DNA of 64,000 bases from Synergistaceae bacterium (GTDB lineage Bacteria; Synergistota; Synergistia; Synergistales; Aminobacteriaceae). Under the pieces are notes generated by a model that was given only the letters and a program-made list of their open reading frames with translations, was not told the origin of the DNA and did no database searches. The stretch is taken from positions 47,843 to 111,842 of the forward strand of contig JAISLU010000071.1 of assembly GCA_031277095.1 (NCBI GenBank). The letters are read 5' to 3'. Position numbers and translations under genes: made by a program. Within the stretch, counting starts at the first letter, position 1; each line of letters opens with the position of its first letter. This document shows, in pieces, positions 1 through 64,000 of this stretch.

Positions 1-413
1 GAGGCGGTTTTCGTGCCCATCAGGGCGACGCCGGCACCCCGCTTCGTCACCTTCGGCATGGGGCACGCCATGTTGATCCCCAGCGCCGCAAACCGGGCGT
101 TCAATTCGTTCAATTTATTTAATCGGGCATTCATTGCCAAGGCCACCTGGGCCCCTTGGGTCAGGGTATCGGCGTCGCCGGCGAAAAGCTGCAAAATCAC
201 GGGCCCCTCGCCGGGTAAAAGCCGCAGCATACCCTCGGTTTTGCGGTTGTCCCGGATCAGTCCCATGCAACTGACCATCTCGGTGTGGGTCAGCCCCGCC
301 CCCAGCAGCGTAAAAAACTCCCGAAGGGGAGGGAGGGTCACACCGGCCAAGGGGGCGAGCCAAAGCCCGTTGTCGAGCTTCAGGCCGCCCACCTGGATTG
401 CTGTTGCACTCAT
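1..413 (-). CDS. dus: tRNA-dihydrouridine synthase, N-terminal part (runs off left edge)
   Basis: Flavoenzyme that reduces uridine to dihydrouridine in tRNA. About 137 N-terminal residues are visible. The reading shows the family's opening LAPLAGVT followed by PLREFF, the HTEMVSCMG segment, and INMACPMPKVTKRGAG, the conserved Cys-containing region of the catalytic TIM barrel. The ATG at 413 overlaps the coaX stop as ATGA, so the two are translationally coupled; coaX and dus neighbours are common in bacteria. Oddity: a short run of Leu-Asn dipeptides (LNKLNELN, DNA 99-120) sits just before INMACP, where the family has no such repeat. It is encoded by 9-bp near-repeats. The rest of the gene lies outside the window, so the Dus subfamily cannot be decided. 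Confidence 0.85.
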   Translation of the reverse strand, partial: MSATAIQVGGLKLDNGLWLAPLAGVTLPPLREFFTLLGAGLTHTEMVSCMGLIRDNRKTEGMLRLLPGEGPVILQLFAGDADTLTQGAQVALAMNARLNKLNELNARFAALGINMACPMPKVTKRGAGVALMGTKTA

Positions 414-1183
414 ATTTTCTTTTTTCGGTTGCGCTCGTAGATGACACGCAGGCCATCCAGGGTCAGCCAGGGATCCACGTAATCTATGGTGCGCGTCAGG
501 GTCGCCATCAGCTCCGCGTGCCCTCCCGTGGCCACAACCATAGCTTTTTCCCCCAGCTCTTCGCATATTTTCTCCACCAGATGGTCCGTCAGCCCCGCGT
601 TGCCGTGAAGGATGCCGGCCTGAGTGGATTCGTTGGTGTTGCGGCCAATGACCGAGGGCGGCAGCTCCAGGCCCACCTGGGGCATTTTGGCCGCCCGGCT
701 GAAAAGGGCCTGTACGCCTGTGACCAGCCCCGGGGCGATGACCCCGCCCAAGTACGCCCCATCCCTGGATACCACGTCCAGGGTGATGGCCGTTCCGTAG
801 TCCACGACAATCAGGGGAGAGCCGTATTTGTGGTACCCTCCCACCGCGTTGACGATTCGGTCCGCGCCGACTTCATGAGGGGCGGCGTAACGGATCTCCA
901 TCCCGATGTCGGTGAAGGCGTCGACCCTGAGACAGTCGGTGCCCAGATAGGTTTTGAGCGCCTCGCAGATGGGCAGGTCCAAGGGCGGCACCACGCTCGC
1001 CAAAACCGCGCTGTGGATTTTGTCTGGCGCCACGTCGATCGTGGAAAAAAGGGTCAGAAGGTAGACCCCGAACTCGTCCGAGGTGTGCAAAATAGAGGAC
1101 AGACGCCAATGGGCGATCATTTTGTCGCCGTCGAAAATACCCACCACCGTGGTGGTGTTCCCCGCGTCTATGACCAGCAGCAT
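410..1183 (-). CDS. coaX: Type III pantothenate kinase
   Basis: Phosphorylates pantothenate in the first step of coenzyme A synthesis. The 257-residue length is normal for CoaX. The protein opens MLLVIDAGNTTTVVGIFDG, the ASKHA phosphate-binding loop of type III kinases. It continues with GADRIVNAVG and VVDYGTAITLDVV, the second conserved Asp region, then YLGGVIAPGL and a late VVATGGHAEL motif. The gene lies 15 bp downstream of the S8 protease gene on the same strand and overlaps dus by four bases at its end. Start ATG at 1183. Type III enzymes are not feedback-inhibited by CoA, as known for the family. I am confident of the assignment. Confidence 0.96.
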   Translation of the reverse strand: MLLVIDAGNTTTVVGIFDGDKMIAHWRLSSILHTSDEFGVYLLTLFSTIDVAPDKIHSAVLASVVPPLDLPICEALKTYLGTDCLRVDAFTDIGMEIRYAAPHEVGADRIVNAVGGYHKYGSPLIVVDYGTAITLDVVSRDGAYLGGVIAPGLVTGVQALFSRAAKMPQVGLELPPSVIGRNTNESTQAGILHGNAGLTDHLVEKICEELGEKAMVVATGGHAELMATLTRTIDYVDPWLTLDGLRVIYERNRKKKI

Positions 1184-1198
1184 GGAAAATCCTCCGAG

Positions 1199-3940
1199 TC
1201 AGCGAGCCCGCCGCTTGTACAAAAGAACCGCGCTCAACGTCGAAGCCAGAAGGAAAAGGATGCTGAATCCTCCGTTGCAGCCTCCCCCCGATTTCTGACT
1301 CGGCCCCGGGCTCGGGCTCGGATTGGGTTTCGGCGTCGGTTTCGGAGACGGGGTGGGCACAGGAGACGGGTCGTAGCCTGTCGTCAACAACCAGGCGGGA
1401 TCCCGGACAGTGCCGTCCTGAACCCCATCGGGAACGATCAGATACCCTCCCCCTTCTCCCTCTTCCACCCAGGGCCAGCCGGAGGTGTCGGCGGCCAGGA
1501 AGGCCAGAGCGATGGTCAACTGCCCTCCCCCCGCAAGACGCAGGCTTCCGCTGTTCGAGGATATATAAGAGGAAAGGGTTCCGGGCACGAGGTTTATCAT
1601 CTCGCTGGAGCCGGCGATTTCCTTCTGTATGGAAATTTTCTGGAAAATACGGGAACTCTGTCTGAGGGGGTCCGTGAGAATGGCGCGGGCCGTCTCTTCC
1701 CCGAAAAGGGCGACCAGCTCCCTAGCAGACAGGGTGTACTGCAGCACAATGGGCACGAGAGCCACGCCGCCGGCGCTGTAGACGGAGGACACGTCCACCG
1801 CGATGGCCGCGGACGGCTTTCCCGTGGTGACGTAGCCGCCGGGAACCCGGGAGGGATAGTCCTGCCTGGTCACCGTCGCGCTCCCCACGTAGTCGACCAC
1901 GGTCCACCCCTGGGGCGTGTAAGGGGCAGCGCCCTTCAGTCCGCCGAAGTCCACCTGCACCCCGGAGCCCACCTGTCCGTTGAACAGGTCGATCTGATTG
2001 TCCACGGCCGGATCGCGTCTGATGGGGCTTGTCTCGATAGGTGCAGGAGTTGGTGTGGGCGTGGGGGGCGGTGTGGGAGTGGGGGGCGGCACGGGCGTCG
2101 GTCCCGGGGCGGGGGCGGGGGGATTGGGCGGCGTGGATTTCGTTACGGCAATGATCGCGTTCCCGGAGACGCTGTTGCCCCCCAGGGCATGCGCGGAAAT
2201 GATCGTCGTGCCCTCGGACAGAGCCGTCACCAGGCCCGTTTCGGTGACGGTGGCGACCGTCACCTCGCTGCTGCTCCATACGACGCTGGTGTCGGTGGCG
2301 TTGTCGGGAGTCAGGGCGGCGTAAAGCTGCAGAGTCTTCCCTACGTTCAAGGAAGAGGAGGCGGGGGTCACCGTGACGCCCGTGACGGGGATCGTGGGCA
2401 CTTCGACCGCCAACGCGGCGCTGACGTTCAAGAGGCCGTATTTCGAAAGGGCTCTGTCGGGGACGTTCTGAGGAGGAAGGGTAAAGGATCCGCATTTCCC
2501 GGAAGATTTGGGGTTGATATCCGGGCTTGCCGTGGCGCAGAGCAGGTTTTTCAACTGACTCGCCTTCAAGCTGCGCCGGTGGGATGCCACCAGTGCCACG
2601 GCGCCGGCGACGTGGGGCGCCGCCATGGACGTCCCGCTCTCGCCGTCGTAGAGGAGTTGCCCCAGGCCCTGTGCCAGGGGGGAGAACGTACTCGTAATAT
2701 TCGTTCCCGGAGCGACCAGATGCACGGCATTGCTGCCCCAGTTGCTGAAATAGGGGGCTTCGTCGTTTTCGTCGAGGGCACTCACCACAAGGAGGTTGTT
2801 CAGGCCCGTATAGGAAGCGGGATAGCAATAAGTTCCCTTGACAATCCCACGGTCCTCTATAGTGTACGGAGCGGGGGCCCCCACTTGATGGGTCTCGTTG
2901 CCCGCCGCCACCACGATGACGCTTCGGTTGGTGCTGTCTATGGCCTGGTAGGCCTCCCAGGAGGGCGTACTCCGCGCCTTTTCCGGCGTCTCAAGGGCCC
3001 AGCCCCCCAAGGAGAGGTTGATGGCCGGGATTCGCATATTGGGGTTTTTCTTCAAAAGATCGAGGAGGTACTCTAAGGCGGCCAGGACAAAGGAATCATG
3101 TCCCTTGCCCTCCTCGTCGAGGACCCTCAAAGCGATGATTTTGGCGTTCCAGTTGACCCCCGCCACCCCGACGCCGTTGTTCCCCACGGCGGCGATCGTG
3201 CCCGCCACGTGGGTTCCGTGCCCGTTGCCGTCGCTGAAATTTTGGTCGTTGACGGGGTCCGAGGTTCCCTTGGGGTTGACGAAGTTCCGGCTCAGGGTTT
3301 TGTCCACGTTGGGGGCCAGGTCCTCGTGCTCGGCGTACACCCCGCTGTCTATCACGGCGACGTAGATATCGTCGCTGCCCGTCGCTGTCTCCCAGGCCGC
3401 CTCCGCATTGATGCGTTTCATGCCCCATTGGCGTTTCATGCCCCATTGTTCCCCGTTCTCATAGAGCGGGTCGTTGGGTTTTCTGGCGGCCCACACCCTG
3501 TAGTTGGGGGACGCGCACACCACGTTGGGGTTCTTTTCGAGGTCGGCGAGCAATTCTTCCGTAGTTTTCGTCTCGGACCGCACCAAAGTGAAGATGTTGC
3601 CCTGGGCCTCAGACAGGATGGCGTAGGTGGCGACGGCCCTGGCTCCCACGCTTGCGGCGAGGCTCGAAACGTAACGCTCCCCCGCGGCGCTGGACAAGGA
3701 TGCGGCGCTCATCCGCCCCACGGGGCTTTTAAACACCACGATGGCCTCCCCGGGCGCGTATTGGGCCAGTTTCGCCCGTTGTTCGGGATGAGCGGACTCC
3801 GCAGCCCCCGAACTTTGCCCGAGCCCAGGGGAAAAGGGGAAAAATGAGAAAAATGGAAAGGATGGGAAAGCAAGGGATAATAAGATCGATCCTACCAGGA
3901 CAAACCCGACGAACTTCCACCTTGAAATTTTCACGTTCAC
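1199..3940 (-). CDS. Exported subtilisin-like (S8) serine protease with Ig-like domain and Synergist-CTERM sorting signal
   Basis: A 913-residue secreted protease. It starts at GTG 3940 behind a GAGGGAG ribosome site and has a signal peptide (about residues 1-42) rich in Phe/Pro/Ser. An inhibitor-like propeptide follows. The S8 catalytic residues are Asp198 (AVIDSG), His241 (NGHGTHVAG), Asn349 (VVAAGNE) and Ser438 (GTSMAAPHVAG). After the protease comes a bacterial Ig-like (BIG2) domain, about residues 515-600, then a Pro/Thr linker, a region of unknown fold, a second Pro-rich linker, and SGGGCNGG followed by a hydrophobic helix and an RRAR tail. That ending fits a Synergist-CTERM anchor. Oddity: QWGMKR is exactly duplicated by an 18-bp tandem repeat (3413-3448) just before the catalytic domain. 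Confidence 0.93.
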   Translation of the reverse strand: MNVKISRWKFVGFVLVGSILLSLAFPSFPFFSFFPFSPGLGQSSGAAESAHPEQRAKLAQYAPGEAIVVFKSPVGRMSAASLSSAAGERYVSSLAASVGARAVATYAILSEAQGNIFTLVRSETKTTEELLADLEKNPNVVCASPNYRVWAARKPNDPLYENGEQWGMKRQWGMKRINAEAAWETATGSDDIYVAVIDSGVYAEHEDLAPNVDKTLSRNFVNPKGTSDPVNDQNFSDGNGHGTHVAGTIAAVGNNGVGVAGVNWNAKIIALRVLDEEGKGHDSFVLAALEYLLDLLKKNPNMRIPAINLSLGGWALETPEKARSTPSWEAYQAIDSTNRSVIVVAAGNETHQVGAPAPYTIEDRGIVKGTYCYPASYTGLNNLLVVSALDENDEAPYFSNWGSNAVHLVAPGTNITSTFSPLAQGLGQLLYDGESGTSMAAPHVAGAVALVASHRRSLKASQLKNLLCATASPDINPKSSGKCGSFTLPPQNVPDRALSKYGLLNVSAALAVEVPTIPVTGVTVTPASSSLNVGKTLQLYAALTPDNATDTSVVWSSSEVTVATVTETGLVTALSEGTTIISAHALGGNSVSGNAIIAVTKSTPPNPPAPAPGPTPVPPPTPTPPPTPTPTPAPIETSPIRRDPAVDNQIDLFNGQVGSGVQVDFGGLKGAAPYTPQGWTVVDYVGSATVTRQDYPSRVPGGYVTTGKPSAAIAVDVSSVYSAGGVALVPIVLQYTLSARELVALFGEETARAILTDPLRQSSRIFQKISIQKEIAGSSEMINLVPGTLSSYISSNSGSLRLAGGGQLTIALAFLAADTSGWPWVEEGEGGGYLIVPDGVQDGTVRDPAWLLTTGYDPSPVPTPSPKPTPKPNPSPSPGPSQKSGGGCNGGFSILFLLASTLSAVLLYKRRAR
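3413..3448. repeat. Perfect 18-bp tandem duplication in the S8 protease gene
   Basis: Two identical 18-bp units, 3413-3430 and 3431-3448, encode a doubled QWGMKR at about residues 165-176. The duplication keeps frame and lies between the propeptide and the catalytic domain. Because the copies are identical, it looks recent. Confidence 0.95.
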
Positions 3941-3954
3941 ACAGTCTCCCTCGA

Positions 3955-4080
3955 AATTAAATTTATTGAGATTAAAATCGAATTTAAAAATTTTCTCATT
4001 TAAAATTTTCTCATTTTAAAACACTCTCGTTTAAAATTTTCTCGTTTAAAAAATTCTCTCATTAAAAAAATTTTCTTGGC
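3955..4080. repeat. AT-rich degenerate tandem repeat between rlmN and the protease gene
   Basis: A run of about 14-17 bp near-copies built on TTTAAAATTTTCTC. It contrasts sharply with the GC-rich genes on both sides. No ORF, terminator hairpin or clear promoter was recognised in it. Confidence 0.7.
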
Positions 4081-4098
4081 CGGGACTTGGGCCTTAAG

Positions 4099-5187
4099 TT
4101 AAATTATTTGCCCCGCCAACTGACCGCACGCCGCCATGATATCCGTTCCTTTTTCCCGCCGGACCTCGAACTCGATGGAAAGGTCCGTCAGCGCGGAACA
4201 AAACGCCTTGATCCGGGCTTCGCTCGGCCGCCTCAGCCCGCTGCCAGAAGCGTTTGGAGGAGCGTTATTGTTTGAAGGAGCGTTATTTACAGGATTATAA
4301 GGAATGACGTTGACATAGACCCCAAGTCCGTCCAAAAGCGCGGCCATTTCAAACGCGAGCTGGGGATCGTCGTTGAGCCCCTCCACTAAAACATATTCGA
4401 CGGTGATACGTTCACCTGTACGTTTTTTATAGTAGCGCATCGCTTCCACAAGCGCGACGAGAGAATACTGGTTGTTCACGGGCATCAGTTTGCTGCGCAG
4501 GGCGTCGTTGGGCGCGTGGAGGGAAACGGACAGCCGCACGGGGACCTCGAAATCCGCAAGATCGCGGATACCGGGCACGATGCCCGACGTGGAGACGGTG
4601 ACATGTCGAGCGCCCAAGTCGCGCATCTTGGGGTGATTCAAAATCCGGATGCTTTTGAAAACGTTGGCGTCGTTCAGCAGCGGCTCTCCCATCCCCATGA
4701 AAACCACGTTGTTGATGTTTCTCCCCAGGCGCTGCTCCATGAGCAAAAATTGCGCCACGATCTCCCCGGCCGTGAGGTTGCGCCCGTAGCCTCCCTGGCC
4801 TGTGGCGCAAAATACGCAGGCCAGAGGGCATCCCACCTGGCTGGATATGCAGGCCGTGGTGTGGTTGGCGTGGTCCAGCAGGACGGACTCCACGCGGCTG
4901 CCGTCCTCCATCTGCCACAAATATTTCCGCGTTCCGTCCTTGGACTTCAGAGCCTTGATTTGAATGGGGAGTTTCACCCGGGACTCGTAGATCAATTTGT
5001 CCCTCAGCGTCTTCGAAAGGTTCGTCATCCCGTGGCAGTCGAAAACTTTTTTTCCGTAGATCCACCCGCAAATCTGGTCGGCCCGGAAGCGGGGCTCCTT
5101 CCAATCTTCCACCACCAGCTTTCTCCATTCCTCGTAGGACAGAGAAAGGGCGTCGTGCAACGTCGTTTCCGCCCCGTCGGTCTCCAC
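4099..5187 (-). CDS. rlmN: 23S rRNA (adenine-2503-C2)-methyltransferase RlmN (radical SAM)
   Basis: Dual-specificity radical SAM enzyme that methylates A2503 of 23S rRNA and A37 of some tRNAs. The CPLACVFCATG segment holds the CxxxCxxC [4Fe-4S] motif. GMGEPLLN and VSTSGIVPGI are family motifs, and GCPLA, PYNPVN and the late AACGQL cysteine also fit. I chose GTG 5187 (362 residues): it sits 7 nt after a GGAGG site. The longer reading would begin with a TTG that is itself the -35 box of a good promoter. Oddity: a NAPSNNNAPPNASGSG insert lies near the C-terminus, after PYNPVN. It is coded by 18-bp near-repeats (4256-4291) where the family normally has a short turn. Confidence 0.96.
   Translation of the reverse strand: METDGAETTLHDALSLSYEEWRKLVVEDWKEPRFRADQICGWIYGKKVFDCHGMTNLSKTLRDKLIYESRVKLPIQIKALKSKDGTRKYLWQMEDGSRVESVLLDHANHTTACISSQVGCPLACVFCATGQGGYGRNLTAGEIVAQFLLMEQRLGRNINNVVFMGMGEPLLNDANVFKSIRILNHPKMRDLGARHVTVSTSGIVPGIRDLADFEVPVRLSVSLHAPNDALRSKLMPVNNQYSLVALVEAMRYYKKRTGERITVEYVLVEGLNDDPQLAFEMAALLDGLGVYVNVIPYNPVNNAPSNNNAPPNASGSGLRRPSEARIKAFCSALTDLSIEFEVRREKGTDIMAACGQLAGQII
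4256..4291. repeat. 18-bp degenerate tandem repeat inside rlmN
   Basis: Two 18-bp units share the core GGAGCGTTATT and encode the Asn/Pro-rich insert near the RlmN C-terminus. The period preserves the reading frame. Confidence 0.75.
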
Positions 5188-5290
5188 AGCCTCACCTCCA
5201 CTTTTCTCCCAATTTTTTATCCCAAACTCACTCGCGCTTCGCCGTAATTGAATCGTGATTTGGTCATAATTTCGTCTCAATTTACGTACT

Positions 5291-5319
5291 TTTATACAAA
5301 TCTTTTTATTTTCGGGCAA
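5291..5319 (-). promoter_or_regulatory. Promoter for rlmN
   Basis: On the minus strand, -35 TTGCCC (5319-5314) and -10 TATAAA (5296-5291) are separated by 17 bp. The site is about 100 bp upstream of the preferred GTG start. Confidence 0.6.
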
Positions 5320-5479
5320 AATACTTTATACTTGTGCCGCGCCGCAGTCTGACGCATTTTGAATCACCGACGGGAATCACTGATCGAAATCACCAAAGTG
5401 AAAACGGTTACGGGATTCGTATCGGTAAATAAAAAAAATAAAAATAAAAATTATTATAACGCAACGAGGTGCAGACCCG

Positions 5480-6877
5480 ATGTTGGAAAATCAATCGCTT
5501 TTGCCCGTGGCGGAACGAGGGGCTTTCAAACGGATCTTGTTCGGCATTTTTTTCCTGCTGATCGACTGGATCGGCCTTTACTACGGCAATCTGTACATTG
5601 CCCACGTCACGGAGCGTTTGCGGGAGCGAGAGTTCGGACCCATGTTCTTCGGTTCCTCCTTCAGCCTCCTGGTACACGGTTCCCAGGTACTCCTGCTGCT
5701 CCTGGGGTGGGTCTTGATCGGCAAGGGCGTGGGCTATTACTTCCGCCGGGTGGAGCTTGCCATCAGCCTCGTCTTTTCCTCCATAGGGATATGGGCGACG
5801 TGGACGGTGCTTCCCCTGCTCTCCAACAGACTCCGATACACTTTTCCCCTGAGCCTGTTCATCATGATTCTGCTGCTGGCTCTTTTTCAGCTTTTGACCA
5901 TGCAGGTGGAAAACTGGGTCGACAAGGGCGCCGCCATTCTGCTTTGGGTCTACTCCTTCCAGAGCCTCGAACTTTTGCCCAGCTTCCCCACCAATACCCA
6001 GGCTTTGTCGACGCTTTTCCAGGGCATGTACCGCTCCAACGAGGAGGTCGCCATCGCCAGCATGACGGGCACGGCGCTGTTTTTGAGCTTCATGGCGGGG
6101 GCGATGACCTCCACCTGGCTTCTGACACGTTATTCCATTCGCCTGCGGCAGGTGCGGCAGTTATGGGAGAACGAACAGCAGAGGGCGTCCATGGAAAAGG
6201 ACGGGCTTCGGGAGATCAGCATGGTGGACATGCGAAGCCTGGTTCACGACCTCCGAAACCCCCTTGCCGCCATCAAGGGCATGTCCCTCATGCTCCAGAG
6301 CGAAAAACTGAACGAAGGCACCCCGGAGAAGGCCGAAATCATGCTCAAAGCCGCCAATTACATGGAACACATGATCGGCGAGATTCTCCACGAGGACCGG
6401 CAGAGCATCGTCAAGGTGGAGTCGTTTTTCGACAACCTGGAAAAGCACATCCGCCCGTTTCCCTGGAGCGAGTACTTCTCCATCGTCATGGCCCCCGACG
6501 CCGCCCATCTTCTGCTGTCTCTCAACGAGATCCGTTTCATGCGGGCGCTTCTCAACATCCTGGACAACGCCTGGCGCGCCAACCTCACGGCGGGGGCGAA
6601 AGACATTGTCCTCAGGGTCAGGAGCAGCGGCTGCTACCTGGAGATCGAGGTGCTGGACAACGGCCCCGGCCCCGGGAGCGTTCAAAACCACGCGTACCAG
6701 AAGTCGGGATGGGGCTCCACGGGATTGGGGCTGGCGTTTACCCGGAAAGTCGTCACCGCCCACGGAGGGAATCTCGTACTCATGCCGCGCACGGACAACG
6801 TCAACGGAGCGAGCGTTTTGATTTCTCTGCCCACGGCGTCACCTTCGTTAGAGCGCGCAGACCCCGCGAATGCGTAA
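5480..6877 (+). CDS. Membrane-bound sensor histidine kinase (orphan)
   Basis: A 465-residue sensor kinase. The N-terminal half (about residues 18-220) holds several hydrophobic helices, resembling a multi-pass membrane sensor. A short coiled linker follows, then the phosphoacceptor box VHDLRNPLAAIKG with His256. The C-terminal ATPase domain shows an N-box (LLNILDNAW), G1 (VLDNGPGPG) and G2 (GSTGLGLAFTRKVV). No response regulator is adjacent, so the partner is unknown. ATG 5480 follows GAGGTG at 9 nt spacing. The upstream region 5400-5465 is extremely A/T-rich with no clear promoter. The signal sensed cannot be inferred. Confidence 0.9.
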   Translation: MLENQSLLPVAERGAFKRILFGIFFLLIDWIGLYYGNLYIAHVTERLREREFGPMFFGSSFSLLVHGSQVLLLLLGWVLIGKGVGYYFRRVELAISLVFSSIGIWATWTVLPLLSNRLRYTFPLSLFIMILLLALFQLLTMQVENWVDKGAAILLWVYSFQSLELLPSFPTNTQALSTLFQGMYRSNEEVAIASMTGTALFLSFMAGAMTSTWLLTRYSIRLRQVRQLWENEQQRASMEKDGLREISMVDMRSLVHDLRNPLAAIKGMSLMLQSEKLNEGTPEKAEIMLKAANYMEHMIGEILHEDRQSIVKVESFFDNLEKHIRPFPWSEYFSIVMAPDAAHLLLSLNEIRFMRALLNILDNAWRANLTAGAKDIVLRVRSSGCYLEIEVLDNGPGPGSVQNHAYQKSGWGSTGLGLAFTRKVVTAHGGNLVLMPRTDNVNGASVLISLPTASPSLERADPANA

Positions 6878-6912
6878 ACCCGAGCTTCCCCGCTACTCCC
6901 ATCGAGGAAATT

Positions 6913-6968
6913 CAGCGATACAAATCTCAGCGATACAAATCCCAGTCTCAAATATCAGTCTCAAATCC
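6913..6968. repeat. Two successive tandem duplications upstream of rlmH
   Basis: A 15-bp unit (CAGCGATACAAATCT) is repeated at 6913-6927 and 6928-6942. It is followed directly by a 13-bp unit (CAGTCTCAAATAT) at 6943-6955 and 6956-6968. The copies differ by one or two bases at most. Confidence 0.9.
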
Positions 6969-6993
6969 AATCTCATGCCGATTATTGACTCTC

Positions 6994-7458
6994 GTGTCTA
7001 AAATCATCGTTCTTTCCGTGGGGAAAATCAGGGACAAGCGCATCGCCTCCCTGTCCAAAGAATATCTGGAGCGCATTTACCCCGGCGGCGTCGTTTCGGC
7101 GGAGAGCATCCCCGACCGGACGGGCTCGCCCGAGGAGCGGGTAGAACGGGAAGGCCAGGAGATATTGAAGTATCTCCGCCCCCGAGACCGTCTGCTTCTC
7201 CTTCGGGAGGACGGCGAAGAACAGGGGAGTATGGATTTTGCCCGCCTGCTGTCCAGTGAGATGGCGTCCGCCGCCGGCAGGGTTGTCCTGTCCATAGGGG
7301 GGCCCTGGGGGACCTCCCAGGCCGTGAAAAATCGGGCCGACAAGGGCATCGCCCTCTCGCGGATGACCTTTCCCCACGAAATGTGCTTTCTTTTTCTCAC
7401 CGAACAGCTTTACCGCGCCTTTTCAATTTTACGGGGTTCGGAGTATCATCATGATTGA
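6994..7458 (+). CDS. rlmH: 23S rRNA (pseudouridine-1915-N3)-methyltransferase RlmH
   Basis: SPOUT-family methyltransferase that modifies pseudouridine 1915 in helix 69 of 23S rRNA. The protein has 154 residues, the usual size. Motifs: KIIVLSVGKIRD at the N-terminus, a central LLLREDGEEQGS, VVLSIGGPWGTS (the SAM-binding knot glycines) and the C-terminal tail FLTEQLYRAFSILRGSEYHHD. The frame stays open far upstream, but family similarity begins at SKIIVLSV, so GTG 6994 is preferred; TTG 6985 is in the same frame and possible. No strong ribosome site is visible before either. The gene follows a tandemly repeated spacer and precedes ybaB. Confidence 0.95.
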   Translation: MSKIIVLSVGKIRDKRIASLSKEYLERIYPGGVVSAESIPDRTGSPEERVEREGQEILKYLRPRDRLLLLREDGEEQGSMDFARLLSSEMASAAGRVVLSIGGPWGTSQAVKNRADKGIALSRMTFPHEMCFLFLTEQLYRAFSILRGSEYHHD

Positions 7459-7546
7459 AGAGATGGATGATTGAAGAGAGGATTGCAGAGCAAAAGTCCG
7501 GGTACAGGAATATTATGAATATTACGCGATACAGGAGGTCGTAACC

Positions 7547-7858
7547 GTGAAAATCAACAACATGATGAAACAGGCTCAAAAAATGCAGGCCCAGATGATG
7601 CAGATTCAAGAGCAGTTGGCGGACGAACGGGTCGAGGGCAACGCCGGCGGAGGGATGGTCAAGGCGGTTTTCACGGGGCAGGGGGAGCTGCTGGCGGTCA
7701 AGATCGACCCCGAGGTGATCAAACCCGACGACGCGGAGATGCTGGAGGACCTGGTGACGGTCGCCGTCAACGACGGAATTCATAAAAGCAAAGAGCTGGC
7801 GGAATCGCGCATGGGCATGCTCTCGGGTATGCTGGGCTCTTTGGGGCTGGGGGATTAA
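7547..7858 (+). CDS. ybaB: YbaB/EbfC nucleoid-associated protein
   Basis: Small DNA-binding protein of the YbaB/EbfC family, 103 residues, normal length. It has the N-terminal amphipathic helix MNNMMKQAQKMQAQMMQIQEQLA-like (described here, rich in Met/Gln), then VEGNAGGGMVKAVFTGQGELLAVKI, which is the conserved strand region, and a C-terminal Met/Gly tail. Starts at GTG 7547 after AGGAGGT. ybaB directly upstream of recR is a widely conserved pairing and supports both calls. In other bacteria ybaB-recR often follows dnaX, but here rlmH is upstream. Confidence 0.95.
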   Translation: MKINNMMKQAQKMQAQMMQIQEQLADERVEGNAGGGMVKAVFTGQGELLAVKIDPEVIKPDDAEMLEDLVTVAVNDGIHKSKELAESRMGMLSGMLGSLGLGD

Positions 7859-7886
7859 ACATTTTTGGCCCCTGGGTTGCCGGCTC

Positions 7887-8537
7887 ATGATGAATTCGAT
7901 TGGGAGGAATTCGATTGGGAGGGATTTGACTGGTAGGGATTCGATTGGGCGGTTGGTGGCTTTCTTCAACAAATTTCCGGGCATAGGGAACAAAAGCGCC
8001 AGGAGAATGGCCTTTTTTTTGCTTCGTCAGGAAGAATCCTTTCTCCGGGCTATGGGCAACACCATCGCCGAGCTGAAAGACCACCTTTTCACCTGCGGCG
8101 AGTGCGGCAACATCTCCGATTCCGACCCTTGCCCCATCTGCGGGGACCCGCTGAGGGACAGGTCCGTTCTCTGCGTAGTGGAAAGCATCGACGACCTGGC
8201 ATCCTTCGAGCAGGCGGGGGTCTACAACGGCCTGTATCACGTTCTGGGCGGCAGGGTCTCTCCCCTGGAGGATCAGGAGCTGAGCGAAGAGTGCGTGGAG
8301 TCCCTGCTGCGGCACATGGAGAACACGAAAGCCGGGGAGATCATCATCGCCACGAACCCCCGAATGGAAGGGGACCTGACCTATTACACGCTTTTGGAAA
8401 TTTTGAAACCCCAAATGGCGGAAAAGGGACTCAAGGTCTCCCGCCTGGCCTTTGGGCTGCCTGTGGGAGGGTCCATCGAGTTCGCGGACCGAATGACCCT
8501 CCATACGGCCCTGGAATCCAGAATCGCAAGCCGATGA
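7887..8537 (+). CDS. recR: Recombination mediator RecR
   Basis: Component of the RecFOR pathway that loads RecA at single-strand gaps. Recognised by LVAFFNKFPGIGNKSARRMAF (helix-hairpin-helix), the zinc finger CGECGN...CPICGD, and the Toprim segment VLCVVESIDDLASFEQAG, ending in GLPVGGSIEFAD. At 216 residues it is about 15-18 longer than usual. The excess is at the N-terminus, where four 15-bp repeats (7893-7952) encode NSIGR NSIGR DLTGR DSIGR. No clear ribosome site precedes the double ATG at 7887, so initiation within the repeat is possible. The stop is 4 bp before sbcD. Confidence 0.95.
   Translation: MMNSIGRNSIGRDLTGRDSIGRLVAFFNKFPGIGNKSARRMAFFLLRQEESFLRAMGNTIAELKDHLFTCGECGNISDSDPCPICGDPLRDRSVLCVVESIDDLASFEQAGVYNGLYHVLGGRVSPLEDQELSEECVESLLRHMENTKAGEIIIATNPRMEGDLTYYTLLEILKPQMAEKGLKVSRLAFGLPVGGSIEFADRMTLHTALESRIASR
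7893..7952. repeat. Four-copy 15-bp tandem repeat at the 5' end of recR
   Basis: Units at 7893-7907 and 7908-7922 are identical (AATTCGATTGGGAGG); those at 7923-7937 and 7938-7952 are diverged. They encode a pentapeptide repeat ending in Gly-Arg at the RecR N-terminus. Each unit also carries a GGGAGG-like sequence that could act as a ribosome site. Confidence 0.95.
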
Positions 8538-8541
8538 GTCC

Positions 8542-9828
8542 ATGAAGATTCTGCATACGTCGGACTGGCACCTGGGACGCACCCTTTACGGCAGAAAGCG
8601 CACCGCTGAGTTCGAGGCGTTTCTGGAATGGCTGCTGGCGGTGCTGAGAGAGCAGAAAATCGACGTTCTGCTTGTGGCGGGGGATATTTTCGACACCATC
8701 GCCCCCCCCAACCGCGCGCAGCAGCTTTATTACCGTTTTTTGTGCCGGGCATCGGAATCTGGCTGCCGTCACGCGGTGATCGTGGGCGGCAACCACGACT
8801 CCCCCTCTTTTCTGGACGCGCCCAAAGAGCTTTTGAGCTTCCTGGACGTACACGTGGTGGGGGCCGTCCCGGAAAAAATCGAGGAAGAACTTCTGATTCT
8901 TCGGGGCTCCGACGGTCTTCCGGAGTTGCTGGTCTGCGCGGTGCCTTATCTGCGGGACAAAGACGTCCGCATTTTCTCGGCGAACGAAAGCCTCGACGAC
9001 AAAGAGCGCAGCTTGACGACGGGAATCGAGGGGCACTATGGCGAAATCGGGCGTTTGGCCGTGGAAAGGCTGGCGCAGTTGAGGGACTCGGGGGAGGTGG
9101 GGGCAAACAAACACGTCCCCATCGTCGCCACGGGGCATCTTTTTGCCGCCAGCGGCCAAACGGTGGAAGGCGACGGCGTCCGGGACCTGTACGTGGGGTC
9201 TCTGGGCTGCGTGGACGTGAAGCGATTCCCCCCCTGTTTCGACTATCTCGCCCTGGGACACCTCCACTCCCCTCAGAAAATAGGAGAGACCGCGCGTTAC
9301 AGCGGCTCCCCCTTGCCCATGAACGCAAAAGAGGCGGAACAGGGAAGAAAAAGCGTTTTGGTGATCGATTTCGATGCGATAGATTTTAATGCGGGAGCAA
9401 AAATACCTGAGACAAAAATAGGTGACGCCCAAAAGCCCTCGATAACTGAGCTGGCGGTTCCGCTCTTTCAGGAGCTGGCGATCATCGAAGGGGATATGGA
9501 ATTTTTGGAATCCCGTTTGGTAGAATTACGTGAGCGCGAGAGCAGCGCCTGGCTGGAAATCATCTACACAGGAGAGACTTTCGTTCCGGACCTGCGGGAG
9601 CGTTTGAGGGCGCTGACCGCCGGCTCGGGGCTGGAGATCCTTCGGGTGAAGGACGCGCGGGCCCTCAAGGACGTTCCTGGGGCTTGGGGCGTGGGGGAGA
9701 TGCTGGACGAATTGGACGTTTCGGATGTGTTTTTGCGCTGCCTGGATGTTCGGAAAGTTCCCGACGAAGCGCGAGCCGAACTGTTGAACGCTTACCGCGA
9801 GGTCCTGGCCTCGTTACAGGAGATGTGA
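8542..9828 (+). CDS. sbcD: Exonuclease subunit SbcD (Mre11 family)
   Basis: Nuclease subunit of the SbcCD (Mre11-Rad50) complex, which opens DNA hairpins and trims double-strand ends. The calcineurin-like phosphoesterase motifs are in order: KILHTSDWHLG, LLVAGDIFDT, VIVGGNHDS, VATGHLF and LALGHLHSPQ. These supply the two-metal Asp/His/Asn ligands. At 428 residues it is slightly long. A low-similarity insert near residues 275-300 is rich in Asp/Ile/Lys (IDFDAIDF, AKIPETKIG) and is coded by short near-repeats. The gene sits 4 bp after recR, and one base separates its TGA from the sbcC ATG, so it is certainly co-transcribed. Confidence 0.97.
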   Translation: MKILHTSDWHLGRTLYGRKRTAEFEAFLEWLLAVLREQKIDVLLVAGDIFDTIAPPNRAQQLYYRFLCRASESGCRHAVIVGGNHDSPSFLDAPKELLSFLDVHVVGAVPEKIEEELLILRGSDGLPELLVCAVPYLRDKDVRIFSANESLDDKERSLTTGIEGHYGEIGRLAVERLAQLRDSGEVGANKHVPIVATGHLFAASGQTVEGDGVRDLYVGSLGCVDVKRFPPCFDYLALGHLHSPQKIGETARYSGSPLPMNAKEAEQGRKSVLVIDFDAIDFNAGAKIPETKIGDAQKPSITELAVPLFQELAIIEGDMEFLESRLVELRERESSAWLEIIYTGETFVPDLRERLRALTAGSGLEILRVKDARALKDVPGAWGVGEMLDELDVSDVFLRCLDVRKVPDEARAELLNAYREVLASLQEM

Positions 9829-9829
9829 A

Positions 9830-12800
9830 ATGCGCATACTCAACGTTCGTTTCAAAAACCTCAACTCCCTTGCCGGGGAGTGGAAAATAGATTTTACGAA
9901 CCCCGCCTACGCCTCCGACGGGATTTTTGCCATAACGGGCCCCACGGGGGCGGGCAAAACCACCATTCTGGACGCGATATGTCTGGCGCTTTACGGTCGG
10001 ACGCCGCGTCTGAAAGACGTGACTCAAAACACCAACGAGGTCATGTCCCGCCAAACCGGCGAGTGTTTTGCCGAGATTCTCTTCGAGACGGGCCTCGCAA
10101 CGAATACCAGCGGTCTAAATGGCTTAAATAGCTTAAATTATAAAGGCTCCCGAGACGGGTTCAAGAGGTACAGCGTCTTTTGGGGGCAGCACCGCGCCCG
10201 CAGAAGCCCCCAGGGCGCCCTGCAACAGCCTCGGCACGAGATCGCGGACGCCGAGACGGGGGAGATCCTGGAGACCCGCCAGCGCGATACCGCCGAAAAA
10301 ATTAAGGAGGTGACCGGGCTCACCTTCGACCAATTCGTCCGCTCCATTCTGCTGGCGCAGGGAAGTTTTTCCGCGTTTCTCCAGAGCGAGCCCGGGGAGC
10401 GATCTCCCATCCTGGAGCAAATTACGGGGACGGAGATCTACAGCCAAATTTCCATGCGGGTGCATGAAATCCGCGCCGCCGAACGCGCGGCCCTCGCCGC
10501 TCTGGAGGCCGAGACGTCGAGCTTCAAGATCCTGGAGCCGGAAGAAAGAGATGAACTGGAGTCTCAACTGGAGTTCCAGCTCCGGGAGGAGATCGAGTCG
10601 GAAAAAATTCTGGAGCAGTGCAGCGCCGAGCTCGACTGGCTGGAGAACATGGCGGCGCTTCAGAAGGAGCTGGACGCCCTGGAGGACCGGCGGCGGGACC
10701 TGACCCGGCGGCAGGAGGGGTTCGAGCCGGAGCGCCAGCGATTGGAGCGGGCCCAGCAGGCCCTGGAGTTCGGCAGCGCCCACGCCGCGCTGGTCATGCT
10801 GCGAAAAGAGCAGGAGTCGGAAAAACGCGCGCTTTTGGAGTGCCAGGCAAAACTGCCGGAGCTGGAGGCCGACGTCCGGCGCTCGGAAGAGTCCCTGCAG
10901 CTGGCCGTCTCCCTTCACATGGAAAAACAGGCGGAACAAAAGAACGTTCTGGACCTTTTACGTAAAATTCGGGAACTGGACCTCAAAGAGAAAGAAAAAG
11001 AAGCCCCGATCCAGGAGATCCAGGCCGCCGTCAAAGAGCTGACGGAGAGGGCCGAGGTGTTCCGCGCCCGATTGAACAAAGAACAATCCCGATTCGAAAC
11101 CGCCCAGATCCGCGCCAGGGACATCCGAAAATTTCTGCAGGACAACGTCTCCGACGAAAGATTGGTGGAGCAGTTGACGGGGATACGGACCCGTTTCGAC
11201 GCTCTGTGCGCGCTGCTGGAAAAACGGCAGAGTTCGGACAAAGAGCGCGTCGTGGCCGAGAGCCGCCGCCAGGAGGCGCAAAACCGGCTGAGCGGGCAAA
11301 GCGTTCTCTACGAAACGGCAAAGTCGAAGTTTGCGGCCAGCGAGGACGCCCTCCGAAAACAAAAAGCTGCCTTGAACGAAATCCTCGGAAAACGCACCAT
11401 AGGGGAGTGGCGGGAGGAGCGGGAGGCACTGGTCGAGGGGAAAATGAAACAAGGCCAGGCCGAAGAAGTGCTCAGGCGCCGTGCCGAGACCCTGGAGGCG
11501 CGGGAAAAGGCGAAAACGCGGCTCGCCGCCCTCGAATCCTCTCGAAAAGAATGGCAGCAGCGCATCGCCGAGCAGAGGGGCAAGATACTGAACACGGAAA
11601 AGGAAGTTCAGTACCTGGAGGTACAGACGGAGCTGGTTCAGCGCATCAAAGATTTGGAGGAGGCCAGAGGTCGGCTCCAGGACGGAGAGCCTTGTCCTTT
11701 GTGCGGATCCAGAGAGCATCCCTACGCCTCGGGCAACATCCCCCAGTCGGACGAGGTGCGGCTGGCCCTGCGTCAGATGAAAGACGAGCTGGCGAGGGAG
11801 AACGATACCCTTTCGGCCCTGCAGATCAAAAACGCCCAGATTGATCAGGAAATACTTCAGGTCCAGGACGAAGACGCGCGCCTTCTATCCAACCTCCAGG
11901 ACCTGGAGAGCCGGCTGGCCCAGGATTTGTCGGCGCTGCAGATGGTGCTGCAGATGGACGGCGATCCCCTGGCGGCCATTGTGCGGCTGCGGCAGAAAAC
12001 GGAAGAAATCCTGCAAAAAACTCGCCTGACCGTGGAACGCGCGGAAAAACTGGAGAAAGAACACACTTTGGCCCGGGAGGAACTGGAGAGAAACAAGGAA
12101 GAACGGGACCAATTGGCCCGCTCTCAGCAGGAGGCGGAGTTCGTCAAGGAAACCGCGGCCCGGGAGTGGGAGCGTTTGGTGCAGGAGATTCGCCTTCAGG
12201 ACGAGGAGCTGAAAAACATCCGCGTCGACTTGGTCCATCAGGTGGCCCCCTTCGGCTTCAAAAACCTTCCCGACGAACGGCCGGAACAGGTTTTGGAGTC
12301 CCTGGAGGCCCGGTCGCAAAAGTGGCAGGAATACCACCGGTCCCGGACGGAACTCGAAAAAGAACTTTCCGTGCAGGAGCGGGACCTGCACCACATGCGC
12401 ACCGATCTGGACAAGACGAACCTGGAATTGAAGGAAAAAACGGAGGCGGCGAAGAAACTGCGCTCCGAAAAAGACTCCCTCAGGCAGCAGCGGGTCAGCC
12501 TCTTCGGAGAGAAGGACCCGGACGCGGAAGAAGCGGCCCAGGCCGCGCTGGTGGAGGCCGCTCGGAAACAGGTGGACGCGAAACGCGACGAGCGGGAGGC
12601 CGTGCTTCAGGAGTTTTCGAATATGCGTTCCCGCATGGAAGAACTGGGAAAATCCATTCACATCCGATCCGACAGCCTGCAAAAGGCGGATATTTCCTTC
12701 AAGAAACAGCTCGTCGCCAGTGACTTCAGGAATGAAGACGCCTATCTCTCGGCCTGTCTGCCCGAGGCGGAACGCAGGGTATTGCAGGAACGGGCCCAAT

Positions 12801-13576
12801 CCCTTGCCGTGGAGCGGGCGGAGCTGGACGCCAGGCAGATGGACAAAAAATTCGGGCTGGAAGAACTTCGCCGCCGGCACCTGACGGACAGTTCACTGGA
12901 GGAAACGAGGGAGCGAAAGGCCCAGAGCTCCGCCCGGGTGAAAGAACTGCAGCAGTCGATCGGGGCTCTTCGCGGGCGTCTGAAGAGCGAGGAGGATTTC
13001 GCCCTGAAAAAACGGGAGCGCATGGCGGCCCTGGAAAAACAAAAGAGCGAATGCCACCGGTGGGAGAAATTGCACGAACTGATCGGCTCCGCCGACGGGC
13101 AAAAATACCGCAACTTCGCGCAAAGCCTGACTTTCGAGATGGTCATACGGCACGCGAACCAGCAGCTCCAAAAGATGATGGACCGCTATTTCCTCACCTG
13201 CGACGAAGAACAGGTTCTGGGGCTGAAAGTCGTGGACAACTATCAGGCCGGCGAGATCCGATCCGCCAAAAACCTTTCGGGGGGCGAAAGTTTCATCGTC
13301 AGCCTCGCTCTGGCGCTGGGCCTTTCCCAGATAGCCAGCCAGAAAGTGCGGGTCGACTCCCTTTTCCTGGACGAGGGTTTCGGCACCTTGGACGAAGAGG
13401 CCCTGGACACGGCTCTCTCCACTCTGACCAGCCTGCGGCAGGAGGGCAAGCTGATCGGCGTCATTTCTCACGTGGAGGCCCTGAAAGAGCGCATCGCCAC
13501 CCAGATCGAGGTCATCCCCCTGGGAGATGGACGCAGCATCATCCGAGCCCCCGGCTGCGTAGGCCCTCTGGAATAA
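9830..13576 (+). CDS. sbcC: Exonuclease subunit SbcC (Rad50-type SMC-like ATPase)
   Basis: ATPase subunit of SbcCD, 1248 residues. The N-terminal ATPase half has Walker A GPTGAGKTTIL. Long coiled coils run from about residue 220 to 1040, broken by the zinc hook CPLC (Cys622, Cys625), which dimerises the arms. The C-terminal half has the signature LSGGESFIVS and Walker B DSLFLDEGFGTLDEE. HRARRSPQGALQQPRHEI and LLAQGSFSAFL are typical SbcC segments. Oddity: a Leu-Asn-rich insert (LNGLNSLN) at about residues 95-103 is coded by three 9-bp repeats (10112-10138) that are clearly AT-richer than the gene. Confidence 0.97.
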   Translation: MRILNVRFKNLNSLAGEWKIDFTNPAYASDGIFAITGPTGAGKTTILDAICLALYGRTPRLKDVTQNTNEVMSRQTGECFAEILFETGLATNTSGLNGLNSLNYKGSRDGFKRYSVFWGQHRARRSPQGALQQPRHEIADAETGEILETRQRDTAEKIKEVTGLTFDQFVRSILLAQGSFSAFLQSEPGERSPILEQITGTEIYSQISMRVHEIRAAERAALAALEAETSSFKILEPEERDELESQLEFQLREEIESEKILEQCSAELDWLENMAALQKELDALEDRRRDLTRRQEGFEPERQRLERAQQALEFGSAHAALVMLRKEQESEKRALLECQAKLPELEADVRRSEESLQLAVSLHMEKQAEQKNVLDLLRKIRELDLKEKEKEAPIQEIQAAVKELTERAEVFRARLNKEQSRFETAQIRARDIRKFLQDNVSDERLVEQLTGIRTRFDALCALLEKRQSSDKERVVAESRRQEAQNRLSGQSVLYETAKSKFAASEDALRKQKAALNEILGKRTIGEWREEREALVEGKMKQGQAEEVLRRRAETLEAREKAKTRLAALESSRKEWQQRIAEQRGKILNTEKEVQYLEVQTELVQRIKDLEEARGRLQDGEPCPLCGSREHPYASGNIPQSDEVRLALRQMKDELARENDTLSALQIKNAQIDQEILQVQDEDARLLSNLQDLESRLAQDLSALQMVLQMDGDPLAAIVRLRQKTEEILQKTRLTVERAEKLEKEHTLAREELERNKEERDQLARSQQEAEFVKETAAREWERLVQEIRLQDEELKNIRVDLVHQVAPFGFKNLPDERPEQVLESLEARSQKWQEYHRSRTELEKELSVQERDLHHMRTDLDKTNLELKEKTEAAKKLRSEKDSLRQQRVSLFGEKDPDAEEAAQAALVEAARKQVDAKRDEREAVLQEFSNMRSRMEELGKSIHIRSDSLQKADISFKKQLVASDFRNEDAYLSACLPEAERRVLQERAQSLAVERAELDARQMDKKFGLEELRRRHLTDSSLEETRERKAQSSARVKELQQSIGALRGRLKSEEDFALKKRERMAALEKQKSECHRWEKLHELIGSADGQKYRNFAQSLTFEMVIRHANQQLQKMMDRYFLTCDEEQVLGLKVVDNYQAGEIRSAKNLSGGESFIVSLALALGLSQIASQKVRVDSLFLDEGFGTLDEEALDTALSTLTSLRQEGKLIGVISHVEALKERIATQIEVIPLGDGRSIIRAPGCVGPLE
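10112..10138. repeat. Three 9-bp repeats in sbcC
   Basis: Units GGTCTAAAT, GGCTTAAAT and AGCTTAAAT at 10112-10120, 10121-10129 and 10130-10138 encode Gly/Ser-Leu-Asn repeats. They form an AT-rich patch within a GC-rich gene. The dus fragment at 99-120 has a similar Leu-Asn repeat. Confidence 0.85.
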
Positions 13577-13595
13577 CGAGGGCAAGAAAATGGGG

Positions 13596-13666
13596 TCAGG
13601 GGACTAAGTCCCCTGAGACGAGTCTCCTGAGACGAGTCTCCTGCGGGGTGTGGGGTGGCGCCCCAC
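13596..13666. repeat. Cluster of short palindromes between sbcC and yebC
   Basis: The cluster holds TCAGGGGAC-taa-GTCCCCTGA (13596-13616), then GAGACGAGTCTC twice with a 14-bp period (13615-13626 and 13629-13640), then GTGGGG-tggcg-CCCCAC (13650-13666). There is no T-tract, so this is more a REP-like hairpin array than a classic terminator. The TCAGGGG ends match the element at 25458-25594. Confidence 0.8.
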
Positions 13667-13749
13667 GATCTTCGTTCGAGCTGCTTGCTTGGGTTAGATT
13701 TAGATTGGATATTGGAGAGGAAAAGCGGGAAGCGTCTTATAAAGTATCC

Positions 13750-13755
13750 TATAAT
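13750..13755 (+). promoter_or_regulatory. Possible -10 box for yebC
   Basis: TATAAT lies 58 bp before the yebC start in an AT-rich stretch. No convincing -35 box was found at 16-18 bp. Confidence 0.4.
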
Positions 13756-13812
13756 GTGGGAAAGACCTTTGCTCTTATTCTTAAAAATCAATGAATTTAT
13801 GAGGTGATTTTT

Positions 13813-14601
13813 TTGTCGGGACAGTCCAAGTGGGCAAACATCAAACACAGAAAGGCGGCTCAAGACGCCAAACGCGGCAACCTTTTCCAGAAGCTGGTGC
13901 GGGCGGTGATCGTCGCGGCCAAGGAGGGGGGCGGGGACCCCTCCATGAACATGCGATTGAAAACCGCCATCGAACGGGCCAAGGCCGTCAGCGTACCCAT
14001 CGAGAATATCACGCGGGGAATCAAGCGGGGGACCGGTGAAATCGAGGGCGCGTCCTACGAAGAACTGACCTACGAAGCCTATGGGCCCAGCGGAATCGCC
14101 CTTTTGATCGAGGTAATGACCGACAACCGCAATCGAACCACGCCCGAGATCCGGGCGCTCCTCACACGAAACGGCGGGCAGATGGGCGACGCGGGCAGCG
14201 TGGGCTGGATGTTCGAGCGCAAGGGCGTTATTGAAGTCAAAAACGAAATAAAAAGTGAAGTCAAAGGCGGGGCCAAGGGTCAGAGTTTGGACGAGGACGC
14301 TCTGATGTCCTGCGGACTGGAGGCGGGCATGACCGATATGGAGCCCTCCGACGAGGGCTACACCCTCTACTGCGAGCCCACCGACCTTCACGCCCTGCAG
14401 GCGGCTCTCGAAAAGGCGAAATACGTGGTGGAGAGCGCCGAGACCCCCATGGTCCCCAAAAACCTCGTGGAGATCTCCGACGTGGAGGCCGCCCGCAAAA
14501 TTTTCCGTCTCATCGACGTCCTGGAAGAACACGACGACACCCAAAACGTCTACTCCAACTTCGACGTTCCTGACGACGTTGCCGCCCAGCTTGAAGAATA
14601 A
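13813..14601 (+). CDS. yebC: YebC/PmpR-family regulator or translation factor
   Basis: Member of the YebC/TACO1 family. Members were described as DNA-binding regulators next to ruvC, and more recently as translation factors. Recognised by SGQSKWANIKHRKAAQDAKRG at the N-terminus, ITRGIKRGTGE, YGPSGIALLIEVMTDNRNRT and FERKGVIEV. I chose TTG 13813: the family begins with Ser-Gly here, and GAGGTGA lies 5 nt upstream. The GTG at 13804 is part of that ribosome site. The product has 262 residues, a little long because of a Lys/Glu/Val repeat (EVKNEIKSEVKGGAKG, DNA 14231-14280) in place of a short loop. yebC followed by ruvCAB is a classic order. Confidence 0.95.
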   Translation: MSGQSKWANIKHRKAAQDAKRGNLFQKLVRAVIVAAKEGGGDPSMNMRLKTAIERAKAVSVPIENITRGIKRGTGEIEGASYEELTYEAYGPSGIALLIEVMTDNRNRTTPEIRALLTRNGGQMGDAGSVGWMFERKGVIEVKNEIKSEVKGGAKGQSLDEDALMSCGLEAGMTDMEPSDEGYTLYCEPTDLHALQAALEKAKYVVESAETPMVPKNLVEISDVEAARKIFRLIDVLEEHDDTQNVYSNFDVPDDVAAQLEE

Positions 14602-14664
14602 CCAGAGCAAGTTCTGCGGAACTCGTTCTGCAAGCTCTGAAAAAAGCATGGGGGGATAAAGAGG

Positions 14665-15195
14665 GTGCAGACCGGTAAAACACAGGCAGCGCCTGGACTT
14701 GTTTGCCTGGGGGTCGATCCGGGTCTGGCACGTTTGGGATATGGGTTGGTGAGGCAGTCGGGCTCGGTTGTTCGCGCAATCGCGTTCGGTTGCATAGAGA
14801 CGAATCCCGATATGGCTTTTACGCAGCGTCTTTTGCGCCTGTACCAAGCCCTCGGGGAGCAGCTGGAAAACTGCTCCCCCGATTTTATGTGTGTGGAGCG
14901 GCTTTTTTTCGGGCGCAACATCACGACGGCGGAGTTCGTCTGGCAGGCGCGGGGTGTGGTGATGCTGTTGGCCGCCCAAAGGGGACTCGACGTCCTGGAG
15001 CCCAAGCCCAACCAGGTGAAAATGGCCGTTTGCGGGACGGGAAGCGCCGACAAAACGCAAGTTCAGAAGATGGTGCAGCGGCTTCTGGCGCTGGAGGTTT
15101 TGCCGCGGCCGGACGACGCCGCCGACGCTTTGGCCGTGGCTCTGACGGGTTTGGCGTATTACAGACACGAACAAAAAACGGGACAGCATGTCTGA
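14665..15195 (+). CDS. ruvC: Holliday junction endonuclease RuvC
   Basis: Resolves Holliday junctions by symmetrical nicking together with RuvAB. Motifs: CLGVDPGLARLGYG with the first catalytic Asp, CVERLFFGRN with the catalytic Glu, then the GTGSADKTQVQKMV and RPDDAADALAVAL segments carrying the last acidic residues. At 176 residues it is of normal length, with a roughly 14-residue N-terminal extension from the GTG at 14665. The start is uncertain because the only upstream purine run is GGGGGATAAAGAGG. It lies 15 bp before ruvA. Confidence 0.95.
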   Translation: MQTGKTQAAPGLVCLGVDPGLARLGYGLVRQSGSVVRAIAFGCIETNPDMAFTQRLLRLYQALGEQLENCSPDFMCVERLFFGRNITTAEFVWQARGVVMLLAAQRGLDVLEPKPNQVKMAVCGTGSADKTQVQKMVQRLLALEVLPRPDDAADALAVALTGLAYYRHEQKTGQHV

Positions 15196-15210
15196 AGGAG
15201 TCGATGGCGC

Positions 15211-15813
15211 ATGATTCGCTCTCTTTGCGGCGAAGTGCTTTCCGTGACGGAAACCTCCGCGGTTCTGGACGTGGGAGGCTTGGGGTTCGACGTTCTGTGT
15301 TCCCGGGGGGCCCTCGCCCTTTGCCTTCCCGGGGAACGGGCGCGTCTCACGGCTTATTTGCAGATCTCGGAGGCGGGGGTCGCCCTGTTCGGGTTCGCGA
15401 ACGAGACGGAGCGGGAAATTTTTCTGAAGATCACCGCAATCAAGGGGATCGGGGGCCGCACGGGAATGACGATCTTGAGCGTGCTGTCCGCCGACGAAAT
15501 CGTCCGCGCCGTCTCTTTGTCCGACGTCAACGCCTTTGTGCGCGTCCCGGGCGTGGGGCGCAAAACGGCGGAGCGGATTTGTTTCGAGCTGAAAAACAGC
15601 CTTCCCAAGGAATTCGCCTCTATGGCCGGCGCTCCTTCTCCCCCGAGCCGGGTGGCGGACACGGTGGGGGACGCGCTGCGGTCTTTGGGGTTCGGGCAGG
15701 GGGACGTGGTGGGCGCCCTGAGCGTGGTGCGCGCGGCTCTGGGCGGGGACTTCGACAAGCTGAACGAGGAAAGCCTCTTGAAGGCGGCGTTGAAAGAGTT
15801 GCAGCGCAAATGA
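15211..15813 (+). CDS. ruvA: Holliday junction branch-migration subunit RuvA
   Basis: Tetrameric DNA-binding subunit that loads RuvB on Holliday junctions. The protein has 200 residues, as expected. Visible: the OB-fold start MIRSLCGEVLSV, the helix-hairpin-helix segments LKITAIKGIGGRTGM and FVRVPGVGRKTAERI, a Ser/Pro linker, and domain III near the C-terminus (LRSLGFGQGDVVGALS), which contacts RuvB. ATG 15211 follows AAGGAG. The gene is separated from ruvB by 145 bp that hold a copy of a dispersed repeat, which is unusual inside ruvAB. Confidence 0.96.
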   Translation: MIRSLCGEVLSVTETSAVLDVGGLGFDVLCSRGALALCLPGERARLTAYLQISEAGVALFGFANETEREIFLKITAIKGIGGRTGMTILSVLSADEIVRAVSLSDVNAFVRVPGVGRKTAERICFELKNSLPKEFASMAGAPSPPSRVADTVGDALRSLGFGQGDVVGALSVVRAALGGDFDKLNEESLLKAALKELQRK

Positions 15814-15818
15814 CGGAT

Positions 15819-15894
15819 ATAGTGAATGATAAAAAGCCTTGGGTAAAAAGTTAGAATAGCTAAAAAACAAGTCCATTGCGCTATTGAGCGCGTG
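15819..15894 (-). repeat. Dispersed repeat, copy A (inverted), between ruvA and ruvB
   Basis: On the minus strand this reads ACGCGCTCAATAGCGCAAT..., then TTTTTTAGCTATTCTAACTT, and ends ATTCACTAT. It matches copy B (23637-23708) over nearly its whole length, with a small insertion and a small deletion. Its last part matches copy C (33513-33560). It encodes nothing recognisable. Confidence 0.85.
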
Positions 15895-15958
15895 TACATT
15901 TAACATTTTTAAGTTAAAGGACTATACCCGAAAAGTCTTTTGAACGAGGAATCGATCG

Positions 15959-17020
15959 ATGCCGGAACATAAAAAATCAGATAACGAACCGAATCAGGAA
16001 GACCGCGTTTTTTCGCCCCCCCGGGACCCTGAGGACTTGTCCCTTCGCCCCGCCACCCTGGGGGAATTCATCGGGCAGGAAAAGGTGAGGGAGAAGCTCC
16101 AAATTTACATGCAGGCGGCGAAGGGCCGCAAGGAGCCCCTGGACCACGCTCTTTTCTACGGGCCGCCCGGCCTGGGCAAGACGACCCTGGCGGGCATTAT
16201 CGCCCGCGAGATGGGTGGCCAGCTCCGCACGACCACGGGGCCGGCGTTGGAGCGCGCCGGAGACCTGGCCGCCATCGTTTCCAACGTGGAAAACAACGAC
16301 GTTCTGTTCATCGACGAGATCCACCGCCTTCCCGCCCAGGTAGAGGAAATTCTCTATCCCGCAATGGAGGATTTTTCCCTGCACATTGTGGTGGGCAAAG
16401 GCCCGTTGGCCAAGACCATATGCCTTTCTCTGCCGCGCTTTACCCTTTGCGGGGCGACGACCCGCCTGGGGCTTTTGACGTCGCCCCTGCGGGCCCGCTT
16501 CGGCATTGTGGAGCAGCTCTCTCTTTACACGGACGAGGAGTTGACCCTCATTGTCCAGCGAGGCAGCCGGGCCTTCGGCGTGGAAATTCTGGAGGAGGCC
16601 GCGGTGGAAATCGCGAGGCGGTCGCGGGGGACGCCCCGGGTGGCTTTGCGTTTGCTGCGGCGGGTGCGGGACGTGGCGGCGGTGAAGGGAACGGGAGTCA
16701 TCACGGCCGAGATGGCGGACCGGGCACTGGACATGCTGGAAATAGACCTTCAAGGGCTGGATGAAAGCGACCGCCGTATTTTGAGCAAAATCATCGACTT
16801 TTTCGAGGGAGGCCCCGTGGGGCTGTCCACCATCGCCGCGGCGTTGAACGAGGACCCTCAGACCATCGAGGACATTTACGAACCCTACCTCATTCAAAAG
16901 GGTTTTTTGGAACGAACCCCCCGGGGCCGCAAAGTCACCGCGGGAGCCTATGGGTATCTGGGAAGAAAAATCCCCCCCGAGCCCGGAGAAACGCTGCCCC
17001 TGCCCTTGGAGGAAAAATAG
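15959..17020 (+). CDS. ruvB: Holliday junction branch-migration ATPase RuvB
   Basis: AAA+ hexameric motor of branch migration, 353 residues. Seen: [19 protein letters not shown], Walker [13 protein letters not shown], Walker [11 protein letters not shown], sensor 1 LCGATTRLG, the arginine-finger region [10 protein letters not shown], sensor 2 [16 protein letters not shown], and a C-terminal winged helix ([22 protein letters not shown]). ATG 15959 follows GAACGAGGA. It probably has its own promoter in the 145-bp gap, because a dispersed repeat separates it from ruvA. The C-terminal tail after [13 protein letters not shown] is short and acidic. Confidence 0.97.
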
Positions 17021-17391
17021 AGAAACAGGTATGTGACCTGACGGGTCATGGCGAGCGTCGAACATGCTTAGTCTCTTTTACAGAATATGCAGTTCTGACA
17101 GGCATTTTCAGCCAAACACCTTTGACCTCTCCCATTTCCTATGCCAAACTGAAAAGTGAAAACTAGTTTTCAGGATATTTTTGTTACTGTACGTCATTTT
17201 TCAGCGTTTCCCATTTTTTCATTGTTTTCATTCTTATATCCTTCTTATATCCTTCTTACATCCTCACATCGCCGCTCTGGATACGGAAGCCACTGGAATG
17301 AGTTGGCTTGAATGAGTCGGGTTTGGATGGGTCGGATTGGGGGGAGAACATGTTGAAATGGGGTGGGAGTAATTTGAATGGAGGAATTTTT
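17021..17391. other. 371-bp intergenic region with short tandem repeats
   Basis: No gene or RNA was recognised. It contains three 11-bp units (TTCTTATATCC at 17231-17241 and 17242-17252, TTCTTACATCC at 17253-17263). A degenerate GAATGAGTTGG/GAATGAGTCGG/GGATGGGTCGG run follows at about 17295-17342. A GGAGGA ribosome site lies just before the symporter start. No firm promoter was found. Confidence 0.7.
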
Positions 17392-18615
17392 ATGTCAGAA
17401 GGAATGCAGGGAAGGGGCGCAAAAAGAATAGGGCTTCTTCCTCGATTGATCTTGGCCATTCTTGCCGGTATCCTCATTGGAACTTACGCTTCCGAATTTT
17501 TCGTTCGCCTGGTGATTACCCTCAGCGGAATTTTCGGCAACTTTTTGAGCTTCGTGATTCCCTTGATCATCATTGGGTTCGTGGCCCCGGGGATCGGAGA
17601 CCTGGGACGCGGCGCGGGGAAAATTTTGATCCTCACCGTGGTTATCGCCTACGCTTCCACGATTTTCGCGGGCAGCAGCGCTTTCTTCGTGGATTCTGCG
17701 ATTTTCCCCAAAATCGTGGAAACCGTGGCCCTCACGGTGGAAAATCCGGAAGAAGCCCTTCTGGCTCCCTTTTTTGTGGTGGAGATGCCGCCTTTGATGA
17801 GCGTCATGACGGCATTGCTTCTGGCCTTCGTTTTGGGGATAGGCATGTCCGCTATCGGCAGCAAGTCCCTTTCCGCCGGAATGCACGAAATCCAAAACAT
17901 CGTTGAAAAACTTCTTTCCGGCGTCATCATTCCGCTGCTGCCTCTTTTGATTTGCGGGACCTTCGCCAATATGACCTATGCGGGCCAAGTGCAGACGCTC
18001 CTCAAGACCTTCGTGAAAGTCTACTTGGTCATCATCGCGCTGCACTGCGCGGTGATTTTCATTCAATATTTCCTTGCCTGCGCCGTCGCCGCAAAAAACC
18101 CCTTCCGCAGCATCGCCACGATGTTCCCGGCCTACATGACAGCCATCGGGACGCAATCCTCCGCCGCAACCATTCCCGTAACGCTGCGCCAGACCAAGAA
18201 AAATGGGGTGCGCGAGGACGTCGCGGACTTTGTCGTTCCTCTTTGCGCCACCATTCACCTTTCAGGCAGCACGATCACCCTGACGAGCTGCTCGATAGCG
18301 GTGATGATGATGCACAATTTCCCAGTGACGTGGAACGCGATGTTTCCCTTTGTCCTGATGCTGGGCGTCGTCATGGTGGCGGCCCCCGGCGTTCCCGGAG
18401 GGGCTGTCATGGCCGCTCTCGGAATCCTGGAGAGTATGCTCCATTTTTCCCCCGACATGCTTTCTTTGATGATCGCCCTCTATCTGGCGCAAGACAGCTT
18501 CGGTACCGCCTGCAACGTCACCGGCGACGGCGCGATTGCGATATTGGTGGACAAGCTGACAGGGAAAAGCAAACCCGCAAATCCTGTAGATTCGGCAGCT
18601 CAGCCAAGTATTTAG
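17392..18615 (+). CDS. Dicarboxylate/amino acid:cation symporter (DAACS family)
   Basis: Inner-membrane secondary transporter that couples uptake of glutamate, other amino acids or C4-dicarboxylates to Na+ or H+. The 407 residues form about eight hydrophobic helices plus two re-entrant hairpins. Family signatures are LSFVIPLIIIGFVAPGI, AIGTQSSAATIPVTLRQ (the Ser-rich hairpin), VPLCATIHLSGST and APGVPGGAVMAALGILES with the following QDSFGTACNVTGDGA. The last resembles the substrate-site NxxxD region. I chose ATG 17392 because it follows GGAGGAATTTTT. The frame extends upstream only through low-complexity repeats. Substrate cannot be fixed from sequence alone. Confidence 0.92.
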   Translation: MSEGMQGRGAKRIGLLPRLILAILAGILIGTYASEFFVRLVITLSGIFGNFLSFVIPLIIIGFVAPGIGDLGRGAGKILILTVVIAYASTIFAGSSAFFVDSAIFPKIVETVALTVENPEEALLAPFFVVEMPPLMSVMTALLLAFVLGIGMSAIGSKSLSAGMHEIQNIVEKLLSGVIIPLLPLLICGTFANMTYAGQVQTLLKTFVKVYLVIIALHCAVIFIQYFLACAVAAKNPFRSIATMFPAYMTAIGTQSSAATIPVTLRQTKKNGVREDVADFVVPLCATIHLSGSTITLTSCSIAVMMMHNFPVTWNAMFPFVLMLGVVMVAAPGVPGGAVMAALGILESMLHFSPDMLSLMIALYLAQDSFGTACNVTGDGAIAILVDKLTGKSKPANPVDSAAQPSI

Positions 18616-18765
18616 TATTTAATATTTAGCCGTGGAGATTTGATTCAGCCGCCCCGTAGTGGAAGTAAAAGTCAAGTATCCATAAAAGTGTGGAGTCGGC
18701 TGTTGCGGCCGGCTTCACCCACCCCATGTCCGTATTGTATCGCCAGATTGACCGCCGGGGGGGCA

Positions 18766-18792
18766 AAAGGCCGGGGCGTGGGCCTTTATTTC
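18766..18792. terminator. Intrinsic terminator between convergent genes
   Basis: AAAGGCC (18766-18772) pairs with GGCCTTT (18781-18787) around an 8-nt loop, followed by ATTT. It lies between the symporter (plus) and the gene ending at 18801 (minus), so it may serve both. Confidence 0.6.
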
Positions 18793-18800
18793 TCCCTTCA

Positions 18801-19382
18801 TTACCATGCCCGTGGCTTGAAGCCTTCCGGCACGTCGATTTTCATAGTGTCTCCAGACTGAGAAATCACAAAAAAACCCGTTTTCAAAGCATATTCTTTT
18901 ACATTTTCGAACATGATCGCCCCTGCCACGGCGCCGTACAACTTTCGCCTGTCCTGGCGCGCATCCGCGTAGCGCCTCAGCGTTGCCATCCTTTTTACGT
19001 GTTCTTTGATATCGTCAATTTTCAATTGCGCCTTGACTTCAACGGCTATGGCACAGTCTCCGTTTTCCAGAAAAATATCTACTTCGGCCGCGATATTCTT
19101 TGATGTATCCGCAATCATGATATTCGGCCCGTATCGGGTGAAGTTAAAGCCCAGAGCGTTGAATTTCTTCAGAAGATTGGGCGCGACCAGGTGTTCTACC
19201 GTGCTGCCGAATTTTCTGCCCAAATCTCCAATTTGTCGGTCGGTCTCCCGCATCCGCCGGTCAGCTTCCCGCGTTCGCCGGTCGAACTCCTCTTGTGACT
19301 TCACGAACGCCGCCCAAAACTCTTCGAGGGTGGGCAAAGTTTGCGGTTTATTCGTTCCCGCTTTCCCCATCGCTTTCTCCAT
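18801..19382 (-). CDS. PD-(D/E)XK nuclease-like protein with coiled coil (DUF3782-like)
   Basis: A 193-residue protein. The N-terminal half is a charged coiled coil (RRTREADRRMRETDRQIGDL). The C-terminal half resembles a PD-(D/E)XK fold: GSTVEHLV helix, then AAEVDIFLENG with Asp, then AIAVEVKAQL giving the ExK. The family is frequent in cyanobacteria, spirochaetes and other host-associated bacteria and is generally annotated as DUF3782 or a hypothetical nuclease; its function is unknown. I chose ATG 19382, which lies 10 nt after GGGAG, over a GTG three codons upstream. It is a single gene between convergent and divergent neighbours. I infer nuclease-fold similarity only, not activity. Confidence 0.7.
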   Translation of the reverse strand: MEKAMGKAGTNKPQTLPTLEEFWAAFVKSQEEFDRRTREADRRMRETDRQIGDLGRKFGSTVEHLVAPNLLKKFNALGFNFTRYGPNIMIADTSKNIAAEVDIFLENGDCAIAVEVKAQLKIDDIKEHVKRMATLRRYADARQDRRKLYGAVAGAIMFENVKEYALKTGFFVISQSGDTMKIDVPEGFKPRAW

Positions 19383-19477
19383 CGCGTTCACACTCCCTTC
19401 TGTCTTTCGTAAATTATTTTATCTCAAGAGCGGCAGGCGCGGCGCAAAAGGCTGGGAAATTTTTCCTTATTCACTAT

Positions 19478-19490
19478 ATGAGCCGCTCAT
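19478..19490. promoter_or_regulatory. Inverted repeat in the GntR-gene promoter (candidate operator)
   Basis: ATGAG-CCG-CTCAT is a perfect 5-3-5 inverted repeat that ends 1 bp before an extended -10 (19492-19500). The position suits repression. Binding by the downstream GntR protein is inference. Confidence 0.5.
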
Positions 19491-19491
19491 C

Positions 19492-19500
19492 TGTTATAAT
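19492..19500 (+). promoter_or_regulatory. Extended -10 promoter for the GntR regulator
   Basis: TGTTATAAT is an extended -10 element 53 bp before the ATG at 19554. The -35 region is weak, as expected for an extended -10 promoter. Confidence 0.55.
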
Positions 19501-19553
19501 TTTTTGAAAGTGGACACTCTTGGCGGACGCGGGAAACGGAGAGAAGGAGACAA

Positions 19554-20216
19554 ATGGGGACGAAGACCTTTTTGTCGTTTGGCGAGCAAATCTATCAGAC
19601 TTTGAAAGAGCGCATCCTCAGCAACTATTACGCGCCGGGGACGTTGCTCCAGATCGAAAAATTGGCGGCCGAAATGGGCGTCAGCAGCACCCCCATACGG
19701 GAAACTCTCTTCAAGCTGCACAGTATCGGCTTGGTCAATATCGTGCGCAACAAGGGCGCGCTGGTCTCCGGGATCGACGCGGTGATGGCGCGGAACGTCT
19801 GGCAGTTCCGGATGCTTCTCGAAACCTTCGTCGCGCGAGAGGCCGTCCCCAACATTCAGGCCGCGGACCTGAAGAACCTGAAAACCACCATCGAGGGCTA
19901 TCTGGAGAACCTCTCGGACTTCGACCTCTACCAGCGGATCGACCGGGAGCTTCATTTGCTGTTGTGCGACAACGCCGAGAACGACCTCGTCAAAGAGGCG
20001 CTCAAAAACCTGCTGGACCAATCCCGGCGGGTGCGGTACTTCGCGGAGAGCCACCCCCCGGTGGAGGACATTCTGATCACGATTTCCCAAGAGCACATGG
20101 CCATTGTGGAGGCCCTGGAGAGCCGCGACCCGGACGCCGTCGTCCGCGCCCTGGAGCATCATCTGGCCCAGGGGGAGAAGCGCGTCCTGCGGGCGCTGGA
20201 GAAACATAAGCTATAA
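19554..20216 (+). CDS. GntR-family transcriptional regulator (FadR/FCD subfamily)
   Basis: A 220-residue regulator. The winged helix-turn-helix is at residues 8-75 (IYQTLKERILSNYYAPGTLL, LAAEMGVSSTPIRETLFKL, GLVNIVRNKGALVSGI). An all-helical FCD ligand-binding domain follows (RMLLETFVAREAV, DRELHLLLCDNAEND, EHMAIVEALESRDPD, LEHHLAQGEKRVL). FCD members bind small carboxylates with a metal held by His/Asp residues; Asp and His residues are present at suitable places. ATG 19554 follows AAGGAGACAA. The nitroreductase 165 bp downstream is a possible target; the gene upstream runs divergently. Effector unknown. Confidence 0.92.
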   Translation: MGTKTFLSFGEQIYQTLKERILSNYYAPGTLLQIEKLAAEMGVSSTPIRETLFKLHSIGLVNIVRNKGALVSGIDAVMARNVWQFRMLLETFVAREAVPNIQAADLKNLKTTIEGYLENLSDFDLYQRIDRELHLLLCDNAENDLVKEALKNLLDQSRRVRYFAESHPPVEDILITISQEHMAIVEALESRDPDAVVRALEHHLAQGEKRVLRALEKHKL

Positions 20217-20249
20217 TATCGCTGAGTATTGCAGCCATTCACGAGGGAG

Positions 20250-20330
20250 GGCCGGCCGATAAGCAGACGACAAAGTGAGTTTTGCCGGCCGCTTGGTTTC
20301 TTCGTCAGCGAGCCGCGCCCCCCTGAGTTT
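20250..20330. repeat. Inverted repeat plus orphan palindrome arm upstream of the nitroreductase gene
   Basis: GGCCGGC (20250-20256) can pair with GCCGGCC (20284-20290) across a 27-nt loop. Nearby, 20313-20330 contains GCCCCCCTGAGTTT, which matches the right arm of the palindromic element at 25458-25594 without its left partner. Confidence 0.55.
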
Positions 20331-20380
20331 GAATGTTTGCGGAGTGTTTGGGTATTTTGTATTTTGCAGGAGGAACTTTT

Positions 20381-20908
20381 ATGGTGGAAAACGAGACAAT
20401 CAAGGCAATTTTGGCGCGGCGGAGCATCCGTCGTTTCGAGGCCAAGCCGGTGGAGCGGGAGAAGATCGACGCGCTCTTGGCCTGCGCCACCGCCGCGCCC
20501 AGCGCGAACAACTTCCGCCCGTGGCACTTCGTCGAGACCACGGACCCCGCCGCTCTCAGGGCGTTGGCGGACGCGCACCCCTACGGGAAGATGACGGCGG
20601 AGGCCGGGGTGGCCATTGTCGTTTGCGCGGAGAAGGAGCGGGACAAGGTGCCCGACGTCTGGTGGGAGCAGGACTGCGGCGCGGCGATGGAGAACATTCT
20701 CGTGGCCGCCGTGGCGTTGGGGTTGGGCGGCGTGTGGCTCGGTGTCCATCATCATGGGCCCAGCGGGCTGCCGGAGAAGGTGCGGAAGGTTTTGGGCATA
20801 CCCGCCCATATTCAGGTCATGGGCATTGCCGCCATCGGCTACGGCGCGGAGGTCAAGCCCCCCTACGGAGCGGCCGACCCTGCCCTCGTCCACAAGGGCC
20901 GTTGGTGA
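20381..20908 (+). CDS. Nitroreductase-family flavoprotein
   Basis: FMN-dependent NAD(P)H oxidoreductase of the nitroreductase superfamily, 175 residues, on the short side as for many gut-anaerobe members. Seen: the N-terminal ILARRSIRRFEAKPV with the FMN-phosphate Arg cluster, ATAAPSANNFRPWHFV, QDCGAAMENILVAAVALGLGGVWLGV, and a final GYGAEVKPP. I chose ATG 20381, which lies 6 nt after AGGAGGA. The longer frame from 20333 adds only a Phe/Cys-rich stretch without a ribosome site. The physiological substrate is unknown. It follows a GntR regulator that may control it. Confidence 0.92.
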   Translation: MVENETIKAILARRSIRRFEAKPVEREKIDALLACATAAPSANNFRPWHFVETTDPAALRALADAHPYGKMTAEAGVAIVVCAEKERDKVPDVWWEQDCGAAMENILVAAVALGLGGVWLGVHHHGPSGLPEKVRKVLGIPAHIQVMGIAAIGYGAEVKPPYGAADPALVHKGRW

Positions 20909-20948
20909 GAAATTTGTTTGATATGGACTCTATCGAGGAGGTTTTATT

Positions 20949-22961
20949 GTGAAAAATGCAAGTGTGAAATGGCGGGTAATCATAGGTATAGCCCTCTGCG
21001 CCTTCCTGCTGACCGCAAGCGGCGCTTGGGCGGCGAACTCGTGGGACCCTGATACGGGAACTTTGATCATTGATCAGCGTTTGCCAGGAGTCAGTAGTCC
21101 CCCCCCTAGAGGTGGTCTACAGAAAGCGATTGAGGCTATCGGAACAGTAGACTCAGTTGATGTGCGTTCGCTAATCATAAAACCCAGCGCCACTCCTGGT
21201 GGGGGGACCCCCACGACCGGTGGCATCATCACGTCGGGAGATATTTTGTACATTGCGTCAGGGCAAAGCTATGCCCCGTCACCTCTTCCTTATAATGGAA
21301 TGAATAATCTCGTAAGTCTCGACTGTACAGGCGCGACAAGTACAACTGGAGGGTCTCTTTCAGCGGATCTCGGAATCTTTTTCCCAAAGTTGAAGTTTTT
21401 TTCCGTGCCCGAGGGAGTAAATACAATCAGCAATGACGCTTTAGCGGGGGCTACTAATCTTAAGATGGTGATTTTACCGACCACTGTCACGTTAATCAGC
21501 AAGGACGCTTTTCCAACAAGCATCGACAGAATCGTCTTCACAAGTCCATCGCCACCGGTGATGGATCTAGATATATTTTCTCCTGATAAGACTTCTTCTT
21601 TAACTATTATAGTTCCTCAGGGTGCGGTGTCGTCCTATGAAACTGCATTGTTGAATTCAGCAGGAATATCTTTTGATAATATAACTGTAAAATCCGCGAA
21701 GGTAAATTCAATTACCCCGAGTAAGAAGGCCCTTTCTTCTGCAGGTGGGAGTGTGACGGCAAGTATCGAGGGAGCTGACTTACGGGGACAGAAGATCACA
21801 GTCTTGCGTGGAGGAATAGACTCGTTTCCAGCGGATATTGTCACTGACACGGCGGCCTCGGCGGACGTACTTATTCCGCCGAATGACGGAACCGCAGCCG
21901 TTACGCATACGTTGACGGTAATGTTGAACGGTGCGTTGGTCGTCCCTACTGTCTCTACCACGGTGGTGGTGAGTGCTGACGAAGAGCCCGACGACCCGTA
22001 TAACCCCCTTGATGATGTAGAATTAACACCGAGTTCGTTATCCTTGGCGGTAGGCGAAACGAAAACTTTGACGGCAACGCTCGCTCCATCTAATACGACC
22101 AGCAAGGACATTACCGCGAAGTGGCAGTCAGGTAACGCCGCCGTCGCGACGGTCACAGAGGTGAAAAATACGGGAATCACCCGAACAGCCACAGTCACGG
22201 GGGTCTCGAAAGGGTCGGCTCGCGTCACGATCTGGATTGGTGATATCATTAAAGAATGCGTCGTCACCGTAACCGATGCCCCGTTTACGCCGCCCACACC
22301 CACTGGCATCAACTTCGTCTTGCCCAACCAGACGTTGCAGGTCGGGCAGACCAAACCTCTGGCGTGGAACTTGGTTCCGACCGGCGCGACTGCGACGGTA
22401 ACGTTGACGTCCAGCAATCCGGCAGTTGTCACGGTCAGCCCATCCACTACTACAGGACTGACGGCCACGCTAACGGGCTTGACCCCAGGATCGGCGATCA
22501 TTACGGCGAGTACCGACAATGGCAAGACAACAACCTGCACGGTCCAGGTCACGGGCGAAGCGGGGGTGACGGGCACTATCAACAGGGTGGCTTTGAGTAC
22601 ACAGAACCTTGCCGCCGGCAGACCCTTCGATATCCAAGTGAGCTTGGCCAGCGTCCCGAATACGGTGAGAATTGACGTGCTGCGCCCGGACTGGCTGACC
22701 GACAGCTTGACCGCCAGGATAGAGGGCCTGACGGCCTGGGTCTCCTATACGCCGCCCCAAGAGGGCACCTACACCATCACCGCGACGGCGTATAACTCCA
22801 GCGGCGTACCGACCGGAAGCGGCACTCAGTCCTTTGTGGTGACGTCGGGAGGCAGAAGCGGCCACGGCAGCGGCGGTGGTGGCGGATGCAGCGCGGCGGG
22901 GATAGGGCTGTTGGCTCTCGCCCTCGTGCCGGTGGTTTGGAAAATCAAAAAGAGCAAATAA
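20949..22961 (+). CDS. Exported LRR/Ig-like surface protein with Synergist-CTERM signal
   Basis: A 670-residue exported protein with a clear signal peptide (residues 1-29, ending SGAWA). Residues 130-200 resemble BspA-type leucine-rich repeats (FFSVPEGVNTISNDAL, LKMVILPTTVTLISKDAF). Then comes an IPT-like segment (SITPSKKALSSAGGSVTASI) and two BIG2 Ig-like domains (LTPSSLSLAVGETKTLTATL and VLPNQTLQVGQTKPLAW). The end is GGGGGCSAAG, a hydrophobic helix and KIKKSK, i.e. a Synergist-CTERM anchor. GTG 20949 follows GAGGAGG. The first two-thirds has visibly lower GC than the C-terminal part, so it may be a domain mosaic. Likely a surface or adhesion protein. Confidence 0.88.
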   Translation: MKNASVKWRVIIGIALCAFLLTASGAWAANSWDPDTGTLIIDQRLPGVSSPPPRGGLQKAIEAIGTVDSVDVRSLIIKPSATPGGGTPTTGGIITSGDILYIASGQSYAPSPLPYNGMNNLVSLDCTGATSTTGGSLSADLGIFFPKLKFFSVPEGVNTISNDALAGATNLKMVILPTTVTLISKDAFPTSIDRIVFTSPSPPVMDLDIFSPDKTSSLTIIVPQGAVSSYETALLNSAGISFDNITVKSAKVNSITPSKKALSSAGGSVTASIEGADLRGQKITVLRGGIDSFPADIVTDTAASADVLIPPNDGTAAVTHTLTVMLNGALVVPTVSTTVVVSADEEPDDPYNPLDDVELTPSSLSLAVGETKTLTATLAPSNTTSKDITAKWQSGNAAVATVTEVKNTGITRTATVTGVSKGSARVTIWIGDIIKECVVTVTDAPFTPPTPTGINFVLPNQTLQVGQTKPLAWNLVPTGATATVTLTSSNPAVVTVSPSTTTGLTATLTGLTPGSAIITASTDNGKTTTCTVQVTGEAGVTGTINRVALSTQNLAAGRPFDIQVSLASVPNTVRIDVLRPDWLTDSLTARIEGLTAWVSYTPPQEGTYTITATAYNSSGVPTGSGTQSFVVTSGGRSGHGSGGGGGCSAAGIGLLALALVPVVWKIKKSK

Positions 22962-22991
22962 AGAGCAACGCGTTTTATATCCAGTAAACCT

Positions 22992-23028
22992 TTCGGGAGT
23001 TCGGCTTCGGGCTCCCGAATTTTTTTTG
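22992..23028 (+). terminator. Rho-independent terminator after the Synergist-CTERM surface protein
   Basis: TTCGGGAG (22992-22999) and CTCCCGAA (23012-23019) form a perfect 8-bp stem, followed by eight T residues. It is 31 bp after the stop codon. Confidence 0.9.
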
Positions 23029-23082
23029 TCTCCGGCGTCCCCGACATCTGCGGCGTTGCCTTCTGCTTTGTTTCATCTTCCT

Positions 23083-23091
23083 TGGTATAAT
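23083..23091 (+). promoter_or_regulatory. Extended -10 promoter before the toxin remnant
   Basis: TGGTATAAT (TGn plus TATAAT) lies about 10 bp before a GAGGTGA ribosome-like site. It suggests the decayed locus may still be transcribed. Confidence 0.45.
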
Positions 23092-23103
23092 TAAATAGAA
23101 GAG

Positions 23104-23366
23104 GTGATTGTCATCCCAAAGCGGACAATGTTTGAAGTGATCTTTTACGAGGAGAATCACGGACGGCAACCTGTAAAAGAAGTACTCATTGAATTGCGTG
23201 ATAAGGCGAAAACCAGCAAAGATGTACGCATCCAATACGAGAAGTTGCTGACGTACATCCGGGCTTTGTTCTGTTGCACCACTTCATCAAAAAGACACAG
23301 AAAACACCCGTCAAAGAAATTGATCAGGCCAAACGTAATCTAAAAGATTTCCTTGATAAGGAATAA
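23104..23366 (+). pseudogene. Decayed HigB/Gp49-type toxin with internal deletion and frameshift
   Basis: The first part reads MFEVIFYEENHGRQPVKEVL, then LRDKAKTSKDVRIQYEKLLTYIRAL, typical of the phage-derived Gp49-like/HigB toxin family. The frame then goes wrong (FCCTTSSKRHRKHP). In the +1 frame from about 23265 the family's C-terminus appears: FVLLHHFIKKTQKTPVKEID and then QAKRNLKDFLDKE, stopping at 23366. The family's middle, about 40-50 residues with the catalytic core strands, is absent. So this is an internal deletion that also shifted frame. A functional RNase is very unlikely. A truncated antitoxin follows at 23374. Confidence 0.85.
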
Positions 23367-23373
23367 ATAAAAA

Positions 23374-23571
23374 ATGGCAAAAACGAACAGTGTCCGTTTC
23401 AGAGATTTTTATAATGACAACGTTACCCCCGCCGAGCGCGCAAAAATTGAGTGCGAGGTCGAGTTGATCGGCAAGTCGATCGATGGGCGGGAGAGCAAAA
23501 GACTGACCCAGGGCCAATTGGCCGAGGTTATCGACGGAGACACGGAGGCGGGCGGCAATTTTGGGCAATAA
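23374..23571 (+). pseudogene. Truncated HigA-type antitoxin
   Basis: 65 residues. The N-terminal part (RFRDFYNDNVTPAERAKIECEVELIG) and the start of an HTH (RLTQGQLAEVI) match the HigA/XRE antitoxins that pair with Gp49-like toxins. The reading then passes into DGDTEAGGNFGQ and stops, so the recognition helix and the rest of the XRE domain are missing. It starts 7 bp after the toxin remnant's stop, in the standard toxin-antitoxin order of this family. Both partners are broken, which suggests one decay history. Loss of the toxin would have removed selection on the antitoxin. Confidence 0.7.
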
Positions 23572-23573
23572 CT

Positions 23574-23601
23574 TTGCGCTATTCTACACTGGCGGTATAA
23601 T
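23574..23601 (+). promoter_or_regulatory. Promoter upstream of the nucleoside kinase gene
   Basis: -35 TTGCGC (23574-23579), 16-bp spacer, -10 TATAAT (23596-23601). A CGTTTT-aa-AAAACG inverted repeat lies just downstream (about 23614-23627). Confidence 0.55.
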
Positions 23602-23636
23602 AAGAAATATAGTCGTTTTAAAAAACGTTAAAATTA

Positions 23637-23708
23637 GACGCGCTAAATAGAGCAATTGACTTGTTTTTTAGATATTCTAACTTTAGGCTTTTTATCTTAA
23701 TTCACTAT
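23637..23708 (+). repeat. Dispersed repeat, copy B
   Basis: Begins GACGCGCTAAATAGAGCAAT, continues through TTTTTTAGATATTCTAACTT and ends CTTAATTCACTAT. Its 3' 47 bp are almost identical to copy C (33513-33560). It aligns along its length to the reverse complement of copy A (15819-15894). It sits just upstream of the nucleoside kinase. Confidence 0.88.
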
Positions 23709-23798
23709 ATTGCGGTAACTGTTCAAGCCTCCCAGGTCGATTTTCTCTGCCCTCCGAGCTTGAATGGGCAAATTTGCGGGACTGAGGAGGAACCTTCC

Positions 23799-25442
23799 AT
23801 GGCCTTCACTATCAAGTTCAAGGATGGAAAATATGTGACCAGCGAATCGCCCATCGCGGGGCGCAGCGTTATGGCCGAGTTGGGCGTACCGGCCGACAGC
23901 GGGATCGTCGCGTGGCGGGTCAACAACTATACGCGGCCTCTGGAATGGCTTGTGGAGGACGACTGCGTGGCGGAGTTCGTCACCACCACCTCCAGCGAGG
24001 GGCTGCAGATCTATCGGCGGTCTCTCGATTTTCTTTTCGTCATCGCCTGCGAAAAGACCCTGAAACGCAAGGCCATTTTGCGGCACTCCATCAGCGAGGG
24101 GCACTATTGGGAGTTCGAGGGCGAGAAGGCAACCCAGTCCGACGCCTATAGACTGCACGCGGAGATGAGCGAGATCGTGCGGCAGGACATCCCCTTCATA
24201 CGGAAGATCCTGCCCATCGACAAGGCCCGGCGCATTTTCGAGGAACAGGGCGAACCGGAGATCGCGGAGCTGTTCGTGCGGGCGAACTTGGACCCCGTGG
24301 AAGTATACCGCTGCGGCTCCCAGTACGGCTATTTCTGCGGCACTATGGCCCCGTCCACCGGGGTGCTGAAGACCTTCGACGTCGTGCCTTTCTCCTACGG
24401 CATCGTTTTGCAGTTTCCCACCCTGGCCCTGCCCGACGGCATCCTTCCCTTTCGGGGGAACAAGGCGCTGGCGGAGGTCTTTTTCGACTACGCCCACTGG
24501 CTGGAGGTGCTGGACCTGAACTATCTCAGCAGCCTGCACCGCCACGTGACCCGCGGCAGGTCTCAGGAACTCATTTTGATCTCCGAGGCCTTCCATTCCC
24601 AGCGGCTTTCAGGTATCGCGGAGGAAATAGCCTCCCGCCCGGAAGTGAAGGTCGTCACCGTCGCCGGGCCGTCGGGCTCGGGGAAAACCACCTTTTCGGA
24701 GCGCCTCAAGATCCAGTTGATCGTCTGCGGCAAAAACCCCGTGACACTGCCTATGGACAACTATTTTTTGGAGCGGGAGGACGCGCCCGAAGACGAAAAC
24801 GGGGACCCTGATTACGAAATTTTGGAGGCCCTGGACCTTCCCCTTTTGGCGGACAACCTGGCCCGCATTCTCAAGGGCGAGGAGGTGGTGGCCCCCCGCT
24901 ACGATTTCGTGCTGGGCAAGAAAAAGCCGGGCAAGGTCATACAATTGAAGGCCGACGACATACTGATCATGGAGGGCATCCACGGGCTCAACGAGCGGAT
25001 TATGGAAATGCTGCCCGAGGGGAACCGGTTCACCCTCTTCGTTTCGCCTCTGACGGGGATCTGCATCGACCCCCACAACCGAACCAGCACCGGCGACAAC
25101 CGGCTGCTTCGGCGCATCGTCCGCGATTACCGCACCCGGGGCAAGTCCGCCCAGATCACCCTGGAAATGTACCCCAAGGTGGTGCAGGGCGCCATGCGCT
25201 ATATTTTCCCCCTCCAAAGCCGGGCGAACATGGTCTTCAACTCGGCCCTGCCCTACGAGCTGGGGGTGCTGAAGGGGTACGTGGAGCCCATTTTGCACAC
25301 GGTGGACGAGGAGTCGCCGGTGTTCGGGGACGCCCTGCGATTGCTGAACATTCTGAAATTCGTTCCCTCCATCCAATCCGAGGGAATCCCCAACAACTCC
25401 GTCATCCGCGAGTTCATCGGCGGAAGCTGCCTGGACGTATGA
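23799..25442 (+). CDS. Nucleoside kinase with ThrRS-like N-terminus (uridine kinase-like)
   Basis: A 547-residue phosphoribulokinase/uridine-kinase-family protein. The N-terminal 60-70 residues (FTIKFKDGKYVTSESPIAGRS) form a TGS/ubiquitin-like domain. The middle resembles the threonyl-tRNA synthetase editing region (RRSLDFLFVIACEKTLKRKAIL, HYWEFEGEKA). The C-terminal kinase has Walker A VAGPSGSGKTTFSERL, a lid-like PRYDFVLGKKKPGKV, and DILIMEGIHGLNERI. Such fusions are common in Clostridia and Synergistota and are annotated as nucleoside or uridine kinases. I chose ATG 23799 after GAGGAGG; the longer frame runs back into the dispersed repeat and is not credible. Probable role: pyrimidine nucleoside salvage. 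Confidence 0.9.
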   Translation: MAFTIKFKDGKYVTSESPIAGRSVMAELGVPADSGIVAWRVNNYTRPLEWLVEDDCVAEFVTTTSSEGLQIYRRSLDFLFVIACEKTLKRKAILRHSISEGHYWEFEGEKATQSDAYRLHAEMSEIVRQDIPFIRKILPIDKARRIFEEQGEPEIAELFVRANLDPVEVYRCGSQYGYFCGTMAPSTGVLKTFDVVPFSYGIVLQFPTLALPDGILPFRGNKALAEVFFDYAHWLEVLDLNYLSSLHRHVTRGRSQELILISEAFHSQRLSGIAEEIASRPEVKVVTVAGPSGSGKTTFSERLKIQLIVCGKNPVTLPMDNYFLEREDAPEDENGDPDYEILEALDLPLLADNLARILKGEEVVAPRYDFVLGKKKPGKVIQLKADDILIMEGIHGLNERIMEMLPEGNRFTLFVSPLTGICIDPHNRTSTGDNRLLRRIVRDYRTRGKSAQITLEMYPKVVQGAMRYIFPLQSRANMVFNSALPYELGVLKGYVEPILHTVDEESPVFGDALRLLNILKFVPSIQSEGIPNNSVIREFIGGSCLDV

Positions 25443-25457
25443 ACGACAAGGGGGTTA

Positions 25458-25594
25458 GGGGGTTTCAGGGGGGCCAGTAAGGATTGCGAAGCAACCGAAC
25501 AAGCTCCGCCCCCCTGAGCTTTAATCCGGGGGTTTCAGGGGGGCCAGTGAGGATTGCGAAGCAACCGAACAAGTTCCGCCCCCCTGAGCTTTAA
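25458..25594. repeat. Tandem pair of 67-bp palindromic elements
   Basis: Unit 1 (25458-25524) and unit 2 (25528-25594) differ at two positions only. In each, TCAGGGGGGC pairs with GCCCCCCTGA over 10 bp. Inside is a second small hairpin, GGATTGC-gaa-GCAACC, so each unit can fold as a branched stem. It lies between the nucleoside kinase and adenine deaminase genes and resembles REP/BIME-type elements. Confidence 0.95.
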
Positions 25595-25614
25595 ATACGA
25601 AAGGGGTTAGCTTA

Positions 25615-27345
25615 ATGAAGGATCTGCTGGCCGTGGCCCGTGGAGAAAAGCCCGCGGATTTTGTGGTGAAAGGGGCGCGCGTCGCCAACGTCTTCACCCT
25701 GGAGTACGAGGACGCCGACGTCGCCGTTTATGGGGAGAAGATTGCCGGCGTGGGCAAGGGATACGAAGGGAGGTCCGTGGTCGACGGCAAAGGGAAAGTT
25801 CTGATACCGGGCATGATCGACGGACATGTCCACATCGAAAGCTCCATGCTGGTCCCGGAGGTCTTCGCCGATCAGGTGGCCCTGCACGGCACCACGGCGG
25901 TGATGTCCGACCCCCACGAAATCGCCAACGTGCTGGGCATGAGGGGCGTGGAGTATATGTACATGGCCAGCCGGGGCCTGCCCGTGGACGTTTTTCTGGG
26001 CGCGCCCTCCTGCGTCCCCGCTTCGGAGTTCGAGACGCCCTTCGAGGGGCTGGAGATGGACCGCATACGGGAGATGTTCCGGCGGGGATGGTGCCAGCAC
26101 TTGGGGGAGGTCATGAACTTTCCCGGGGTGATCGGCGGGGACGACGCCATCTGGGGGAAAATACAGGCAGCCGGCGACGTGCCTTTGACGGGACACGCGC
26201 CGGGGGTGAGCGGCTCCGGGCTTTGCGCCTATATCGCGGGCGGTATCTCCTCCGACCACGAGAGTTCGAGGCCGGAGGAGGGGCTGGAGAAGCTGCGCCG
26301 GGGCATGTGGCTGATGATGCGGGAGGGGTCCTCCACCCACGACCTGGGGCGCCTGCTGCCTCTGGTGCTGGAGCGGCCTCAGCTTTCTTCCCGCTGCATG
26401 GTGGTGTCGGACGACGTCTCGGCCCAGGACCTTCTGAAGGGGCACATGGACGAAAAAATACGGATCATGGCGGGGAATGGCCTGGACCCCCTGGTCGCCC
26501 TGCGGATGGTCACCCTGTCCCCGGCGGAATATTTCGGCCTGAAAGATCGGGGGGCCATAGGCCCGGGCCGCCTGGCCGACATGGCGCTGGTGAAGGACCT
26601 GGAAACCTGCGAAATCGAGAAAGTATGGAAGAACGGGCAGTTGACGGTGGACGGGGGCAGACGATGCTCCTCCGAGGAAAACTCCAGGAGGGAAAGCGTT
26701 TTGTTCATAAAACCCGCCACGGTGAAGGCTCCCACGCTGTCCCAACTGGCGATCCCCTTCCCCCACGGGGCGGAGCTGAACGTGATCGGCCTGAACGAGG
26801 GGCTGCTGTCCACCCGGAAACTGACGTTGCGCCCGTCCATCCGCGACGGGCTGGCCGTGGCGGACGCGAAAAGAGACATCGCCAAGATCGTCGTGCAGAA
26901 CCGGCACCGGGAGACGGAGCATTTCGCCTTGGGGTTCGTGTGCGGGCTGGGGTTGACTAAAGGCGCCATCGCCTCCTCCGTGGCCCATGACGCCCATAAT
27001 TTCATCGCGGTGGGGATGGACGACCTGTCTATCGCCACGGCCCTCGCTCAAATGGGAGAGAACGGCGGCGGCCTGGTGGCGGCGGAGGGCTCGACGGTGA
27101 CGGGCTATTTCCCCCTTCCCGTGGCGGGGCTGATGACGACGCTGGACGTGGCGACGGCGGCCCGGGGGCTCCGGGAAGTGGAGAAAAGAGCCTGCGCCCT
27201 GGGGATGGAGGTCCCTCATCCCTTCATGGTGCTGTCCTTTTTGTCGCTGTCCGTCATCCCGGAGCTGAGAATCACGGACAAAGGTTACGTGGACATCACC
27301 AAGGGCGGGATTCAGCCTATTTTCAGCTTTGTGGAGTTTCGCTGA
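25615..27345 (+). CDS. ade: Adenine deaminase
   Basis: Amidohydrolase that converts adenine to hypoxanthine and ammonia in purine salvage. The protein has 576 residues, as usual. Motifs: VLIPGMIDGHVHIESSMLVPE (metal-binding His-x-His), DPHEIANVLG, GHAPGVSGSGLCAY, SDHESS, RCMVVSDDVSAQDL and the C-terminal AHDAHNFIAVGMDD typical of bacterial Ade. ATG 25615 follows AAAGGGG. It is preceded by the tandem palindromic element and is a single transcription unit. It fits with the nucleoside hydrolase operon near 60 kb and the adjacent nucleoside kinase as part of nucleobase use. Confidence 0.96.
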   Translation: MKDLLAVARGEKPADFVVKGARVANVFTLEYEDADVAVYGEKIAGVGKGYEGRSVVDGKGKVLIPGMIDGHVHIESSMLVPEVFADQVALHGTTAVMSDPHEIANVLGMRGVEYMYMASRGLPVDVFLGAPSCVPASEFETPFEGLEMDRIREMFRRGWCQHLGEVMNFPGVIGGDDAIWGKIQAAGDVPLTGHAPGVSGSGLCAYIAGGISSDHESSRPEEGLEKLRRGMWLMMREGSSTHDLGRLLPLVLERPQLSSRCMVVSDDVSAQDLLKGHMDEKIRIMAGNGLDPLVALRMVTLSPAEYFGLKDRGAIGPGRLADMALVKDLETCEIEKVWKNGQLTVDGGRRCSSEENSRRESVLFIKPATVKAPTLSQLAIPFPHGAELNVIGLNEGLLSTRKLTLRPSIRDGLAVADAKRDIAKIVVQNRHRETEHFALGFVCGLGLTKGAIASSVAHDAHNFIAVGMDDLSIATALAQMGENGGGLVAAEGSTVTGYFPLPVAGLMTTLDVATAARGLREVEKRACALGMEVPHPFMVLSFLSLSVIPELRITDKGYVDITKGGIQPIFSFVEFR

Positions 27346-27356
27346 TTCCGTTGGGA

Positions 27357-27392
27357 CTTTTAGTTTTAATTTTATTTTTTAGTTTTAATTAG
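27357..27392. repeat. AT-rich direct repeat downstream of ade
   Basis: TTTTAGTTTTAATT occurs twice with an approximately 19-bp period. It is the only content of the 62-bp gap before the AlbA_2-type gene. Confidence 0.6.
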
Positions 27393-27407
27393 AAAGAGGG
27401 ACGTGTC

Positions 27408-29564
27408 ATGTCGTATCCGAGCGCGTATCCGAATAAAACCGTGGCCCCGAGAGATAAGAACGGCTTCGAGTCCTTTTTGGCCCTGACCGCCCATGCGGAC
27501 CGGGAGTTTCTCTCATTGAACGCCCTGCATCGGTTTTTGCCGGTCTGCTGCGGCATGGCCAACGGCGCCGGCGGATGGGTGATTTTGGGCGCGTTTCAGG
27601 AAGGCGACACTTTCCTTGAAGACCGGCCCGAGGCGGCAGTGATGCAGGTGAAAGTGGAAGGTGTGCCGGATACTGCCCAGCTGGAGCGGGAACTGAGACT
27701 TTCTCTGGAGGACAGGGGACAGATCTCCGCGAACCCGGTGTCCTCTTTTCGCTCCCTTTCCATTGGTGACAAGAACGGCGACAAGAACGTACTGGTCGCC
27801 CGTGTGGAGGCGGCAGATTGGTTTTTGCGCCCTCTCTGCGTGGGCGCGGATTATTTGCGGGGCGCCTATCGCCGCATCGGAGGGGCGGACGTGGCCTCGG
27901 GCCATCACGCCCGTCTGCGCATGGCCCTGGACGCCCTGGAGATCACCCGAGACGACCTCCCCGTCCAGAACCTCGGCGTCTCGGACCTGGACGCCGGGAG
28001 CGTGGCTTCTTTCCGGGCCGCGGTGACGGAGCGTTTTCCCCAGTGGAAAGAGCTTTCTCAGGAGGAATTTTTGAGGCGCGCCCTGGTGCTGACGCCTCTG
28101 GACCCTTTACAAGCCTCGGAGGAGATAACCGTGACCCGCGCCGGGGAGCTTCTCTTGGGGAAAGGAGAGGTCAGGGTCCGGCTGACCCGACGGGACGAGT
28201 CCCAGGGGACCAAGGTCTGGGAGGCCCAAAATCTTTGGTCGGCTTGGACGGACCTTTTTTTACCGCGGCTGGCGAAAGGCGCACCCTGCGAGGACGCTTT
28301 GCGGGAGTGTTTCATGAACGCGCTGCTCCACGCCGAACACGACGAAGGGTGCGTCGAGATCGAGCTGCGGGACGCGACGGTGACTTTCCTCAACCCCGGC
28401 CTGCCTCGCGTTCAGATCGACGGGCCGCGCCCCGACGGAACGAGTTCCGAGGGGGTTTGCCCCGCGCGCAACGGCCGCCTGCTGCGGATGTTTAAACTGG
28501 CGGGGCTCGCCCACGGGGAAGGACGCGGGCTCCCCATCATCCGGGCTTTCCACGAGAACTTCCACCTCCAGTTGAACACGCTGGAACTGTCCACTTTCGC
28601 GGAACTGCCCCTGCAAGAACCCGACATCCCCCCCGGAATGCCCATAGTGCAAGTGTCACAAGTGACACAAGCACCGCGTGCGGCGCAAGTGCCTCAAGTG
28701 ACACAAGTCCCGCGAGCGGTGCAGGAAGTGCCCGAAGCGACACAAGCCCCGTCGCCCCAAAAATCTCCGTCCCTTCTGGACCTCATGCCCCTGCTCTTGG
28801 CCCCCATCGAAAGAGCGATCCCCCCCGGCCTGATTCTGGCGGCGCTTCCCGTCACCCAACCGGCAACACTGGAGATCGCAGAACTGGAAGTTGCGGAGCT
28901 GGAAGTTTTAGAACCGGAAGCCCCAGAACCGGAAATTGCGGAGCCAGAAATTTTAGAGCCCGAAAGCCAGGAGCCCGAGGAGCCGGAACCCGAGAGTTTA
29001 GAACCCGAGGGCTTTGAGCCCGAGAGCTTTGAGCCCGATAGTTTTGAACCCGAGAGCCTGACTCCAGTCAATTCCGAACCCGAAAGCCTGGAGCCAGAAG
29101 TTCTGGAACCGGAAGTTCTGGAGGACGAGGAGCCGAATTTGGAGCCGGAAAATTTGGAGGAACCGGAGTTTTTCGACGCCGAGACCGGCGTCACAGAAGA
29201 AGAGAAAGAAGAGAAAGAAGAAGAAGAAGAAGAGGAAGAGACGGGCGAGGACGAAGAAGAGAACGAAGAGGACGAGTATGAGGCCCCCGAAGTCGATATA
29301 TCGGAGATATCGCCGGAATCGTCGGCTCAGGAGCAGGTCCTCAGAAGCGCCCGCACATCGCCGCCCGTGGTGCGCCAGGCCATCTTGGAGCTGTGCGGCG
29401 AATATAGAAGTCTCTCCGCCCTGTCGTCGATGCTGGCGCGCTCCGAGGGGTCCCTGCGGCGGCACTACATCACCGCCATGGTCCGGGAGGGGCTGTTGGA
29501 AATGGAGTTCCCCGACAGAGTCGGGCACCCGGACCAGAGGTACAGAACCCGGAACCTCAACTGA
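27408..29564 (+). CDS. AlbA_2/Schlafen-type DNA-binding ATPase-like protein with Glu-Pro-Glu repeat and C-terminal winged helix
   Basis: 718 residues. The N-terminal 170 resemble the AlbA_2 (Schlafen) domain of RecG-like regulators: CGMANGAGGWVILGAFQEG and YLRGAYRRIGGADV. Residues 270-400 resemble the GHKL-type ATPase of the same family (CFMNALLHAEHDEGCVEIEL, RNGRLLRMFKLAGLAHGEGRGLPII). A Gln/Val/Pro linker follows (about 415-450), then about 100 residues of EPExx pentads (about 487-588) and an almost pure Glu/Asp stretch (about 597-624). A C-terminal winged helix ends it (about 648-718; LSALSSMLARSEGSLRRHYI). ATG 27408 follows GAGGGA. It overlaps the convergent tauE stop by 8 bp. Likely a DNA-binding regulator; targets unknown. 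Confidence 0.75.
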   Translation: MSYPSAYPNKTVAPRDKNGFESFLALTAHADREFLSLNALHRFLPVCCGMANGAGGWVILGAFQEGDTFLEDRPEAAVMQVKVEGVPDTAQLERELRLSLEDRGQISANPVSSFRSLSIGDKNGDKNVLVARVEAADWFLRPLCVGADYLRGAYRRIGGADVASGHHARLRMALDALEITRDDLPVQNLGVSDLDAGSVASFRAAVTERFPQWKELSQEEFLRRALVLTPLDPLQASEEITVTRAGELLLGKGEVRVRLTRRDESQGTKVWEAQNLWSAWTDLFLPRLAKGAPCEDALRECFMNALLHAEHDEGCVEIELRDATVTFLNPGLPRVQIDGPRPDGTSSEGVCPARNGRLLRMFKLAGLAHGEGRGLPIIRAFHENFHLQLNTLELSTFAELPLQEPDIPPGMPIVQVSQVTQAPRAAQVPQVTQVPRAVQEVPEATQAPSPQKSPSLLDLMPLLLAPIERAIPPGLILAALPVTQPATLEIAELEVAELEVLEPEAPEPEIAEPEILEPESQEPEEPEPESLEPEGFEPESFEPDSFEPESLTPVNSEPESLEPEVLEPEVLEDEEPNLEPENLEEPEFFDAETGVTEEEKEEKEEEEEEEETGEDEEENEEDEYEAPEVDISEISPESSAQEQVLRSARTSPPVVRQAILELCGEYRSLSALSSMLARSEGSLRRHYITAMVREGLLEMEFPDRVGHPDQRYRTRNLN
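28860..29170. repeat. Coding pentad repeat, period about 15 bp (Glu-Pro-Glu)
   Basis: About 20 imperfect 15-bp units encode EPExx pentads within the AlbA_2-type protein. Several neighbours are nearly identical, e.g. the GAGCCCGAGAGCTTT copies at about 29010-29045. Confidence 0.85.
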
Positions 29565-30345
29565 GAATCAATTTTACCGACGAGGCCAGGGCCAGAACCA
29601 GTATGAGCTTTCTGAATGCCTTCTGCGGCAGCTTTTTTGCAAAAACGATCCCCGCAAGCCCTCCCACCACGATGATGGGAATCGCGGCGGCGTCCAGCTT
29701 CAAGGTCTCGATGCTGATCATGTTCAGGAACAGAAACAGAGGGATCTTGAACCAGTTCATGCAAAAAGAACAGATCGCCGTGGTGCCCAATATCTGAAAC
29801 TTGTCCAGCCGCGCGATGACCACGTAAAGAGCCATAATGGGGCTTGCCGCGTTGGCCAGAGCCGAGACCAGCCCCGCCGTCGTCCCGAACAAAACGGACA
29901 TGGCCAGAGGGGGGGCTTCGGCGGGCGCCATGTCTTTTTTCCGTTTCTGCAGAAAGTCCGCCCCGACGCTCAATACGACCAAAATCGTCACCGTCCACCC
30001 GATGATGACGCCGAACGTCCGGTCGTCCACCGCCCCGGCCACGAAGGACGCGCTCCAGACCCCCAGCCCCACGAACAGCAGGTAGGGGAAACAATAACGC
30101 CATTGGGCGAAGCGCCGGTAGTTCCACACCGACAAAACGTCGGACATGAGGTAGATGGGAAGCATCAGCCCCACCGAGATCTTCGGAGGAAAGACCATCG
30201 CCATCATGGGAACGGCGACGATGGCGGCGCCGGGCAGCCCGGTTTTCGAGAACCCCACGATAAAGACGGCAAGACAAAAAATCCCCCAGGACGAAAAAGA
30301 AAGCTCCCACCGGCTCAACGACAGGAACTCATAGAGACTGACCAC
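29557..30345 (-). CDS. TauE/SafE-family sulfite/organosulfonate exporter-like permease
   Basis: A 262-residue integral membrane protein with about eight hydrophobic helices. The TauE/SafE hallmarks are the two half-repeats: FIVGFSKTGLPGAAIVAVPMMA near the N-terminus and LFGTTAGLVSALANAASPIMALY in the middle. I chose GTG 30345, which lies 9 nt after AAGGAG; the TTG codons nearer to that site are too close. Members export or import sulfite, sulfoacetate or related C-S compounds, but the substrate cannot be told here. The stop overlaps the convergent AlbA_2-type gene. A -10-like TATAAT is at 30384-30379 on the minus strand. Confidence 0.9.
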   Translation of the reverse strand: MVSLYEFLSLSRWELSFSSWGIFCLAVFIVGFSKTGLPGAAIVAVPMMAMVFPPKISVGLMLPIYLMSDVLSVWNYRRFAQWRYCFPYLLFVGLGVWSASFVAGAVDDRTFGVIIGWTVTILVVLSVGADFLQKRKKDMAPAEAPPLAMSVLFGTTAGLVSALANAASPIMALYVVIARLDKFQILGTTAICSFCMNWFKIPLFLFLNMISIETLKLDAAAIPIIVVGGLAGIVFAKKLPQKAFRKLILVLALASSVKLILS

Positions 30346-30378
30346 AGGCAACAACTCCTTAAATATTTACGTTGTTGT

Positions 30379-30384
30379 ATTATA
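30379..30384 (-). promoter_or_regulatory. Possible -10 box for the TauE/SafE gene
   Basis: TATAAT on the minus strand, 34 bp upstream of the chosen GTG start. No good -35 box was seen. Confidence 0.4.
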
Positions 30385-30409
30385 CTGCCTACGTGCGAGT
30401 CCGCAGTTC

Positions 30410-30510
30410 TACGAAAACACGTTCTACGAAATAGACGTTTTACGTAGTTTGCGGGTCGTTCGTTTAAATTTCGCTTATTCAAATTTCGCTCGTTTAAAAA
30501 TTCGGACAAA
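30410..30510. repeat. Degenerate short repeats upstream of the hemerythrin-CheX gene
   Basis: Near-copies of TTCTACGAAA/TTCTACGAAAT/TTTTACGTAG (about 30410-30450) are followed by TCGTTTAAATTTCGC/TTATTCAAATTTCGC/TCGTTTAAAAATTCG (about 30467-30505). No promoter could be assigned within them with confidence. Confidence 0.55.
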
Positions 30511-30527
30511 AAGGCGGAGGGGTTTGT

Positions 30528-31376
30528 ATGTGGAAAGAATCATACCGTCTGGGTGTGGAAACGATAGACAACCAGCATCGGCAGCTTTTCAAAATGGTGG
30601 ATGACCTGCTCGAAGTGGTCAACGGCGGCGAAGGGGAGGACTACAAGCAGAAGTGCGCCGACGCCGTGACTTTTCTGTACGATTACACGGTGAAACATTT
30701 TCAGTTCGAGGAAGGGTATCAGGCGTCTATCGGATATCCGGACATCGAGGCCCACAAACTCCAGCATAAGCGGTTCATCGTCACGGTCGATAATTTCGCG
30801 AGGAGAATGACCGACTCGCAGTACGACATGCCGGTGGTGAAGGCATTCTGCGGGTCGCTGGTGGCGTGGCTGAACTACCACGTCGCCGATACCGACCAGA
30901 AAATCGTGGGCAAAAACCTCTCGAAGGAACACGATTCCCTGCTAACCTGCCTGGGCAGTTTCTCCTCCGGCGCTCTGGGCGTCGCATCCACCATGCTGGG
31001 TCTCAGCGCGGACGAGATCACAAAAACAATGTCCCCCAGCAGGCATTTCAAAGGCGACATCGCCTATGAAATAGGGCTTGTCGGGGACATCGCCGGCAAG
31101 GCGCTCTTCGAGTATTCCATCGACTTTGCGTATTCCATGGTCAGGGCGCTCATCTCGAAGGACATGGAGGACGTGGACGAAATCGCCCGCTCCGCTATGG
31201 CGGAAACGTCGAACATCATCGGCGGGAAAGCCGCCATGACCATGTCCGCCAGCGGGAAGCTGTGCGACATCACCACCCCCCTCCTGGTCCCCGTCCGCCG
31301 TGAAACGTGGACTTTCGAGGGCTTCCACCTCCACACCCCAAAAGGCGACATGCAAGTCCTGCTCTCGGTTGAATGA
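30528..31376 (+). CDS. Bacteriohemerythrin fused to a CheX-like phosphatase domain
   Basis: 282 residues. The N-terminal 135 form a bacteriohemerythrin: all seven di-iron ligands are at the expected places, His17, His57, Glu61, His76, His80, His118 and Asp123. The rest resembles the CheX/CheC phosphatase family, with the ExxN catalytic motif at Glu226 and Asn229 in AMAETSNIIGGKA. Known CheX proteins dephosphorylate CheY-P. A fusion therefore suggests that O2 or redox state gates dephosphorylation of a response regulator; that is inference. ATG 30528 follows GGCGGAGGGG. No other chemotaxis gene is adjacent, though a cheW lies at 52931. Confidence 0.85.
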   Translation: MWKESYRLGVETIDNQHRQLFKMVDDLLEVVNGGEGEDYKQKCADAVTFLYDYTVKHFQFEEGYQASIGYPDIEAHKLQHKRFIVTVDNFARRMTDSQYDMPVVKAFCGSLVAWLNYHVADTDQKIVGKNLSKEHDSLLTCLGSFSSGALGVASTMLGLSADEITKTMSPSRHFKGDIAYEIGLVGDIAGKALFEYSIDFAYSMVRALISKDMEDVDEIARSAMAETSNIIGGKAAMTMSASGKLCDITTPLLVPVRRETWTFEGFHLHTPKGDMQVLLSVE

Positions 31377-31469
31377 ACCCGGAATGAGCTGGAATGAGCC
31401 TTGGGGGTCTCAGGACTTCAAATGATTCAGGGCTTCAATTTCAGTTTCGTTCGGACACGGTACATCGGC

Positions 31470-31508
31470 CGCAATATTGCAAAAAATATTGCAAAAAAAT
31501 ATTGCAAA
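31470..31508. repeat. AATATTGCAAA triple repeat
   Basis: Three near-copies of AATATTGCAAAAA lie in tandem just before the terminator that follows the hemerythrin-CheX gene. Confidence 0.8.
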
Positions 31509-31543
31509 GAAGGCCGCTTGTCGATCGAACGGCCTTCTTTGTC
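31506..31543. terminator. Bidirectional intrinsic terminator between hemerythrin-CheX and proC
   Basis: AAAGAAGGCCG (31506-31516) and CGGCCTTCTTT (31530-31540) form a perfect 11-bp stem with a 13-nt loop. The A and T runs allow use from both strands. Confidence 0.9.
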
Positions 31544-31584
31544 ATTATGCGTGCAGTGTGTCCACGGGAAATTTCCCCTCTGCG

Positions 31585-32436
31585 CTATTTTAATGACGCA
31601 ATGATTTTTTCCGTCAGGCTTTGCCCTTTTTCGGCCGTCAGCAGAACGGCTCTCATCATCGCGGCCCGCGCGCCCACACGTTCTATTTCGTAGACACCCT
31701 CGATGGTCATGCCGCCGGGAGTGCAGACGTTGTCCCGCAGCTCCGCCGGATGTTTCCCGGACTCCATCGCAAGGCGCGCGGCCCCCAGCATGGCGCTCAT
31801 GGCTCCTTTGTAAGCCAGGTCTTTGGGAAGCCCGGCGTGGATGCCGCCCATCGCGGCCGCCTCCATCAGCGACACGAAGAACGCGGGCGTGGCGCCGGTC
31901 AACGCCGTCAGGGCGTCCAGGCTTTTTTCCTCAGACTCCTCCACAGGGCCCAGCAGGGCAAAGGCCTCTTTCATCCACGCCATGTCGGCCTCCGTGGTGA
32001 CGTCAGACCGAGTGATGCCCGTGAAGGCGCAGTTGATCGCCGCGCAGATATTCGTCATCGCCCGCGCCCATCGCGCCTCGGGAACGGCCGCCCGAAACAT
32101 GTGGAGCGGGATCACGGCGGCCAGAGATATACAGAGCTTTCCCTTCAAAAATTGAGCCTGCTCCTTGACGGCCCCCAAAACAAGATGGGGTTTCAGGGCA
32201 AACATCACGATTTCGCCCTCTTGGGCGGCCTTTGCGTTGTCCGCGATCAGCTCGACTCCATCCGCGCTCACGTGTCCAAGGCGCTCGGGATGTACATCCG
32301 ACGCCAAAACTTTACAGCCTGCTTTCGCCAGTCCCCTGGCGACGGCGCCTCCCAACGCTCCCGCCCCGATAATGGATATGCGGGTTTCTTTAACGTTCAC
32401 ATTCTTCATTTCAACCATTTCAACCATCCTTTTCAT
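31585..32436 (-). CDS. proC: Pyrroline-5-carboxylate reductase
   Basis: Last enzyme of proline synthesis; reduces pyrroline-5-carboxylate with NAD(P)H. 283 residues. Motifs: the Rossmann ISIIGAGALGGAVARGL, VMFALKPHLV, ISLAAVIPL, RAMTNICAAINCAFTGI, and the late SGATPAFF-like stretch LTGATPAFFVSLMEA with GLPKDLAYKG, then NVCTPGGMTIEGV. The N-terminus before RISIIG is long and repetitive (VEMVEMKN, from two 9-bp units at 32408-32425), so the start is uncertain among several ATG codons. The upstream spacer has 13-bp repeats. It ends at the strong shared terminator. Confidence 0.95.
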   Translation of the reverse strand: MKRMVEMVEMKNVNVKETRISIIGAGALGGAVARGLAKAGCKVLASDVHPERLGHVSADGVELIADNAKAAQEGEIVMFALKPHLVLGAVKEQAQFLKGKLCISLAAVIPLHMFRAAVPEARWARAMTNICAAINCAFTGITRSDVTTEADMAWMKEAFALLGPVEESEEKSLDALTALTGATPAFFVSLMEAAAMGGIHAGLPKDLAYKGAMSAMLGAARLAMESGKHPAELRDNVCTPGGMTIEGVYEIERVGARAAMMRAVLLTAEKGQSLTEKIIASLK

Positions 32437-32437
32437 T

Positions 32438-32470
32438 TATCTTTTCCCTTTATCTTTTCCCTTTATCTCT
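32438..32470. repeat. 13-bp tandem repeat upstream of proC
   Basis: TATCTTTTCCCTT occurs identically at 32438-32450 and 32451-32463, followed by a partial copy. It covers the region where proC would have its ribosome site. Confidence 0.9.
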
Positions 32471-32503
32471 TCCTGTACCCAGAGGCCCAAGGAAGAGCCC
32501 CGT

Positions 32504-33307
32504 CTACTTGCGCGGTTCGAAACGGGAGAGTGAAGCTGCCAACAGGATGACCCAAATCAACCCTCCTGCCCCTGCGTCACAACCCCCGCCGCTTTTGGAA
32601 TTTTGAGGAGCGGGGCTGGGATTGGGTGCCGGGGGTGTCTTTTCGGTAACGACAAGAGTGAACGTCACGGAGCGATCCGCGGCCGCAGTGTGCCGCGCGC
32701 CCTGATAAACGGGAAGTTCCACCGAGATTGTGATGGTATAGCTCCCCGGCACGACGACAGCGCCGGATAAGTGCCCGTCCTCGGTCAAGACGAGATTCGC
32801 GGGCAAGGGAGTTGAAGTGAATCTCCCCCTCAGCGCCGAGGACAATTGAACGTCGATGAATTGTCCCGTTGTAATGCGCAGCACGCCGTTGCTGAGACCT
32901 ATGCCCTCGAGTCCGGACAAGTCGATGGGGACGGGAGGCTCAGCGTACACCTCGAAACTCAAGGTTGGTTCCGACAGTTTGGTGTCGGATTCGATCAAGG
33001 TGAAACCCAAAATATATGTTCCCGCCATCGGCGGCGTAAAGGTGAAAGTCAAGATACTCTCCGCCTTCTGCAGATCGACGGAATGGACGCTGCCGTCCGG
33101 GTAGGTGATCGACAGAACCGCATTTTCCACAGGCGCACTCATCTGTACAGAACAGGTGAGAGGCGAGCCGACGGATGCGAAGGGCGGCATGAGAAAGTTG
33201 ACCGTGACGTTTCCCGGCGGCAGCGCGGCAAAAGCCGTTCCCGAGAAAAAGAAGCAGCCTGATAGAACCCCTGCTAAAAACACCCGCAAATACTTTCGTT
33301 TACCCAT
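32504..33307 (-). CDS. Exported Ig-like protein with Synergist-CTERM signal
   Basis: 267 residues with a signal peptide (about 1-27, ending SGTAFA). Two Ig-like beta domains follow. The first (about 30-135) has VNFLMPPFASVGSPLTCSVQ and MAGTYILGFTLIE; the second (about 135-225) resembles the putative Ig domain seen in many surface proteins (LPANLVLTEDGHLSGAVVVPG). A Pro/Asn-rich linker, then KSGGGCDAGAGG, a hydrophobic helix and RFEPRK form the Synergist-CTERM signal. The ATG at 33307 overlaps the TAA of a small upstream reading frame (TAATG). Function unknown; probably surface-anchored. Confidence 0.85.
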   Translation of the reverse strand: MGKRKYLRVFLAGVLSGCFFFSGTAFAALPPGNVTVNFLMPPFASVGSPLTCSVQMSAPVENAVLSITYPDGSVHSVDLQKAESILTFTFTPPMAGTYILGFTLIESDTKLSEPTLSFEVYAEPPVPIDLSGLEGIGLSNGVLRITTGQFIDVQLSSALRGRFTSTPLPANLVLTEDGHLSGAVVVPGSYTITISVELPVYQGARHTAAADRSVTFTLVVTEKTPPAPNPSPAPQNSKSGGGCDAGAGGLIWVILLAASLSRFEPRK

Positions 33308-33474
33308 TACAAAAACCCCTCCCCTTTGTGTAAAACCACGAAAGCTATCTTTCTGCCGTCCGGTGAACTGAGTCCAAGCAAGATCAGAACGACCAGAGCA
33401 GGCAAGATCGACCCGATCAGCGCGTAGAAAAAATATTGGCGTATGAGGCTGAAAATCTCTCTTAATATAGACAG
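33307..33474 (-). other. Small membrane-protein reading frame, probably 5'-truncated
   Basis: An open frame ends TAA at 33307-33309, one base into the next gene's ATG (TAATG). It encodes SLIRQYFFYALIGS and ILPALVVLILLGL, i.e. one strong hydrophobic helix, with a basic N-side (REIFSLIRQ) and a polar tail (SPDGRKIAFVVLHKGEGFL). The frame stays open to about 33510 but has no ATG, GTG or TTG start. Upstream it meets dispersed repeat copy C, so its 5' end may have been lost there. The tight stop-start coupling to the Synergist-CTERM gene supports former or residual translation. Function unknown. Confidence 0.4.
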
Positions 33475-33512
33475 TTTTCCCTGCCGCGAAAGTTCCCGAA
33501 TAAATTCACGGT

Positions 33513-33560
33513 CTGTTTTTTAGCTATTCTAACTTTAGGCTTTTTATCTTAATTCACTAT
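33513..33560 (+). repeat. Dispersed repeat, copy C
   Basis: 48 bp running from CTGTTTTTTAGCTATTCTAAC to CTTAATTCACTAT, nearly identical to the 3' part of copy B. It abuts the 3' end of polA (stop at 33574) and the possibly truncated membrane frame. Confidence 0.9.
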
Positions 33561-33573
33561 GCATGGCCGCAAG

Positions 33574-36273
33574 TCACACGTCCGCCAGAGATCGGCCCGA
33601 TTTCAACTCGACCTCCAGGGGGACGGCAAGGGTTGCCGCCGCTTTCATGATGGAGGCCAGAGCTTCTCCCACCTCCGAAGCCCGTTCTTGAGGGCATTCG
33701 CACACCAGGGAGTCGTGGATTTGCAGGAAAAGCCGCACGTCGCCGTCCGCGGCGAAATGGCGGTCGAAATCGAGCATCGCCTTGCGGGCAATATCGGCGG
33801 CAGTTCCCTGTATCGGCGTGTTGACGGCAATGCGTTTCAGTCCGTTCCGATCCCGAACGCCCTCCATTGCCTCGCAGATAGGGCGAATACGCCCGAAAAG
33901 GGTCTGAGTGTAGCCCCTGGACTGGGCCAGGGCCGCGCTTTCCTCCAGATATTTCTTGACCCCGGGAAGGGCGGCGAAATAACGGGATATTATTCCTCCC
34001 GCGTCGCCCCGGGCGATACCCAGACGTTCCGCGAGGCCGAAAGAACTCATTCCGTAGAGGAGGCCGAAGTTGATCATTTTCGCCACCCGCCGCAGCTCCG
34101 GGGTCACGTCTTCGGGAAGAATGGAGAACACCCAAGACGCCGTCTCCCGATGTATGTCTCGGCCGCCCTTGCGAAAGGCCTCCTGCAGGCGTTCTTCTCC
34201 CGAAAAATGGGCCAAAACGCGCAGCTCTATCTGAGAATAGTCCGCCGCCACGAAAACGCGCCCGGGGTCGCCGGGGGTCAATCCTTCCTTGATGCGGCGC
34301 GACCACTGTCCGAAAGCCGGCAGGTTCTGCAGGTTCGGGTCCCGGCTGCTGAGGCGTCCCGTCCCCGTAAACGCGGCCTCGAACATGGTGTGTACCACGC
34401 CGCCTCCGAAGTTCGCCGCCTTCTGCAGGGGCACCACGAAACCGCTCAGCATCTTCGACAGCTCGCGATGCTCCAGCATCGAGCGAGGCACGTGGGAGTG
34501 AGGAAGGTTCAGGGACGCCAGGCTTTCCAACACCGACGCGCTTGTGGAAAAACCCGTCTTCCCCTTCGTCTTCGCTCCGCTGGGGAGGCCCAATCCCTCG
34601 AACAACAGCCATGCCACCTGTTTGGGGGAGTTGAGATTGATCTCCTCCGAAAGCCCCGCGGCCTTGGCCGCCGTGTCGATCTCCTTTTCGATATCCACGA
34701 GCCGCGCCTCCAGCTCCCGCTGAAGTTCCACGAAGGTCTTGGGCGCCAGGCGGATTCCTCCGCGCTCCATATCCACCAACAGGGGAATCAGGGGCAGATC
34801 CACTTGTTCCATCAAATAGGGAAGACGTTCGTAACGCCGGATCTCCAAGTTCAGCTCTCGCGCCGCGCGTCTGAGGGCAAGCGCCGGAACCTTGTCGGGC
34901 TTTCTGTGAGGCAGATCCTCCAGCGTGTGGCTGAGCTTGTCGGGATGAAGAAGGTAGTGAGCCGTTTTCAGGTCCCATATCCTGCATTTCTCGAAGGGGC
35001 GGAAGCGCGTCTCTCCCGACCCCGCGGCGAAGCAGGCCGTCAGGTCTTTGTAGTCGTTCACCAGGAGCTTTTTGCCCTCCAGCCGCCTCCAAAAGTCGAG
35101 TTCGATCTCGATGCCCTGCAAAACGGCGTAACGGCCGTCGGCATCGGCCAACTGAAGCTCGACGCTTCCGGGGTCGGGGGGGTATTTCCCGGAGTGCAGC
35201 AGGGCTATCGACAGCTCGTCCGCGTCCAGAAGGCTCTCCGCGCTCACTTGTTCGTATCCCGATCTCTTGTCGTCCTCGATTTTACCGTCGAAGCCGTTGG
35301 AGCCGTCGGAAATGCTTTCGGAAGAACCAACGGAAATTCCACCGGAAAGGCCCTGCTTCACAGGAGTTTCCTCCGGAAGCATGGGGGCGCGGTTTTTCAG
35401 CTTGTCCATGAGCTTCGTCAGTCCCAGTCGTTTGCAAAGGGAGAAAACCTCATTGGGCTGCGCTTTCGAGAGAGGCAAAGACACCGGCAGATCGAGTTTC
35501 AGGCGAATCAGCACGCGGCTTTGAAAGGCGCTCTCCCTTCCCGCGGCGAGCTTCTTGCCCAGTGCCGGTTTTTGGTCCTCCAGAGACTCGAAAAGCTGTT
35601 CCAGGGTTTTGGTCTCTCCTATCAGCTGCAGGGCGGTCTTCTCTCCTATTCCGGCGACGCCGGGAACGTTGTCCGAGGAGTCGCCCAGAAGAGCCAGATA
35701 ATCGGGCATGGAGCCGGGGGGAAAGCCGAACTCCTCCGTAAAGACGTTCTCGTCGTAGAGTTTCAGGGTAGCTATCCCTTTCAGGGGACGCAGCATCTTC
35801 ACCCCCGGCCCCAGCACCTGAAAGAGGTCTTTGTCCGAGGTGACGATCAAGGCTTCCTCCCCCTCCCGGGCGACGGCCAAGGCCAGGGAAGCTATGACGT
35901 CGTCGGCCTCCACCCCCGGCTCCATCACCACGGGATAGCCCAAAGCGGTCAGCAGCTCCCTCAGCAGAGGGACCTGGGGCTTGAAGTCCTCGGGCGTCGG
36001 TTTGCGCCCTGCCTTGTATTCCTTGTATAATTCATGACGAAAGGTCGGGCCGGGGGCGTCGAAAACGATGACGCAGCGTTGCGGAGAAAAATCGTGCTCC
36101 ACCTTCGTCAGCATGTTCATAAACCCCATAATGGCGTTGGTCGGGGTTCCGTCCGGGGCGTTCAGGGAGGGCACGGCGTAAAAGGCCCGAAACGCCAGCC
36201 CGTGTCCATCGACGATCAGCACCTTGCCCTTCGCGTTTCCATTTGCGTTCATCTTTATCGTGTTCTCATCCAT
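33574..36273 (-). CDS. polA: DNA polymerase I
   Basis: Family A polymerase for Okazaki-fragment processing and repair, 899 residues. The 5'-nuclease domain is intact (LIVDGHGLAFRAFYA, EADDVIASLA, TSDKDLFQ, LLGDSSDNVPGVAGIGEKTA). The polymerase has motif A DYSQIELRVLAH, motif B RRVAKMINFGLLYGMS and motif C QIHDSLVCE. The middle 3'-5' exonuclease domain lacks the expected DxE motif, so proofreading is probably absent, as in many bacterial Pol I. Oddity: the linker before it (about 307-325) is coded by four 12-bp near-repeats (35306-35353). The ribosome site is poorly spaced from the ATG at 36273, so the exact start is uncertain. Divergent from gltX. Confidence 0.97.
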   Translation of the reverse strand: MDENTIKMNANGNAKGKVLIVDGHGLAFRAFYAVPSLNAPDGTPTNAIMGFMNMLTKVEHDFSPQRCVIVFDAPGPTFRHELYKEYKAGRKPTPEDFKPQVPLLRELLTALGYPVVMEPGVEADDVIASLALAVAREGEEALIVTSDKDLFQVLGPGVKMLRPLKGIATLKLYDENVFTEEFGFPPGSMPDYLALLGDSSDNVPGVAGIGEKTALQLIGETKTLEQLFESLEDQKPALGKKLAAGRESAFQSRVLIRLKLDLPVSLPLSKAQPNEVFSLCKRLGLTKLMDKLKNRAPMLPEETPVKQGLSGGISVGSSESISDGSNGFDGKIEDDKRSGYEQVSAESLLDADELSIALLHSGKYPPDPGSVELQLADADGRYAVLQGIEIELDFWRRLEGKKLLVNDYKDLTACFAAGSGETRFRPFEKCRIWDLKTAHYLLHPDKLSHTLEDLPHRKPDKVPALALRRAARELNLEIRRYERLPYLMEQVDLPLIPLLVDMERGGIRLAPKTFVELQRELEARLVDIEKEIDTAAKAAGLSEEINLNSPKQVAWLLFEGLGLPSGAKTKGKTGFSTSASVLESLASLNLPHSHVPRSMLEHRELSKMLSGFVVPLQKAANFGGGVVHTMFEAAFTGTGRLSSRDPNLQNLPAFGQWSRRIKEGLTPGDPGRVFVAADYSQIELRVLAHFSGEERLQEAFRKGGRDIHRETASWVFSILPEDVTPELRRVAKMINFGLLYGMSSFGLAERLGIARGDAGGIISRYFAALPGVKKYLEESAALAQSRGYTQTLFGRIRPICEAMEGVRDRNGLKRIAVNTPIQGTAADIARKAMLDFDRHFAADGDVRLFLQIHDSLVCECPQERASEVGEALASIMKAAATLAVPLEVELKSGRSLADV
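35306..35353. repeat. Four 12-bp near-repeats in the polA linker
   Basis: Units beginning TCGGAAATGCTT, TCGGAAGAACCA, ACGGAAATTCCA and CCGGAAAGGCCC encode a Ser/Gly-rich linker between the 5'-nuclease and the rest of Pol I. Confidence 0.75.
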
Positions 36274-36343
36274 ATTGACAGTCGATGCTCCCTTCTATTC
36301 GACTCCCCTGTTCATCTCTTCGCTGCTTGGCTGTACGTTAGGT

Positions 36344-36349
36344 TATAAT
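36344..36349 (+). promoter_or_regulatory. Possible -10 box for gltX
   Basis: TATAAT lies 48 bp before the gltX ATG in the divergent polA-gltX spacer. The -35 region is weak. Confidence 0.4.
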
Positions 36350-36397
36350 AGCTCATCATTACGACCCGGTAAATATAAGCAGGGAGGCCAAAGAGAC

Positions 36398-37729
36398 ATG
36401 GAGACACGCGTACGGTTCGCCCCGAGCCCCACGGGCGCTTTGCACATCGGGGGAGGGCACACCGCTCTTTTCAACTGGCTTTGGGCCAGGCGCACCGGCG
36501 GCAAATTCGTCCTTCGTATAGAGGACACGGACAGAGAGCGCTCCACGCAAGAATACGAAGACACCATCATGTCCGGCATGAAATGGCTGGGATTGGACTG
36601 GGACGAAGGCCCGGACTGCGAGGGCCCCTGCGGCCCCTACCGCCAGTCCGCCAGGCTGGACCTGTATCGGGAAAACGCCGAGAAGCTCTTGGCGGACGGC
36701 CGCGCCTACAGAGACGGGGGCGCTGTGATCTTCAAGGTCCTCCCCGACGTGGAGCTTTCCTTCGACGACGTGGTTTACGGACGTATCGAGACGAAAAGCG
36801 ACGGGCTGAGGGAAAGGGCGTCGGGCGAACTCAAAGACATCGTTCTGCTCAAGAGCGACGGCATGCCCACCTACAACTACGCCGTGGTCATCGACGATCA
36901 TTTCATGAAGATCACTCACGTCATCCGGGGCGAAGACCACATTTCGAACACCCCCAAACAGCTTCTCGTCTACAAGGCCTTTGGCTGGGAGCCGCCTCTT
37001 TTTGCGCACCTGCCGATGATTCTGGGCAAGGACAAAAAAAAGCTGAGCAAGCGCCACGGTGCCACAAGCGTTTACGAGTTTCGGGACATGGGCTACATGC
37101 CGGACTCCGTTTTCAATTTTCTGGCCAACCTGGGCTGGTCCGCCGGCGAAGACAAGGAAATCTTCAACCGGGGCGAGGCCGTGGAGATGTTCGAACTTTC
37201 CCGTGTGACCCGCAAGCCCGCCGTTTTCGACCTGGACAAGCTGAATTTCATCAATCAGGAACACCTGAAGCGTATGGACCCGTCGGCGAGGCTCGACTTG
37301 GTAAAGCCCTTCTGGAGGGAGGCGGGGCTCCCCGTGGAAAAACACGGCGACGCCTATCTGGCCGATGCCCTGACTCTTATGGGAGGACGCGGGCAGACCG
37401 CCAAAGAGCTGGCCTCCTTTGCGGACTATTACGTGTCCTTCGAGCCGGTGAAGGACCGCTGGAAGGCCGAGAACATATCGGAGGAAATGCGCCCCGGGCT
37501 GAAGGAATTCTTCACCGAACTGCTGGCCGAGCCCAACTGGACCGCGGAGGCGCTGGAGGCCCGAGCCCGGGCTTGGGTGGAGAAAAAAGGAGTCAAGATG
37601 AAGGACTACGCGATGACCCTGCGCTTTGCCTTGACGGGCATGAAGGTCAGCCCCGGCATTTTTGAAGTCTCGACGCTTCTGGGACGCGACGAAGTGAGGC
37701 TCAGGCTGGAATTTTACGGACTCCTGTAG
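36398..37729 (+). CDS. gltX: Glutamyl-tRNA synthetase, short form
   Basis: Charges tRNA-Glu. Recognised by VRFAPSPTGALHIGG (HIGH region), RIEDTDRERS, GPYRQSARLDLY, LLKSDGMPTYN, VIRGEDHISNTPKQ, the KLSKRHGA motif, and a C-terminal anticodon domain ending LEFYGLL. I chose ATG 36398 after GGGAGG, since family similarity starts at the next residues. Oddity: only 443 residues. After LLADGRAYR the usual ~40-residue insertion that holds CxC/TPEEL and YDGR is missing, and the protein goes straight to AVIFKVLPD. The reading frame is intact, so this is a real compact form or an in-frame deletion. Confidence 0.94.
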   Translation: METRVRFAPSPTGALHIGGGHTALFNWLWARRTGGKFVLRIEDTDRERSTQEYEDTIMSGMKWLGLDWDEGPDCEGPCGPYRQSARLDLYRENAEKLLADGRAYRDGGAVIFKVLPDVELSFDDVVYGRIETKSDGLRERASGELKDIVLLKSDGMPTYNYAVVIDDHFMKITHVIRGEDHISNTPKQLLVYKAFGWEPPLFAHLPMILGKDKKKLSKRHGATSVYEFRDMGYMPDSVFNFLANLGWSAGEDKEIFNRGEAVEMFELSRVTRKPAVFDLDKLNFINQEHLKRMDPSARLDLVKPFWREAGLPVEKHGDAYLADALTLMGGRGQTAKELASFADYYVSFEPVKDRWKAENISEEMRPGLKEFFTELLAEPNWTAEALEARARAWVEKKGVKMKDYAMTLRFALTGMKVSPGIFEVSTLLGRDEVRLRLEFYGLL

Positions 37730-37817
37730 CGCCGGTACAGCCATCGACTTTAAAAACGCGCATGTTCTCTGCTGAGAAAATCGAGCAGAAAAATCAATAA
37801 CAAGAAAGAGCCTGCCC

Positions 37818-38657
37818 ATGGAAATCACAGAGAAAAATTCAATAAAAACTGCCTACGAACACGTGTCGATCATTTTATTTTTTGTCTGGCTCGTGGGCGG
37901 GACATTCATGTTTTCAGGATTGAATCCTTTGATTTCCATAATTTTGGGCATGTTGGGCGTAAATACTCCGTGGATTTATTTGTTTTTGGGTACGCTGGCA
38001 GATAAACGATGGATCTTTTATGCCTTAGGGATCGACCCCATCGACCCGCAAATTCCTGTGGCGGCTTCGATAACATTTCCTCCGGAGATGTGTCTCAGGG
38101 TGCCTTTAATGATAGCCTCTTTTCCCAAAATAGCTTCCAGTCTGTCTGGAGGCTTATATTTGCTCATGATAATTTCGACTGTCTGGGCTGTGAATCATAT
38201 ATTTGTGCGAATGCTGGGGATGTATCTTTATCTCGACTCACAAATAAAAGACAACAAGCATAACGAAACGATAGCGGCAGAGGGTTTCCTCTATGAGAGA
38301 TTATTGAAATGGGGGCATGGCGGCAACGTCTGCCTGCGGATAGGGGCAATGCTGATGTTCGTTTTCGTGTTTGTCCTGCTGACTTTCGCGCAAGCGCCAT
38401 TTTCCATGGTGCTTTTGCTGTTTGGTTTTGTCGTATGGGTGAATTTTATTGTCTTGGCCATCTCTTTGTCGAAACGATTCATTGTCAGCCATATATTGCT
38501 TTACACATGTTCGAAAATCAATGCGCATACCCGAAAAGAATTTGAAGAAATGATATCGAGCTTGATATCACGCCAATTGAAGTCAATGAAATTAGAGGTT
38601 ATACCGTTGTTTTTCATTTATGTATTGACGGGGATATTGATTTACAAATCTGTTTAA
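37818..38657 (+). CDS. Multi-pass membrane protein of unknown function
   Basis: 279 residues, not recognised. Hydrophobic segments occur at about residues 18-40 (IILFFVWLVGGTFMF), 41-60, 110-130 (GLYLLMIISTVWAV), 170-195 (MLMFVFVFVLLTF), 200-220 (LLFGFVVWVNFIVLAISL) and at the C-terminus (VIPLFFIYVLTGILIY), so five or six spans. Polar loops between them include ALGIDPIDPQIPV and KINAHTRKEFEEMI. No catalytic motif was seen. The DNA is clearly AT-richer than its neighbours (an atypical patch running to about 40.3 kb). No strong ribosome site is visible: AGAAAGAGCC lies 8-10 nt before the ATG. Orphan transcription unit. Confidence 0.75.
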   Translation: MEITEKNSIKTAYEHVSIILFFVWLVGGTFMFSGLNPLISIILGMLGVNTPWIYLFLGTLADKRWIFYALGIDPIDPQIPVAASITFPPEMCLRVPLMIASFPKIASSLSGGLYLLMIISTVWAVNHIFVRMLGMYLYLDSQIKDNKHNETIAAEGFLYERLLKWGHGGNVCLRIGAMLMFVFVFVLLTFAQAPFSMVLLLFGFVVWVNFIVLAISLSKRFIVSHILLYTCSKINAHTRKEFEEMISSLISRQLKSMKLEVIPLFFIYVLTGILIYKSV

Positions 38658-38917
38658 ACAAGTCACCATCACGACCATTGAGAGCCAGCAGGGCAGGGCG
38701 CGGAAAAACCGTCGAGCAGGTCAACCCCACACCTGTGTCCATTTCATCCGATTTTGAACGTTTGCAAAATATGATAAGATGTATGTTGTTCAGACTCCTC
38801 GTGATGGCTTTGAACGGTTGCGCGTTCATTGGGAAATCCGTTTCCGGTCTTTTGAGGCTTCGTCGGCCGATTTTCCGCAAAGTTGCCTCTTGCGCGGTCG
38901 AAAGGAGAGTGTGCTAT

Positions 38918-39625
38918 TTGTTTTCATGTTTGAGAACTTACGGGCTATGGAGCGCGTTTTTCATTGTTTCTCTCGGATTTTTTTCGGGCGCCTTTGCCGA
39001 AGAGGCCCCCCGGCCTCCGGGGCTGGTGGAGATCCCATCTCTGCCGCCCCTACAGGTTTTCGGGACCCCCAACCCCCCCAATATCTCTCACGACGCGTTC
39101 GGCGTCATGCCCCACATGACCTTTTGGCAAAAAAGCGCCGCTGTTCCTTCCGAGGCCAAGGCTTCGGGGCCCAAGGCTCCCAAGGCCAAGGCAATTCCCG
39201 TCGATCCCGGCAAGTACCCTGCCCTGGCGTGGCCTGTGCGGGGTAAAGTCTCCTCGGGTTACGGCCTGCGGGGGGCCGGGCTGCGCAGGCGTATGCACCA
39301 GGGAATCGATATCCCCGTCCCTGTAGGGACCCCTATACAGGCCGCTCTGGCGGGCGTGGTCGCGGAGGCCCGCCAGTACAACGGGTACGGAAAAACCGTC
39401 ATTCTCGCCCACGGCAAGGGCACAAAAACCCTTTACGCCCATTGTTCGGAGTTTGCGGTGAAGCAGGGCGATCAGGTGGAGCAGGGGCAGGTCATCGCTT
39501 ACGCGGGCGATACGGGCCGGGCGACCACCTCGCACCTCCATTTCGGCGTCATGGTAGAGGGTTCTTTCCGAGACCCGCGAGCCCTCCTCCAAAACAAACC
39601 CCAGCAGCTTGCACAAAAACCTTAG
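38918..39625 (+). CDS. Exported M23-family peptidase (LytM domain)
   Basis: Probable peptidoglycan endopeptidase or a degenerate activator. The C-terminal LytM/M23 domain (about residues 107-225) shows LAWPVRGKVSSGYGLR, MHQGIDIPVPVGTPI, TLYAHCSEFAVKQGD, VIAYAGDTGRATTSHLHFGVM. The HxxxD and HxH metal ligands are present, so it may be active. I chose TTG 38918, 9 nt after AAAGGAG: it gives a clean signal peptide (to SGAFA) and a 235-residue product. The longer frame upstream has no ribosome site and would put the signal peptide internally. The linker is Pro/Lys-rich. No partner cell-wall gene is adjacent. Confidence 0.88.
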   Translation: MFSCLRTYGLWSAFFIVSLGFFSGAFAEEAPRPPGLVEIPSLPPLQVFGTPNPPNISHDAFGVMPHMTFWQKSAAVPSEAKASGPKAPKAKAIPVDPGKYPALAWPVRGKVSSGYGLRGAGLRRRMHQGIDIPVPVGTPIQAALAGVVAEARQYNGYGKTVILAHGKGTKTLYAHCSEFAVKQGDQVEQGQVIAYAGDTGRATTSHLHFGVMVEGSFRDPRALLQNKPQQLAQKP

Positions 39626-39708
39626 CCAGAAATCACACTGCTCGGCCATTGTATTGTCCAATGTGAGATTTTTAAAGCCGATTGACGATTTTTTTAGAAG
39701 GAAAGGTC

Positions 39709-40335
39709 ATGGAAGATAGAAGGGGATTCTGGGTTGCCGCAGTAGTGTTGTCCCCGTTTCTGTTTCTTCTGCTGTGGGCAGATCCTCCTTCCTGGATTGC
39801 CAGTAGCTATGACACGATGTTTATGTCGGGGTTCAAATCCGCTGAGGGGGGATTTGCTATCGACGTCCCTAAGCGGTGGAAAGTGGGAGAGCCGTCCCAA
39901 TCCAAAGCGTGGCGGTCTTTTGCATATAAACTCGGATGGTTGCGCGAGAACTCATATCTCGATGCGTGGTATTTGAGTTTGAGACACGGAGGCCATTACT
40001 ATTATGCGTTGGTTCGTGTCCACAAAATAGCCTATGGCGCCAATGAAGTCCCGCCTATGGAAGAATTCGCCAAAGAATTGCTCTATAAACGCGGCATAGG
40101 TGGGCGATTGACAAAAATACAATTTAAGGCCCAAAGACTGAAAAGTTATCCATCGTCTAAAATGACCCTGGCCGCTGGGAGGGATACCTTCGTTTGCTGG
40201 CAGGTACTCGACGACAAATCAAATCGTTACGTCATCCAGTTTTACACAAACCGCTTCCGCGATTATGAAAAAGTTTTCGAGAAAATGATGCAATCTTTCT
40301 CGTTCAGAATACAACACCTACGTTCGCCCATGTAA
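39709..40335 (+). CDS. Membrane-anchored protein of unknown function (PsbP/DcrB-like fold suspected)
   Basis: 208 residues. A hydrophobic N-terminal segment (VAAVVLSPFLFLLLWA, about 8-23) suggests a signal anchor. The rest is a soluble domain that opens SAEGGFAIDVPKRWKVGEP and ends VIQFYTNRFRDYEKVFEKMMQSFSF. That pattern, a short strand with 'IDVPKRW', then a strand plus final helix with 'MMQSF', is reminiscent of PsbP/MOG1/DcrB-like domains. This is only a fold-level guess. I chose ATG 39709 (GAAAGGTC just upstream) over the more upstream in-frame start. A strong bidirectional terminator follows. Function unknown. Confidence 0.7.
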   Translation: MEDRRGFWVAAVVLSPFLFLLLWADPPSWIASSYDTMFMSGFKSAEGGFAIDVPKRWKVGEPSQSKAWRSFAYKLGWLRENSYLDAWYLSLRHGGHYYYALVRVHKIAYGANEVPPMEEFAKELLYKRGIGGRLTKIQFKAQRLKSYPSSKMTLAAGRDTFVCWQVLDDKSNRYVIQFYTNRFRDYEKVFEKMMQSFSFRIQHLRSPM

Positions 40336-40369
40336 AAACGGCCGCCCGGAGAATGAGCGACCGTTTTTT
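40334..40369. terminator. Bidirectional terminator between the 39709 gene and hppA
   Basis: AAAAACGG (40334-40341) pairs with CCGTTTTTT (40361-40369), extended by an inner CGC/GCG. It ends the plus-strand gene stopping at 40335 and, read the other way, hppA. Confidence 0.8.
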
Positions 40370-40411
40370 CGGTTTCGATATTCGTGAAAGATCGAGCCGC
40401 GGGAGAGCCAG

Positions 40412-42499
40412 CTAGATGAAAAGAGGCGCCAGCACCAACGCGACCACCGTCATGAGTTTTATCAGGATATTCAGGCTGGGGCCGGCGGTGTCCTTGAAAG
40501 GATCCCCCACTGTGTCCCCCACCACCGCCGCCGCGTGGTTGGCGGTTCCCTTGCCGCCGAAGTTTCCCTCTTCGATGTATTTTTTGGCGTTATCCCAAGC
40601 TCCGCCGGAATTTGCCATGAAAAGCGCCAGCATAACCCCCGTGACGATCGAGCCGCCCAAAAGGCCCCCCAGCGCCGCCTTGCCGAGAACGAGGCCCACA
40701 AGCAACGGACACACCAGCGCCAAAACACCAGGGATCACCATCTCCTTGAGCGCCGCGCTGGTGGAAATGGCCACACATTTTTCGTAGTCCGGCGGGGTCG
40801 TTCCCTCCATAAGGCCTGCAACTTCACGGAATTGACGGCGAACCTCCTCGATCATGGCCTGAGCCGCGCGCCCCACGGCCTCGATTGAAAGAGCGCAAAA
40901 GATGAAGGGCAGCACACCGCCCAGCAACATGCCGACGATGACTCCCGGATTCAGGATGTCGATGGCCGACAGCTCGGCGGCCTGAGCGTAGGCGATGAAC
41001 AGCGACAACGCCGTGAGCGCCGCGGAACCGATCGCCAGCCCCTTGCCCATAGCCGCGGTGGTGTTGCCGATGGAATCCAGCTTATCCGTGATTTTACGCA
41101 CCTCCGGAGGAAGCTGGCTCATCTGAGCGATGCCCCCCGCGTTATCCGATATGGGGCCATAAGCGTCCACGGAAAGGGCAATGCCGGTGATGGAAAGCAT
41201 CCCCACCGCCGCGCAGGCCACTCCAAAAACCCCGGCCAGGAAATGGCTGATCAACGTGGCCAGGCAGATCAGCACCACGGGGAACAAAGCGGACTTCATG
41301 CCTAGGGAGAGCCCCGACAAGACCACCGTGGCGGGACCTGTCTCCGAGGACTGGGCGACGTTTCGGACGGGAGGATAGTCGCTGGAGGTGTAGCATTCCG
41401 TGACGAACCCGATCAGCACGCCGGCAAGAACGCCCGAGGTCACGGCCAAAAACACGTTGAAGGTTTTGGTGAAAAAACAGATCAGACTCAAAACGAAAGT
41501 GCCGGCAATCATCATGCCGCCGGCGACGAAAATGCCAATCCGAAGGGCAAAAGCGGCGTCGCCGCTGCGGATGCGGTCCAAAATTCTTTTGACGGAGCCT
41601 AATTTTTCGGCGTAAGACAACACCCAGTCAACCCCCTTGGAAAGATAGGGAACGTTGGTGCTGATCAGAAGACAGCCCGCAATGGACGAAAGAATGCCCC
41701 AGCCCGCGAGAAGCAGGGGGAACGCCGCGCCCCACAGTCCCAGGGCCGTGCCGTCGTTGTAGAGGTCCGTGCATAAGAACCCCACGGCCATCGCAGCGAT
41801 GACGGAGTTCACGTAGGACTCGAAGAGGTCCGCGCTCATTCCCGCCACGTCGCCCACGTTGTCCCCTACGTTGTCCGCGATCACCGCCGGGTTGCGCGGG
41901 TCGTCCTCGGGAATCCCCGCCTCCACCTTGCCGACCAGATCGGCGCCTACGTCCGCGGCCTTGGTGTAGATACCCCCGCCTACCCGGGCGAACAGGGCGA
42001 TACTGCTGGCCCCCATGCCGAAGGCCGCCAGCGACTTCACGCTCAAGAACAGGTATGCCACGGCGATTCCGCCCAAACCGATCCCCACCACCAGCATCCC
42101 CACGATGCTGCCGCCGGAAAATGCCATATCCAGCGCCTCGCCGGAGCTTTTAGTGGCCGCGAAGGTTGTACGCCCATTGGCCTGGGTGGCGACGTACATC
42201 CCCAGCCAACCGGCCGCCGCGCTGCAAAAAGCTCCAAGCAAAAAAGCGAAGGCGGGCCCGCCGCCAAAACCTATTTTCCACATCCCCAGCAAAAGGAGAA
42301 AAACCCCGCCCACAAAAAACGCCAGCCATGTGTATTCCTTTTTGATAAAGGCCATGGCCCCTTTGTGGATAATCAGGGAAAGTTCCGCCACACGCGGGTT
42401 GTCGATGGTCAAAACCATCATCTTCTTATAAATCAGCCACGCATAACCTATCGCTGTCAAACCCAAGATCAAAGTCAACAGCACCAGTAAAATCGTCAC
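40412..42499 (-). CDS. hppA: Membrane-bound pyrophosphatase (H+ or Na+ pump), K+-dependent type
   Basis: Integral membrane pump that couples pyrophosphate hydrolysis to H+ or Na+ export. 695 residues, about 16 helices. Active-site motifs: [32 protein letters not shown], and near the C-terminus [18 protein letters not shown]. The [10 protein letters not shown] motif has Ala where K+-independent pumps have Lys, which places it in the K+-dependent class; that class includes Na+ pumps. GTG 42499 lies 8 nt after AAGGAGG. A promoter with -35 TTGAAT and -10 TATAAT is about 125 bp upstream. Useful in energy-limited anaerobes that recycle biosynthetic pyrophosphate. Ion specificity is not decided. Confidence 0.95.
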
Positions 42500-42867
42500 C
42501 TCTGAAACCTCCTTAAAATTCTGCCTTCAAATTCTTTCCCGTACTTTTTCTTTCCCATACTTTCTGATCTTTTACTTTCTGTCTTCTTACCTGCTTTACT
42601 CTGCAATTCGATATCATTATCGATTATAGCTCAAATATCAGCAATCATTCAAACCCGCTGCGATCAATCCTCTATGATCAATTTTCTGTGACCAATTTTC
42701 ATCAATCTTCATTTGACAGGCGTTGTCGTTACAAATATAGCTCACAGCTTTCTCAAAAAAAGCCCCAGAGAAAATCTTTGCCGAAGGGGAATCGAAGGCA
42801 GTGGTCAAGCGCGGTGATCCAGAGCGGTGTTTTGAGCGGTTCTTTTCCCATATCTTTTCAAAATTTT
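42500..42867. other. 368-bp intergenic region with hppA promoter and degenerate repeats
   Basis: No gene was seen. Contains CTTTCCCGTACTTTTT/CTTTCCCATACTTTCT near-repeats (about 42535-42585), a good minus-strand promoter (42623-42652) and TGATCAATTTTC/TGACCAATTTTC near-repeats (about 42675-42705). Confidence 0.65.
42623..42652 (-). promoter_or_regulatory. hppA promoter
   Basis: On the minus strand, -35 TTGAAT (42652-42647), 18-bp spacer, -10 TATAAT (42628-42623). It is correctly oriented towards hppA. Confidence 0.7.
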
Positions 42868-45030
42868 TCAAACTCCGGAGAGCATTTCCGGGGGGAGCCA
42901 TTTTTGAAGAATTTTATTCAGTTGATCGAGTTCTATCGGTTTACTGATGAAATCGCTCATGCCCTTGCTCAAAAAAAGCTCTTTCATCCCCGAAATCGCG
43001 TTCGCCGTCAAGGCCACCACAGGGACGTCGGCCCGCCAGTCTTCGTGGGTGCGTATCCGCTCTGTGACCTCGATCCCATCCATTTCGGGCATCATGTGAT
43101 CCATGAAAATGAGGTCGTACCGTTTTTCGTCCATCATTTGAAGCGCCTCCGCGCCGCTTTGTGCCGTTTCGGCCTGTATATCGTATTGCCTCAGCAGCTC
43201 GGATGCGACGAGGAGATTGATTTCGTTGTCGTCCACAACGAGAATTTGGGCGTTCTCCGCTTTGAAAGAACCCAAGACGTCGTCGGCCTCCCGCGCCGAG
43301 TCTCGATGCTTCTCGGAAGATTTATCGAGGGCCCGGGCGAGGGCGGTGATCAAAACCGGCTCGAAAAGGGCCTCCACATCGGCTCCGATTTCTCTTTCGT
43401 CGGTATACTGCAAACTTTTGACGGAAATTTTTCTCAGCGACTTCATTTCCGAAAGCCGCGCGACGATGTCTCCGCACCCTTCGTCTTCGAGAAGCTCACG
43501 CTGATAAATCAAGTGGGTATAGTCCTCGAAACCCGGAACCTGGAAGATACCCCGCGGGTTCTCGATATGGGAAACCGCGATCCCCAGTTTTCTCAATTTC
43601 TCCTGAAGGCTTTCCTTCATCAGCCCTCTGGCGAGGAGTATCACCTTGTGGGTATGGGGGTTTTCGACGAAGGCCAAAGGTTTGTCCGAGTCCGCAATCT
43701 GAGGGATGATACAGGTAAAGACAGACCCCTTGCCGTATGCGCTGGTCAGGCCCACCGTTCCCCCCATCAGTTCCGACAGTTTCCGGGTTATGGCGAGCCC
43801 CAGGCCCGTTCCCTGAATGCCTCGATGTTTTTTCACGTCCATTTGGGAGAAAGCGTCGAAGAGATGCGGGATATCCTCTTCTTTGATCCCAGAACCCGTG
43901 TCTTCCACCGCAAAAGAAAGAACTATCTTTTCGCCGTCTCTCGTCTCTCCGGCCTCCCCCATGTTTTCGGGAAGGTCGGAGAGACGCGAAACCGAGAGCT
44001 TGACGTAGCCTTCCTGGGTAAATTTCACGGAGTTTCCCAGGAGGTTCAAAAGGATCTGCTTGATCCTCACGTCGTCGCCGATCACCTTCGAAGGAATGGA
44101 GGGATCGATATTCGTCAAGAACCGAATCCCTTTTTCGAACGCCCGAATCTGGATCATTCCGGCCACGTCCGATATCATGGACGAGAAGTCGTAAGACACC
44201 GCGGTGATTTCCATCTTGTTGGCGTCGATCTTCGAAAAATCGAGGATGTCGTTGATGATGGTGAGGAGGGAATCGGAGGCCCGCGAAAGGTTTTGCGCAT
44301 AGCCATGCTGAACGTCGTCCAGCCTCGTGTGGAGAAGGAGGTCGCTCATCCCCTTGATGGCGTTCATGGGGGTACGGATCTCATGGCTCATGTTGGCCAG
44401 AAAGATCCCCTTGGTCATGGAGGCCTCTTCGGCTTTTTCCTTCGCCTTGTACAACTCGGTGACGTCGTGAAAAACACACACGGCTCCGTGCAGGTTGCCG
44501 TTTTTATCGACGGCGGGCGAAAGCGCGCAGTTGACGGTGATTTCGTCGCCTCCCGACAAGAGCAGCCTTTGGGTGTAGCTGACGGGAAGAGAGGTATCCA
44601 GGACGGTTCGGCACCTGCCCAGAAGACTTTGTATTTGCTCCGGCGATATTTTCCGCGAAAAAAGAGCCTCCATGGAGTGGTTGACTATTTCTCCCACGTC
44701 GGAAAAGCCCAAAAAATTCACCAGGGTATCCGTGGCGAGCGCGATATTCATATTTTTATCCAGGACAAAAATGAAGTCGGCGCACGTTTGCAGCAAAAGC
44801 CTATTGTAAAAATACTGCAGGTCCTTTTCGGATTCGTTGAAGTCACGAAGGCGCTCGGCGGTTTTATACATAATCCCCACGCGCTTGTAGTCGCTCTCCA
44901 GACGATTATGACGCCGCTGAAGTTTCTTATATTCATTTTGAAGCTTCTTGTATTCCTCTCTCAGCTCGTCAAACTGCCGATCGTCGTTGGATTCTTCGAC
45001 AGCGCGTTCCATCAGAGTATCGTCTTCCAC
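42868..45030 (-). CDS. Hybrid sensor histidine kinase with PAS and receiver domains
   Basis: 720 residues, no transmembrane segment, so cytoplasmic. Order: N-terminal coiled coil (about 20-70), PAS (about 75-195; [19 protein letters not shown]), HisKA with phosphoacceptor His216 ([13 protein letters not shown]), HATPase ([35 protein letters not shown]), a degenerate receiver-like region (about 455-585), then a true receiver ([10 protein letters not shown], Asp644 in [12 protein letters not shown], Lys in ISKPIEL). It is the last gene of the prx-FIST-kinase operon, 36 bp after the FIST gene. FIST domains often pair with such kinases, so it probably reads signals via FIST. No Hpt or output partner is adjacent. 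Confidence 0.93.
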
Positions 45031-45066
45031 GTCGCTACGCCTTCGAACTTTTCAAAGATCAGACCA

Positions 45067-46272
45067 TTACAAGGCGCACATAACGATAGACTCGTTGTGA
45101 ACCCGGTTGACGGCTTTGCCGTCGCGAACGGCCGTGGGGCATATCTCTCCATAAGCGTAAAAGCCCGAAAGAGTCAGGCTTTTCGGGAGGTGTTCGACGA
45201 TGATATTCCCCTCGATGTCCTTGTCGTCGGCCATGACCATGTAACGCCCTCCGCAGGAAACGCAGATGAGGGTCGTGTAGGTGTAATCTTCCCCGGCGGC
45301 GCTGATTTTTTCCAGGATTCCCTTCATGGCCATCCTGCAAGAATCTTGGATGTCCTGTCTTTTCATCGTGGCGATGGAGACGGTGGATTTTTCCGAAATC
45401 GAGCCGAAGAGAATGCCGGACCCGTCCTCCGGATTCAGGGTTTTGATGGTGCGCACCACGGGAATCCCATCGTTGTAATCGTTTTTGTTCAGATAAACTT
45501 TAAGGGGAGTCGAAACATACACCGCCAGGTCTCCTTGGTCGATGAGGTCGTCCACGTCCATCCCCACGGATTTCAGGTAATCCACGAAGGGCATGTTCTC
45601 GACGGTATGGACGACATTGTTTTGGGCTTTCGTAACGGTGCCTTTTTGTTCGGAGAAGGCGCTCAAAACGTTCTGCACGGAGAAAAGAGGTCGGACGTTT
45701 CCCCCCACCAGAACCACAGCCGCGCGATCTATGTAAGACCGTCCGTTGGCGTACATCAAAATGTCTCCATCCGCGATGTTCGACGAGGGCAGTCCCCCGA
45801 AAATAGGTATGTCTCCCGACACTTCACTCAAGATATCCACATAGTCGTCCAGGGGAGCGGTGTCGTTGAAAGGGGGGACGAGAAACAAAAGTTTTCCCTG
45901 CCCGCCCAGGGCGGAGGAGGTTTTCTTGTAGACCCCTTCCAGCTCTTGCTGCAGGTTGTCTGCTGTAAGCGTGTCCGTCAGGGCAACGGCGAACTCGGCG
46001 TCGTCGGCCGTCAAAACCACCAGAACGGCCGACATGATCTGAGAGCCGTGTTCCGTGTCGAAGTTGGCGATACTGGTGCAACCCGTTATCTCAAAAGGGA
46101 ACTTCTTCTTGAGCATGGCCGTAAAGGCCTCGTGGTCCATCTCCACGTCACAATACACGAATCCGCAGCTATTTTTGGCCAGAGGGCCCTTGTCGTTCAC
46201 CTGTTGCAGAAGATCTGCCACGGCTTTTTCGGCATCATCCATTTCGCTGGTTACGGCGACAATCGAACGCAT
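45067..46272 (-). CDS. FIST-domain sensory protein
   Basis: 401 residues containing FIST_N and FIST_C sensory domains, which are thought to bind small ligands such as amino acids. FIST_N: GCTSIANFDTEHG, FLVPPFNDTAP, IPIFGGLPSSNIADG and ANGRSYIDRAAVVLVGG. FIST_C: PLKVYLNKNDYNDGIPVVRTI, LIDQGDLAVYV and a late LTLSGFYAYGEICPTA, the typical 'G.Y.YGE' ending. No signal peptide or membrane helix. It lies between the peroxiredoxin (16 bp upstream) and the hybrid kinase (36 bp downstream), almost certainly one operon. Inferred to be the input module for the kinase. Confidence 0.9.
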   Translation of the reverse strand: MRSIVAVTSEMDDAEKAVADLLQQVNDKGPLAKNSCGFVYCDVEMDHEAFTAMLKKKFPFEITGCTSIANFDTEHGSQIMSAVLVVLTADDAEFAVALTDTLTADNLQQELEGVYKKTSSALGGQGKLLFLVPPFNDTAPLDDYVDILSEVSGDIPIFGGLPSSNIADGDILMYANGRSYIDRAAVVLVGGNVRPLFSVQNVLSAFSEQKGTVTKAQNNVVHTVENMPFVDYLKSVGMDVDDLIDQGDLAVYVSTPLKVYLNKNDYNDGIPVVRTIKTLNPEDGSGILFGSISEKSTVSIATMKRQDIQDSCRMAMKGILEKISAAGEDYTYTTLICVSCGGRYMVMADDKDIEGNIIVEHLPKSLTLSGFYAYGEICPTAVRDGKAVNRVHNESIVMCAL

Positions 46273-46288
46273 TCATGTCATCTCCTTT

Positions 46289-46897
46289 TTATTTATGATA
46301 GGTTTCCCAGACTTTACCGGAGTTTTCATAAGTAGGTTGGATCGTCGGCGATCCAGGATTCCAGCAGGCGGGGACGACGTTGCCTTTGTCTCGAAACTCT
46401 TTCAACGCCCGGATGCAGCGAACGATCTCTCCCGGATGGCGCCCGATAGCCGCGGCGTTGACGTAAATCAACTGGACTATCCCATCGGGATCGATGACGA
46501 CGGTTCCTCGATGGTCTATACCCTGCTCTGCATCGTAGAAATCGTAAACTTTACCCAACGCTCCCGTTTGATCGGTCAGCATGGGAAACGTCATTCCTCC
46601 CTCGATCATCTTGGAAAGCTCGTACTCGTTCCATTGTTTATGGGAAAACTTACTGTCTGTGCTGATTAAAAATACCTGAACCTTCAGCTCTTCAAAATCC
46701 CGTTTGTAGTCCACAAGAGACTGCAGCTCCGTCGGACAGACGTAAGTGAAATCCCCCGGGTAGAAAAACAAAAGCACCCATTTCCCCTTCCACTCGGAAA
46801 GCACGTATCTCTGAAACTTTTTATCTTTCGCGGAAAACCCTTCCACCGAAAAATTAGGAGCTTCCTCTCCCAAGCTCGCTTTTTTACCATACTCCAT
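46289..46897 (-). CDS. Peroxiredoxin (AhpC/Prx1 type, typical 2-Cys)
   Basis: Thiol peroxidase that removes H2O2 and organic peroxides. 202 residues. The peroxidatic Cys is in FTYVCPTEL and the resolving Cys in the C-terminal VVPACWNPGS. Also seen: FFYPGDFTYV and HRGTVVIDPDG. ATG 46897 follows AAGGAGGGG at good spacing. It is the first gene of a three-gene operon with a FIST protein and a hybrid kinase; AhpF or another reductase is not in the window. It may protect an anaerobe during oxygen exposure. The operon's promoter must lie in the 200-bp spacer upstream, but I could not assign it. Confidence 0.95.
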   Translation of the reverse strand: MEYGKKASLGEEAPNFSVEGFSAKDKKFQRYVLSEWKGKWVLLFFYPGDFTYVCPTELQSLVDYKRDFEELKVQVFLISTDSKFSHKQWNEYELSKMIEGGMTFPMLTDQTGALGKVYDFYDAEQGIDHRGTVVIDPDGIVQLIYVNAAAIGRHPGEIVRCIRALKEFRDKGNVVPACWNPGSPTIQPTYENSGKVWETYHK

Positions 46898-46959
46898 TAT
46901 AGCCCCTCCTTGTCCTCATAACGGCGCCTTTCTTTATTTTTCACTTTATTTTCCCTTTA

Positions 46960-47097
46960 TTTTCTCTTTTTCTTCCATAATTCTTCCATAATCCCGCTTG
47001 CAATTCGCCGCTCAAGCAAACTTTTCCCTCAAACAATTTTCACTCATACAATTTTCACTCAAACAATCTCCTTAATTTATTATTCACTCAATTATAT
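46960..47097. repeat. Short tandem repeats between rsmA and the peroxiredoxin operon
   Basis: TTCTTCCATAA occurs twice (about 46970-46992), followed by about 15-bp repeats of TTTTCACTCAAACAA (about 47033-47070). The final TTATTCACTCA/TATATTCACTCA pair runs to the rsmA stop. Confidence 0.7.
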
Positions 47098-47922
47098 TCA
47101 CTCAGGCAAACCCTGCCGGCAGCGAAGGGCAAGAGAGTGCAGACGAAGCCACTCCTCACCCCTCAGGTCTTCCCCGCGGATTTTCAGGTCGAGTTCCGCT
47201 TCGTCGAGAAGCGGGCGCCAATCTCCGATGCCGGCGAAATCTTTAAGGTTGTTGACCAGGGTTTTACGACGCTGGCGAAATCCGGCGTGCAAAAGATCGC
47301 TCCAAAAAGAGGTTTCCATCAAATGCAAGTTCCGTCGAAGCTGAATCTCAACCACGGCGGAGTACACCCTGGGCATAGGGCGAAAGCAGGAAGGCGGCAC
47401 CCGGCGCACCAGGGTCACCTTTCCCATGACCTCCAGCGCCACCCCCAGAGGATACCTCTCTTTTGTGTCGGGCTCCGCGGTCAGGCGGTCCGCCGCCTCT
47501 TTCTGCACCATATACAAGTGGTAATTCAGGCCTCTCGGCGCGAAGGCGAGCAGTTTCCAGATCAAAGGCGTCGTGATATTGTAAGGGATGTTCGCCACGA
47601 CCTTGCTGGGAAAGGGAAAAAGCGCCCCATAATCGATCTTCATCGCGTCGCCCCAGATGACGTGGAGCCGGGGTTCCACGGCCCTCAGTTTCTCCAAAAT
47701 ATCTTTCAAACGGAGGTCCAATTCCACCGTATAGAGGCGGTCGCAGCCCTCCAGAAGCAGTTCTTTCGTCAGCACGCCCATTCCGGGGCCGACCTCCAAC
47801 ACCACCTGCCCCGCCACGTCCGCCCGTTCCGTCATTTCCAAAAGAATGCCGCGGTCGGCAAGGAAGTTCTGTCCCAAACGTTTTCTGGGGCGGAACGCCC
47901 TGCCCGAGTTGTCAAGGTACAC
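47098..47922 (-). CDS. rsmA: 16S rRNA (adenine-1518/1519-N6) dimethyltransferase RsmA (KsgA)
   Basis: Dimethylates two adenines near the 3' end of 16S rRNA. 274 residues. Motifs: FRPRKRLGQNFLAD at the N-terminus, VVLEVGPGMGVLTKELL (SAM-binding), LYTVELDLRL, WGDAMKIDY, KVVANIPYNITTPLIWKLL (catalytic NxPY) and the C-terminal helical domain (SFWSDLLHAGFRQRRKTLVNNL). GTG 47922. It overlaps the upstream ybaK gene by 11 bp, so the two are co-translated. Downstream is a repeat-rich spacer. Confidence 0.96.
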   Translation of the reverse strand: MYLDNSGRAFRPRKRLGQNFLADRGILLEMTERADVAGQVVLEVGPGMGVLTKELLLEGCDRLYTVELDLRLKDILEKLRAVEPRLHVIWGDAMKIDYGALFPFPSKVVANIPYNITTPLIWKLLAFAPRGLNYHLYMVQKEAADRLTAEPDTKERYPLGVALEVMGKVTLVRRVPPSCFRPMPRVYSAVVEIQLRRNLHLMETSFWSDLLHAGFRQRRKTLVNNLKDFAGIGDWRPLLDEAELDLKIRGEDLRGEEWLRLHSLALRCRQGLPE

Positions 47923-48493
47923 TGCCGCTTCGTGCCTCGTTTTTCCTGAGAAAGGCCTTTGTGCCGTTCGTGAGTTCCAACAGGCGCGCCGGCTCTATAG
48001 GAAAAAAAGCGTGATCCGTACCCGCGGCGGACCACACCACAGGGTACTGAAAAAGGTCTTCGTCCAAAAGAGCCTGCATCCGTATGGGATAACCGATGGG
48101 GGGCACGCCTCCGACCTTGAATCCAAAATGTTCGAATACGTAATCCGGCGGCGCCATCTTCACTTTTTTGCCCTTCGCTTCCCTGGCCACCGCCTTGAGG
48201 TCCACTCGGTTCGCGCCGCTCATCAGCACCAGCGTGGGGCGCTCGTCCACCAGAAAGACGAGGCTCTTCAAGATTTCCTCCGCAGGGGCGCCCACCGCTT
48301 CGGTGGCGTCCTCCACAGTGAAAATGGTTTTTTCCGTCATTTTTATTTTCACGTCAGCACACCCGGCGGAGTCCAACGCCGCCCGCACTTTTCCGACCGC
48401 CTCTTGTTCGGATTTTTGCCCAGCTTTTTCTCTCGATCCTTCTCCTGATCCTTCTACCGATTCTTGTTTAAAGACGTTTCGATCGTCGCGCAT
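47912..48493 (-). CDS. YbaK/EbsC-family aminoacyl-tRNA deacylase
   Basis: 193 residues of the YbaK/ProX deacylase superfamily, which removes wrong amino acids (e.g. Cys or Ala) from tRNA-Pro. Seen: EDATEAVGAPAEEILKSLVFLV, the conserved Lys region, SGANRVDLKAVAR, FKVGGVPPIGY (the GxxPP loop) and the late FPIEPARLLELTNG. The N-terminal 30 residues are a Glu/Ser/Gly repeat (VEGSGEGSREKAGQKSEQE) coded by short near-repeats; core similarity begins after that. It overlaps rsmA by 11 bp. Exact specificity cannot be told. Confidence 0.9.
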   Translation of the reverse strand: MRDDRNVFKQESVEGSGEGSREKAGQKSEQEAVGKVRAALDSAGCADVKIKMTEKTIFTVEDATEAVGAPAEEILKSLVFLVDERPTLVLMSGANRVDLKAVAREAKGKKVKMAPPDYVFEHFGFKVGGVPPIGYPIRMQALLDEDLFQYPVVWSAAGTDHAFFPIEPARLLELTNGTKAFLRKNEARSGSVP

Positions 48494-48535
48494 CGCCGTT
48501 ATTCTCCTCTCAGATCGAGTCGGGGCAAAACCCGA

Positions 48536-49477
48536 TCAAACTGCCCCATATTTTCGCGGGTGTCTGGGACCGCCGGACGGTTCGTGGGGTTCCGTGTGAA
48601 GGGTGATCAGGGCGTTTCGGCCCAACAGGTGTTCCAGCTTGTCCTCCAGAACGGTGGCGATGTCGTGGGCCCGTTTCAGCGTCAGATTCCCGTCCAGAAC
48701 GATGTGGGCTTCCACCGCCACGTAAAAACCGATCCGCCGCGTCCTGATTTTGTGGATATCGAAAATCTCGGGGAACTCCAGGGCCAGCTTCTCGATGGAG
48801 TCCAACTGCGACGGGGCCAAAGAGGTGTCCAGAACCTCCTTGACGCTGTTCCCAAAAATCCCGGCGCCCGCTCGAAGAATGAAAACACTGACCACGACGG
48901 CCGCCGCGGAATCGAGAATCGCCCACTGGCCTCCTCCGGCGAGACTTCCGCCGATTCCCAGAAACGATCCCACGGACGACATGGCGTCTGTCCGGTGGTG
49001 CCAGGCGTTGGCCTCCAAAGACGGGCTGTTCAGCCTGCGCCCGGCAGCGAAAGTATACCGGTACAAAAATTCTTTGGACAAAATAGAAACCAGAGCCGCC
49101 CCTAAAGCCACGCTTCCCGGCTTCGGCGGCACGCGCCCCTGGGTGGCATGGAAGATCGTGACGCTCCCCTCAAAAAAAATGCCCAAACCCACCACGAGCA
49201 ATATCAGGCCGCAAAAGGCCGTGACTACCGTTTCGACCCTGCCGTGTCCGTAGGCGTGATCCTCATCCGCCGGTTTGTGGGTGTAACGCAGCCCCAGAAG
49301 GACGGCGAAATCCGTCAGCAGATCCGACAGGGAGTGCGTCGCGTCGGCGACCATCGCGCCGCTGTGTCCCAGAACCCCGGCCGCGTACTTCCCTATCGTC
49401 AGAAGGACGTTGACCCCAAGCCCCACCAGGGTCACCCATACCCCTTCCCGCCTTCGCTGTTCCGGCGAATAGTCCAT
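48536..49477 (-). CDS. Cation diffusion facilitator (CDF) transporter
   Basis: Divalent metal (Zn2+, Fe2+, Mn2+ or Co2+) exporter, 313 residues, six transmembrane helices. The N-terminal TM region has GHSGAMVADATHSLSDLLTDFAVL with the HxxxD metal-site pair, and a second HHRTDAMSSVGSFLGI with another HxxxD. The cytoplasmic C-terminal domain has the ferredoxin-like IRTRRIGFYVAVEAHIVLDG. I chose ATG 49477 (MDYSPEQ); the longer frame overlaps patB. It lies 10 bp after patB on the same strand. Metal specificity is not decided; the site residues are D/H, compatible with Zn or Fe. Confidence 0.92.
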   Translation of the reverse strand: MDYSPEQRRREGVWVTLVGLGVNVLLTIGKYAAGVLGHSGAMVADATHSLSDLLTDFAVLLGLRYTHKPADEDHAYGHGRVETVVTAFCGLILLVVGLGIFFEGSVTIFHATQGRVPPKPGSVALGAALVSILSKEFLYRYTFAAGRRLNSPSLEANAWHHRTDAMSSVGSFLGIGGSLAGGGQWAILDSAAAVVVSVFILRAGAGIFGNSVKEVLDTSLAPSQLDSIEKLALEFPEIFDIHKIRTRRIGFYVAVEAHIVLDGNLTLKRAHDIATVLEDKLEHLLGRNALITLHTEPHEPSGGPRHPRKYGAV

Positions 49478-49487
49478 TATGAAACAC

Positions 49488-50651
49488 TTACTTGCCGAAC
49501 GCGGCCTCGATTTTCTCCAGTCCCTCCTGAATGAGGGCCCTGGTTGTTCCGATGTTGAGGCGGACATGGCCTTTTCCCTCTTTTCCGAAGGTGACGCCGT
49601 CGTTGAGGGCCACACGCGCCTCTTTGCGCATTTTTCCCATCAAGGCCTCCTGAGTGAGACCGTATGCGGAGAAATCGAGCCACATCAGGTAAGTGCTCTC
49701 GGGCAGGTACGCCCCCACCCGGGGCAAACGGGACTCCAAGAAAGACACCACAAACTTCGCGTTGTCTTCGAGATAGACAAGAAGCTCCTCCAGCCACTTT
49801 TCCCCTTCGCGGTACACGACCTCCGCGGCTTTGTAGCCGAACAGGCCGACGCCTACGTGAAATTGATCCAGCAGCGTCCGTATCCGTTTCCGCAGGTCCG
49901 GGTTCTTGACGAGCAGCATGGAGGCCTTGAGACCCGCCACATTGAATGTTTTGCTGGGGGCCGAGACGATGAGGGAGATATCCCGCGCCTCGGGGGAAAC
50001 GTTCAGAATCGGAATGTGCTTATGCCCGGAAAAAATCAGATCGGAGTGGATCTCGTCCGAGACGATGAGCGTGCCGTACCGGGCGCACAGCTTCACGATA
50101 TTTTCCAGCTCCTCTTTCTCCCAGACGCGCCCCACAGGATTGTGGGGGCTGCAAAAAATAAAGGCTTTCGCGCCTTCCCTCAGCTTCGCCTCGAAGTCGT
50201 CGAAGTCTATTTCGTATCTTTCTTTTCCCCGGCGTAAAGGCGAAAGCAGCAATGGACGACCCTGAGATTTCGGAACGCTGAAAAAGGGGGGATACACAGG
50301 CGTATTGATCAGCACCTTGTCCTCCGGGCCCGTCAACGCGGCGATCACAAAGCTGAGGCCGCAGACGACCCCCGGAACGTCCAAGATATCTTCCTTCGTC
50401 AGGCTCAGGCCGTTGCGCTTCAAATGCCAGTCGGTCACGCTTTTATAATAGCCCTCTCCCGCAAAAGTATAACCAAAAGTGGAGTTTACCGACCTTGCCG
50501 CAAGGGCTTTCTCCAGCTCGGGCAAAACGGGGAAATCCATATCCGCCACCCACAGCGGAACCAAATCGGGATTTCCGTAGACCTGCTCCAACGCGTCCCA
50601 CTTGCTGCAATGGGTTCCCTTTCTCGCCAACAATCGATCGAATTCGTACAC
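49488..50651 (-). CDS. patB: PLP-dependent C-S lyase/aminotransferase (PatB/MalY family)
   Basis: Fold-type I PLP enzyme, 387 residues, of the MalY/PatB family with cystathionine beta-lyase activity. Motifs: LVPLWVADMDFPVLPEL, FGYTFAGEGYY, GVVCGLSFVIAALTGPEDKVLINTPVYPPFF, SPHNPVGRVW, VSDEIHSDLIF (PLP-binding Asp), SAPSKTFNVAGLK with the Schiff-base Lys. GTG 50651 lies about 9 nt after GAGGAT. The enzyme could act in methionine synthesis or cysteine breakdown. A CDF transporter follows closely. The upstream region is a long AT-rich spacer. Confidence 0.92.
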   Translation of the reverse strand: MYEFDRLLARKGTHCSKWDALEQVYGNPDLVPLWVADMDFPVLPELEKALAARSVNSTFGYTFAGEGYYKSVTDWHLKRNGLSLTKEDILDVPGVVCGLSFVIAALTGPEDKVLINTPVYPPFFSVPKSQGRPLLLSPLRRGKERYEIDFDDFEAKLREGAKAFIFCSPHNPVGRVWEKEELENIVKLCARYGTLIVSDEIHSDLIFSGHKHIPILNVSPEARDISLIVSAPSKTFNVAGLKASMLLVKNPDLRKRIRTLLDQFHVGVGLFGYKAAEVVYREGEKWLEELLVYLEDNAKFVVSFLESRLPRVGAYLPESTYLMWLDFSAYGLTQEALMGKMRKEARVALNDGVTFGKEGKGHVRLNIGTTRALIQEGLEKIEAAFGK

Positions 50652-51060
50652 AGATGACCATCCTCTTTATTGTTTTACATTTACACATTCACATTCGCAT
50701 ATTTTCTTGCGGAGCGGGGCCTCGTTGTCCGTAAACAGCAAAACTTCCGCGGACTCTCGCTAACATGGACGGAATTTATCTACATTATACCTGATCTCTG
50801 CCCCCGAAATCTCTGGCTGGATATCTGCAACGAAAGGTCCATAAGATACAACAAGGTACAACAAAGGATCAAGCCGTTAAAATTTTTGTAAACGTTCACC
50901 TGCGATCATGATAAAATATAGGGCAACCGTTTGAACCTTGTATATAATATTTAACGGCTCATACGGCCCTGTACGAGCGAACGCCCCGTATGATTTTGCC
51001 CGTATTATATATAATACTTGTATATAATACTTGTATAATAATGTAGGAAAGGAGCGGACT
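50652..51060. other. 409-bp intergenic region with repeated -10 boxes
   Basis: No gene was recognised. Contains ACATTTACACATTCACATTCGCAT near-repeats (about 50676-50700), GATACAACAAGGTACAACAAAGG (about 50846-50868) and several TATAAT boxes towards its right end (see 50943-51039). Confidence 0.6.
50943..51039 (+). promoter_or_regulatory. Array of -10-like boxes before the SprA-like gene
   Basis: TATAAT occurs at 50943-50948, 51010-51015, 51023-51028 and 51034-51039. The second and third are spaced 13 bp by an exact 13-bp repeat. No perfect -35 was found. The start codon follows at 51061. Confidence 0.55.
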
Positions 51061-52062
51061 TTGGAAATGAACGTGACTTCCATGCTGTCGCAGGGTTATC
51101 TTCAGCCCTCCCAGAAGGTGTTGAACGACATCAAGAAGCAGGGAGAGGCTGCTTCTCTGGCCATGCAGGAACAACAGGTTCTCGCCCAGGAAAGGGCCCT
51201 GAAGGCGAAGTCGGCCGGTTCCAAAGTCTCCACCCTGTATCGTTACTCCATCGGGCCGAACGGACGCCGCTATATCACAGGGGCCGAGGTCACCATCGCG
51301 GGCGACGAACAAGCCATCGATCGTGTACCCGGAGGCGTCAAGCACGAGAACATCGCGCCCCGGGAGTCTGCGGGAAATCCCAGAACCGATTTGAAGGCTG
51401 AAAAGGCGGAAAGAACGGACAATACTCTGCCCTTCCCGGGAGAACTGGAAGACTCGGAGCGGGCGGCCATACAGGAACTCAAACAGATCGAACAGGAGGT
51501 CATCGCTCATGAGGCGGCGCATCAGGCCGCGGGCGGGCGTTTCGCCGGAGCCGTGAGCTACAGCTACACCCAGGGCCCCGACGGCAAGCGCTACATCACA
51601 GGGGGCGAGGTCCCCATCAACGTCCCGCCCAGCAGCGACCCCGAACAAGCGATACGGGACATGGAGCAGGTTCAGCGGGCGGCGTTGGCTCCCGGCAATC
51701 CCTCGGGACAGGACCGGAGCGTCGCGGCTGCCGCGGCGGCTGCGGCTGCCCAAGCCAGGCAGCAATTGTTGGTCTCGAAAGCGAAAGAAGCCTCCTCTTT
51801 CGGTTCCTCGGAGTCCTCTTCCCGCGAGTTCAAAACGGGCGCGGCATCCGTTCAGGCGGGTCTGCGTTTCGAAGACATACGGTCCCAAAATATTCCCCAG
51901 AACGAGTCTAATATTGAATCCCAGAACGATTCCTCCTCTTCGGCCGAACCCATAGACGCCTACTCCCGTCACGCTTCGAAACAGGGTTTTTGGTCTTGGG
52001 GGCGGGGCTTCGAACCGATTGCCGCGAAGGAAGTCAAGCCGCGTTTCGACCTCGCCGCCTGA
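51061..52062 (+). CDS. SprA-related putative metalloprotease/surface-type protein
   Basis: 333 residues. The diagnostic part is KQIEQEVIAHEAAHQAAGGRFAGAVS followed by YTQGPDGKRYITGGEVPIN. HEAAH (His150, Glu151, His154) forms an HExxH-type motif as in the SprA-related, putative-metalloprotease family of Proteobacteria and other phyla. A first copy of the 'YSIGPNGRRYITGAEVTI' beta motif occurs at about 60-80, so the domain is internally duplicated. A poly-Ala run (SVAAAAAAAAAQA) and a Ser-rich C-terminus follow. No signal peptide is visible. I chose TTG 51061, 6 nt after GGAG; ATG 51067 is possible. Function unknown beyond the family name. Confidence 0.8.
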   Translation: MEMNVTSMLSQGYLQPSQKVLNDIKKQGEAASLAMQEQQVLAQERALKAKSAGSKVSTLYRYSIGPNGRRYITGAEVTIAGDEQAIDRVPGGVKHENIAPRESAGNPRTDLKAEKAERTDNTLPFPGELEDSERAAIQELKQIEQEVIAHEAAHQAAGGRFAGAVSYSYTQGPDGKRYITGGEVPINVPPSSDPEQAIRDMEQVQRAALAPGNPSGQDRSVAAAAAAAAAQARQQLLVSKAKEASSFGSSESSSREFKTGAASVQAGLRFEDIRSQNIPQNESNIESQNDSSSSAEPIDAYSRHASKQGFWSWGRGFEPIAAKEVKPRFDLAA

Positions 52063-52089
52063 TCGCTCCAGTTTTTCGCGGTAAAGGTC

Positions 52090-52788
52090 ATGGAGGAGTT
52101 TTACGCTCATTGTTACTCTGTTTTGGGCCTTTCCCCCGGAGCCGATCCCGAGGAGGTTCGTTCCGCATACCGCCGCCTGATCAAACGCTATCACCCCGAC
52201 CACGACAAGTCCGCGCACGCCCAAACCACATATTTCGAAGTCCGCGCCGCTTACGAGTCACTGCACAACAGACCCGTCATAGCGATACCCCCTCCCCGCC
52301 GGGATACCCCGCCGCGTCAGAAGGCCCCGCCTCAGAAGGCCGCCCCCTGTTCCAGGAAATCCCCGTTTACCCGCCCGGCGGGGAAAACACCTTTTTCATG
52401 GACTGCGCTGCCGAACGTCCTGTGGAAATCGGTGAACGAGGTCGCCGGGGTGCAAATAATGGTGAGGTCCGCTTTGACGTGCTATATCCTTTGGTCGGTC
52501 ATCGCGCCCATGACGAAAACCCTGGCGTTTTTCGCCATGCCTCTTTCCCTTTGCGGTTCCGCCGTGTTTCGCTATTATTACCCGCGCCCCCCTCAAGACA
52601 AAGGGGTTTATTTTTTTGCGTCCCTTTGTTACGGCGTAGGATTGAGCGCCGTTTTCACGGTGTGGATCTTTTTTCTCGAACTCACCTGGAATTTCCTTCT
52701 CACCAAGTTCGTGTACCATTCTCTCGTCTTTTACACGGCGATATTGCCTTTGTGGATACATCCGCTCATCTGGACGATTTTTCGATGA
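52090..52788 (+). CDS. J-domain protein with C-terminal transmembrane helices
   Basis: 232 residues. The N-terminal J domain (2-60) has CYSVLGLSPGADPEEVRSAYRRLIKRYHPDHD with the essential HPD, so it should stimulate a DnaK ATPase. A Pro/Arg/Lys linker (about 65-105) follows, then three or four hydrophobic helices (LTCYILWSVIAPM, FAMPLSLCGSAVF, YFFASLCYGVGLSAVFTVWIFFL, YTAILPLWIHPLIWTIF). It lies 27 bp after the SprA-like gene, so the two probably share a transcript. Not DnaJ itself, as the G/F and zinc regions are absent. A membrane-tethered co-chaperone is the likely role. Confidence 0.85.
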   Translation: MEEFYAHCYSVLGLSPGADPEEVRSAYRRLIKRYHPDHDKSAHAQTTYFEVRAAYESLHNRPVIAIPPPRRDTPPRQKAPPQKAAPCSRKSPFTRPAGKTPFSWTALPNVLWKSVNEVAGVQIMVRSALTCYILWSVIAPMTKTLAFFAMPLSLCGSAVFRYYYPRPPQDKGVYFFASLCYGVGLSAVFTVWIFFLELTWNFLLTKFVYHSLVFYTAILPLWIHPLIWTIFR

Positions 52789-52816
52789 TTTGGCGTCTTC
52801 TATCGATATTTGTTGC

Positions 52817-52825
52817 TGTTATAAT
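52817..52825 (+). promoter_or_regulatory. Extended -10 promoter upstream of cheW
   Basis: TGTTATAAT lies 106 bp before the cheW start. Confidence 0.5.
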
Positions 52826-52930
52826 AAATGCTCGATAGGATTTTGGCAAAAAGGCAAAAAAGCAAAAAAGATGGAAATTTCATATTTTGCGGGAATCCAG
52901 TGCCGAATGACGTGAAGAGGGTGAGCAAAC

Positions 52931-53455
52931 GTGACTGTACCGACAAGCAGAGGAGCGGCCGAAAACGCCTCCCAAAAGGAGATCAATGTAGAGTCCTTGG
53001 GGCAAGAACATATCAATCTTGTTTTCGCGCTGGGAAATGAAGATTTTGGAGTGGACGTGAACATCGTGCGGGAAATCGTGAGGGTTCCGCCGTTTATCAC
53101 GCGCGTGCCCAACGCTCCGGATTACATTCGAGGCGTCATCAACTTGCGGGGAACGATCGTTCCGGTGTTCGACATGGAACTCAAAATCGGGATGCTGCCT
53201 ACGTCCTTGACCGAAGAGGCCCGGATTATCGTCCTTTCCGTCAGTGACGTGATGTTCGGAATCATTGTGAACTCCGTGCGGGAGGTTCGGACGATTTACG
53301 ACTCCCAACTGGAACCGGCGAGCAAACTGTCCACTACTATGGACAAACGCTACGTTCTATGGGTAGCCAAGCCGGCCGATGGGCGCCTGATCGTGCTTTT
53401 GGACGTATCGACACTTTTCGATCTGGACCAGATTTTACTCGAGGAAGCCGAATAA
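52931..53455 (+). CDS. cheW: Chemotaxis coupling protein CheW
   Basis: Links chemoreceptors to the CheA kinase. 174 residues with the CheW two-lobed beta fold: VFALGNEDFGVDVNIVREIVRVP, ITRVPNAPDYIRGVINLRGTIVPVFDM, and the C-terminal LIVLLDVSTLFD. The N-terminal 25 residues form a polar extension. Starts at GTG 52931 behind GAGGGTGAGC. No CheA, receptors or other chemotaxis genes lie next to it; the hemerythrin-CheX fusion at 30528 is the only other chemotaxis-type protein here. So this CheW may serve a system encoded elsewhere. Confidence 0.93.
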   Translation: MTVPTSRGAAENASQKEINVESLGQEHINLVFALGNEDFGVDVNIVREIVRVPPFITRVPNAPDYIRGVINLRGTIVPVFDMELKIGMLPTSLTEEARIIVLSVSDVMFGIIVNSVREVRTIYDSQLEPASKLSTTMDKRYVLWVAKPADGRLIVLLDVSTLFDLDQILLEEAE

Positions 53456-53474
53456 TGCCCCCGATTCTGGGAAA

Positions 53475-53546
53475 AAGATTATGAAAAGGTTATGAAAAGA
53501 TTGTCAAGAGATTGTCAGAGATTGTTAAAAGATTGCTGAAAAAAAA
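53475..53546. repeat. Degenerate 11-13 bp repeats between cheW and the PHP gene
   Basis: About six near-copies of AAGATTATGAAA/AGATTGTCAAGAG/AGATTGTTAAA run up to the PHP start. They replace any clear ribosome site. Confidence 0.7.
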
Positions 53547-54374
53547 TTGTTAAAAATAGACCTCCACCTTCACAGTTCCTGTTCGGACGGCGTTCTCTCC
53601 CCCGGCGATCTCGTCAGGGAACTGCGGGCAAAGAGGGTCTCCATCGCCAGTTTGACGGACCACGATACCCTGGACGGGGTGAAGCTCTTTCTGGCCCGGT
53701 GCCGGAAGGCCTCCATCAAAGGCGTGTCTGGCGTGGAGTTGTCCGCTGCCCACGACGGGGTGCTGCATATATTGGGGTACCGCTTCAACACGGAAAACGA
53801 GGCTTTCATAAGCGCGTTGACGCAAAATCGGAAGGCCCGTGACGCGCGCAACGTTCTCATCTGTGAAAAATTACGGGATTTGGGTTTCGACATCTCCCTG
53901 GAGGAAGTGAAGTCCTGCGCGGGCGCCGACTCCGTGGGGCGGCCCCATATAGCGCGGGTTCTGTGGAGCAAAGGGTACGTCCCGAACCTCAAAGCCGCCT
54001 TCGACAGATACCTGAAACGGGGAGCGGAGGCCTATTTTCCGCGTACTTTGTTGTCGGCGGAGGAATGTATTCGGTTGATTCGCGAGGCCGGAGGTTTGGC
54101 GGTTTTGGCCCATCCCCGGCAGACGACCCCCGATCTCGGCGACCTTCCCCCCCTTCTGTCCCGTTTGAAAAACAGCGGCCTGTGGGGGCTGGAGTGTTGG
54201 TCTTCCGGGAACAGCAACGTGGAAATCTATCGCTGTCTGGAAATCGCCGACTCCTTCTGTTTAGCCCCCACGGCGGGGTCCGATTTTCACGGCAACGGTC
54301 ATTCTTCCTCCTCGGTGGGAGTTACCGTGAGGGAGGATCTTTTGCCCTGGAGCCATCTGTGCGGCGGACTTTAG
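53547..54374 (+). CDS. PHP-domain phosphoesterase (TrpH/RNase AM-like)
   Basis: 275 residues with an N-terminal PHP metal site: KIDLHLHSSCSDG, LTDHDTL, GVELSAAHDG and later PHIARVLW, VLAHPRQT and GSDFHGNGH. This suite matches the YciV/TrpH family, which hydrolyses 3',5'-nucleoside bisphosphates and trims RNA 5' ends. Starts at TTG 53547; the upstream region is repetitive and lacks a good ribosome site, so the start is uncertain by a few codons. The His and Asp ligands for three metals are all present. 89 bp before threonine aldolase. Confidence 0.88.
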   Translation: MLKIDLHLHSSCSDGVLSPGDLVRELRAKRVSIASLTDHDTLDGVKLFLARCRKASIKGVSGVELSAAHDGVLHILGYRFNTENEAFISALTQNRKARDARNVLICEKLRDLGFDISLEEVKSCAGADSVGRPHIARVLWSKGYVPNLKAAFDRYLKRGAEAYFPRTLLSAEECIRLIREAGGLAVLAHPRQTTPDLGDLPPLLSRLKNSGLWGLECWSSGNSNVEIYRCLEIADSFCLAPTAGSDFHGNGHSSSSVGVTVREDLLPWSHLCGGL

Positions 54375-54463
54375 AAATTCGCAAACGTTTCGGCCCGGGG
54401 TACGGAGTTCGTCCGCCCATTGCTCGTCATTATAAATATAAAAAATGAGGAGGTGCGTTTCTT

Positions 54464-55531
54464 GTGTCTTCTGTAGATTATTTGACAGATTATTTGACGG
54501 AAGAACCCATAGATTTGAAAAGCGACACGATAACCAAGCCCAGCGCCGAGATGCGCAAAGCGATGAGTCAGGCCGAGGTCGGCGATGACGTCTACGGCGA
54601 GGACCCCACGGTGGTGCGGCTGGAGGAGAAGGGAGCGGAGCTTTTGGGTAAAGAGGCGGCACTTTACGTGACCTCGGGAACCCAGGGCAATCTGGTCTCT
54701 CTTTTGACCCACTGCGGCAGAGGCGACGGGGCTATCGTGGGGAAAGACTCTCACATTCTGAACAACGAGGGCGGAGGATTGTGCGCCCTGGGGGGTATCG
54801 TGGCCATGCAGGTCGAGGACAGGGGAAGCCTTCCCTCCGTCTCCGACCTGAATTACCTTCTGCACCCCAAAGACAACGTTCATTTCGCCCAGGCCAGGCT
54901 GTTGTGCCTGGAAAACACTCACAACCGAGGCGGAGGGTACGCCGCTTCCCCCGAGGAGGTCGCCGAGCTGGTGGGCTGGGCCCACGGGCATGGACTGGCC
55001 GTTCACGTGGACGGGGCGCGCCTTTTCAACGCCGCCGTCGCCCAGAACGTCGAGCCGTCGGCTCTGGTGAAGGACGTGGATTCCGTTCAGATCTGCCTTT
55101 CAAAAGGTCTTGGCGCGCCAATGGGAAGTTTGATCTGCGCTTCGAGAGATTTCGTGGAGCGGGCGCGTTTTTGGCGGAAAAAAGTCGGAGGCGGACTGCG
55201 TCAGGCGGGTATCGTGGCGGCCGCGGGTCTCTACGCTTTGGAACACAACATCGATCGTTTGGCGGAGGACCACGAAAACGCCCGCCGGGTCAAAGATATC
55301 CTGCAAAAAGGCGGTTTGCGCGTCCCCGAGGTCGGCAGGCCGACAAATATGGTGTACTTTGGCACGCCGGACGAGGCGAGGGCGGACAAACTGCTTGCCG
55401 CCTGTCGGAAACGGCGGGTCATCTTCAATAAAACCGCGCCGGATACTTTCCGCCTGGTGATGCACCTGGACGTCGGCCAAGAGCGGGCGGCGGCAGCGGC
55501 GAAAATCATCGTCGAGGAATACCGGGGCTGA
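54464..55531 (+). CDS. ltaE: Low-specificity L-threonine aldolase
   Basis: PLP enzyme that splits L-threonine/allo-threonine to glycine and acetaldehyde. 355 residues. Motifs: LKSDTITKPSAEMRKAM, VGDDVYGEDPTV, ALYVTSGTQGNLVSLLTH, CLENTHNRGGG, VHVDGARLFNAAV, CLSKGLGAPMGS with the Schiff-base Lys, RFWRKKVGGGLRQAGI. Starts at GTG 54464 after GGAGGTG. The N-terminus before IDLKSDT carries a doubled DYLT coded by a 12-bp duplication (54476-54499) that has no counterpart in the family. Two bases separate it from the amidase gene. Confidence 0.95.
   Translation: MSSVDYLTDYLTEEPIDLKSDTITKPSAEMRKAMSQAEVGDDVYGEDPTVVRLEEKGAELLGKEAALYVTSGTQGNLVSLLTHCGRGDGAIVGKDSHILNNEGGGLCALGGIVAMQVEDRGSLPSVSDLNYLLHPKDNVHFAQARLLCLENTHNRGGGYAASPEEVAELVGWAHGHGLAVHVDGARLFNAAVAQNVEPSALVKDVDSVQICLSKGLGAPMGSLICASRDFVERARFWRKKVGGGLRQAGIVAAAGLYALEHNIDRLAEDHENARRVKDILQKGGLRVPEVGRPTNMVYFGTPDEARADKLLAACRKRRVIFNKTAPDTFRLVMHLDVGQERAAAAAKIIVEEYRG
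54476..54499. repeat. 12-bp tandem duplication at the 5' end of ltaE
   Basis: GATTATTTGACA (54476-54487) and GATTATTTGACG (54488-54499) encode the doubled Asp-Tyr-Leu-Thr at the threonine aldolase N-terminus. Confidence 0.92.
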
Positions 55532-55533
55532 CA

Positions 55534-57312
55534 ATGTCCTTTACAGCCAACAGGAGTCGGGACCGGGTCGGAAAATCCGTGAAGTTTATCGCCATTTCCC
55601 TGCTCCTCGCCGCGTTGGCCCTGCTTGCCCCCTGGGAGGCCCAGGCCCGGACGGGCACCCTTTATAAGGGGAACACCGTCTTGGGGGCGATCCCCGTGAT
55701 GGATGGAGAGAGAGAACTCGTCATCTCCATAGCGGACGCGGGGGCGCTTTTGGGGTTGAACGCCGCGGTGGCAGGGGAAGAACTGCTGCTCACCCGCGGG
55801 GCCGACAGGCTGAGGATCGTGTTAAATGCCGTCGCGGCCTGGTATAACACTCAGTTGGTACCGCTCTATGGGGCCAGTTACGTTCAGGACGGAAGATGGT
55901 GGCTGGACGTTCCCTCCTCTTTGAGCCTTTTGCAGCGCTTTGCGGGGCGCGGAAGCGGGGACAGGCTCCGCGTGGAAGACGGCGGAGCCGCAAAAGGAAG
56001 TTCCCGAGAAGTTTCCCCGAAAGTTTCCCAAACAGCTTCCCAAGAAACTTTCAAGGGAAGCTCTAAAGGAAGCTCCAAGGGAAACGAGGTGTCTAATGTC
56101 CCGCCGGCGAAGCGGGTTACCGTCGTCTCGGAGCCCGTGAAAACGCCAGAGACAGGGGGAAACATAGACAAAAATCTTTCGGCGCCTCCTTCCGTTCAGC
56201 CTCCAGCGCAGCCTCCTGTTCAATCCTCCGCCGCCCAGGCGGCAGGGGAAATTCTGGCCATTCGCTGGAGTACTTCCCGTGAAAAGATCCGCATGGTTGC
56301 CGATTGCGGCGAGGGGACCAATCCGGAAATAAAAGTCGCTTCGGGGAAGATCTCAATGACGTTCACAAAGGTGGCGGACAGCTTCAAGGGCCTCCCTTCC
56401 CCCTACGACAACGTCAGGGCGGAGCTTGCCAGCGACGCGAAGGGGGTTACACTCACTTTCTCCGCCGCCAACGTCAGGGTGGAGAAGTTGATTTTGGACA
56501 ATCCCAGGCGCATCGTTCTAGACTTCATTTTCCCGTCCTCCTCCCATATCCGGGAGACCGCGCCCCCCCAACAGGCCGAAGCGGCCGCGGCCGCAAAAAC
56601 TCCAGAGACCTGGCGGGAGGCGCCGAAAAAGCAGGGCAAACTTCTCGTGGTTCTGGACCCCGGCCACGGCGGCAAAGACCCGGGAGCGGTAGGAAACGGC
56701 CTTAGAGAAAAGGACATCAACCTCGCCATTGGCCTGAAGATGGAAAAGGTCTTGAAAAACAAGGGATTCAACGTCAAAATGACGCGAAATACAGACGTTT
56801 ACCTGAAGCTCCAGGAGCGGACGGATATCGCCAACAAGGCGAACGCGGACATGTTCGTCAGCATCCACGTCAATTCTCTGCCGCCGGGAAAGAACTCCTC
56901 CGGGTTCGAGATCTACCTGATGGCGCTGCCCACGGACAAGGACGCCTTGGCTTTGGCGAAAATCGAGAACCGGGAATATGTGGAAGACAAAAGCGCCAAC
57001 GGCGAAATTTCGGACCGCAGAACGGAGCTTTTGCTGAAGATTTTGGGAGACATGCAGCAAAACAACAAAATCAACGAAAGCACCGTTGTGGCCGAAGTTC
57101 TTTTCAAATCCGGCAACCGTCAGGGCATCCCCATGAAACGTGTGGCCCAGGCCCCGTTTTTTGTCCTCCGGGGCGCGGGTATGCCGGCCGTTTTGCTGGA
57201 GACAGGCTTTATCACCAACGTCAAAGAAGCGAAGCTGCTGGCGCATCCCGGTTATCAGCAGAAGATCGCCGATGCGATGGCGGAAGGCATTCAGAATTAT
57301 TTCAAGCCATAG
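55534..57312 (+). CDS. Exported N-acetylmuramoyl-L-alanine amidase (Amidase_3) with AMIN domain
   Basis: Cleaves the bond between N-acetylmuramic acid and the stem peptide, for cell-wall turnover or division. 592 residues with a signal peptide (about 14-38, ending AQA). Then come a copper-amine-oxidase-N-like domain (about 40-140), a low-complexity Ser/Lys/Pro linker, an AMIN domain (about 235-335) and Amidase_3 (about 370-592). Zinc residues sit in VVLDPGHGGKDPGA, LREKDINL, VSIHVN and VLLETGF. Part of the linker (about 160-185) is coded by six 12-bp near-repeats (56011-56085). First gene of a unit with the GerMN and rdgB genes; two bases after ltaE. Confidence 0.93.
   Translation: MSFTANRSRDRVGKSVKFIAISLLLAALALLAPWEAQARTGTLYKGNTVLGAIPVMDGERELVISIADAGALLGLNAAVAGEELLLTRGADRLRIVLNAVAAWYNTQLVPLYGASYVQDGRWWLDVPSSLSLLQRFAGRGSGDRLRVEDGGAAKGSSREVSPKVSQTASQETFKGSSKGSSKGNEVSNVPPAKRVTVVSEPVKTPETGGNIDKNLSAPPSVQPPAQPPVQSSAAQAAGEILAIRWSTSREKIRMVADCGEGTNPEIKVASGKISMTFTKVADSFKGLPSPYDNVRAELASDAKGVTLTFSAANVRVEKLILDNPRRIVLDFIFPSSSHIRETAPPQQAEAAAAAKTPETWREAPKKQGKLLVVLDPGHGGKDPGAVGNGLREKDINLAIGLKMEKVLKNKGFNVKMTRNTDVYLKLQERTDIANKANADMFVSIHVNSLPPGKNSSGFEIYLMALPTDKDALALAKIENREYVEDKSANGEISDRRTELLLKILGDMQQNNKINESTVVAEVLFKSGNRQGIPMKRVAQAPFFVLRGAGMPAVLLETGFITNVKEAKLLAHPGYQQKIADAMAEGIQNYFKP
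56011..56085. repeat. Six 12-bp near-repeats in the amidase linker
   Basis: Units of about 12 bp built on GTTTCCCnAAA and then AGCTCnAAGGGA encode a Ser/Lys-rich stretch between the first domain and the AMIN domain. Confidence 0.75.
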
Positions 57313-57333
57313 AAATCGAAGAGGGTGAAAAAC

Positions 57334-58068
57334 ATGGCCCGTCGTAAAGACGACAGCCCCTCCTCGCGGTATCGGGAGGAGTTGATGGAGCGGGAGATCG
57401 AAGAGCGCATAGAGACAAAACGCAAACATTCTTCCCATTTTTCGGAACCGCAAAGGCGCGAAAAGAACAAGACCAAACCCCCCATTCTTCTGCGCGTCTT
57501 GACGTGGTGCGGAGTGATTTTGCTGTGCTTCGTGGGAGGGTACCTCGGGACCTCCTACTTGCTGAAGGTGCTGGACCAACCCATCTTCGACAAGCGGGAG
57601 AAGGGCGGGCCAAGTGAAAAAAGTGAAAATTATGCCGCCGCTTTTCTCAGCCCCGACAGTTCCGCCGACCCCAAGCTGGACATGCAGAAAGTCGTTCTTT
57701 CTCTTTTTTATCCGAAAGGCAGCGATTTGGTGCAGGAGAAGGCCGAGATCATCGCCCATACCCGGGAGGACAACATTCGGGAGGCGGTTCTCCGGCTCCT
57801 CCGGGGCAGCGGATTTTTCAACGACGAGACCTACGTGAAACATGTCTTCAGGAACGTGGACGTGGTTTATTTGGATTTTTCCAGCGCTTTTCTCCCCGCC
57901 TTGAACGCCGCCGGCGCCGAGGCCAGTACGCTTTTCATCACAGGCGTCGTGCGCACGATGCGCGAGAATTTTTCTCCGATAACCAAAGTGCGTTTTCTCG
58001 TGAACTCCCAAGTCGTGAACGCAGGGGCCCCCGTGGATCTGACGGCGGTCTGGCAGTTGTCCAGGTGA
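57334..58068 (+). CDS. Membrane-anchored GerMN-domain protein
   Basis: 244 residues: a charged cytoplasmic N-terminus, one transmembrane helix (about 53-76, LTWCGVILLCFVGGYLGTSYLL), then an extracytoplasmic GerMN domain (about 110-244; LSLFYPKGSDLVQEKAEI, EAVLRLLRGSGFF, VVYLDFSSAFLP, ITGVVRTMRENFSPITKVRFLVN). I chose ATG 57334, 5-7 nt after GAGGGTGA; GTG 57325 lies within that site. GerMN domains occur in spore germination proteins and in non-sporing bacteria beside cell-wall amidases, as here, so a cell-envelope role is likely. It overlaps rdgB by 4 bp (GTGA). Confidence 0.88.
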   Translation: MARRKDDSPSSRYREELMEREIEERIETKRKHSSHFSEPQRREKNKTKPPILLRVLTWCGVILLCFVGGYLGTSYLLKVLDQPIFDKREKGGPSEKSENYAAAFLSPDSSADPKLDMQKVVLSLFYPKGSDLVQEKAEIIAHTREDNIREAVLRLLRGSGFFNDETYVKHVFRNVDVVYLDFSSAFLPALNAAGAEASTLFITGVVRTMRENFSPITKVRFLVNSQVVNAGAPVDLTAVWQLSR

Positions 58069-58787
58069 CGCGCTTGTTTTTCAAATCCCTTCTATTGGCG
58101 ACCGGCAACCGCGGCAAATACAGAGAATTTCTGGATCTGCTTCCTCCCTCTGTGATGGGGGAGCTTCTTTTCGCTCCAGACGCCCTGGGGCGAAAAGCGG
58201 CGCGCCAGGACCTGGGCGAGAACGGATTGGACGTGAAAAAATCCAGTGGGGAAAAATCCAGTGGGGAAAATTTTACTGTGGGAAATTTTACTGTGGAAGA
58301 AACGGGCAGTACCTACGCCATGAATGCCTTCTTGAAAGCGCAGGGGTGGGCCCTCGCTTCCGGGCTTCCCAGCCTGGGAGACGACAGCGGCATAGAGGTG
58401 GAGGCCCTTTCTTGGGCTCCGGGGGTAAGATCCGCCCGAATCGTGGAAGGAAGCGACGCGGACCGTAATCGGTGGCTTTTGTCGCAGATGGACAAGCTCG
58501 AGAAGATGAACACGGGGGAGAACTCCAGGCGCGCCCGTTTCGTCGCGGCGGTGGCCTTGTCCGTTCCTTTTTCCCCCGCCGAGGGAGAGTGGACGATCAT
58601 TTGCGAAGGCGCCTGCGACGGGCACCTGGGGGAACGGGAAGCCGGCGGGCATGGCTTTGGCTACGATTCCATTTTCATTCCCGACGGCTACGATGTATCC
58701 TTTGGAGAACTGCCCTCCGCCGTGAAAAACAAAATATCCCACCGGGCGAAAGCCGTACAGGCCCTTGTGGAGATATTGCTTTCTTAA
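58065..58787 (+). CDS. rdgB: dITP/XTP pyrophosphatase (RdgB/HAM1 family)
   Basis: Hydrolyses non-canonical purine nucleoside triphosphates to keep them out of DNA. 240 residues; the family norm is about 195-205. Motifs: LLLATGNRGKYREF, EETGSTYAMNAFLKA, LPSLGDDSGIEVEALSWAPGVRSAR, GHGFGYDSIFIP and the final ISHRAKAVQAL. GTG 58065 overlaps the GerMN gene. The extra length includes KSSGEKSSGE and NFTVGNFTVE, from two back-to-back 15-bp tandem duplications (58238-58267 and 58268-58297), just before EETGSTY. Other features are normal. Confidence 0.94.
   Translation: MTRLFFKSLLLATGNRGKYREFLDLLPPSVMGELLFAPDALGRKAARQDLGENGLDVKKSSGEKSSGENFTVGNFTVEETGSTYAMNAFLKAQGWALASGLPSLGDDSGIEVEALSWAPGVRSARIVEGSDADRNRWLLSQMDKLEKMNTGENSRRARFVAAVALSVPFSPAEGEWTIICEGACDGHLGEREAGGHGFGYDSIFIPDGYDVSFGELPSAVKNKISHRAKAVQALVEILLS
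58238..58297. repeat. Two back-to-back 15-bp tandem duplications in rdgB
   Basis: AAATCCAGTGGGGAA is repeated exactly (58238-58252, 58253-58267). It is followed without a gap by AATTTTACTGTGGGA/AATTTTACTGTGGAA (58268-58282, 58283-58297). Both are in frame. Confidence 0.96.
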
Positions 58788-58822
58788 ATATAACGCCCGA
58801 GGGCGAGGCCCCGTCGGCCGGT

Positions 58823-59728
58823 TCAACGCAGTGAAACAGGTTGGAGCCCGGCAGATAGGACCTCGGACAGGGTGGGGATGGACGAGGACGCGCCCTTGCG
58901 GGATACGGCCAGGGAGGACGCTATCGATGCCAGGCGCAGTGCCTCGGCGATAGGCTTATCCGCGGCCAGGGAGGCGATGAAGTAGCCCAAAAAAGTGTCG
59001 CCGGCGGCGGTGGTGTCCACGACCTTCACCTCGTACACGCCATGACCCAGAACCTCATTCGCGTCTTTGTAAAGGGCTCCGTCGCCGCCCAAGGTGAGAA
59101 CCACAGAGGCCCTGGGGAAGCGAGACCTCATTTCATTCAAAATTTCCTCCGGTTTGTCTTTCCCAGAAAGGCCGTTTCCCTCTATTTCGTTGAGTACGAA
59201 GCAGTCCACCCGGTCCAGAGGATAGCGCGCCACCTCGGGGCTAAAAGGCGCGGGATTGAAGACCAGGTAAAGCCCTCGGGCGGCTGCCGACTCCATCATG
59301 TAGGCGATTTCGTTCACCTCGTTTTGCAGCACCAGGAAGTCGCCTTTCCCGAACCCGGAAAACGCCCTGTCGATGTAGGCCCGGTCCAACTCTCGGTTGG
59401 CGCCGCCAAAGAGGAGGATACAGTTTTCGCCTTTGCCGTCGACCTGAATGATGGCGTGTCCCGTGTTCGTGCCGGAGGAGTCCACCCTGTCCACGTTCAC
59501 CCCCGCCCTTTCCATCAGCTCCGCCATCCCCCGTCCGTCGCCGCCGGTCCTCCCCGCGTGAAAAACAGACGCGCCGGCCCGGGCGAGGGCGATGGACTGG
59601 TTCAGCCCCTTGCCTCCCGGAAAAATATTCAGGGCCGTGGCCGAGAGGGTCTCGCCGGGCCGAACGAAATGCCGGACATCGTAAACATAGTCGATATTGA
59701 TAGAGCCGATGTTCAATACTCTGCGCAT
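58823..59728 (-). CDS. rbsK: Ribokinase
   Basis: PfkB-family kinase that phosphorylates D-ribose at O5. 301 residues. Motifs: NIGSINIDYVYDVRHFVRPGET, FPGGKGLNQSIALARAGA (first PfkB signature), ILLFGGANRELD, and the C-terminal second signature VVDTTAAGDTFLGYFIASLA with the catalytic Asp. ATG 59728 follows AAAGGGGAA. It is the last gene of the nucleoside/ribose operon, 39 bp after the nucleoside hydrolase gene. The sugar is probably ribose freed from nucleosides, but related pentoses cannot be excluded. Convergent with rdgB; a small CGCCC-ga-GGGCG hairpin lies between them (58794-58805). Confidence 0.92.
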   Translation of the reverse strand: MRRVLNIGSINIDYVYDVRHFVRPGETLSATALNIFPGGKGLNQSIALARAGASVFHAGRTGGDGRGMAELMERAGVNVDRVDSSGTNTGHAIIQVDGKGENCILLFGGANRELDRAYIDRAFSGFGKGDFLVLQNEVNEIAYMMESAAARGLYLVFNPAPFSPEVARYPLDRVDCFVLNEIEGNGLSGKDKPEEILNEMRSRFPRASVVLTLGGDGALYKDANEVLGHGVYEVKVVDTTAAGDTFLGYFIASLAADKPIAEALRLASIASSLAVSRKGASSSIPTLSEVLSAGLQPVSLR

Positions 59729-59767
59729 AGCTATTCCCCTTTTTGAAAAACTCTTCTCCTTTGAATT

Positions 59768-61012
59768 TTAAGGTTTACGAGTACGGTCCAACCCAGCGTA
59801 GACGAGATCCCAGAACTTGTCTCCATCCACCGCGTTGACAATGCGAACTTTTTGCGTTCCGACAGGACCTTGATTCGCGTAACCTAGGCTTCTGCCGTAG
59901 TCGATATTGTAATTGGTGTCGACGTCGATCCACCAATCGAAATATCCGGTTGCGTCCAGGTTTTCGTCGTAAGGCAAAACGATGTCGTTGTTATCGATCT
60001 CGCCGATCAGGATGCCCGCGGTTATGGCATCCCATACGTAAGAATCTGCCGTAGAACCGGGAGCGGCGAAAGCGGCGTATTTTTTCTCGAACATCGCTTT
60101 GATGCCGGGGGCGATACCGGGCAAATTGACGATTTTTTTATACTCTTTGGGGGTAAAGTGCAGTTTTTTGCATGCGTCGAGCGGTACGACGTACTGAGTG
60201 ATCTTATCTTCGCCTAAGGCGGTTTTGCCCCATGGAGTACGCAGGGCGAACTTCGCGGCCTCCGGATCGAACCACCAGTTGAACTCACCCGCCGGAGTCG
60301 TGTTGCCCGCTACGTTTATCGCGCCTCCCATGTAAATGACCTTCTTGACCTTGGAAATGATGGTCGGGTCCAGCATCACGGCCATTTGAAGATTCGTGCA
60401 GGGCCCGATGGCGACAATCGTTATTTCGTCGGGATATTTGTTCACCATTTCGACGATGAACTCGGAGGCGTGCCGATACTTTCCGCGGAAACCCCCTCCC
60501 TCATTTTTTTCGAGGTCGTATTTGGGCTCTTCGCCGTAATTCGCTTTATAAACGGTCTTCCACCCCAATTCCGGAGAAGGGTCGACCGGCTCCTTGTGAC
60601 CCCAGGACGAAAATGCTCCGGCATAGGTGAATTCCCCGATTCCAAAGAGTTTGCTCTCGTAACCGGACCATTCCAGCCCCGTGACCGAGGGAGGCGCGAC
60701 TGCCTCGTAACGCCCTGCCCTCATCGGCCATCGGGCTCCCGCCACAATAGGCACGTCCTTCAGGCCGGCGAATTCCAGTTGGCGAATACCGGCGGAAAGC
60801 CCGTCTTGAAGCCACTGGTTGCCCGCCACGACCGTCACGCCCAAGAGTTCGATCTTGGGGTGATTCGCCAACATAAGCATCGCCACGCCATCGTCGAAAA
60901 GCTCCACCATATCCGAATCCAAAATAACTTTTTCCCCAGAAAGCGCCGAGTGGGTTCCAGTTAAAACGACAAACACCATCAAGAAACTTGCAATCAAGGT
61001 TTTACATCTCAC
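59768..61012 (-). CDS. Exported inosine/uridine-type nucleoside hydrolase
   Basis: Hydrolyses the N-glycosidic bond of nucleosides to base plus ribose. 414 residues with a signal peptide (about 1-25, LIASFLMVFVVLTGTHSALSG). The Ca-binding Asp motif is DSDMVELFDDGVAM, a two-residue-longer form of the usual DxDxxxDD. Also seen: LGVTVVAGNQWL, IVAIGPCTNLQMAVMLD, INVAGNTTPAGEFNWWFDPEAA, DSYVWDAITAGIL. I chose GTG 61012, 9 nt after AGGAGGC; the upstream codons overlap the ribosome site. It lies between an ABC permease and ribokinase, where such operons often have a sugar-binding protein. Secreted nucleoside hydrolases are known; coupling to this transporter is inferred. Confidence 0.93.
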   Translation of the reverse strand: MRCKTLIASFLMVFVVLTGTHSALSGEKVILDSDMVELFDDGVAMLMLANHPKIELLGVTVVAGNQWLQDGLSAGIRQLEFAGLKDVPIVAGARWPMRAGRYEAVAPPSVTGLEWSGYESKLFGIGEFTYAGAFSSWGHKEPVDPSPELGWKTVYKANYGEEPKYDLEKNEGGGFRGKYRHASEFIVEMVNKYPDEITIVAIGPCTNLQMAVMLDPTIISKVKKVIYMGGAINVAGNTTPAGEFNWWFDPEAAKFALRTPWGKTALGEDKITQYVVPLDACKKLHFTPKEYKKIVNLPGIAPGIKAMFEKKYAAFAAPGSTADSYVWDAITAGILIGEIDNNDIVLPYDENLDATGYFDWWIDVDTNYNIDYGRSLGYANQGPVGTQKVRIVNAVDGDKFWDLVYAGLDRTRKP

Positions 61013-61063
61013 TTTTTTCGTGCCTCCTAAAAGTTTCGACAAAACGAAACGGCCGTTGCTGGC

Positions 61064-62035
61064 TTACGACAGCGTAAGAGAAAGTTTCGCCCTGTAAGTA
61101 TCCAGGACCACGGCACCCACGATGATCGCCCCGGTCACGATCTGCCGCGCGAAATCGCTCATCCCCAGAAGCAAGAGGCCGTTGTTCAGAACGCCGATGA
61201 TGGCCGCGCCGAAGAGGGTCCCCATAAGGCTTCCCTTTCCGCCGCTCATACTGGTGCCCCCTATGACCACCGCGGCTATGGCGGACAGCTCGAACCCGTT
61301 GCCCAGTATGGGGGAGGCGATGTTTAACCGCAGCATGTACAAAATTGCCGCCATGCCCACCGTCGCCCCGCATATGACAAACGCGGCGACTTTATAGATT
61401 TTCGTGTTGTGCCCGGAAAGCCGGACCGCTTCTTCGTTGTTTCCGATGGCGTAGATCATGCGCCCGAAGACGGTCTTTTCCAGAATGAAGTGCCCCACCG
61501 CCACCAGGAGTATGGCCATCATGAAGATGACGGGTATCCCAAAGCAGGAGAGGGTCCCGAAAGAGTTGAACGCCCTGGGAAAGGAGAAGATCGTCCGGGA
61601 TCCGCTCACCTGCAGCGCCGCGCCGCGGGCCATGTTCAGCATCCCCAGAGTGACGACGAAAGAGTGTATTTTCCACCGCTCGCAGACCCAACCGTTGAAA
61701 AGGCCGCATGCCATGCCCGCCGCCATCGAGGCCAGCACGGCCAGAAAGATGGCGCTTCCCGGAGGGAGGGACTTTTCTGTAATGACCAAACCGGCGAGGA
61801 TCGTACACAGAGCCAGCACCGAACCCACGGACAGGTCTATCCCTCCCAAGAGGATCACGAAGGTCATCCCCACCGCTATCACCGTGTTGATGCTTATTTG
61901 AGTGAAAATATTCGAGATGTTGTTGATGGACGCGAAGGCCGGAACGAAATAGGAGAACAGAAAGCAGAGCAGTACAAGAACCAACCCGATCCCGGCCTCG
62001 TTGAGCATCAGATAGACGATGCGCTTGGTGTTCAT
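61064..62035 (-). CDS. Ribose/nucleoside-type ABC transporter permease (RbsC family)
   Basis: 323 residues with about 8-10 hydrophobic helices, BPD_transp_2 family. Typical segments: VGMTFVILLGGIDLSVGSVLAL near the N-terminus, NGWVCERWKIHSFVVTLGMLNMARG, ERM-like GRMIYAIGNNEEAVRLSGHNTKIYK (the EAA-like loop), and AIAAVVIGGTSMSGGKGSLMGTLFGA. The ATG at 62035 overlaps the ATPase stop as ATGA. Forms a single transporter with the ATPase upstream and leads to the nucleoside hydrolase after 51 bp. Substrate class is ribose or another pentose; that it is ribose is inferred from the ribokinase in the operon. Confidence 0.92.
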   Translation of the reverse strand: MNTKRIVYLMLNEAGIGLVLVLLCFLFSYFVPAFASINNISNIFTQISINTVIAVGMTFVILLGGIDLSVGSVLALCTILAGLVITEKSLPPGSAIFLAVLASMAAGMACGLFNGWVCERWKIHSFVVTLGMLNMARGAALQVSGSRTIFSFPRAFNSFGTLSCFGIPVIFMMAILLVAVGHFILEKTVFGRMIYAIGNNEEAVRLSGHNTKIYKVAAFVICGATVGMAAILYMLRLNIASPILGNGFELSAIAAVVIGGTSMSGGKGSLMGTLFGAAIIGVLNNGLLLLGMSDFARQIVTGAIIVGAVVLDTYRAKLSLTLS

Positions 62036-63549
62036 TCCGCGTCGCTCCCTTCATGCGATACCCGATACGCGTATTCCAAAATTTTCTCCTGCTGGAAGTC
62101 GCGGCGCAAAACCTCGCCGGACACGGCGCCGTTGGAGAAAACCACGATCCTGTGACAGATACCGACGAGTTCGTTCAGGTCCGAGGAGACGATCACAATT
62201 CCCTTGCCCTCCGCGAGAAGCCGCCAGAGAAGCAAGTATATCTCGTATTTCGCCCCCACGTCGATGCCCCGGGTGGGCTCGTCGAAGATCAGCACCCTGG
62301 CGTCCCGGAGAATCCACTTCGCCAGAACCACCTTCTGCTGGTTCCCCCCCGACAGGTTCCGAGTCAACTGGAGCATGGACGGCGTCTTTATGGCCAGCTC
62401 GGTCGCCATATTTTCGGCCGCGGCCCGTTCCTTTTTTTTGTCGATCAACCCCAAACGCGAGAATTTATCCAGGGCGGCCAGGGAAATATTGGCCTCCACG
62501 GACATGTCCAGAACGAGCCCCTGAGATTTTCTGTCCTCGGTGAGCAGACATATCCCCTCCCTCACCGCGTCCCCCGGCGACGCGACGTTCAGTAGCCTGC
62601 CCTCCAGGGACACCGAGCCGCCGAATTTTTTGTCCGCGCCGAAAACGGCTCTCACCGTTTCTGTTCTCCGGGAACCCACAAGTCCCGAAATCCCCAAGAT
62701 CTCTCCTTTTTTCAAATGGAAGGATATCTCGTGCGGGCTGCTGGCGATACGAAGGCCCTTCACCTCCAGCAGCGGTTCGTCGGTGGGCTCGGGAGAATCC
62801 ATAAAAGGGTATTCGGCGTCCATTTGCCGTCCCACCATCATGGAGACGATCCGGGGAATGTCGATCTCCTCGGTTTTCTTCGTACCCACAAGTTCCCCGT
62901 TGCGCAGAACCGTGATACGGTCGCCGATCTCGTAGATCTCCTTCAGGTGGTGGGAGATGTAAATGACGGTCAGTCCCTGTCGTTTCTCGGTTCTGATGAT
63001 CTCGAAAAGGCGGGAAATCTCCCCGGGGGACAAGGTGGCTGTAGGCTCGTCCAGAATCAGCACCCGACACTTGGAGGACACGGCTTTGGCGATCTCCACA
63101 AGCTGCATCTGGGCCACGCCCAAAAGCTCCACCGGCGCCCAGGGGTCCACGTCCAACCCTACCCGCCTCAAGGTCTCCACCGCGTCCCGAAAGAGCTTTT
63201 TCCTGTCGACCCATATCCCTCCCCTGCGAGGGAGCCGGTCGAAAAAGATATTTTCGGCCACCGACAGATAGGAGAGAAGGTTGAACTCCTGATAGACCAC
63301 GCGAATGCCCTTGTCGATGGCCTCCCGGGGAGTGCGGGGGGAGTAGGGATCGCCGGCCAGGACCATCGTACCGCCGTCGGGGGCGTAAATACCGCAGATG
63401 ATTTTGATCAGCGTGGACTTGCCGGCCCCGTTTTCTCCCACCAAAACGTGGACCTCCCCCTTTCGGACGGATAGACTCACATCCGAAAGGGCCCGGACGC
63501 CGGGAAAATATTTCGACAGGTTCCGTATAGAAAGGATGTCCGGCTCCAT
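62032..63549 (-). CDS. Sugar ABC transporter ATP-binding protein, two-domain (RbsA family)
   Basis: 505 residues with two ABC cassettes. First: SIRNLSKYFPGVRAL, Walker A VGENGAGKSTLIKI, LGVAQMQLVEIAKAVS, Walker B VLILDEPTATL. Second: LEVKGLRIASS, a degenerate Walker A region (LGISGLVGSRRTETV), signature NLSGGNQQKVVLAKWI, Walker B VLIFDEPTRGIDVG. The degenerate site in one half is normal for RbsA/MglA ATPases. I chose ATG 63549 after GGGGGGT; the longer frame adds six residues with no support. One base separates it from the stop of the preceding gene. The ATPase stop overlaps the permease start by 4 bp. Confidence 0.93.
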   Translation of the reverse strand: MEPDILSIRNLSKYFPGVRALSDVSLSVRKGEVHVLVGENGAGKSTLIKIICGIYAPDGGTMVLAGDPYSPRTPREAIDKGIRVVYQEFNLLSYLSVAENIFFDRLPRRGGIWVDRKKLFRDAVETLRRVGLDVDPWAPVELLGVAQMQLVEIAKAVSSKCRVLILDEPTATLSPGEISRLFEIIRTEKRQGLTVIYISHHLKEIYEIGDRITVLRNGELVGTKKTEEIDIPRIVSMMVGRQMDAEYPFMDSPEPTDEPLLEVKGLRIASSPHEISFHLKKGEILGISGLVGSRRTETVRAVFGADKKFGGSVSLEGRLLNVASPGDAVREGICLLTEDRKSQGLVLDMSVEANISLAALDKFSRLGLIDKKKERAAAENMATELAIKTPSMLQLTRNLSGGNQQKVVLAKWILRDARVLIFDEPTRGIDVGAKYEIYLLLWRLLAEGKGIVIVSSDLNELVGICHRIVVFSNGAVSGEVLRRDFQQEKILEYAYRVSHEGSDAE

Positions 63550-63550
63550 T

Positions 63551-64000
63551 TCATACCCCCCAAACATGAATATCTCTTGCCGTGCCTATTTCCGGGCGTT
63601 GAATATGGTCGTAAATCTTTTCATCCCAGCCGCGCCCGGCTCGTTCGTCGCAGACAATCAAGTGGGCCTCCTCCGCTCCGGACTGTTCCGCGTAGCGGGC
63701 CGTCTGCTCCAATCCTTCGGAAAGCGCCCTCTCTGGGTCGTGAGAGGAAGGGCGGATCGTTTTCAGCTCCAGCACGATTCTTTGTTCACGCTGCTCCCGT
63801 CTGTCCGCGCCCCGAGGGTAGCGCCAGCGGACCAGCAGGTCCACGCGGCCGCTTCCCAATGCGTATTCCCGCCCGATCAGACCGCCGCCGTTGACGATCC
63901 GCTGTAAAAACGCCTGCAGCAATAATTGAAATCCCGCTTCTTTGTAGTCGAAACGCTCCAGCCAGCTCTCGGAGTTTTCTCTGAAAAACTGCTGAAAGGC
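63551..64000 (-). CDS. C-terminal part of a PD-(D/E)XK nuclease-like protein (runs off right edge)
   Basis: The frame is open from 64000 to a stop at 63551-63553 (149 residues). It contains GSGRVDLLVRW, then RIVLELKTIR, a D...ExK pair, followed by ALSEGLEQTARYAEQSG and AHLIVCDERAG, ending DIHVWGV. This is the layout of C-terminal PD-(D/E)XK domains attached to AAA-ATPase-like proteins of the DUF1703/AAA-like type that are abundant in anaerobic gut bacteria. The N-terminal ATPase, if present, is outside the window. The stop is one base from the ATPase start of the ribose-type transporter, which may be coincidental or reflect joint transcription. Confidence 0.7.
   Translation of the reverse strand, partial: AFQQFFRENSESWLERFDYKEAGFQLLLQAFLQRIVNGGGLIGREYALGSGRVDLLVRWRYPRGADRREQREQRIVLELKTIRPSSHDPERALSEGLEQTARYAEQSGAEEAHLIVCDERAGRGWDEKIYDHIQRPEIGTARDIHVWGV

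Follow-up and report, generated by a model that had tools for sequence, protein, structure and literature searches.

A hemerythrin–CheX fusion gene of Synergistota with a predicted oxygen- or redox-sensing phosphatase product

The fusion gene and its surroundings

The window, a stretch of 64,000 nucleotides from a Synergistaceae genome, contains a gene at positions 30528..31376 (+) that encodes a hemerythrin fused to a CheX domain. The open reading frame is complete and its span agrees exactly with the original prediction: 282 codons, specifying a protein of 282 amino acids, start at an ATG that follows a GGAGG and run to a stop at 31376. The ribosome-binding site and the ATG are kept in relatives. 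A longer N-terminus was considered and rejected, as there are only 10 codons upstream and none of them is a start codon; an extension is possible in the frames of some relatives. The protein consists of a bacteriohemerythrin domain (residues 1–128, 30528..30911, +), an inter-domain segment (residues 129–139, 30912..30944, +), and a CheX domain (residues 134–282, 30927..31373, +), the start of which is approximate and falls within the inter-domain segment. The ExxN motif of the CheX domain, ETSN, is encoded at 31203..31214 (+; residues 226–229).

The probability that the gene is an artefact of annotation or assembly, or a pseudogene, with two genes read as one, is negligible. The same single frame occurs in 17 assemblies, the MWKE start is aligned in all ten of the fusion genes that were first compared, and both halves are under purifying selection. 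The independent homologues in 17 genomes rule this reading out, and the gene is confirmed as real, not a product of chance.

The fusion gene lies outside the chemotaxis and flagellar clusters of the genome, near a transporter-like gene, an adenine deaminase, proC, and polA. No neighbour that could be an operon partner is conserved across the fusion loci of the relatives. A 13-bp hairpin, not assigned to a strand, is located at 31504..31542, where the fusion gene and proC converge. The hairpin is very stable (−23.7 kcal/mol, z −5.8), has no clear T run, and is absent from the output of the terminator scan, which reports only short-looped hairpins that have a T run. It is likely a terminator common to both genes, or a processing site. 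Upstream of the fusion gene, positions 30366–30500 are AT-rich and contain short direct repeats, two of GTTCTACGAAA and two similar to TCGTTCGTTTAAA, 15 and 30 nt apart, which are possible regulatory sites or due to chance. Two further frames of the window have no NCBIfam match. The one at 27408–29564 has a length of 718 amino acids and contains a long Glu-Pro-rich repeat run (EPESLEPEGFEPE...) and poly-Glu stretches. The other, at 32504–33307 (−), encodes a secreted-looking protein, the C-terminus of which, SGGGCDAGAGGLIWVILLAASLSRFEPRK, resembles by eye a Synergist-CTERM sorting signal.

The two domains and their junction

The N-terminal half matches three hemerythrin profiles above their curated cut-offs: Pfam PF01814 (Hemerythrin) over residues 9–127 with 55 bits (cut-off 25.3, E 1.5e-14), NCBIfam TIGR02481 (hemerythrin domain) with 102.7 bits (cut-off 51.75, E 1e-29), and NCBIfam NF033749 (bacteriohemerythrin) with 95.4 bits (cut-off 84). 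Its phmmer match among solved structures is the hemerythrin domain of DcrH, DcrH-Hr (PDB: 2awc, 2.8e-11). The canonical ligand pattern of hemerythrins is H-HxxxE-HxxxH-HxxxxD (Kitanishi, PMC9388753), and the seven di-iron ligands of the fusion, His17, His57, Glu61, His76, His80, His118, and Asp123, fit it as H17, H57xxxE61, H76xxxH80, and H118xxxxD123. The whole-domain match and the set of five histidines, one glutamate, and one aspartate place this half in the (bacterio)hemerythrin family. Hemerythrin-domain-containing sensors combine conserved iron ligands with a fused functional domain, the output of which is controlled by O2 or redox state (Kitanishi 2022, PMC9388753); the sequence of the fusion has the ligands and the fused domain, and such control is predicted for it.

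The original prediction had named a profile search of the second domain as one check and the lack of any CheX or CheC match as grounds for rejection. The search returned Pfam CheX (PF13690) for residues 182–254 with 35.8 bits (curated cut-off 27, E 8.5e-9) and CheC (PF04509) for residues 219–251 with 23.5 bits (cut-off 22), which removes those grounds. Among solved structures, phmmer matched the second half to CheX of Thermotoga (PDB: 1squ) with 2.5e-8, or 8.8e-9 when the second half was used alone, and a profile that also contained stand-alone CheX gave 1.4e-16 for the same structure. Further matches are to CheX structures from Desulfovibrio (PDB: 3hm4, 3h4y) and Borrelia (PDB: 3hzh). The match to 3hzh begins at residue 134, and the CheX domain therefore appears to be complete and to start a few residues past the end of the hemerythrin domain. 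The ETSN segment, Glu226 to Asn229, aligns with the ExxN motif of T. maritima CheX and with that of stand-alone CheX. The CheX half is about 24% identical to the CheX that the genome of the window encodes separately. Profile match, structure-family match, and motif together assign the second half to the CheX family. Its score against the Thermotogales CheX equivalog NF041094 is 52.3 bits (cut-off 280), which makes it homologous to that narrower group while lying outside it and has no bearing on its membership of the CheX family.

The residues expected to carry out both functions are conserved. In the alignment of 16 fusion genes, 15 of which extend to the ExxN motif, the seven ligands are invariant in 16 of 16 sequences, and the glutamate and asparagine of the motif in 15 of 15. 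This invariance argues that both functions have been kept. The identities of both domains and the intact ligands and phosphatase motif are as had been proposed. On average, pairs of sequences are 82% identical in the hemerythrin half and 65% in the CheX core, and the median dN/dS ratios of about 0.08 and 0.19, respectively, which are rough because dS is near saturation, are far below 1 and indicate purifying selection on both halves. In the protein tree, the three full-length genes from the family of the window are grouped (99/99), and the root and most deep forks are open.

The junction, residues 129–139, has a mean pairwise identity of 45% and contains no insertions or deletions in 16 sequences, including a copy that is only 44% identical. 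Such a constant length would fit a mechanical coupling in which the last helix of the hemerythrin connects to the first helix of CheX. The AlphaFold2 model calculated from eight sequences is poor (pLDDT 48.8), and the geometry of the domain interface is unreadable at this confidence. The same low-confidence model has helices at residues 101–126 and 131–157, in agreement with the order of hemerythrin followed by CheX, and CheX and DcrH-Hr rank top among its Foldseek matches (3hm4, 4.6e-4).

Distribution and genomic setting

The fusion gene was found in 17 of 188 Synergistota genomes, which belong to seven of 63 genera and two families. The close copies are 65–77% identical, and the copy in genome G124, which runs into a contig end, is 44% identical. 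The gene is absent from both genomes of the same genus that were examined (86% and 92% complete), which suggests that it is dispensable. A scan for close relatives in 84,980 species genomes identified seven loci, all labelled Synergistaceae and overlapping with the set of 17 genomes, and gave no match outside Synergistota. Within this scope, the description of the architecture as uncommon holds, and the fusion is clade-restricted within the phylum searched. The accessions of the seven loci (JAISDQ to JAITNX) fall within the range JAIRJQ–JAITXW, deposited as termite-gut metagenome-assembled genomes (PMC11257099), which identifies them as such by accession range.

A tblastn search of plasmids matched the hemerythrin half, and none of the matches covered over 80% of the query. 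Viral contigs, searched to deepen the alignment, gave four hemerythrin matches and no CheX; these frames (L105–L108) lie close to the ends of four IMG/VR contigs and may be host flanks or phage-borne hemerythrins. A second hit in genome G004 (L089), which clusters with the fusion, was rejected, as its sequence shows a lone hemerythrin domain preceded by a spurious frame.

The genome of the window encodes a chemotaxis set of one CheA, ten MCP signalling domains, CheB, CheC, and CheD, with several of the chemotaxis and flagellar gene names assigned by reading of the sequences. One cluster holds FlhA, FlhF, CheB, CheA, CheC, and CheD, and a second CheC is located further along the same contig. 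The flagellar switch proteins FliM and a FliN-type protein are present, and a CheY-like receiver adjoins both; the CheY of this genome lies at L111:4533-4943. A stand-alone CheX is encoded elsewhere. Since two CheCs and this CheX are already present, the fusion is predicted to add a further phosphatase of the CheX type that carries a sensor of its own. Apart from the fusion, the genome encodes a single hemerythrin, which is stand-alone, and thus no DcrH-type receptor was found there. CheA is present in 16 of 17 carriers and in 114 of 171 non-carriers (Fisher P 0.013, kinship ignored), and the carrier without it is G156, which is 80% complete. This association is suggestive only because the carriers are related.

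Proposed function and related systems

We propose, with a probability of about 60%, that the fusion protein is a soluble cytoplasmic phosphatase of response regulators that senses oxygen or redox state, with CheY-P as the likeliest target. The N-terminal hemerythrin would bind a di-iron centre and react with O2, passing from the deoxy to the met state, possibly through the oxy state. This reaction would alter the four-helix bundle, and the change could then travel from the final helix of the hemerythrin, across the short, length-invariant junction, into the first helix of CheX. Glu226 and Asn229 of the CheX half would enter the active site of the phosphorylated response regulator and position the water that removes the phosphoryl group. 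In phosphatases of the CheC/CheX/FliY type, the asparagine orients the water for attack, whereas a salt bridge links the acidic residue to the lysine of the regulator (PMC3035606). Hemerythrins fused to output modules serve as oxygen or redox sensors in DcrH, Bhr-DGC, and Bhr-HD-GYP, and such sensors are known to act on chemotaxis (DcrH) and on c-di-GMP (PMC9388753). These precedents, together with the ExxN mechanism, predict that the fusion most likely alters the dephosphorylation of a response regulator with oxygen or redox state, which is a reasonable expectation from the two families. We infer the binding of metal, the phosphatase activity, the coupling and its sign, and CheY as the target.

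If CheY-P is the target, oxygen or redox state would alter the flagellar bias directly, in parallel to the chemoreceptor/CheA array. A tentative extension, which we regard as somewhat doubtful, is a receptor-less oxygen taxis, in which the signal would enter at the dephosphorylation of CheY-P through the hemerythrin-gated CheX and by-pass the array; anaerobic gut Synergistota would in this way be adapted to steep gradients of oxygen. The gene is not located in a che cluster and has no conserved neighbour, so the gene neighbourhood does not tell whether CheY or a different response regulator is the target. The CheX half might act on a regulator other than CheY, for example one of c-di-GMP or transcription, and would then connect oxygen or redox state to gene expression or lifestyle and not to the motor. 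The orphan position of the gene, the canonical stand-alone CheX and two CheCs in the same genome, and the low identity to that CheX would suit such a role. However, characterised CheX proteins have CheY as their substrate, and nearly all carriers are CheA-positive, although shared descent confounds this weak association. We consider a non-CheY target unlikely, and CheY-P is the likeliest, but not the sole, candidate.

Alternatively, the hemerythrin half might be tethered to CheX as a buffer or scavenger of O2 or iron and leave the phosphatase without allosteric regulation. The role usually ascribed to single-domain hemerythrins is the storage or scavenging of O2, many hemerythrin matches in the same bacterial family lack a CheX half, and the junction sequence is poorly conserved. 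Nevertheless, the length of the junction is fixed, and the pairing of the domains persists down to 44% identity. Moreover, other fused hemerythrins are sensors (PMC9388753), and mere tethering appears quite improbable next to the sensing phosphatase proposed here.

Hemerythrin-coupled sensors are a known kind of protein, whereas a CheX-type output is undescribed as far as searched. A 2016 survey reported 56 architectures of long hemerythrins; MCP and GGDEF are among those named in its main text, which mentions neither CheX nor CheC (PMC4919030). Both are likewise missing from a 2022 review of the sensors (PMC9388753) and from a 2026 review of aerotaxis. No description of a hemerythrin–CheX fusion was found in the literature searched, in which the one paper naming both counts the genes separately; such proteins may be present in automatic domain databases. 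In the hemerythrin sensors characterised so far, the signal goes to receptors or to enzymes of c-di-GMP (PMC9388753). Coupling such a sensor to a CheX-type phosphatase would provide an environmental input at signal termination; receptor-independent aerotaxis could result, and anaerobic carriers may tie oxygen straight to the motor. Both halves are small and soluble and belong to well-understood families, and the idea is therefore testable in vitro with one protein of 282 amino acids and CheY.

The closest solved hemerythrin by sequence is that of DcrH from Desulfovibrio vulgaris, an MCP with a C-terminal hemerythrin. In both proteins, a seven-ligand hemerythrin is joined to a chemotaxis component. 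However, DcrH acts at the receptor, whereas the sensor of the fusion is placed on a response-regulator phosphatase with no apparent membrane segment. Bhr-DGC of Vibrio cholerae and Bhr-HD-GYP of Ferrovum likewise combine a hemerythrin sensor and an output enzyme in one chain, and an N-terminal hemerythrin with a C-terminal GGDEF is described as a frequent architecture (PMC4919030, PMC9388753). The output of these enzymes makes or breaks c-di-GMP, while that predicted for the fusion is hydrolysis of a phospho-receiver. A protein from the related Synergistota genome G023 (L031:85-1890) has the order histidine kinase ATPase, receiver, receiver, hemerythrin. It resembles the fusion in attaching a hemerythrin to phosphorelay parts within the same bacterial family, whereas its output is a kinase/receiver and its hemerythrin is C-terminal instead of N-terminal. 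The CheX proteins of T. maritima (PDB: 1squ/1xko) and Borrelia burgdorferi (PDB: 3hzh) align with the fusion in the ExxN motif and the DITxP segment, and, unlike the fusion, both are stand-alone proteins without a sensor domain.
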